A DNA stretch of 20,838 bases from IMG/VR virus record IMGVR_UViG_3300048042_000012, positions 1 through 20,838 of that record. One strand, 5' to 3'. The translations under genes and the position numbers were made by a program. Shown one piece after another: positions 1 through 20,838 of this stretch. The stretch is from a virus. A model generated the notes under the pieces. That model saw nothing but the letters and a program-made list of their open reading frames with translations. It made no database searches and was not told where the DNA came from. The stretch's first letter is position 1. Each line of letters begins with the position of its first letter.

Positions 1-351
1 TGGGAATTGGTTATGATGAACTTCTTAGACACTCATCCTGGTGTAATACAATGGGCAAGTGAGAGTATAAGAATACCTTACGTTAACCCATTGACTGGAC
101 AACGAAGTCAGTATATTCCGGATTTTCTTATATTATATCAAGATAAACACGGAAATCGCCAAGCTGAATTAGTTGAAGTAAAACCAAAAAAAGAAGCACT
201 GATGGAACATGCTAAAAGTCAACGAGATAAAGCGTTCTTAGCAATTAATACAGCTAAGTTTACTGCGGCAATGATATGGGCTAAAAAAAACGGATTGAAA
301 TTTACAGTAATAACTGAGGACAGTTTATTTAGACAAAAAGGTAAAAAGTAA
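1..351 (+). CDS. 4: T4 gp4-like head completion nuclease (5' partial)
   Basis: The frame is open from the first base and reads WELVMMNFLDTHPG, so the true start lies left of the window; the Met codons at 13 and 16 are internal. The content matches the T4 gp4 family of head-completion proteins, which have a TnsA/PD-(D/E)XK-like nuclease fold and act on filled heads before tails join. Counting from the first visible residue, I see the expected acidic and basic residues: E2 in the WE pair, D41 in IPDF, and E59-x-K61 in VEVK. The IPYxNPLTG segment before the PDF motif is also family-typical. The C-terminus is basic (RQKGKK). Small terminase follows 52 bases downstream, which fits a head/packaging cluster. 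Family assignment is from recognised motifs; nuclease activity is inferred. Confidence 0.85.
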   Translation, partial: WELVMMNFLDTHPGVIQWASESIRIPYVNPLTGQRSQYIPDFLILYQDKHGNRQAELVEVKPKKEALMEHAKSQRDKAFLAINTAKFTAAMIWAKKNGLKFTVITEDSLFRQKGKK

Positions 352-403
352 GTATGTTACTACCTATTTTATATTTAAATTATCCTCGTAATAAGGTAAA
401 ACA

Positions 404-898
404 ATGAGTGTCAATAGTAAACGATTCAAAACATTAGAGGATGCATTCAATCTCCCTAGCATCAATGATGAAGATGATGAAGACGAAGAAGGTACTCAAA
501 CCACTGAGGATATTACACAAGCTCTTGAAAATGCTAAGAATTTAGAAAAACGATTTCATAAAACGAATCACTATGATACCCATGATAAAGAAATGGATGA
601 GTTAGCTGGATTGGCAGTTACTGCCCATAAAGATTTACAAGAATTAGGTATGAATGTTGAAATAAAACACGCAGGTGAAATATTTTCAAGTAGTAGTCAA
701 ATGTTAAAAATAGCAGTTGATGCCAAGAATAATAAAGTAGAGAAGAAATTAAAGCTTTTAAGGTTACAGTTAATTAAAATGAAGTTAGATTTAGAGTATC
801 GAGATAGCGAGGAGAGCGCCGTAGAAGGTGTTGCAACCAAATTAGATCGTAATGATTTATTAGAACAGCTTAAGCAAATTAACAATGCGGATAAATAA
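404..898 (+). CDS. 16: Small terminase subunit, gp16-like
   Basis: This 164-residue protein has the size of T4 gp16 (164 residues), the DNA-recognition subunit that forms a ring and stimulates gp17 in genome packaging. Residues 20-30 form an acidic patch (DEDDEDEEG), then a mostly helical, charged body follows. The central helix at about residues 85-130 (AGEIFSSSSQMLKIAVDAKN, then a Lys/Leu-rich helix) looks like the oligomerising coiled-coil core of gp16 proteins. An AAGG ribosome-binding site lies about seven bases before the ATG. Its place between gp4-like and gp17-like genes supports the call. There are no catalytic residues to check, so the assignment rests on length, helical layout and context. 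Confidence 0.7.
   Translation: MSVNSKRFKTLEDAFNLPSINDEDDEDEEGTQTTEDITQALENAKNLEKRFHKTNHYDTHDKEMDELAGLAVTAHKDLQELGMNVEIKHAGEIFSSSSQMLKIAVDAKNNKVEKKLKLLRLQLIKMKLDLEYRDSEESAVEGVATKLDRNDLLEQLKQINNADK
889..896 (+). promoter_or_regulatory. Possible T4-type late promoter (GATAAATA)
   Basis: GATAAATA matches the NATAAATA core of late promoters in T4-like phages and lies 28 bases before the ATG at 924. It overlaps the end of the small terminase gene. In DNA this AT-rich the octamer can arise by chance, so this is a weak call. The same GATAAATAAAG string recurs at 8057 before another virion-type gene. Confidence 0.25.
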
Positions 899-923
899 AA
901 GCGAATTGGAGATGTAATTTTAA

Positions 924-1721
924 ATGAAATCGCTCAAAAACTACATAGCTGAAACAACTAAGATGTATATCTATTATATAAAAGTAGCCATGCATCTGGA
1001 TGATGACCAGGTCAATGCAATAAAGTCGTTGCTTTCCATTTATCAATTAGTTGATTTTGGCACTTTAACACGTATTGAAGATGACAAATATGATTTCTTT
1101 GATATCCCAGATAAAAACGTGCATTGCATTCGCATCGTCACAAATATGCCAATAAGTAGTTACATTCTCGAACAACTAATTAGAGATGCATTAAATGTAT
1201 CAGAAAAATTAGTTGTAGTTAGAGGCGTAAATGAACCAGTTGAGCTTGAAGCTGAACTTCAAAAATTTAAGCAAGATGTTGCAAAAGAAGTCAAAGATAG
1301 CGGATTTACATTTGCTAGCAGATTAGATACTGACAGAATATATAATCCAGTAGAAGAACCGGACGTTACTAATATATTTGGTGACGAGTATAATACAAAT
1401 TTGTTAGCTCATTTAGCTAATATCAAAGCTGACCGTAAATCAACTGAGTTTGAACCTCATGCAGGTTTATTTAGTTGGGTAGAAATGAAGAAAGTTAAGC
1501 CAGGCGAACCAGTTCAGGATACGTCAGACTTTAACGCTCAATTTAAGACACCTAAGCCTATTACTGGTAAAAATAATAAAGTAGCTGTTGATGATAAAGT
1601 ACTTGGTGCAAATGGTAATTTTGATGATGGGGCAGCAAAGAATATAGCATTTTATACCGATAAACAAAACAAGAAAAATTCTATTGGTGTCCGTGGCACC
1701 GAAGTAAGATCTAAGAGGTAA
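924..1721 (+). CDS. Phage protein of unknown function, probably virion-associated
   Basis: The 265-residue product opens with MKSLKNYIAETTKMYIYYIK. I associate this pattern with a group of T4-like phage proteins that start with a short amphipathic helix followed by a beta strand of an alpha/beta domain. Residues about 1-100 look like that compact domain, ending in a strand (KLVVVRG). Residues 105-135 are a charged helix. The remainder is rich in Asp, Asn and Lys and looks extended. There are no membrane segments and no catalytic motif I can name. A GGAG lies 12 bases before the start. The gene sits between small terminase and another large unknown gene in a packaging cluster, which suggests a structural or assembly role; that role is inferred. 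Confidence 0.6.
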   Translation: MKSLKNYIAETTKMYIYYIKVAMHLDDDQVNAIKSLLSIYQLVDFGTLTRIEDDKYDFFDIPDKNVHCIRIVTNMPISSYILEQLIRDALNVSEKLVVVRGVNEPVELEAELQKFKQDVAKEVKDSGFTFASRLDTDRIYNPVEEPDVTNIFGDEYNTNLLAHLANIKADRKSTEFEPHAGLFSWVEMKKVKPGEPVQDTSDFNAQFKTPKPITGKNNKVAVDDKVLGANGNFDDGAAKNIAFYTDKQNKKNSIGVRGTEVRSKR

Positions 1722-1726
1722 TAATT

Positions 1727-3163
1727 ATGGACATGAGTAAACTCCTTAAGCAATTGCGAATGATAAATGAAAGTGATGCTGAGAGCGACGTTAAGTGCAA
1801 TAAGAGTGCAAAAGGAAAGTATTGTCCAAAACATAAAATGGATGAATGCTCGATGGTTAGTGAAGATGATCAACTTCCTGTTGATTCAAATGATGGTGGT
1901 GCAGTAAGTGATGGTCCAAAACCTCCTGAGCCAGATGCGGCACCTGCGTTGAATAATGCACCACAAAATAAAGGCGCTGCTGGGAATGATGAAGTAAAGG
2001 TAGATGACGATGGCCGTGGAGTAGAAGATAATAATGCTGGTGAAACAAGTGAAGAAGATATTAAACGTCAAGATGATGAATATTATAAGGCCATAAAGGG
2101 TGGCGGAAAAATTCCAGAAGAAGTTGTTGAACCAGATCGATTTATGCGTTATTATGAAGCAACATATGGTGTTGATGCCGGCACTAGTGAAAACAATGGT
2201 GGCAATCAATCACAAGGCCAAGAACAAGAAGCAGTTACAGAAGAAGACAACGAAGAAGACACCGACGAAGATAGCAAAGAAAATAAGAAGGTAGAAAGCA
2301 ATAGCATATATAACGAAGCTCGCGGCGGGTCCGATGAGCAATTCAAGAGGAATAAAGACCATTGGTTAGTACAGTCCTTAAAGAATGGCGAAGCAGATGA
2401 TCACGAAATGTTCCCTCCTAATCAAAAAGATAAAGCATTAGCATTAGCTAAGAAACTTAGAGATGAAGGACATAAAGGCGTTAAAGTTGTTCACCCATCA
2501 AAAGAATCATTTAATGAGAATATTAGTATCCAAGTTGATCAACAAGATGCATATGAATTAATACGTAGAATGGCAGAACTAGCAGGTCAACCACCAATAA
2601 CTACGGTTCAAGCTCCATCGGCATCAATAACAGGTATGTCACCAGAAGTAGTAACCATGGAGGATGATCGCGAACAAGAGCATTGCCCGCATTGTGGTCG
2701 AGAAATGGGCGGATGTATATGTTCAAATGATAATGATTATGACCCACAAGATAATGAATTAGATTCAAATTATGAAATGAGAATGGCCGAAGATATTGAT
2801 AATGACTTTGGTCATACTGATCATCCAGATGCCGGAGAACCAGTTGATCCAAATACATATTTGTATAGAGCACCAAACGGGGCTCAACGAACAACAAAAG
2901 CTCGCGGTGGGGATAACGCTCTTATTAATAATGAAATTATTAAGGAAGATGCAGGCAAGTTGTTTACTAAACTTAAGAAAGATTATCGTGCTTATGTAGC
3001 AGAAGCAGATCTTGCAGCAAGTAATGCACCAGGTGCATTGAGTCCATTATCTGCGTCTAGTCGAGATGAATTTGTAAAAGATCCTTTTGCTGATGATGAA
3101 TCGGTTACTGATGGTAGTAGAAGTCCATTGAGTACAATAAAGAGGCAGAGTGTAGCAAAATAA
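1727..3163 (+). CDS. Acidic low-complexity phage protein with two Cys/His clusters
   Basis: This 478-residue protein starts five bases after the previous gene with a good GAGG site. An N-terminal helix (MSKLLKQLRMINE) is followed by a Cys/His cluster, C24-x8-C33-x2-H36-x4-C41. A long disordered region follows, very rich in Asp, Glu, Asn and Gln, to about residue 190. Residues 200-290 look folded (a DHWLVQSLKNG segment and a helix EDAYELIRRMAELAG-like). A zinc-ribbon-like knuckle sits at C320-x2-C323-x6-C330-x-C332. The tail is Ser/Ala-rich and ends in a basic KRQSVAK. I do not recognise a named family. The acidic composition and the position in the head block would fit an assembly or scaffold-associated protein, but that is only inference. 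Confidence 0.6.
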   Translation: MDMSKLLKQLRMINESDAESDVKCNKSAKGKYCPKHKMDECSMVSEDDQLPVDSNDGGAVSDGPKPPEPDAAPALNNAPQNKGAAGNDEVKVDDDGRGVEDNNAGETSEEDIKRQDDEYYKAIKGGGKIPEEVVEPDRFMRYYEATYGVDAGTSENNGGNQSQGQEQEAVTEEDNEEDTDEDSKENKKVESNSIYNEARGGSDEQFKRNKDHWLVQSLKNGEADDHEMFPPNQKDKALALAKKLRDEGHKGVKVVHPSKESFNENISIQVDQQDAYELIRRMAELAGQPPITTVQAPSASITGMSPEVVTMEDDREQEHCPHCGREMGGCICSNDNDYDPQDNELDSNYEMRMAEDIDNDFGHTDHPDAGEPVDPNTYLYRAPNGAQRTTKARGGDNALINNEIIKEDAGKLFTKLKKDYRAYVAEADLAASNAPGALSPLSASSRDEFVKDPFADDESVTDGSRSPLSTIKRQSVAK

Positions 3164-3174
3164 TTGGAGTGCAA

Positions 3175-3420
3175 ATGCTTTTAAATAAAAAACATTTAAT
3201 AACAATTGATATATTTTATTATAGATTAGATTATAAAAGCTTAATAGAAGAATTTATTTTGCAGGTTGAGGATAATGTTCCGCAATTACATCGTACACAT
3301 AAATTTTTGAACTATTGGCATCATAATATTGATGCCGTTGTACAAGAAGTGATGATAAGTATTAATGAACGGAAATATGGGTCGTACAAAAATGTTGATA
3401 CGTTTCTCAATATGCACTAA
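3175..3420 (+). CDS. Small conserved phage protein upstream of large terminase
   Basis: An 81-residue product, MLLNKKHLITIDIFYYRLDY onward. I choose the ATG at 3175 over the GTG at 3169 because a GGAG at 3166-3169 sits five bases before it. The protein is a single helical domain with aromatic residues (FLNYWHHNID) and no catalytic motif. It ends five bases before the first terminase fragment, which has no clear ribosome-binding site of its own, so the two may be translationally coupled. From memory, small proteins of this kind are common just before gene 17 in T4-like marine phages; their function is unknown. Confidence 0.6.
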   Translation: MLLNKKHLITIDIFYYRLDYKSLIEEFILQVEDNVPQLHRTHKFLNYWHHNIDAVVQEVMISINERKYGSYKNVDTFLNMH

Positions 3421-3425
3421 TTAAT

Positions 3426-3851
3426 ATGGCAAACTCAAATACAGATATAAATCTAATAAAGAAGGCAAATTCTAAAACTTCTTATTCTGCACATCAAAAA
3501 CGTGAAATATTCAAATGCATGAATGATCCATTGTATTTTATGGAAACCTACATGTGGATTCAACATCCTGATCCGGCTAAAGGTAGAATGCGATTTACTG
3601 CGTTTGAATTTCAGAAACGATTAATAAATGCATATTGGCAGAACATTTCAGTTATAGCCATGTTACCAAGGCAGGCAGGCAAATGTTGTATAAATAGTAC
3701 TATAATAACTATTAGACAACCTTCAACCGGAGATATATATGACCTTCCAATTGGAACCTACTATGAATGGGCAGCTTGTATGCGAGATGGTACAACCCCT
3801 CCAGATATCAACCAATACAAAAGAGAAAACAACGGTAGGCAAATACTGTAG
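3426..3851 (+). CDS. 17: Large terminase fragment 1 fused to N-half of split intein 1
   Basis: Residues 1-86 are the N-terminal part of gp17-like large terminase, the packaging motor. The segment FEFQKRLINAYWQN precedes a P-loop that is cut in the middle: it reads MLPRQAGK, then switches to intein sequence at Cys87 (base 3684). The intein half is 55 residues to the TAG stop. Its block A is CCINSTIITIRQPSTGDIYD, which aligns position by position with known TerL N-inteins (Cys1, Thr6, hydrophobic 7-8). The missing TT of the GKTT motif is found directly after the matching C-intein at base 5226. The start has no clear ribosome-binding site. The tail beyond YYEW overlaps the next gene in another frame and is unlikely to matter for splicing. 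Confidence 0.88.
   Translation: MANSNTDINLIKKANSKTSYSAHQKREIFKCMNDPLYFMETYMWIQHPDPAKGRMRFTAFEFQKRLINAYWQNISVIAMLPRQAGKCCINSTIITIRQPSTGDIYDLPIGTYYEWAACMRDGTTPPDINQYKRENNGRQIL
3684..3851 (+). other. Split intein 1, N-intein (TerL P-loop site)
   Basis: The N-intein begins at the first of two adjacent Cys codons; taking the first as residue 1 restores GK|TT in the extein and keeps Thr at intein position 6. Only block A is present before the stop; blocks B, F and G are all in the reading frame starting at 4857. The likely functional part is about the first 28-30 residues, to YYEW, with the rest a tail produced by the insertion of the nuclease gene. Confidence 0.82.
3689..3696 (+). promoter_or_regulatory. 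Possible late promoter for the nuclease gene inside the intein
   Basis: TATAAATA, the exact T4 late promoter core, lies within the N-intein coding sequence 43 bases before the ATG at 3739, which itself has a GGAG site. Late promoters inside host-gene sequence are known to drive nuclease genes in T4 introns. The motif is partly forced by the coding sequence, so chance is possible. Confidence 0.25.
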
Positions 3852-4881
3852 ACCTATTACTAATTATATTTGTTTAAATTGTTCTATAGCTTTTAAAAGT
3901 AAAGCACATAATGCAGATGGATATTGCAGTGTGCATTGTAGAAAAGTTGCACATAGTATAACAAAATTTATTGGCATAGAAGGTACTGATTATATTGTCT
4001 GCCCAATTTGCAAAATACGAACACGGCAAATTAGCCCAAAACATGCTAAAATGCATGGGTTTGATTCTGCTAAGCACATGCAAGAATTTTTAAAAATGCC
4101 ATTGATAACATGTGAATTAAAGAAAGAATCAAGTGTCGGCGAAAATAACCCCGGCTATCACCATGGTGGAAAATTTAGCCATTTTAGTAAAAATTTTATA
4201 CATGGATATGATGAAGAAAAACATAATAAATTGATAGAGAATAATCGATTATTTAGAATCGATCACCCAGAATTATTTAAAACAGATATAGCATATTGGT
4301 TAAAACAAACAAATGGTGATGAAGTGTTAGCTAAACAATTATATATGAAATTTCAAATGAGAGATTTAAATTGGTTTATCAAGAAATATGGTGAGGATGA
4401 AGGTAAAATACGTCATCAAAATAAGATAGATAAATGGATTAATACTTTAAAATCAAAACCACTAGAAGAATTATTGGATATAAACAAACGTCGAAATACA
4501 TGTGGACCGTCGTCAAAATCCGAACGTGAGTTATTTGATAAATTATCTGAATTTTTCCCTAATTTGATTAGACAGCTATTATTGAGAAGGGAGAATATAA
4601 ATGGGGTATTCAATAAATTTTACTTGTATGATATGGCACTTAGTAATAAGATAATTGAATACAATGGTGATTACTGGCACGCTAATCCGGCTAAGTACGA
4701 TAGTATTACCTATGTAAATAAACACAATAATCAAGCATTTTCAGAAATAAGAGCAAGAGATGAAGATAAATTACAAGTAGCAATAGATAATGGTTATAGT
4801 CTGCTAACTATTTGGGAATCAGACTATAAATTAAATTCAAAGAAAGTTATAGAGCAATGCATTCAATTTCTGAATCAGTAG
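3739..4881 (+). CDS. Vsr-like (EDxHD-type) homing endonuclease between split-intein halves
   Basis: A 380-residue nuclease in a different frame from the terminase pieces. GGAG at 3729-3733 is five bases before this ATG, which favours it over the Met codons at 3763 and 3787. Two zinc-finger-like clusters appear: C45-x2-C48-x14-C63-x3-C67 and C88-x2-C91-x10-H102-x3-H106. A NUMOD-like GENNPGYHHGG segment follows at about 135-145. The C-terminal nuclease domain (260-380) has E262/E264, D298 in LYDMAL, E307 in IIEYNGDYWHANP with H314, D341, and the final LLTIWESDYK strand. This is the Vsr-like homing endonuclease family known to lie between split-intein halves in fractured phage genes. It overlaps fragment 1 by 113 bases and fragment 2 by 25. 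Target site is presumably the intein-free gene 17 P-loop; inferred. Confidence 0.85.
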   Translation: MTFQLEPTMNGQLVCEMVQPLQISTNTKEKTTVGKYCRPITNYICLNCSIAFKSKAHNADGYCSVHCRKVAHSITKFIGIEGTDYIVCPICKIRTRQISPKHAKMHGFDSAKHMQEFLKMPLITCELKKESSVGENNPGYHHGGKFSHFSKNFIHGYDEEKHNKLIENNRLFRIDHPELFKTDIAYWLKQTNGDEVLAKQLYMKFQMRDLNWFIKKYGEDEGKIRHQNKIDKWINTLKSKPLEELLDINKRRNTCGPSSKSERELFDKLSEFFPNLIRQLLLRRENINGVFNKFYLYDMALSNKIIEYNGDYWHANPAKYDSITYVNKHNNQAFSEIRARDEDKLQVAIDNGYSLLTIWESDYKLNSKKVIEQCIQFLNQ

Positions 4882-5225
4882 AACGAAAATTTATAGATCA
4901 GATTCAACTAAATGATTGGGAGATATTTACTGATTCTGGTTGGGTTCCGTGTATTGAAATATCAAAAACAATTGAATATCAAATTTATAATATAGTATTA
5001 GAAAATGGATATGAATTAGGTTGTGCTGATACACATATTGTATTTGATCAAAATTACAATGAAATATTTGTAAAGGATTTACAAATAGGTGATATAATAC
5101 TAACTGATCAAGGTGAGACAACAGTATCGTCTATTGTTATTAGTGACTTGTGCGAAAATATGTATGATGTTTCTGTTAATTCATATGATCATAGATATTA
5201 TACAAATGGTATATTAAGCCATAAT
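4857..5225 (+). other. Split intein 1, C-intein
   Basis: The 123-residue C-intein contains block B (IYNIVLENGYELGCADTHIV, with the conserved His; the usual Thr of TxxH is Ala), the block F region with a YDVSVNSYDHR segment, and block G, YYTNGILSHN. Asn is the last residue and the penultimate residue is His, as expected for Asn cyclisation. The +1 extein residue is Thr. Because block B is on this half, the split lies between blocks A and B rather than at the usual endonuclease site. Confidence 0.88.
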
Positions 5226-5909
5226 ACAACTTGCGCCGCTGGATTCTTGCTATGGTATGCGATGTTTAATGCTGATGTGACAATTTTAATTGCGGCTAAT
5301 AAATTTCGAGCAGCAACTGACATAATGGATAGAGTAAAATTTGCATACGAAGAATTACCCGATTGGTTACGAGCGGGAGTTACTACTTACAATGTACAAG
5401 ATATACGATTTGATAATAGATCAAGAATAAAAAGTACAACAACTACTCCTGATAGTGGTAGAGGTATGTCTATTTCATTATTGTATTGTGACGAGTTTGC
5501 ATTCGTGAAACCAAGAATAGCAGAAGACTTTTGGACAGCTATGAGTCCTACTTTAGCAACTGGTGGCAAATGTATAATAACTTCGACTCCAAACAGTGAT
5601 GAAGATAAATTTGCAGAAATCTGGTTTGGAGCAAATAAAACTGTAGATGATTATGGTGATGATACAACCGACGGTTTAGGTATAAATGGATTTAAGGCAG
5701 TTACAGCAAATAATAATGAGGTACCAGGAAGAGATGAAATTTGGGCTATACGAGAACGTAACAAGATAGGCGCTGATAAGTTTGATCGTGAATATAATTG
5801 CGTGAGCGCACATACAATTATAAATGTTTCAAATGAAAATGTCAAATTAGATATTACTATGAAAGATTTGTATAATTTATTAGATGATGGCATAGTTAGT
5901 GACAAATAA
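4857..5909 (+). CDS. 17: Large terminase fragment 2 flanked by C-intein 1 and N-intein 2
   Basis: A three-part polypeptide. Residues 1-123 are the C-half of split intein 1. Residues 124-314 are the middle of gp17, beginning TTCAAGFLLWYAMF, which completes the Walker A begun in fragment 1. This part holds Walker B with the catalytic Glu (YCDEFAF, Asp codon at 5490, Glu at 5493) and the coupling motif CIITSTPNSDEDKF. It ends at DKFDREYN. Residues 315-350 are the N-half of a second split intein. Only a weak GAG lies just before the ATG; the preceding nuclease stop overlaps by 25 bases, so translation may be coupled. The fragment contains most of the ATPase but lacks its P-loop Lys until trans-splicing occurs. 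Confidence 0.88.
   Translation: MHSISESVERKFIDQIQLNDWEIFTDSGWVPCIEISKTIEYQIYNIVLENGYELGCADTHIVFDQNYNEIFVKDLQIGDIILTDQGETTVSSIVISDLCENMYDVSVNSYDHRYYTNGILSHNTTCAAGFLLWYAMFNADVTILIAANKFRAATDIMDRVKFAYEELPDWLRAGVTTYNVQDIRFDNRSRIKSTTTTPDSGRGMSISLLYCDEFAFVKPRIAEDFWTAMSPTLATGGKCIITSTPNSDEDKFAEIWFGANKTVDDYGDDTTDGLGINGFKAVTANNNEVPGRDEIWAIRERNKIGADKFDREYNCVSAHTIINVSNENVKLDITMKDLYNLLDDGIVSDK
5799..5909 (+). other. Split intein 2, N-intein
   Basis: Cys1 at 5799 follows the terminase sequence FDREYN. The 36-residue N-intein (CVSAHTIINV, with Thr at position 6) holds only block A and ends at a TAA. Six bases later a separate nuclease gene begins. The matching C-intein is at 6928-7269, and joining there gives REYN|CQFLTADSTLINA, which reads as normal gp17 sequence. 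Confidence 0.85.
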
Positions 5910-5915
5910 TTCAAC

Positions 5916-6944
5916 ATGGCGTATTGTACTGTGAACGTATCTAAATATATTATATCAAAAATTGACGGCGGTAATTACTGTTTATCAAATGGACAATTTA
6001 CTAGACATTTGCAATTAAATGATATGACATATCAGCAATATTATGAGAAATATATTACAGGAATTATTGAAATATGTAAGTATTGTGGTAGACTAAAAAT
6101 GTTTTATCAAGCTACTAATACATATGCTGCTACATGCGGATCACCTAAATGCAGAGGTATTGTTATAAAAGAAACTAAAAATAATTGGACAGATGAACAG
6201 CGAGAAAAAGATTCTATTAATAAAAGAAAAGTTAATGCTGCCAGAACAGTTGAAGAAAAACGGAATATACTTGAAAAAGTAAAGAAAACAAATTTAGAAA
6301 AATTTGGTACTGAGTTCTCATTTAATTCTGATGAGCTTAAAGCTAAAGCAAAACAAACTAAACAATTAAAATATGGAAATGAAAAATATAATAACAGTAG
6401 AAAAGCTAGTAATAGTAGAATAAACAGATCAGATGATGAGAAATTAAAAACAATCAAACAACGTAAAGCTACTAATTTAGAGAGATATGGAGTCGAAAAT
6501 CCGTTGTTATCTCAAAATTTTATATCTAAATCAAATAAAGGTAACAGTTTAGTAAAAACATATACTATGCCATCGGGTAAAATTGTTGGTATTATGGGGT
6601 ATGAACCTATAGCCTTAAATATATTGTTAAAAACATATACTGAAAATGATATAGAAGTACACGATAATTTTACACATACATGTTTTGAAAAAATAGAATA
6701 TATTGCCGTTAATAGACATCATTTAAATTATTATCCAGATATTTACATTAAATCTACTAATACTATAATTGAAATAAAAAGTAAATGGTGGTGGGATGGA
6801 AACGGAAGTATTAAATATAAATCTAGGTTAGAAAATAACTTAAGAAAATTTCGAGCTGCAATAATTAACGGTTATAATTATGAGGTTTGGTTATTTGAAA
6901 ACAAATATGATTATAGGATAATACACAGTGAACAAGATATTTAG
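5916..6944 (+). CDS. PD-(D/E)XK-type homing endonuclease between halves of split intein 2
   Basis: A 342-residue free-standing nuclease. A four-Cys zinc-finger-like cluster lies at C54-x2-C57-x16-C74-x4-C79. Then come two or more repeats of the pattern NLEKFGTEFSFNS / NLERYGVENPLLSQ in a Lys-rich region, which I take to be DNA-binding. The catalytic core is near the C-terminus: YYPDIYI with D275, then IIEIKSKWWW with E286-x-K288, the PD-(D/E)XK pattern. No ribosome-binding site is visible before the ATG, six bases after the preceding stop. Its 3' end overlaps the third terminase fragment by 17 bases. The class differs from the Vsr-like nuclease in the first gap, so the two fractures were probably made by unrelated elements. 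Confidence 0.8.
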   Translation: MAYCTVNVSKYIISKIDGGNYCLSNGQFTRHLQLNDMTYQQYYEKYITGIIEICKYCGRLKMFYQATNTYAATCGSPKCRGIVIKETKNNWTDEQREKDSINKRKVNAARTVEEKRNILEKVKKTNLEKFGTEFSFNSDELKAKAKQTKQLKYGNEKYNNSRKASNSRINRSDDEKLKTIKQRKATNLERYGVENPLLSQNFISKSNKGNSLVKTYTMPSGKIVGIMGYEPIALNILLKTYTENDIEVHDNFTHTCFEKIEYIAVNRHHLNYYPDIYIKSTNTIIEIKSKWWWDGNGSIKYKSRLENNLRKFRAAIINGYNYEVWLFENKYDYRIIHSEQDI

Positions 6945-7269
6945 AAAAAATACATTAGGCTTAACAGTAGATACACCACTTGGATATAAAACCTTTGCAG
7001 GGGTAGCATATATGGGTGATAAAGAAATATTGAAATTAACTTTGTCAAATGGAAGATCTTTAGAATGTACAATCGATCATAAAATTTATATATCTGAATC
7101 AGAATATATATGTGCAAATGAACTCGAACTGAACCAAAGTGTAATAGCAAAAGAAGGAAAATTTGAAATCATATCTAAAATCCATACAGGTAAAATTGAA
7201 CCTGTATATGATTTGATAGAAGTAGATGGTGGTCACAGATATTATACAAATGGTATATTAAGTTCTAAT
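6928..7269 (+). other. Split intein 2, C-intein
   Basis: 114 residues with block B LSNGRSLECTIDHKIYIS (canonical T-x-x-H), block F near PVYDLIEVDGGH and block G YYTNGILSSN. The terminal Asn is preceded by Ser instead of the usual His, and the +1 residue is Cys. A Ser in the penultimate position occurs in some active inteins. Its last part shares a 26-base identical stretch with C-intein 1. Confidence 0.87.
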
Positions 7270-8034
7270 TGTCAATTCTTAACAGCTGACAGTACATTAA
7301 TAAATGCAGTGACATTACTTAACTTGCAAGGTATTAATCCGATATTTAAGACTAATGAAATTCGTTGGTATGAAAAGATTGAACCTAATAAAGTATATCT
7401 TGTGGCATTAGACCCTAGTGCAGGCGTCGGGAATGATCCAGCGGCAATTGAAGTATATAACCTACCTGATATGAAACAAGTAGCAGAATGGACACATAAT
7501 AGAACTAGTATCCCAAGTCAGGTTCGAATGATGCAAAATATAATCAATTTCATTGCAGCAGAGATGAAAAAGTTTCCAGAACAAACTGGTGATCCAGATC
7601 TTTATTTTACCGTTGAAAATAATACATGGGGCGAAGCTGCATTATTAACTATACAAGATATTGGCGAAGAACGATTTGACGCGTTAATGATGCATGAACC
7701 AAAAGTAAAAGGTGGTGCAACAAGACGTAAAGGTCTTAACACAAATGGTCGTACAAAGGCAATGGCTTGTACAAAACTGAAAAGTTTGTTAGAATCTAGT
7801 AGATTAAAAGTCTATAGCAAAGCATTAGTTAGACAATTAAAATTCTTTGTTAGCAAGGGTGATAGCTTTGCTGCAAAAGTAGGTGAAAATGATGATTGTA
7901 TTATGGCGTCATTATTATGCATAAGAATGATGATGATGGTTACTCGCTGGGATGAAAACATCGAGCACTTACTTAAAGATGATTTTGGTGATGAATCTTA
8001 CAGTGATCCAATGCCTATTAGTTTTGGATTTTGA
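6928..8034 (+). CDS. 17: C-intein 2 fused to large terminase fragment 3 (nuclease domain)
   Basis: It starts with GTG, preceded by TAGGA nine bases upstream. Residues 1-114 are the C-half of split intein 2. From residue 115 the terminase resumes: CQFLTADSTLINAVTLL, then the RNase H-like headful nuclease of gp17. Its expected acidic residues are visible: VALDPSAGVGNDP (Asp codon 7411), FTVENNTWGEAA (Glu at 7615), and GENDDCIMASLL (Asp codons 7891 and 7894). The exteins of the three pieces sum to 86 + 191 + 254 = 531 residues, within the range of T4-like large terminases (T4 gp17 has 610). Nuclease activity would not be tethered to the ATPase until the second splice. Confidence 0.88.
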   Translation: MNKIFRKNTLGLTVDTPLGYKTFAGVAYMGDKEILKLTLSNGRSLECTIDHKIYISESEYICANELELNQSVIAKEGKFEIISKIHTGKIEPVYDLIEVDGGHRYYTNGILSSNCQFLTADSTLINAVTLLNLQGINPIFKTNEIRWYEKIEPNKVYLVALDPSAGVGNDPAAIEVYNLPDMKQVAEWTHNRTSIPSQVRMMQNIINFIAAEMKKFPEQTGDPDLYFTVENNTWGEAALLTIQDIGEERFDALMMHEPKVKGGATRRKGLNTNGRTKAMACTKLKSLLESSRLKVYSKALVRQLKFFVSKGDSFAAKVGENDDCIMASLLCIRMMMMVTRWDENIEHLLKDDFGDESYSDPMPISFGF

Positions 8035-8056
8035 TAACCTAGTCTAAGTTTCAGCT

Positions 8057-8064
8057 GATAAATA
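8057..8064 (+). promoter_or_regulatory. Possible T4-type late promoter (GATAAATA)
   Basis: GATAAATA in the 114-base gap between the terminase and the next virion-type gene, 85 bases before the ATG at 8149. It lies in non-coding DNA, which makes it more believable than similar octamers inside genes. No terminator is obvious in this gap. Confidence 0.4.
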
Positions 8065-8148
8065 AAGTATAGGTCGCGGAATGGGAATCACTGCGATGTA
8101 ATTCAGATGATACTAAATATATAACAACTATTTCTGAAGGAATTATGA

Positions 8149-9828
8149 ATGTCTTATAATTGGGCCGCTATTGGTGACAAAATCTACGGAATCTTATCAT
8201 CATCAGGATATGGTATACAAATGTGGGATGACACTGGTAAGACTACAATAGATCCACATGATGCTATTAGATTTTTAGCATCTGTTAAGAGTAAAAATCC
8301 AAAATTACAAACATTTAATATATTAATTGGGTTGCATGATGAAGATGCATATAGTCATTTAGATTTTAGAACACCTAAGAGTGTTGATGATGCCGACTTT
8401 GAAACTATAACAGCATTAAAGAACAGCATTCAAAAGAATCTAGGTGATGTTGAAGGTTTGAAGATCAACTGGACACCATTTGGAAGTGCGATTACACTTA
8501 AAGATGATCCTATAGAAAAAGTAACTGAAAGTCGTGATATCGGTAAAGTATACGGAACAACCAAGAGTAGTTTTCAGAATGTAGGTAGAAGCAAGATAAT
8601 CGTTAGGCACAGTGATCCTATTGACGAAAGTAAACAAGGTAGTCGTTGGCGCAAGATTAGAAGTGTATTCATTGAAACTAAAGAAGGTGAGCGTTTCATT
8701 TATCCAAGAGCTCATATAGCAGGTGCAAGAGCATTAGCAAGACATTTAAGCGAAGGTGGTAATGTCAATGATGATATTGCTAAAGGTATCTCTGAAATGA
8801 GTGAAGATTATATGCAACTTAAGCGTGCTGGTAAATTATTGCGCAAAGGTGGTAACCATGATCAAGCATTACATGCTAGAGAAGCAATGAAGACCATTAA
8901 TTTTGGTTTGAAGCGTATAAGTGGTAATAGAGGATATCATTCAGCCGGTGACATTATAGCTAAGAATACTGCTGATAAAGTAAAGGATAAAGCTGACAGT
9001 GGTAAGCAACTTCTTACCGACTGTGAAGGACTTACTGAAGATGATATGGGTTGTTTGAATACAGCCGCAAATTATATTATTAGAGTCCAAGCTCCTGTAG
9101 AAGGTAATAATAATGCATGTCCAACTTGGTTAAGTCCAATGCTAAAAATATTGATAGACAAGCTTGGCGACCAAGAACATATAGACAGAGTAACTGGAAT
9201 GGCAAACGACGTGGATGCCGGTACCGCTCCAAATCCAATTGATATTCAATGGGTAGTAAAAGTTATTAAAGATATTAATAATCCACCTGTTGTTGACAGT
9301 GTTGAGTCCAACGGACAATTAACTGAAGATACTGAACCATTGACAAGTCATGATGGTGCTCAAGAATGGTATGATGATGAAGGTGAACTTCATAGAGAAG
9401 ATGGACCTGCTAGAATTACTAAAGCTGGTACCAAAGAATGGAGTAAACATGGCAAGCGCCATAGAATAGATGGGCCAGCTGTTATGCAATCAAATGGTCG
9501 TAGATCATATTGGGTAAATGGTATTTACCTGGATAGTACCATTCTTAAATTTATGAGATTAACTGGCATTAGGTTTCCTCCGAAACCTAATCAAGAATTG
9601 GCAAATGATTTAGATACAGAAAAACAAAAAGTAATACATTATATACTAACGCAAATAAAATATCACTTATCGCCATCAATAGCTTTACCATTGATATATG
9701 CATTAAAAGTTACTGGAGTACATTGGCCAGAGCTAAATGCAATAGAGAAAAGTGCCAATGTAAATACAGAATTAAATGAAACAATAAATTTTAATCTAAG
9801 CAGAATTAGACAGCTTAGTGGGATATAA
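8149..9828 (+). CDS. Phage protein with C-terminal MORN-like repeats, possibly virion-associated
   Basis: A 559-residue protein. The ATG at 8149 has AAGGA eight bases upstream; the overlapping ATG at 8145 would stop after four codons. Residues 1-130 are an alpha/beta domain. Residues 165-300 are basic and helical (RWRKIRSVFIETKEGERF, RAHIAGARALARHLSEGG). Residues about 401-455 are two to three copies of a repeat of the form EWYDDEGELHREDGPA / EWSKHGKRHRIDGPA / SYWVNG, like the MORN-type repeats seen in many phage proteins. The last 90 residues are helical. There is no signal peptide or membrane segment. I do not know the function of the main body; the place after gp17 suggests a late structural product. 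Confidence 0.6.
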   Translation: MSYNWAAIGDKIYGILSSSGYGIQMWDDTGKTTIDPHDAIRFLASVKSKNPKLQTFNILIGLHDEDAYSHLDFRTPKSVDDADFETITALKNSIQKNLGDVEGLKINWTPFGSAITLKDDPIEKVTESRDIGKVYGTTKSSFQNVGRSKIIVRHSDPIDESKQGSRWRKIRSVFIETKEGERFIYPRAHIAGARALARHLSEGGNVNDDIAKGISEMSEDYMQLKRAGKLLRKGGNHDQALHAREAMKTINFGLKRISGNRGYHSAGDIIAKNTADKVKDKADSGKQLLTDCEGLTEDDMGCLNTAANYIIRVQAPVEGNNNACPTWLSPMLKILIDKLGDQEHIDRVTGMANDVDAGTAPNPIDIQWVVKVIKDINNPPVVDSVESNGQLTEDTEPLTSHDGAQEWYDDEGELHREDGPARITKAGTKEWSKHGKRHRIDGPAVMQSNGRRSYWVNGIYLDSTILKFMRLTGIRFPPKPNQELANDLDTEKQKVIHYILTQIKYHLSPSIALPLIYALKVTGVHWPELNAIEKSANVNTELNETINFNLSRIRQLSGI

Positions 9829-9855
9829 TTTTTCTTAATTTTTTTCATTATTTAC

Positions 9856-9886
9856 TTGACCTTAGATTGGTATTTTAGTATAAATA
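9856..9886 (+). promoter_or_regulatory. Promoter for gene 32 (sigma70-like, overlapping late motif)
   Basis: TTGACC at 9856-9861 and TATAAA at 9879-9884 are separated by 17 bases, a strong sigma70-like promoter. The same -10 lies inside TATAAATA (9879-9886), the exact late promoter core. Transcription would begin near 9892, just before the hairpin at 9894. One element could therefore serve both early/middle and late expression. Confidence 0.65.
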
Positions 9887-9893
9887 TAAGTGT

Positions 9894-9920
9894 TAAACAG
9901 TAGTAATTTACTATTGTTTA
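9894..9920 (+). promoter_or_regulatory. gp32 mRNA 5' leader hairpin, possible autoregulatory site
   Basis: A 12-base-pair stem (9894-9905 with 9909-9920, one G-U pair) with a three-base loop. It lies 41-67 bases before the gene 32 ATG, at the very start of the predicted mRNA, and is followed by an A-rich stretch without obvious structure up to AAGGAG and the ATG. T4 gene 32 mRNA has a pseudoknot at nearly the same distance that nucleates gp32 binding and represses its own translation. I see a hairpin, not a clear pseudoknot. Confidence 0.5.
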
Positions 9921-9960
9921 TCTTAAATCCGTACAGAATTCAATAAAGGAGACACTCTCA

Positions 9961-10995
9961 ATGGCTTTAAATTTACGAGACATTCAAGCAAAACTTCAAG
10001 CTCAACAAGATAAGAAAGACCGCGCAAAGAACGGTACATTTACTGGTGATAGCGCAATTTACCCATTCTGGAACAATCCAGAGGGTAGTACAGTAGCATT
10101 ACGCTTTTTCCCAGATGCAGATGAGTCAAATGACTTTTTTTGGGTAGAGCGATTAATAATTAAGCTACCATTCTCTGGTGTCAAAGGACAATCAGATAGT
10201 AAGCCAGTAGAAGTACAAGTTCCTTGTATGGATATGTGGAAACCAAATAGTTGTCCAATCTTAGCAGAAACTCGTCCATGGTGGAAGGATCCTTCACTAG
10301 AAGAACTTGCACGTAAGTATTGGAAGAAGAAAAGCTACCTGTTCCAAGGAACTGTTGTAGGACAGAATCCAAACCCACAAGATCAGACTCCAGAAAATCC
10401 AATTAGACGATTGATGATTACTTCATCTATATATGATATTATCAAGACTATCTTGATGCGTCAGGACTTAGAATATACTCCAACGGATTATGTCCATGGA
10501 CGTGACTTCTATCTTAGTAAGACAACTAAGGGTGGTTATGCAAATTATCAGAGTTCAAGTTGGAGTATGAAAGAACGTCCTCTAAGTGACGATGAAAATG
10601 CAGCGATTGAAAAGTTTGGTCTTTACAACCTAAGTCAGTTTCTACCAAAGAAGCCAGATGATACTGCACTTAAAGTTATTATGGAACTATTCCATGCCAG
10701 TGTCAATGAAGAGTTGTATGATACAGAACGATGGGGTGAATTCTTCAAGCCATCGGGGTTTAGGAATGAGAATGCTGACAATGCAACAGCTAATACCAGT
10801 ACTCATGTACCTAAGACAACACCAACTGTAACTGCAGCTAGTGTTATGAGCAAGGTTACTAAGGCAGCAAAGGTTGATGACAATGATCCACCATTTGAAC
10901 CAAATGTTATACCAGCGGCAGGCACTGAGAAAGCTAAGATGAATACCCCAGAGGAGATCTTAGCAGCGATTCGTAGACGCCAAGGAACCAAGTAA
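9961..10995 (+). CDS. 32: Single-stranded DNA-binding protein gp32
   Basis: This 344-residue protein binds single-stranded DNA at phage replication forks and in UvsX-mediated recombination. The N-terminus (MALNLRDIQAKLQAQQDKKD) is the basic cooperativity segment typical of gp32. The OB-fold core follows with TVALRFFPDAD and WVERLIIKLPF. In T4 a His and three Cys bind zinc; here only C89 and C98 (VPCMDMWKPNSC) are obvious, so the zinc site is reduced or uses other ligands. Aromatic residues YLFQGTVV and IYDIIKTILM continue the core. The last 80 residues are low-complexity with an acidic patch, but the extreme end is basic (IRRRQGTK), unlike the acidic tip of T4 gp32. AAGGAG sits ten bases before the ATG. 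Promoter and terminator make it a single-gene unit next to uvsX. Confidence 0.92.
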   Translation: MALNLRDIQAKLQAQQDKKDRAKNGTFTGDSAIYPFWNNPEGSTVALRFFPDADESNDFFWVERLIIKLPFSGVKGQSDSKPVEVQVPCMDMWKPNSCPILAETRPWWKDPSLEELARKYWKKKSYLFQGTVVGQNPNPQDQTPENPIRRLMITSSIYDIIKTILMRQDLEYTPTDYVHGRDFYLSKTTKGGYANYQSSSWSMKERPLSDDENAAIEKFGLYNLSQFLPKKPDDTALKVIMELFHASVNEELYDTERWGEFFKPSGFRNENADNATANTSTHVPKTTPTVTAASVMSKVTKAAKVDDNDPPFEPNVIPAAGTEKAKMNTPEEILAAIRRRQGTK

Positions 10996-11010
10996 AATTA
11001 CTTGAAACTT

Positions 11011-11042
11011 AATAGGAGAATTCAACAATTCTCCTATTTTCT
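11011..11042 (+). terminator. Rho-independent terminator after gene 32
   Basis: A perfect 12-base-pair stem (AATAGGAGAATT, loop CAAC, then its complement) ends in TTTTCT, 16 bases after the gene 32 stop. A smaller inverted repeat, CAAGTAA/TTACTTG, overlaps the stop codon itself at 10990-11005. Confidence 0.85.
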
Positions 11043-11079
11043 ATTATAATGACAAAGTATATTTGAAAGGAAAAATACA

Positions 11080-12147
11080 ATGAGGCCGTACGATATATCT
11101 CGTTTTAGAAAAGACATTACTAAGGCTATACCAGGTCTAAGTGTTGGGTTTCATGATCCAAGTACATGGATTGATAGTGGTAATTACGCGCTTAATTATG
11201 CAATAAGCGGAGACTTCACTAAAGGTATACCGCTAGGTAAGGTTACTATGTTTGCCGGCCAGTCTGGTAGTGGTAAAAGCTTTATTTGCGCAGGAAATAT
11301 TGTCAGAAATGCTCAAGCATCTGGTATATTTCCTATCATTATTGACTCAGAAAATGCACTTGACGAAAATTGGTTACAGCCGTTGGGCGTTAGCACTGAT
11401 GACGACAAATTACTTAAAGTTAATATGGCTATGATTGACGACGTTGCTAAGCTTATTAGCGATTTTATGAAGGACTATAAAGCAAGATTTGATAAGACTG
11501 ATCCTGTAGACAGACCAAAGGTATTGTTCGTACTAGATAGTTTAGGAATGTTGATGACTCCAACTGACGTTAATCAGTTTGAAGCTGGTGACCTTAAGGG
11601 TGACATGGGTAGAAAGCCCAAAGCATTAACAGCGTTGGTTCGTAATTGTGTTAACATGTTTGGTGAGTATGATGTTGGATTGGTTGTAACTAATCACAGT
11701 TATGCGTCGCAGGATATGTTCGATCCAGACGACAAGATATCTGGTGGTCAAGGCTTCATCTATGCAAGTTCTATTGTTGTAGCAATGCGTAAGCTTAAGC
11801 TAAAAGAAGACGAAGACGGTAAGAAGACTACAACCGTTAACGGTATCAGAGCACTATGCAAGATTATGAAGACTAGATTTAACAAACCATTTGAATCAGT
11901 TGAAATTAAAATCCCTTGGACAACTGGTATGAATCCTTTTAGTGGATTAATTGATTTGTTTAAAAATAAAGGTGTATTAATTAAAGATGGAAATAAATTG
12001 AAATATCATGATAGTGAAGGAACTGAACACAAATATTTCGAATCGCAGATACCAAATGATCTACTTGATCTTATAATGCTTGAATGGGATGAAAATAAAT
12101 TGCCTAATATCCCAATTGATATCCCAATAGATGACAGTGATGTTTGA
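11080..12147 (+). CDS. uvsX: UvsX recombinase (RecA family)
   Basis: A 355-residue RecA-like strand-exchange protein that loads on gp32-coated DNA and drives recombination-dependent replication. Walker A is AGQSGSGKS at residues 59-67. The catalytic-Glu region is IIIDSENALD at about 87-95, and Walker B is VLFVLDSLGM at 148-157. The NHSYAS and SGGQGFIYASS segments correspond to loop regions of UvsX. An AAAGGA site precedes the ATG. Residues 290-346 (GVLIKDGNKLKY and onward) recur at the end of the downstream nuclease gene with 48 of 57 residues identical by my hand alignment. The upstream copy is therefore full length and the gene looks intact, but its 3' end may have been brought in with the nuclease. 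Confidence 0.93.
   Translation: MRPYDISRFRKDITKAIPGLSVGFHDPSTWIDSGNYALNYAISGDFTKGIPLGKVTMFAGQSGSGKSFICAGNIVRNAQASGIFPIIIDSENALDENWLQPLGVSTDDDKLLKVNMAMIDDVAKLISDFMKDYKARFDKTDPVDRPKVLFVLDSLGMLMTPTDVNQFEAGDLKGDMGRKPKALTALVRNCVNMFGEYDVGLVVTNHSYASQDMFDPDDKISGGQGFIYASSIVVAMRKLKLKEDEDGKKTTTVNGIRALCKIMKTRFNKPFESVEIKIPWTTGMNPFSGLIDLFKNKGVLIKDGNKLKYHDSEGTEHKYFESQIPNDLLDLIMLEWDENKLPNIPIDIPIDDSDV
11947..12117 (+). repeat. uvsX 3' end, copy 1 of direct repeat
   Basis: This 171-base stretch encodes UvsX residues 290-346. It matches 12918-13088 in the same orientation and reading frame relative to the protein, including a 30-base identical run at 12070-12099 (copy 2: 13041-13070). The copies lie 971 bases apart. 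Confidence 0.9.
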
Positions 12148-12155
12148 TTAATAAC

Positions 12156-13121
12156 ATGTATTATGTGTATATTTTAAAAGATCCTAGGTCGGGTTTACCA
12201 TTTTATGTTGGAAAAGGTCAAGGAGAAAGGGCAGATAGTCATACTAAAAGAATTCAAGATGGCAAACGTACTGAAAATCCATATAAGGATTCTGTAATCA
12301 AACAAATTTTAGCAGAAAATTTAATACCCGAAATAGAATATGTTTATTATACTGATGATGAAATTGCAGCGTATGACTTCGAAGCGGATCTTATTATAAA
12401 ATATGGTAGGAAACGCTTTGACTATGATGGGATATTAACTAATTTATGTATTGATAATAGGCCACCTTCACAAAAAGGAAAATCATATATAGAAAGATAT
12501 GGTGACAATGCTATTAATGTGATCAACAAATATAGAGAAAGTTATAATAATAGTAGGCCATATCATAAATTGAGAAAATTAAGTATTGATCAAAAACAAA
12601 AATTAAGTGAACGTACGACTGGTACTAATAACCCATTTTATGGTAAGAAACATTCAACTGAATCTAAGAAGAGGATCAGTAATGCAAATAAAGGTAAATG
12701 TATTGGTGTAGACAATCCAAATGCTAGGATGTACTTATTTGTAGATAGCAATTACCGGATATATCGAGTAATTGGGGAATTTGCTAAATTTTGTGAAAAA
12801 ATGAATTTGAGTTATCAAGCTATGGGGCGAGGAATTCCTAAGAAATGGATAATTAAATCTGGTCCATCAAAAGGTTGGCAAGTATTAAATTTGACTTTAA
12901 ATTATGATAAAGATAGATTAATAAATTTATTTGAAGCTAAAGGTGTTTTAATAAAAGACGGAAATAAATTAAAATATAACGATAGTGAAGGAAATGAGCA
13001 TAAGTACTTTCGTTCGGGTATTACAAATGATCTTCTTGACCTTATAATGCTTGAATGGGATGAAAATAAACTGCCTGACATCCCTATTGAGTTTATAGCA
13101 GATGATGGCACAACTGTTTAA
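12156..13121 (+). CDS. GIY-YIG homing endonuclease fused to a second UvsX C-terminus
   Basis: I start at ATG 12156 (MYYVYILKDP) and not the TTG at 12144 that overlaps the uvsX stop; this gives 321 residues. The GIY-YIG domain covers residues 2-95: YVYIL (2-6), FYVGKG (16-21), the arginine in GERADSH (R25), and the likely metal-binding Glu in YDFEADLIIKYG (E76). A NUMOD3-like segment (GTNNPFYGKKHSTESKKRIS) follows, and then a helix-turn-helix-like region (FAKFCEKMNLSYQAMGRG). From residue 255 to the end the sequence is a copy of the UvsX C-terminus. The nuclease gene thus appears to have invaded the 3' end of uvsX, with the displaced tail left in frame behind it. Whether the tail is functional is unknown. 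Confidence 0.87.
   Translation: MYYVYILKDPRSGLPFYVGKGQGERADSHTKRIQDGKRTENPYKDSVIKQILAENLIPEIEYVYYTDDEIAAYDFEADLIIKYGRKRFDYDGILTNLCIDNRPPSQKGKSYIERYGDNAINVINKYRESYNNSRPYHKLRKLSIDQKQKLSERTTGTNNPFYGKKHSTESKKRISNANKGKCIGVDNPNARMYLFVDSNYRIYRVIGEFAKFCEKMNLSYQAMGRGIPKKWIIKSGPSKGWQVLNLTLNYDKDRLINLFEAKGVLIKDGNKLKYNDSEGNEHKYFRSGITNDLLDLIMLEWDENKLPDIPIEFIADDGTTV
12918..13088 (+). repeat. uvsX 3' end, copy 2, fused in frame to the nuclease
   Basis: It encodes LINLFEAKGVLIKDGNKLKY and the following residues, the counterpart of UvsX 290-346. Beyond this both copies diverge (IDIPIDDSDV against EFIADDGTTV). The frame is intact to a stop at 13119, and is followed by AAGGAG for the next gene, so this is probably the original end of uvsX. 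Confidence 0.9.
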
Positions 13122-13134
13122 TAAGGAGTATAAT

Positions 13135-13380
13135 ATGGAAGTTAATGCTAGTTTGGTTCTCGATGTTTGGGAATTATTTAGCGAATATCTACCTTCTAAT
13201 AAAAAGGAAGATATTGCTAATAAATTGATTAAAATTTTTGCGGATAAGGGTGTTGAGCAAGATGATCTCGAAGCTATTAGGGGTGAGGACAACTATCTTG
13301 ATACTGCTATAGACAATTTTCGTGAACATGATCGTGATGACGAAGATGAATATGATTATGAATCTGGTTATGATGATTGA
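13135..13380 (+). CDS. Small acidic phage protein of unknown function
   Basis: An 81-residue product (MEVNASLVLDVWELFSEYLP). The ATG at 13135 has AAGGAG six bases upstream, which rules out the earlier in-frame ATG at 13102 inside the preceding gene. Residues 1-55 are helical; the last 25 are almost entirely Asp, Glu and Tyr (DDEDEYDYESGYDD). An acidic tail next to recombination genes could contact DNA-binding partners such as UvsX, gp32 or UvsY, or mimic DNA; that is speculation. In its original arrangement it would directly follow uvsX. Confidence 0.65.
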   Translation: MEVNASLVLDVWELFSEYLPSNKKEDIANKLIKIFADKGVEQDDLEAIRGEDNYLDTAIDNFREHDRDDEDEYDYESGYDD

Positions 13381-13384
13381 TCTA

Positions 13385-13413
13385 TTGTAAAATTTTGGTT
13401 AGTTGTGTATAAT
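13385..13413 (+). promoter_or_regulatory. Possible promoter overlapping the terminator
   Basis: TTGTAA (13385-13390) and TATAAT (13408-13413) are 17 bases apart. The predicted start would fall inside the hairpin at 13414-13439, so the same DNA may end one transcript and begin the next, for the UvsY-like gene at 13457. Confidence 0.4.
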
Positions 13414-13446
13414 AATAGTGGGCCAAGTTGCCCACTATTGTATTTT
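13414..13446 (+). terminator. Rho-independent terminator
   Basis: A 10-base-pair stem, AATAGTGGGC with GCCCACTATT, a six-base loop, then GTATTTT. It closes the uvsX - nuclease - small acidic protein unit. Confidence 0.85.
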
Positions 13447-13456
13447 AAGGGTTTGA

Positions 13457-13906
13457 ATGTGGTATAATAGAGTAGTTGGTAATTTGTCTGAGGTAGCATC
13501 GGCTATTGATTTTTATGATAATGAACTTATGTCAGCTCAACATGAATCAAAAATTATAGGAAGTATTGAAAAGAATGCTCAAGAACTTAGTGGTATAATG
13601 TCTTATAGATTTATACAATTACAAGAAATAGAAGCGATACTAAAATATCTTAATATTAGATATGATAAAATTCGAAGTGATCACTATAAGAAATACACTG
13701 AACATTATGCTAGAGAACTTACTGATCGTAGCATTGAGAAATATATAGATGGTGAAGCAGAAGTTGTTACTATGTGTATGCTTATTAATGAAGTGAGTCT
13801 AGTTAGAAATAAATATTTAGGATTAATTAAAGGTCTTGATGCTAAGGCGTTCACTATAACCAATTTGGTTAAACTTAAGATAGCTGGTTTAATAGAGCAT
13901 ATATAA
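13457..13906 (+). CDS. UvsY-like recombination mediator (tentative)
   Basis: A 149-residue, almost entirely helical protein with AAGG six bases before the ATG. The pattern is that of T4-like UvsY proteins (T4 UvsY has 137 residues), which load UvsX onto gp32-covered DNA: a helix around 45-62, a basic segment with HYKKYTEHYARELTDRSIEKYIDG at about 75-98, a long helix and a C-terminal segment (LVRNKYLGLIKGLDAKAFTITNLVKL). The last part resembles the conserved UvsY ending in which a helix is followed by an aromatic-Xaa-Ile-Xaa-Asn motif. Its location right after the uvsX unit supports the idea. Direct similarity to T4 UvsY is not obvious by eye, so the function is tentative. Confidence 0.55.
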   Translation: MWYNRVVGNLSEVASAIDFYDNELMSAQHESKIIGSIEKNAQELSGIMSYRFIQLQEIEAILKYLNIRYDKIRSDHYKKYTEHYARELTDRSIEKYIDGEAEVVTMCMLINEVSLVRNKYLGLIKGLDAKAFTITNLVKLKIAGLIEHI

Positions 13907-13934
13907 AAGATAATGAAATGGAGTTAAGGTAATT

Positions 13935-14405
13935 ATGATTGATGAAAGCATAACTCGAGTAATACTGTTCGATGTTGACGGAACGTTAGCTAATGGTGAT
14001 CATAGATATCATTTATATGAAGGAAGAGATTCTGATTCATGGGCTGCATATATTGCAGCTTGTATACAGGACAGTCCATATACTGAAGTTCAATGGTTGA
14101 ATTACATTATATCACAACAGCCTAATGTTTATATAATCGTATTAACTGCAAGGTCTGAATCAGGACGTGAAGTAACTGAGAAATGGCTAATGGCTCATGG
14201 CATAATATACGATGAGTTAATTATGAAACCTGAAGATGAAGCAATTGTAAAAGTTAAAGATCACGATTTCAAAGAGCGTATATTAGATGAACTTATTTTA
14301 CAGAATAAAAAGCCATTTATGGTATTTGAGGATAGAAAATCTGTCGTAGATATGTTCAGATCAAAAGGTATACCGGTATTACAGGTTCGACCTGGCGACG
14401 TTTAA
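13935..14405 (+). CDS. HAD-family phosphatase, similar to T4 Pnk 3'-phosphatase domain
   Basis: A 156-residue HAD hydrolase with AAGG before the ATG. Motif I is LFDVDGTLA with the nucleophile D13 and acid/base D15. Motif II is IVLTARSESG at about 68-77, and motif III/IV is FEDRKSVVDMFRSKGIPVLQ near 130-150. The order and the final VRPGDV resemble the 3'-phosphatase half of T4 polynucleotide kinase, whose DDR is EDR here. No kinase domain is attached. A role in repairing DNA or RNA 3' ends or in nucleotide turnover fits the neighbours. The enzyme class is secure; substrate is inferred. Confidence 0.8.
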   Translation: MIDESITRVILFDVDGTLANGDHRYHLYEGRDSDSWAAYIAACIQDSPYTEVQWLNYIISQQPNVYIIVLTARSESGREVTEKWLMAHGIIYDELIMKPEDEAIVKVKDHDFKERILDELILQNKKPFMVFEDRKSVVDMFRSKGIPVLQVRPGDV

Positions 14406-14663
14406 TTTCTCCATTTCATGACACGCATATACTCACCTGACCTCAAAAGGCCTGGCCAAATAATAATTAACTATGTGTGAACAAAAATTATATGAGTGTA
14501 TAGTTTCATCTTGGAATAAACTATAAGAGATGTTAACGTGTGGCAAAAGGCCATAGCGCGGGAATAATTTCTTCAAAATTGTTAGAATTTTGGAAAATTT
14601 CGGTTGACCTAATCTCTAGAGATGTTATTGTATTTTTGTAGGCAATGACAACGGAGATACAGC
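14406..14663 (+). other. 258-base intergenic region with repeats and a promoter
   Basis: No convincing gene is seen. It contains the nine-base string CAAAAGGCC twice, exactly 100 bases apart (14444 and 14544), an inverted repeat TATAGTTT/AAACTATA (14499-14506 with 14518-14525, 11-base loop), and a promoter at 14604. It is the longest gene-free stretch in the window and directly precedes a gene of unusual base composition. Confidence 0.6.
14604..14631 (+). promoter_or_regulatory. Promoter for the AAA+ ATPase gene
   Basis: TTGACC (14604-14609), the same -35 as before gene 32, is followed after 16 bases by TATTGT (14626-14631). A GGAG ribosome-binding site lies at 14652, eight bases before the ATG. 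Confidence 0.5.
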
Positions 14664-15689
14664 ATGTCAAACACGTTGGTGCAGATCACAAAAGGTCGGA
14701 CGCGTGGTGGGGTTAAGGTTTCTAATATCGTTGTAGAATTGCTCGATGGGATGAAGACGGACAAGGATGGGATTTATATCACCGTTGACGGGAATAGCAT
14801 TTCGGAACTGCGTCAAGGGCGCAACAGGATTTACCTTGCTAGCAAAAATGATTTTCATCACCTCGAAGGTGGCAGCAAAATTGACACTGCTCCTAATAAG
14901 GACGTTGAGCGCACTGACGCTGAAATTTCCACAGATTTGATTGACACCTTTAACATCCTCGAAGAGATGGCTGATGCGGTTGCGACCGGCATTGTGCGCG
15001 GGTTGGTGGTTAGCGGTCCGGCGGGCATTGGCAAAAGCTTCCGCATTATGCAATCCATGGACAAGAATTTCAAGAATATTACGACGAAGGGCGGTTTGCC
15101 CATGTACGAAATAATTAGTGGTTGCACCACTCCTACAATGCTTTACGAGAAGCTTTGGGATAACAAAGAAGCTGGTAAGGTTATTATTTTTGATGACTGC
15201 GATCAAGTTTTGTTTGATGAAGATTCGCTCAACATGCTCAAGGCAGCACTGGATTCGAAGAAGACGCGCAAAGTTTGCTATAATGCTCGTAGCCATGCGC
15301 TTGAGGAGCGTGGTATTCCTAATCACTTTGAATTTGAAGCTGGTATTATTTTCATTACCAATATCAAATTTGATATGATTAAGAGCCAGCGTATATCGGC
15401 GCATTTGGAAGCGATTGTTAGCCGCTGCCATTACATGGATATTGGTGTTGACACCGCGCGCGAGAAGCTCATCCATATCAGGAATGTTGTTGAACTGTAT
15501 GATATGATGGCAGATTACAAATTTACTGCGCATCAGAAAGCTGAAGTGATTGACTACATCTTCGCTAATTACATAAATTTGCGTGAGCTTTCCTTGCGTA
15601 TGGTTATTAAGATTGCGGCGCTTCGAAAGGCGATGCCGCAGAACTGGACGAAGTTTGTTGAGCGTAGCTGCCATAGGAAGGCAGCATAA
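14664..15689 (+). CDS. Phage AAA+ ATPase
   Basis: A 341-residue P-loop ATPase of a type seen in T4-like marine phages. Walker A is SGPAGIGKS (residues 117-125), Walker B is VIIFDDCD (173-180), sensor 1 is IIFITNIKFD with N233, and an Arg-finger candidate is R243 in SQRISAHLEAIVSRCHY. The first 90 residues are a separate small domain with beta strands and lack these motifs. The function is unknown; as a AAA+ protein in a replication/recombination region it may remodel a DNA or protein complex. Base composition is clearly higher in G+C than its neighbours (15001-15060 has 34 G or C in 60; 13501-13560 has 17 in 60), which suggests a different origin. An intact antisense frame over its length is a by-product of this composition. 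Confidence 0.82.
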   Translation: MSNTLVQITKGRTRGGVKVSNIVVELLDGMKTDKDGIYITVDGNSISELRQGRNRIYLASKNDFHHLEGGSKIDTAPNKDVERTDAEISTDLIDTFNILEEMADAVATGIVRGLVVSGPAGIGKSFRIMQSMDKNFKNITTKGGLPMYEIISGCTTPTMLYEKLWDNKEAGKVIIFDDCDQVLFDEDSLNMLKAALDSKKTRKVCYNARSHALEERGIPNHFEFEAGIIFITNIKFDMIKSQRISAHLEAIVSRCHYMDIGVDTAREKLIHIRNVVELYDMMADYKFTAHQKAEVIDYIFANYINLRELSLRMVIKIAALRKAMPQNWTKFVERSCHRKAA

Positions 15690-15693
15690 TGCT

Positions 15694-16113
15694 ATGATGT
15701 TTCCCGAACAAATTGTAGCTGATAAGCATAAAAAGACTCAAATCGAGCAAACGTGTATATCAGCTATACATTGGTTAGCAAGGCATGCATTAATTTCCAC
15801 TAATATGTATGGGAGTAAACGCAGCAAATGGATCACCTATCATGTAGGTGATATGATTATTGATAGAATGATAGGAAGATCAGTTGATATTAATATTATT
15901 AATAATCGGTCTTCTTATAGCCATCTGATAGTCCATCATATAACACAAATCGAAATAGTTCATACTGATTTCTTAATTTCATACTATACACCAGATATAA
16001 TAGGCATTGACTATATCGAAGTTACTAAGGGAGACGATCGTGTATCGTGGGTAGGCAATATAGATACGTTTGAAAATGAAGTAACTTTTGCTAAACTAGT
16101 TCTCAGCGATTGA
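15694..16113 (+). CDS. Phage protein of unknown function
   Basis: A 139-residue product starting MMFPEQIVADKHKK. The frame is open further upstream inside the ATPase gene, but that stretch (Arg-rich, from 15583) is a shadow; AGGAAGG at 15675 precedes the ATG at 15694 by 12 bases. Residues 15-55 form a basic helix (TCISAIHWLARHALI, GSKRSKW), then beta strands follow (SHLIVHHITQIEIVHTDFL). I see no known motif. Base composition returns to the AT-rich style of the rest of the window. It is closed by a terminator. Confidence 0.6.
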   Translation: MMFPEQIVADKHKKTQIEQTCISAIHWLARHALISTNMYGSKRSKWITYHVGDMIIDRMIGRSVDINIINNRSSYSHLIVHHITQIEIVHTDFLISYYTPDIIGIDYIEVTKGDDRVSWVGNIDTFENEVTFAKLVLSD

Positions 16114-16135
16114 GTCTTTAACATATATTTAGAAG

Positions 16136-16161
16136 AAATGGAGGGTCTGCCTCTCCATTTT
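16136..16161 (+). terminator. Rho-independent terminator before uvsW
   Basis: The stem AAATGGAG-GG pairs with CT-CTCCATTT (one G-U pair) around a five-base loop, followed by TTGATTT. It lies 22 bases after the previous stop. The tail of T residues is short. Confidence 0.65.
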
Positions 16162-16193
16162 GATTTAATACTTTACAATTAATAATATATAGA

Positions 16194-16213
16194 GCATACT
16201 GTTTATAGTATGC
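16194..16213 (+). promoter_or_regulatory. Hairpin enclosing the uvsW start codon
   Basis: GCATACT (16194-16200) and AGTATGC (16207-16213) are perfect complements around a six-base loop. The uvsW ATG (16210-16212) lies in the 3' arm, and no ribosome-binding site is visible. Such a structure could block initiation on long transcripts. TTTACA at 16172 is a possible -35 element, but the matching -10 (CATACT, 16195) is poor. Confidence 0.45.
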
Positions 16214-18804
16214 AAACATGTATAATAACAATCGAAAATGAAGTCAGTATTAAATTAGATGGACTTGATCTAAAGACTCGACGCGATTGCGTTAAGGCTG
16301 TTAAGTATTTCTTGCCGCATGCTAGGTATAGTGCAGCTTTTAAACTCGGTCGATGGGATGGGACTACAAGTTTTTGTACAGTAGGTGGTAGAACCTACCT
16401 TAATCTATTAGACAAAATACTACCAATTATCAAGGATAGCGGTTATGACATAGTTATTGATGATCACAGACAAAGTTACGAATTTGACTTTGAAAACATT
16501 GATGAAAATTTCCTAAGTCACCTAACTTGGCCAGAAGGGCATCGTGCAGCAGGCGAGCCTATAATGTTACGAGACTATCAGGTACAATGTATTAATGAAT
16601 GTATTAATAATTTACAAGGTTTAACTATAGCGGCGACAGCGTCAGGGAAGTGTCAACCTCTTTCAAGTAAAATAAAAATTCCTGGGGGTTGGACTACTAT
16701 GGAGGCTATAACTGTGGGTGATATAATTACAGTACCTGATGGTAGTAATGCTACAGTATTAAATATATATGATCCTGGCATTAAAGATATATATGAAATA
16801 ACATTTGAAGATGGTAGAAAAGTTAAATCATGTGGTGATCATTTATGGAAGGTTCATAATCATGATTGGCCAGGTAAATGGAAAATACTTAGTTTGATTG
16901 ATATAATTGAAAAAAGAAAAATAAATCAACGAGCTATATCTATCCCATTAGCATCTATGAAATTTGATAATACTAATATTGATCTACCTATGAATCCATA
17001 TTTGTTAGGTGCATTATTAGGTGATGGATCATTTAGAGAGAATTTTGGTATCAGCTCAGCTGACCAATTTATTTTAGATAAGATATCATCATTATTAGAT
17101 AATGCTTATATTTTACATCATAATAATAATTATGATTATTCATTTAAGTTTAAAACACCTAAAATACATGCGGTTGCAAGATCGAATTGGATGAAACTTC
17201 ATCCAAAAAATCAAAATGGTAAATTAGTAAAAGGTTTACCTTATCCTACTTATCATAAATATAAAGCAATAATCAATGACTTAGGATTAAAAGGTACATA
17301 TAGTCATACCAAATTTGTACCTCAGATGTATCTTAATGCTGGATATCACCAGCGTATTGAAATGATACAAGGTTTATTAGATACTGATGGATATGTTAAT
17401 CAAAGAGGTTGCATTAGTTTTACTACTACAAGTAAACAACTTGCTGAAGATTTTGCATATTTAATACGAAGTGTTGGTGGTATAGCCAGACATACGCATG
17501 GAAAAAATAGAACATATAAATATAAAGGAGTTGTAACTCCTTGCAAAGATTGCTATAATGTATCTGTTTATCATCCAACTCCATCTATTTTAGTAACTCT
17601 TCCTAGAAAATTACAATTAATAGAAAAAAGAATTAAACGAGTAGCTAATAATAAGTTATTTGGTTTGGCAAGAAAAGCATTATTAAATATAATTGATATT
17701 AAAAAGGTATCAACAGAACCAGTTAGATGCATTATGATTGATCATCCAGATCATTTATATGTGACAGATGAATTTGTAGTTACTCATAATACTATTGTTA
17801 CCGCATCATTAAGTATGATAGCACAAAAATATGGTAGAACAATAATTATCGTCCCGAACAAAAATTTAGTCCAACAAACAGAAGAAGACTATCGCAACAT
17901 AGGATTAGATGTAGGTGTATTATACGGAGATAGAAAAGAATATAACAAGACGCATACAATATGCACTTGGCAGAGTCTAAATATATTAGATAAAAAGAAT
18001 AAAGATGCACTAGACGAAAATCAATTTGAAGTGTTTATGGATAACATCGTAGCAGTTATTTGTGATGAAGTTCATCTAGTTAAGAACACCAATGTAATTC
18101 ATACGTTGTTAACGACTACGTTTGCAGGTATTCCAATTAGGTGGGGATTAACAGGGACTATACCTGAAGAAGAATATAATCAGGTAAGTTTGTATAGTGC
18201 TATAGGACCTGTTATTGGAAATCTAACAGCTAAAGAATTACAAGATGCTGGTCATTTGGCACAATGTCATGTTAATATGATACAAACAACTGAGACAGTA
18301 GTGTATAGAACTTATCCAGAAGAATTAAAATATCTAGTTACTAATCCAATACGATTAGCTTGGTTAGCTAAGATGATCAAAGATATAGCATTAACTGGCA
18401 ATACATTAATTCTAATTGATCGTATTGAGACTGGCAAAATTTTACAAGAATTGATACCAGAATGTGTTTTCATTAGTGGCAAAATGAAAGCAACTGATCG
18501 TAAAGAACATTATAAAGATATTAACTTAGATAATAATGCTATAATGGTTGCTACGTATGGCACCACATCAACTGGTATTAGTATTAATAGAATTTTCAAT
18601 CTTGTGCTAGTTGAACCCGGGAAAAGCTTCGTAAGAGTGATACAAAGTATTGGTAGAGGATTACGTAAGGCAGATGACAAAGACGCAATATCAGTGTTTG
18701 ATATTTCTAGTAAATGTAAGTTTTCTAATAAACATATGCTTAAACGAAAAAAATTTTATGACACGGCGGAATACCCCTGGACACTTAATAAAATTACTTA
18801 TTAA
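16210..18804 (+). CDS. uvsW: UvsW helicase interrupted by an intein
   Basis: The 864-residue precursor is a UvsW-like superfamily 2 helicase of 484 residues plus an intein of 380. UvsW unwinds branched DNA and R-loops in the switch from origin to recombination-dependent replication. The N-terminal domain contains LDGLDLKTRRDCVKAVKYFL and FKLGRWDGTT, and the Q-motif region LRDYQVQCINECI follows. Walker A (ATASGK) ends at residue 147, the intein runs from Cys148 to Asn527, and the helicase resumes with TIVTASLSMIAQKYG. Motif II is DEVH (619-622); motif VI is QSIGRGLR (812-819). The ending SSKCKFSNKHMLKRKKFYD is UvsW-typical. The mature length is close to T4 UvsW (about 500). It must splice before it can bind ATP. 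Confidence 0.92.
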   Translation: MQTCIITIENEVSIKLDGLDLKTRRDCVKAVKYFLPHARYSAAFKLGRWDGTTSFCTVGGRTYLNLLDKILPIIKDSGYDIVIDDHRQSYEFDFENIDENFLSHLTWPEGHRAAGEPIMLRDYQVQCINECINNLQGLTIAATASGKCQPLSSKIKIPGGWTTMEAITVGDIITVPDGSNATVLNIYDPGIKDIYEITFEDGRKVKSCGDHLWKVHNHDWPGKWKILSLIDIIEKRKINQRAISIPLASMKFDNTNIDLPMNPYLLGALLGDGSFRENFGISSADQFILDKISSLLDNAYILHHNNNYDYSFKFKTPKIHAVARSNWMKLHPKNQNGKLVKGLPYPTYHKYKAIINDLGLKGTYSHTKFVPQMYLNAGYHQRIEMIQGLLDTDGYVNQRGCISFTTTSKQLAEDFAYLIRSVGGIARHTHGKNRTYKYKGVVTPCKDCYNVSVYHPTPSILVTLPRKLQLIEKRIKRVANNKLFGLARKALLNIIDIKKVSTEPVRCIMIDHPDHLYVTDEFVVTHNTIVTASLSMIAQKYGRTIIIVPNKNLVQQTEEDYRNIGLDVGVLYGDRKEYNKTHTICTWQSLNILDKKNKDALDENQFEVFMDNIVAVICDEVHLVKNTNVIHTLLTTTFAGIPIRWGLTGTIPEEEYNQVSLYSAIGPVIGNLTAKELQDAGHLAQCHVNMIQTTETVVYRTYPEELKYLVTNPIRLAWLAKMIKDIALTGNTLILIDRIETGKILQELIPECVFISGKMKATDRKEHYKDINLDNNAIMVATYGTTSTGISINRIFNLVLVEPGKSFVRVIQSIGRGLRKADDKDAISVFDISSKCKFSNKHMLKRKKFYDTAEYPWTLNKITY
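16651..17790 (+). other. Full-length intein with LAGLIDADG endonuclease in UvsW
   Basis: The intein starts at Cys (CQPLSSKIKIPGG) and ends VVTHN, with His-Asn at the end and Thr as +1 residue. Block B is ITFEDGRKVKSCGDHLWKVH, with Cys in place of the usual Thr of TxxH. Two LAGLIDADG helices are LLGALLGDGS (from residue 265, acid D272) and IEMIQGLLDTDGYV (from 383, acid D393), so the nuclease looks intact. Block F is MIDHPDHLYVTDEFVV. At 380 residues it is a typical bifunctional intein with the nuclease between blocks B and F. Confidence 0.92.
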
Positions 18805-18806
18805 TC

Positions 18807-19526
18807 ATGTTTATAGAAAATAAATACAAACTTTGGTATTTCAATATAATATATCACGCACAAAATAGACAACTTAACAAAAATATATATGTTGAGAAAC
18901 ATCATATCATACCAAAATGTATGAATGGTGATAACTCTATAAACAATATTGCTGTATTAACAGCAAGAGAACATTTTATTTGTCATAAGTTACTAATAAA
19001 ATTTGTTATTAGTAATTTTCATAAAATAAAAATGAAACATGCATTAGGAAAATTTGTTCAATGTAATAGAAATCAAAGAAGATTATTAACTTCGCATCAA
19101 TATGAATCAGCACGTAAAGCAATAATAGAAGCCAGAACTGGTCAGAAACATACCATTGATTCACGAAATAAAATGAGTATTACCAGAAAAGGTAGAATAC
19201 CGTGGAATAAAGGAAAGAAAGGATCACAAGTAGTTACTGAAGAAATGAAAATTGCCCGAAGCATCAGACTGAAAGGAAAGACATTTACTGATCGATTTGG
19301 TGAAGAGCGCGCTCAATTAATAAAACAACAAATAACGAATAGTAAACTAGGTAAACCATCAGGTATGTTAGGAAAGAAACACAGTTTAGAAACAAGATTA
19401 AAACAATCTAAACCAAAACAAGGAAGTCCTCATATTAGACTGATATGTCCTAATTGTAATTTACCTGATAAAACACCTCGACATATTAGATTATATAGTA
19501 AATTAGACAAAATATCTTACACATAA
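18807..19526 (+). CDS. HNH homing endonuclease next to uvsW
   Basis: A 239-residue free-standing nuclease beginning two bases after the uvsW stop. The HNH core is VEKHHIIPKCMNGDNSINNI with H32/H33, then N46-N47 and LTAREHFICHKLL with H56 and H60. NUMOD3-like DNA-binding repeats follow (TGQKHTIDSRNKMS, and GMLGKKHSLETRLKQS). The end has CPNC (residues about 214-217) without the later Cys or His that usually completes a zinc finger in such proteins, so the C-terminus may be shortened. No ribosome-binding site is apparent; translation may depend on coupling to uvsW. Its target is presumably in the uvsW region of a related phage. Confidence 0.85.
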   Translation: MFIENKYKLWYFNIIYHAQNRQLNKNIYVEKHHIIPKCMNGDNSINNIAVLTAREHFICHKLLIKFVISNFHKIKMKHALGKFVQCNRNQRRLLTSHQYESARKAIIEARTGQKHTIDSRNKMSITRKGRIPWNKGKKGSQVVTEEMKIARSIRLKGKTFTDRFGEERAQLIKQQITNSKLGKPSGMLGKKHSLETRLKQSKPKQGSPHIRLICPNCNLPDKTPRHIRLYSKLDKISYT

Positions 19527-19609
19527 CAGTGATTTATTTCATCAGTTGGTTCATTTTATTATTAAATAATAATACATTTATAGTAAATTGTATTAATTAG
19601 GAAAATAAA

Positions 19610-20110
19610 ATTAAAATACTCACCAATGAAAATAAAACATACGACTTGAATAAAATACCTGACCATACCAATGACATTCGGTATTGTGTTCTTGACTATA
19701 GTGATCAAGCAAACATAGACTATTATTTTATGCCGTTAGTGTTCTTAGAAAGTTTTAACAGTCCGTGTGTTGATATTAAGATAGGACCATTCAATATACA
19801 AATGCCATTGGATTGGAGCGTTGTAATTGGAGATATTAATCTTGGTGAATTAGAAGTTATGCCATTAATTTACTTAAATGATAAAGACTTTGACGTATTT
19901 GCAATCAATCCCATAAGTGGTTATATGCCCAGATACTTAAAATTTGAAATATTAAACATTTGGGCAGATGTTAAATGGTATTTCCCTAAGTTAAAGAACG
20001 GACATTTACTAGCCGTTCCATTACAAGATACTACGGCGCCATTGTGCGCCTTATTCATTAAAGACATTGGAAAAATTCCAGAGTGTCTTGATATTAGACA
20101 GATTTTTTAA
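19610..20110 (+). CDS. Phage protein of unknown function, start uncertain
   Basis: The open frame begins after a stop at 19598. No ATG or GTG occurs near its front. An ATT at 19610 has AGGA eight bases upstream and would give a 166-residue protein opening KILTNENKTYDLNKIPDHTND. The alternative TTG at 19646 has no ribosome-binding site and would remove what looks like a natural N-terminus. The body is a beta-rich globular domain (RYCVLDYSDQ, PFNIQMPLDWSVVIGD, ALFIKDIGKIPECLDIRQIF). I do not recognise a family, and no catalytic motif is apparent. It overlaps the end of the - strand gene by four bases. Confidence 0.55.
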   Translation: MKILTNENKTYDLNKIPDHTNDIRYCVLDYSDQANIDYYFMPLVFLESFNSPCVDIKIGPFNIQMPLDWSVVIGDINLGELEVMPLIYLNDKDFDVFAINPISGYMPRYLKFEILNIWADVKWYFPKLKNGHLLAVPLQDTTAPLCALFIKDIGKIPECLDIRQIF

Positions 20111-20580
20111 TGTTGAATAAATGAATCTGAATCTAAACTTTTCTTTATAATAGCAAGCTCTGGCCATCCTGTATTCTTTAACTTTTTAATAGTAGGATCA
20201 TCCATTGATGTTATAAACCCTTCTTTAACAGCTTCTAATACACTTCTCATTATTGAATATTTGCACGTTTGTATCGCATTTGGTGACGGATGTTTAATAT
20301 AGAATAATAATGATCCATCTTTCTGTAATGCAGCAATTTGTTCTTCTTCTGTTGGATCTGTAATATATACAATAGCTGACGAAGTCTGTTTTATAGCTGC
20401 TAATCTAACTGCATCGGTTGGATTTTTTATATAATGTAATGTAAGACCGTTTTTGTTTACTGCGGCCAATTGAACAACCTCCGATGGATGTTTGATATAT
20501 TTAATGTGATATGGCGCCATTTCAACGGTGGCGACTTGACCATCAATAGTTTTAATATCAGTAAAATCACCTAATCGCAT
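20107..20580 (-). CDS. Protein with DUF4116-like tandem repeats
   Basis: A 157-residue protein read on the - strand, one of only two in this direction. After an N-terminal 26 residues there are three full repeats and one partial of 22 residues each (27-48, 49-70, 71-92, 93-110) of the form YIKNPTDAVRLAAIKQTSSAI: a (Y)IKxP(S/T) turn followed by a helix with QLAA/RLAA. This is the pattern of DUF4116-type helical repeats common in phages and some protists; function is unknown. The remaining residues are helical and end in KKSLDSDSFIQH. No ribosome-binding site is visible before the ATG. Confidence 0.7.
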   Translation of the reverse strand: MRLGDFTDIKTIDGQVATVEMAPYHIKYIKHPSEVVQLAAVNKNGLTLHYIKNPTDAVRLAAIKQTSSAIVYITDPTEEEQIAALQKDGSLLFYIKHPSPNAIQTCKYSIMRSVLEAVKEGFITSMDDPTIKKLKNTGWPELAIIKKSLDSDSFIQH

Positions 20581-20603
20581 CTTTTATTTAGTAGTATTTA
20601 GAA

Positions 20604-20656
20604 AAGCAGACCCCTCAGATCACTTCAGCTTTCTGAGGGGTTGCTCGAGTCTGCTT
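20604..20656 (-). terminator. Terminator after the right-edge - strand gene
   Basis: A two-level hairpin: CCCCTCAGA with TCTGAGGGG (20611-20619 with 20632-20640) inside AAGCAGA with TCTGCTT (20604-20610 with 20650-20656), with a nine-base bulge. On the - strand it ends in CTTTTC, so it serves the gene at 20681-20838 and separates it from the DUF4116-like gene. Confidence 0.7.
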
Positions 20657-20680
20657 GATTTCACTCAAGCTAGCTTTATA

Positions 20681-20838
20681 TTACTGGCTCTGGATAGTAG
20701 CAAAAGTTGGTCCTTGTAGTGGAACACCTGTTAATACCCATTTATAACTATTACCATTAAATGTATATGCTAATGAATCTGTAAGTTTAGCCAGATTAAA
20801 GGTAGTTCCTGTATCTACTATAAACACGTTTGGATTAC
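20681..20838 (-). CDS. C-terminal end of a phage structural-type protein (partial)
   Basis: On the - strand an open frame enters from the right edge and ends at 20681. The last 51 residues include NVFIVDTGTTFNLAKLTDSL and SYKWVLTGVPLQGPTFATIQ. The beta-rich, Thr/Asn/Gly-rich character resembles tail or neck appendage proteins of phages, but too little is present to name it. It is followed by a strong hairpin terminator. Confidence 0.55.
   Translation of the reverse strand, partial: NPNVFIVDTGTTFNLAKLTDSLAYTFNGNSYKWVLTGVPLQGPTFATIQSQ

What the first reader, a model, noticed from the sequence alone, without database searches (positions are those of the whole stretch)
3426..8034. Large terminase fractured twice, requiring two trans-splicing events
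Three separate frames (3426-3851, 4857-5909, 6928-8034) hold consecutive parts of gp17. The ends of the terminase parts carry matching intein halves: RQAGK|C...HN|TT and REYN|C...SN|C. After removal of the inteins the extein is a continuous 531 residues with all ATPase and nuclease motifs. Fractured phage genes with one split intein are known; two consecutive fractures in one gene, giving a three-piece packaging motor, are to my knowledge rare or undescribed.
Basis: partly seen in the sequence, partly recalled or inferred. Interest (0 to 1): 0.93.

Follow-up and report, generated by a model that had tools for sequence, protein, structure and literature searches.

The report
Phage packaging motor in three pieces
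In this T4-like phage the gene for the DNA-packaging motor is cut twice, each cut carries a split intein and a homing endonuclease gene, so three separate proteins should have to be stitched together twice to make one motor; relatives show that two-fold and even three-fold cutting of this gene is recurrent.

Summary
Three ORFs (3426-3851, 4857-5909, 6928-8034) encode consecutive parts of a T4 gp17-type large terminase (TerL). Removing the intein halves at both breaks leaves a 531-residue extein that matches intein-free TerLs of related phages (71-83% identical) exactly across both junctions. The breaks lie inside Walker A (T4 K166|T167) and near the end of the ATPase domain (after T4 353). Sequencing error and RNA introns are disfavoured: the same fractures with the same ORF overlaps recur in independent contigs, and Rfam finds no intron. 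Both C-halves resemble split inteins of solved structure (Cat, VidaL, gp41-1). Trans-splicing itself is inferred. The layout is not unique: of 149 distinct TerLs in an intein-biased sample, 18 are fractured twice and 3 three times (four pieces). In passing: in seven contiguous site-1 inteins the endonuclease is overprinted in another frame while the intein frame stays stop-free. The kind (fractured genes, split TerL inteins) is known; multiple fracture of one gene I could not find described.

The parts
3426..3683 (+). TerL extein part 1 (86 aa, ends ...PRQAGK, first half of Walker A)
3684..3848 (+). IntN of split intein 1 (55 aa, Cys1: CCINSTIITI...); stop TAG 3849-3851
   Evidence: aligns with the contiguous intein of L358
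3739..4881 (+). Homing endonuclease 1, Vsr-like (conserved KIIEYNGDYWH...IWESDY); ATG 3739 has GGAG upstream; homology starts near 3865; overlaps IntN1 at its start and IntC1 at its end
   Evidence: (hits annotated VSR endonuclease)
4857..5225 (+). IntC of split intein 1 (123 aa, ends ...GILSHN)
   Evidence: (6dsl Cat E=4.8e-6, 6qaz gp41-1 E=1.1e-4)
5226..5798 (+). TerL extein part 2 (191 aa, TTCAAG...REYN; Walker B LLYCDE, STPN motif)
   Evidence: (Terminase_6N E=7e-10)
5799..5906 (+). IntN of split intein 2 (36 aa, Cys1: CVSAHTIINV...); stop TAA 5907-5909
5916..6944 (+). Homing endonuclease 2 (DUF7487; four invariant Cys in the N-terminal half; PD...ExK-like motif D275, E286, K288)
   Evidence: (PF24308 E=1e-33)
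6928..7269 (+). IntC of split intein 2 (114 aa, GTG start overlapping the end of HE2 by 17 nt; ends ...GILSSN)
   Evidence: (6dsl Cat E=2.7e-6; VidaL E=6e-5)
7270..8031 (+). TerL extein part 3 (254 aa, CQFLTAD...; nuclease domain); stop 8032-8034

Best explanation
A T4-like phage TerL gene has been invaded at two sites by separate intein + homing-endonuclease elements and is now encoded as three polypeptides: TerL(1-86)-IntN1; IntC1-TerL(87-277)-IntN2; IntC2-TerL(278-531). After translation IntN1 pairs with IntC1 and IntN2 with IntC2. Each pair folds into a HINT domain and, by class-1 chemistry (Cys1; +1 Thr at site 1, +1 Cys at site 2; terminal Asn), excises itself and ligates its exteins, giving one 531-residue, about 60-kDa packaging ATPase/nuclease. 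The two free-standing endonucleases between the halves are expected to cut uninterrupted TerL genes of co-infecting phages at these sites and so spread each element. Shown here: the ORFs, extein continuity against relatives, intein homology, endonuclease homology, recurrence. Inferred: expression, trans-splicing, orthogonal pairing, cleavage specificity, homing.
For: Exact ORFs and junctions. Gap-free alignment of the extein with intein-free close relatives and alignment with T4 gp17. Both IntC halves match solved split inteins. A contiguous site-1 homologue is predicted to fold as a HINT domain, best PDB match the VidaL intein, with a low-confidence loop (within residues 49-87) where the window is broken. 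The same fracture with the same endonuclease family occurs at site 1 in L036, L090 and many others and at site 2 in L018 and L170; the start of IntC overlaps the end of the endonuclease at both sites across lineages. dN/dS window vs L018: HE2 0.19, IntC2 0.31. No second, uninterrupted TerL in the 155-, 242-, 327- and 329-kb contigs of fractured relatives. Inteins cluster by insertion site (10 label changes on 189 tips vs 88.7 with shuffled labels); IntC1 and IntC2 of the window are only 26% identical to each other, each 57-64% to its closest same-site relative, as expected of separately homing inteins that do not cross-pair.
Against: No RNA, protein or splicing data. The penultimate His of IntC2 is Ser and the block-B TxxH of IntC1 is AxxH, although both variants are conserved among relatives. 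dN/dS for the short IntN2 is near 1 (few codons, uninformative). The window is a 20.8-kb fragment, so an intact TerL elsewhere in this genome cannot be excluded directly. Piece 2 has IntC at one end and IntN at the other, so non-cognate pairing could circularise it; orthogonality is inferred from divergence only.
Confidence: 0.88

Rival explanations
1. Two ordinary contiguous inteins with internal endonuclease domains, broken only in the data by sequencing errors or by recent frameshifts/stops.
For: At site 1 the N and C pieces share a frame; at site 2 a single in-frame stop codon separates IntN2 from HE2. Contiguous forms of the site-1 intein exist.
Against: 56 in-frame stops lie in the site-1 frame, as expected for an unconstrained frame (54). 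The fractures recur in independent contigs with different frame offsets (all three phases at every site) and with conserved start/stop overlaps. Each C piece starts with ATG/GTG at the homologous place.
Confidence: 0.04
2. The three pieces assemble non-covalently without splicing, as the split NrdA of phage Aeh1 and split gp43 of Aeromonas phage 25 do.
For: Such genes-in-pieces exist in T4-like phages (PMC2988022).
Against: Both breaks carry matching intein halves with Cys1 and terminal Asn, retained over wide divergence; unspliced intein would interrupt the Walker A loop itself (K166|T167); contiguous homologous inteins stand at the same site.
Confidence: 0.04
3. The frames are joined at RNA level (self-splicing intron) or by recoding (frameshift, readthrough).
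For: A comparable TerL layout in Campylobacter phage IBB_35 was described by its authors as an intein plus an intron enclosing an endonuclease (PMC3322345).
Against: No group I/II intron at E<=0.5 in the window; the extein junctions are exact only if the intein halves are removed at protein level; frame relations among pieces are not fixed.
Confidence: 0.02
4. The locus is a decaying pseudogene and another TerL does the work.
For: The window is only a fragment, so the rest of the genome is unseen.
Against: Endonuclease 2 and IntC2 are under purifying selection; all three extein pieces are intact; large contigs of fractured relatives have no second TerL.
Confidence: 0.02

Closest known systems
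Fractured genes (Dassa et al. 2009, NAR 37:2560; paper not held, known from memory and from citations)
   Same: Conserved gene broken at a split intein with a free-standing endonuclease gene between the halves; Vsr-like endonucleases in part of the loci
   Different: Here one gene is broken at two sites, each with its own element; relatives are broken at three. I recall no such case there, but could not read the paper.
GOS-TerL and AceL-TerL split inteins and their consensus Cat (described in PMC11766414; PDB 6dsl)
   Same: TerL host, atypical split with short IntN (37 and 25 aa vs 36 and 55 here) and long IntC (about 104 vs 114 and 123)
   Different: Those are single splits studied as tools; here a second split intein lies in the Walker A motif of the same protein
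gp17 mini-inteins of Ackermannviridae (Vibrio phage Kuja, Dickeya phage LIMEstone1) and of Campylobacter phage CP220
   Same: TerL intein in the Walker A region; at exactly the same residue in Kuja and LIMEstone1
   Different: Contiguous, no endonuclease, one ORF; in CP220 the insertion is a few residues upstream
Vibrio phage VP-1 gp17
   Same: Two inteins in one TerL at the window's two sites; the site-2 intein is split
   Different: Site-1 intein contiguous; GIY-YIG-like endonuclease fused to IntN at site 2
Split PolB of Pseudomonas phage MIJ3 (PMC6892783)
   Same: Split intein with an endonuclease gene between the halves of an essential phage gene
   Different: Single fracture, HNH endonuclease, different gene

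Membership tests
T4 gp17-type large terminase | Homology to T4 gp17 over ATPase and nuclease domains with Walker A, Walker B and acidic nuclease motifs | tested here: met
   3ezk E=2e-52, 3cpe E=3e-51; Terminase_6N E=7e-10
Fractured gene with split intein | Host gene in separate ORFs, each ending or starting with a complementary intein half | tested here: met
Fractured gene with split intein | Free-standing endonuclease gene between the halves | tested here: met
   HE1 and HE2 with homologues at the same TerL sites
Class 1 intein | Cys/Ser/Thr at position 1, Asn at the end, Cys/Ser/Thr at +1 | tested here: met
   Cys1/Asn/Thr+1 at site 1; Cys1/Asn/Cys+1 at site 2
Class 1 intein | Block-B TxxH and penultimate His | tested here: inconclusive
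   Site 1: AxxH and HN; site 2: TxxH and SN; both variants conserved in relatives
Class 1 intein | HINT fold | tested here: inconclusive
   Predicted for a contiguous site-1 homologue, mean pLDDT 73.9; listed PDB hits are inteins or intein-like domains; the window's own halves were not folded
Atypically split TerL intein (AceL/GOS/Cat) | Short IntN, long IntC, sequence similarity to Cat | tested here: met
   IntN 36 and 55 aa; Cat C-part E=2.7e-6 and 4.8e-6
Atypically split TerL intein (AceL/GOS/Cat) | Same insertion site as AceL/GOS-TerL | not tested
Functional split intein | Trans-splicing activity | not testable with these tools
   needs co-expression
Homing endonuclease | Site-specific cleavage of the empty site | not testable with these tools
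   Only homology, context and motifs; HE2 fold search weak, best E=0.03, Vsr among the hits

The most novel reading that the evidence does not exclude
Natural tandem protein trans-splicing: a single essential enzyme assembled from three (in relatives four) separately encoded polypeptides by two (three) mutually orthogonal split inteins, each site carried by its own homing element; with, at site 1, an evolutionary series of contiguous mini-intein, contiguous intein with an endonuclease overprinted in another reading frame, and fractured gene.
Probability: 0.7. Interest if true: 0.85.

Novelty: new variant of a known kind. Interest (0 to 1): 0.76.

Why it matters
It turns fractured genes from single-break curiosities into a repeated, stackable state in one of the most conserved phage enzymes: breaks at Walker A, near Walker B and at the end of the ATPase domain, in every pairwise combination and in triples. 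It offers natural sets of split inteins that co-occur in one protein and so should be mutually orthogonal, a property that three-segment ligation needs. Piece 2 has an IntC-protein-IntN layout, so mis-pairing would circularise it; this makes orthogonality directly testable. The overprinted endonucleases suggest how an intein can carry an endonuclease gene and still be contiguous.

Tried and rejected
Sequencing-error and contiguous-intein reading: rejected by recurrence, frame offsets and conserved overlaps. RNA intron: Rfam scan of the window, no intron. Recoding: frame offsets not fixed. Second intact TerL: none in large relatives. HE1 has no Pfam match; its identity rests on homologues annotated VSR and on conserved motifs. 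The HE2 structure model (pLDDT 76, pTM 0.41) gave only weak PDB matches, so its nuclease assignment rests on conserved PD...ExK residues and context. A scan with the window's third piece alone found one short match. Dassa 2009 and the 2012 JBC paper are not held; 'two split inteins' + phage gave no paper. The YN00 dN/dS method failed; NG86 values only, with dS saturated for many pairs. The direction of evolution among contiguous, overprinted and fractured states could not be resolved: 20 state changes on a weakly supported tree of 72 tips. The site of a few loci in the automatic classification (for example L268, L309, L315) is unclear and was not used.

Full report
Observation. The window is a 20.8-kb IMG/VR record. 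ORFs 3426-3851, 4857-5909 and 6928-8034 exist as described. Cutting at QAGK|C, LSHN|T, REYN|C and LSSN|C gives exteins of 86, 191 and 254 aa, 531 in all, calculated mass 60.3 kDa. The spliced sequence matches T4 gp17 structures (3ezk E=2e-52, 3cpe E=3e-51), including the Walker motifs and C-terminal nuclease motifs. By that alignment, and taking the T4 Walker A as residues 161-167 from general knowledge, site 1 lies between T4 K166 and T167 and site 2 after T4 residue 353.

Junctions. A scan of IMG/VR with piece 2 brought 80 loci. In most of the closest relatives (L012-L034, 71-83% identical in the matched part) e1, e2 and e3 follow each other without a gap. These empty sites prove both junctions. 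Occupied relatives show many states. At site 1: a contiguous mini-intein in Ackermannviridae (Kuja, LIMEstone1, VP-1), a contiguous large intein of another type (L009, L035), a split intein without endonuclease in Agrobacterium phage Atu_ph07, and a split intein with endonuclease in L036. At site 2: a split intein with the same endonuclease family in L018, with an HNH-like ORF in L044, and with a GIY-YIG-like domain fused to IntN in VP-1.

What lies in the gaps. ORF 3739-4881 has relatives in TerL gaps at site 1 in more than 40 loci and hits Aeromonas phage proteins annotated as VSR endonucleases; a homologue stands free, directly in front of an intein-less terL, in Caulobacter phage Cr30. ORF 5916-6944 is DUF7487 and sits at site 2 in L018, L170-L175, L198, L202, L203, L212, L284 and others; its alignment shows four invariant cysteines and a PD...ExK-like motif. 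In L388 the N-terminal part of this protein is kept while the rest differs, as if the N-terminal part were tied to the site.

Split inteins. Both C-halves match the Cat, VidaL and gp41-1 inteins in the PDB. A contiguous site-1 homologue (L358) gives a predicted fold (mean pLDDT 73.9) whose best PDB match is VidaL, with a low-confidence loop where the window is broken. The 36-aa IntN2 is close to GOS-TerL's 37-aa IntN (PMC11766414).

Real fractures, not errors. At site 2 the GTG/ATG of IntC2 overlaps the end of the endonuclease ORF in the window, L018 and L170; at site 1 a similar overlap is seen in many lineages. The frame between N and C pieces takes all three phases at each site. dN/dS of window against L018 is 0.19 for HE2 and 0.31 for IntC2. 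Rfam finds no intron. Contigs of 155-329 kb of fractured relatives hold no second TerL.

Recurrence. Three further scans with alignments of the C-halves of sites 1, 2 and 3 and an HMM-based classification gave 149 TerL clusters at 90% identity: 49 without a fracture, 79 with one, 18 with two, 3 with three. The sample was chosen by intein and endonuclease similarity, so these are not frequencies in nature. The window's own layout recurs in L343/L344 and L388. Four-piece TerLs: L183/L184, L298/L299, L397/L398; one contig of each was read by eye. Further sites are LLY|CDE (site 3, Walker B) and GxS|CxLLYxDE (site 4), fractured in L093, L096, L176, L397 and others.

Separate elements. A tree of 189 C-halves needs 10 changes of insertion site, against 88.7 with shuffled labels; the two or three inteins of one TerL are 16-31% identical in the loci checked, while the window's closest same-site relatives reach 57-64%. 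So each site has its own intein lineage that invades it separately, rather than copies arising within one phage. This predicts, but does not prove, orthogonal pairing.

Overprinting at site 1. In seven loci (L091, L252, L356, L364, L376, L394, L408) the intein ORF is contiguous although an HE1-type endonuclease of 275-292 codons lies inside it in another frame. The intein frame has no stop; 1000 synonymous shuffles of each endonuclease gave 15-20 on average and never fewer than 7. Between lineages the endonuclease frame is conserved, the intein frame much less. L358 and L375 are close counterparts without the endonuclease. The window is past that state or never was in it: 56 stops against 54 expected. 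The tree does not fix the order of states.

Literature. The held library gave no report of a gene fractured twice; Dassa 2009 is not held. In Campylobacter phage IBB_35 authors described a terminase with an intein and an intron enclosing an endonuclease (PMC3322345); the related F379 has N piece, endonuclease and C piece as separate genes with intein halves, while CP220 has a contiguous intein, so that case is probably a fracture too (inference).

Verdict. A real, twice-fractured TerL with two different split inteins and two endonucleases; a new variant of a known kind, recurrent in nature. Trans-splicing is very likely but not shown.

Noticed in passing
L091, L252, L356, L364, L376, L394, L408 (site-1 inteins): Homing endonuclease overprinted in another reading frame of a contiguous intein; the intein frame is stop-free where 15-20 stops are expected. 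Pairs with and without the endonuclease exist (L355/L358, L376/L375).
   Followed up: yes
L183/L184, L298/L299, L397/L398: TerL in four pieces with three split inteins.
   Followed up: yes
L018 6688-6720: Between the IntN2 stop and the endonuclease start lies a degenerate copy of the extein just upstream of site 2 (IGIDKFNREY; 24 of 33 bases identical, 0 of 20000 shuffles as good), perhaps a relic of endonuclease insertion or co-conversion.
   Followed up: partly
window 11080-13121: A GIY-YIG/NUMOD3 endonuclease ORF directly follows uvsX and ends with a second copy of the uvsX 3' end (about 60 residues), as if the endonuclease had inserted in uvsX and a tail was duplicated.
   Followed up: no
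window 16210-18804: UvsW-like helicase with a contiguous LAGLIDADG intein in its Walker A motif (ASGK|C...HN|T), followed by an HNH endonuclease at 18807-19526.
   Followed up: no
window 14667-15674 (-): 335-codon open frame antisense to the 341-codon ATPase ORF 14664-15689; probably a by-product of codon bias.
   Followed up: no
L417 (Campylobacter phage F379) 2382-5728 and L416 (CP220) 78-2312: Isolated phages: F379 has a fractured TerL with endonuclease, CP220 a contiguous intein at the same place (PRQ|C...HN|SSKS), a natural pair for comparison.
   Followed up: partly
L415 (Campylobacter phage CP81) 3004-4332: Gene annotated terL1 starts with an intein C-half followed by TerL from about Walker B on; the N-terminal piece is not adjacent and must lie elsewhere.
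   Followed up: no
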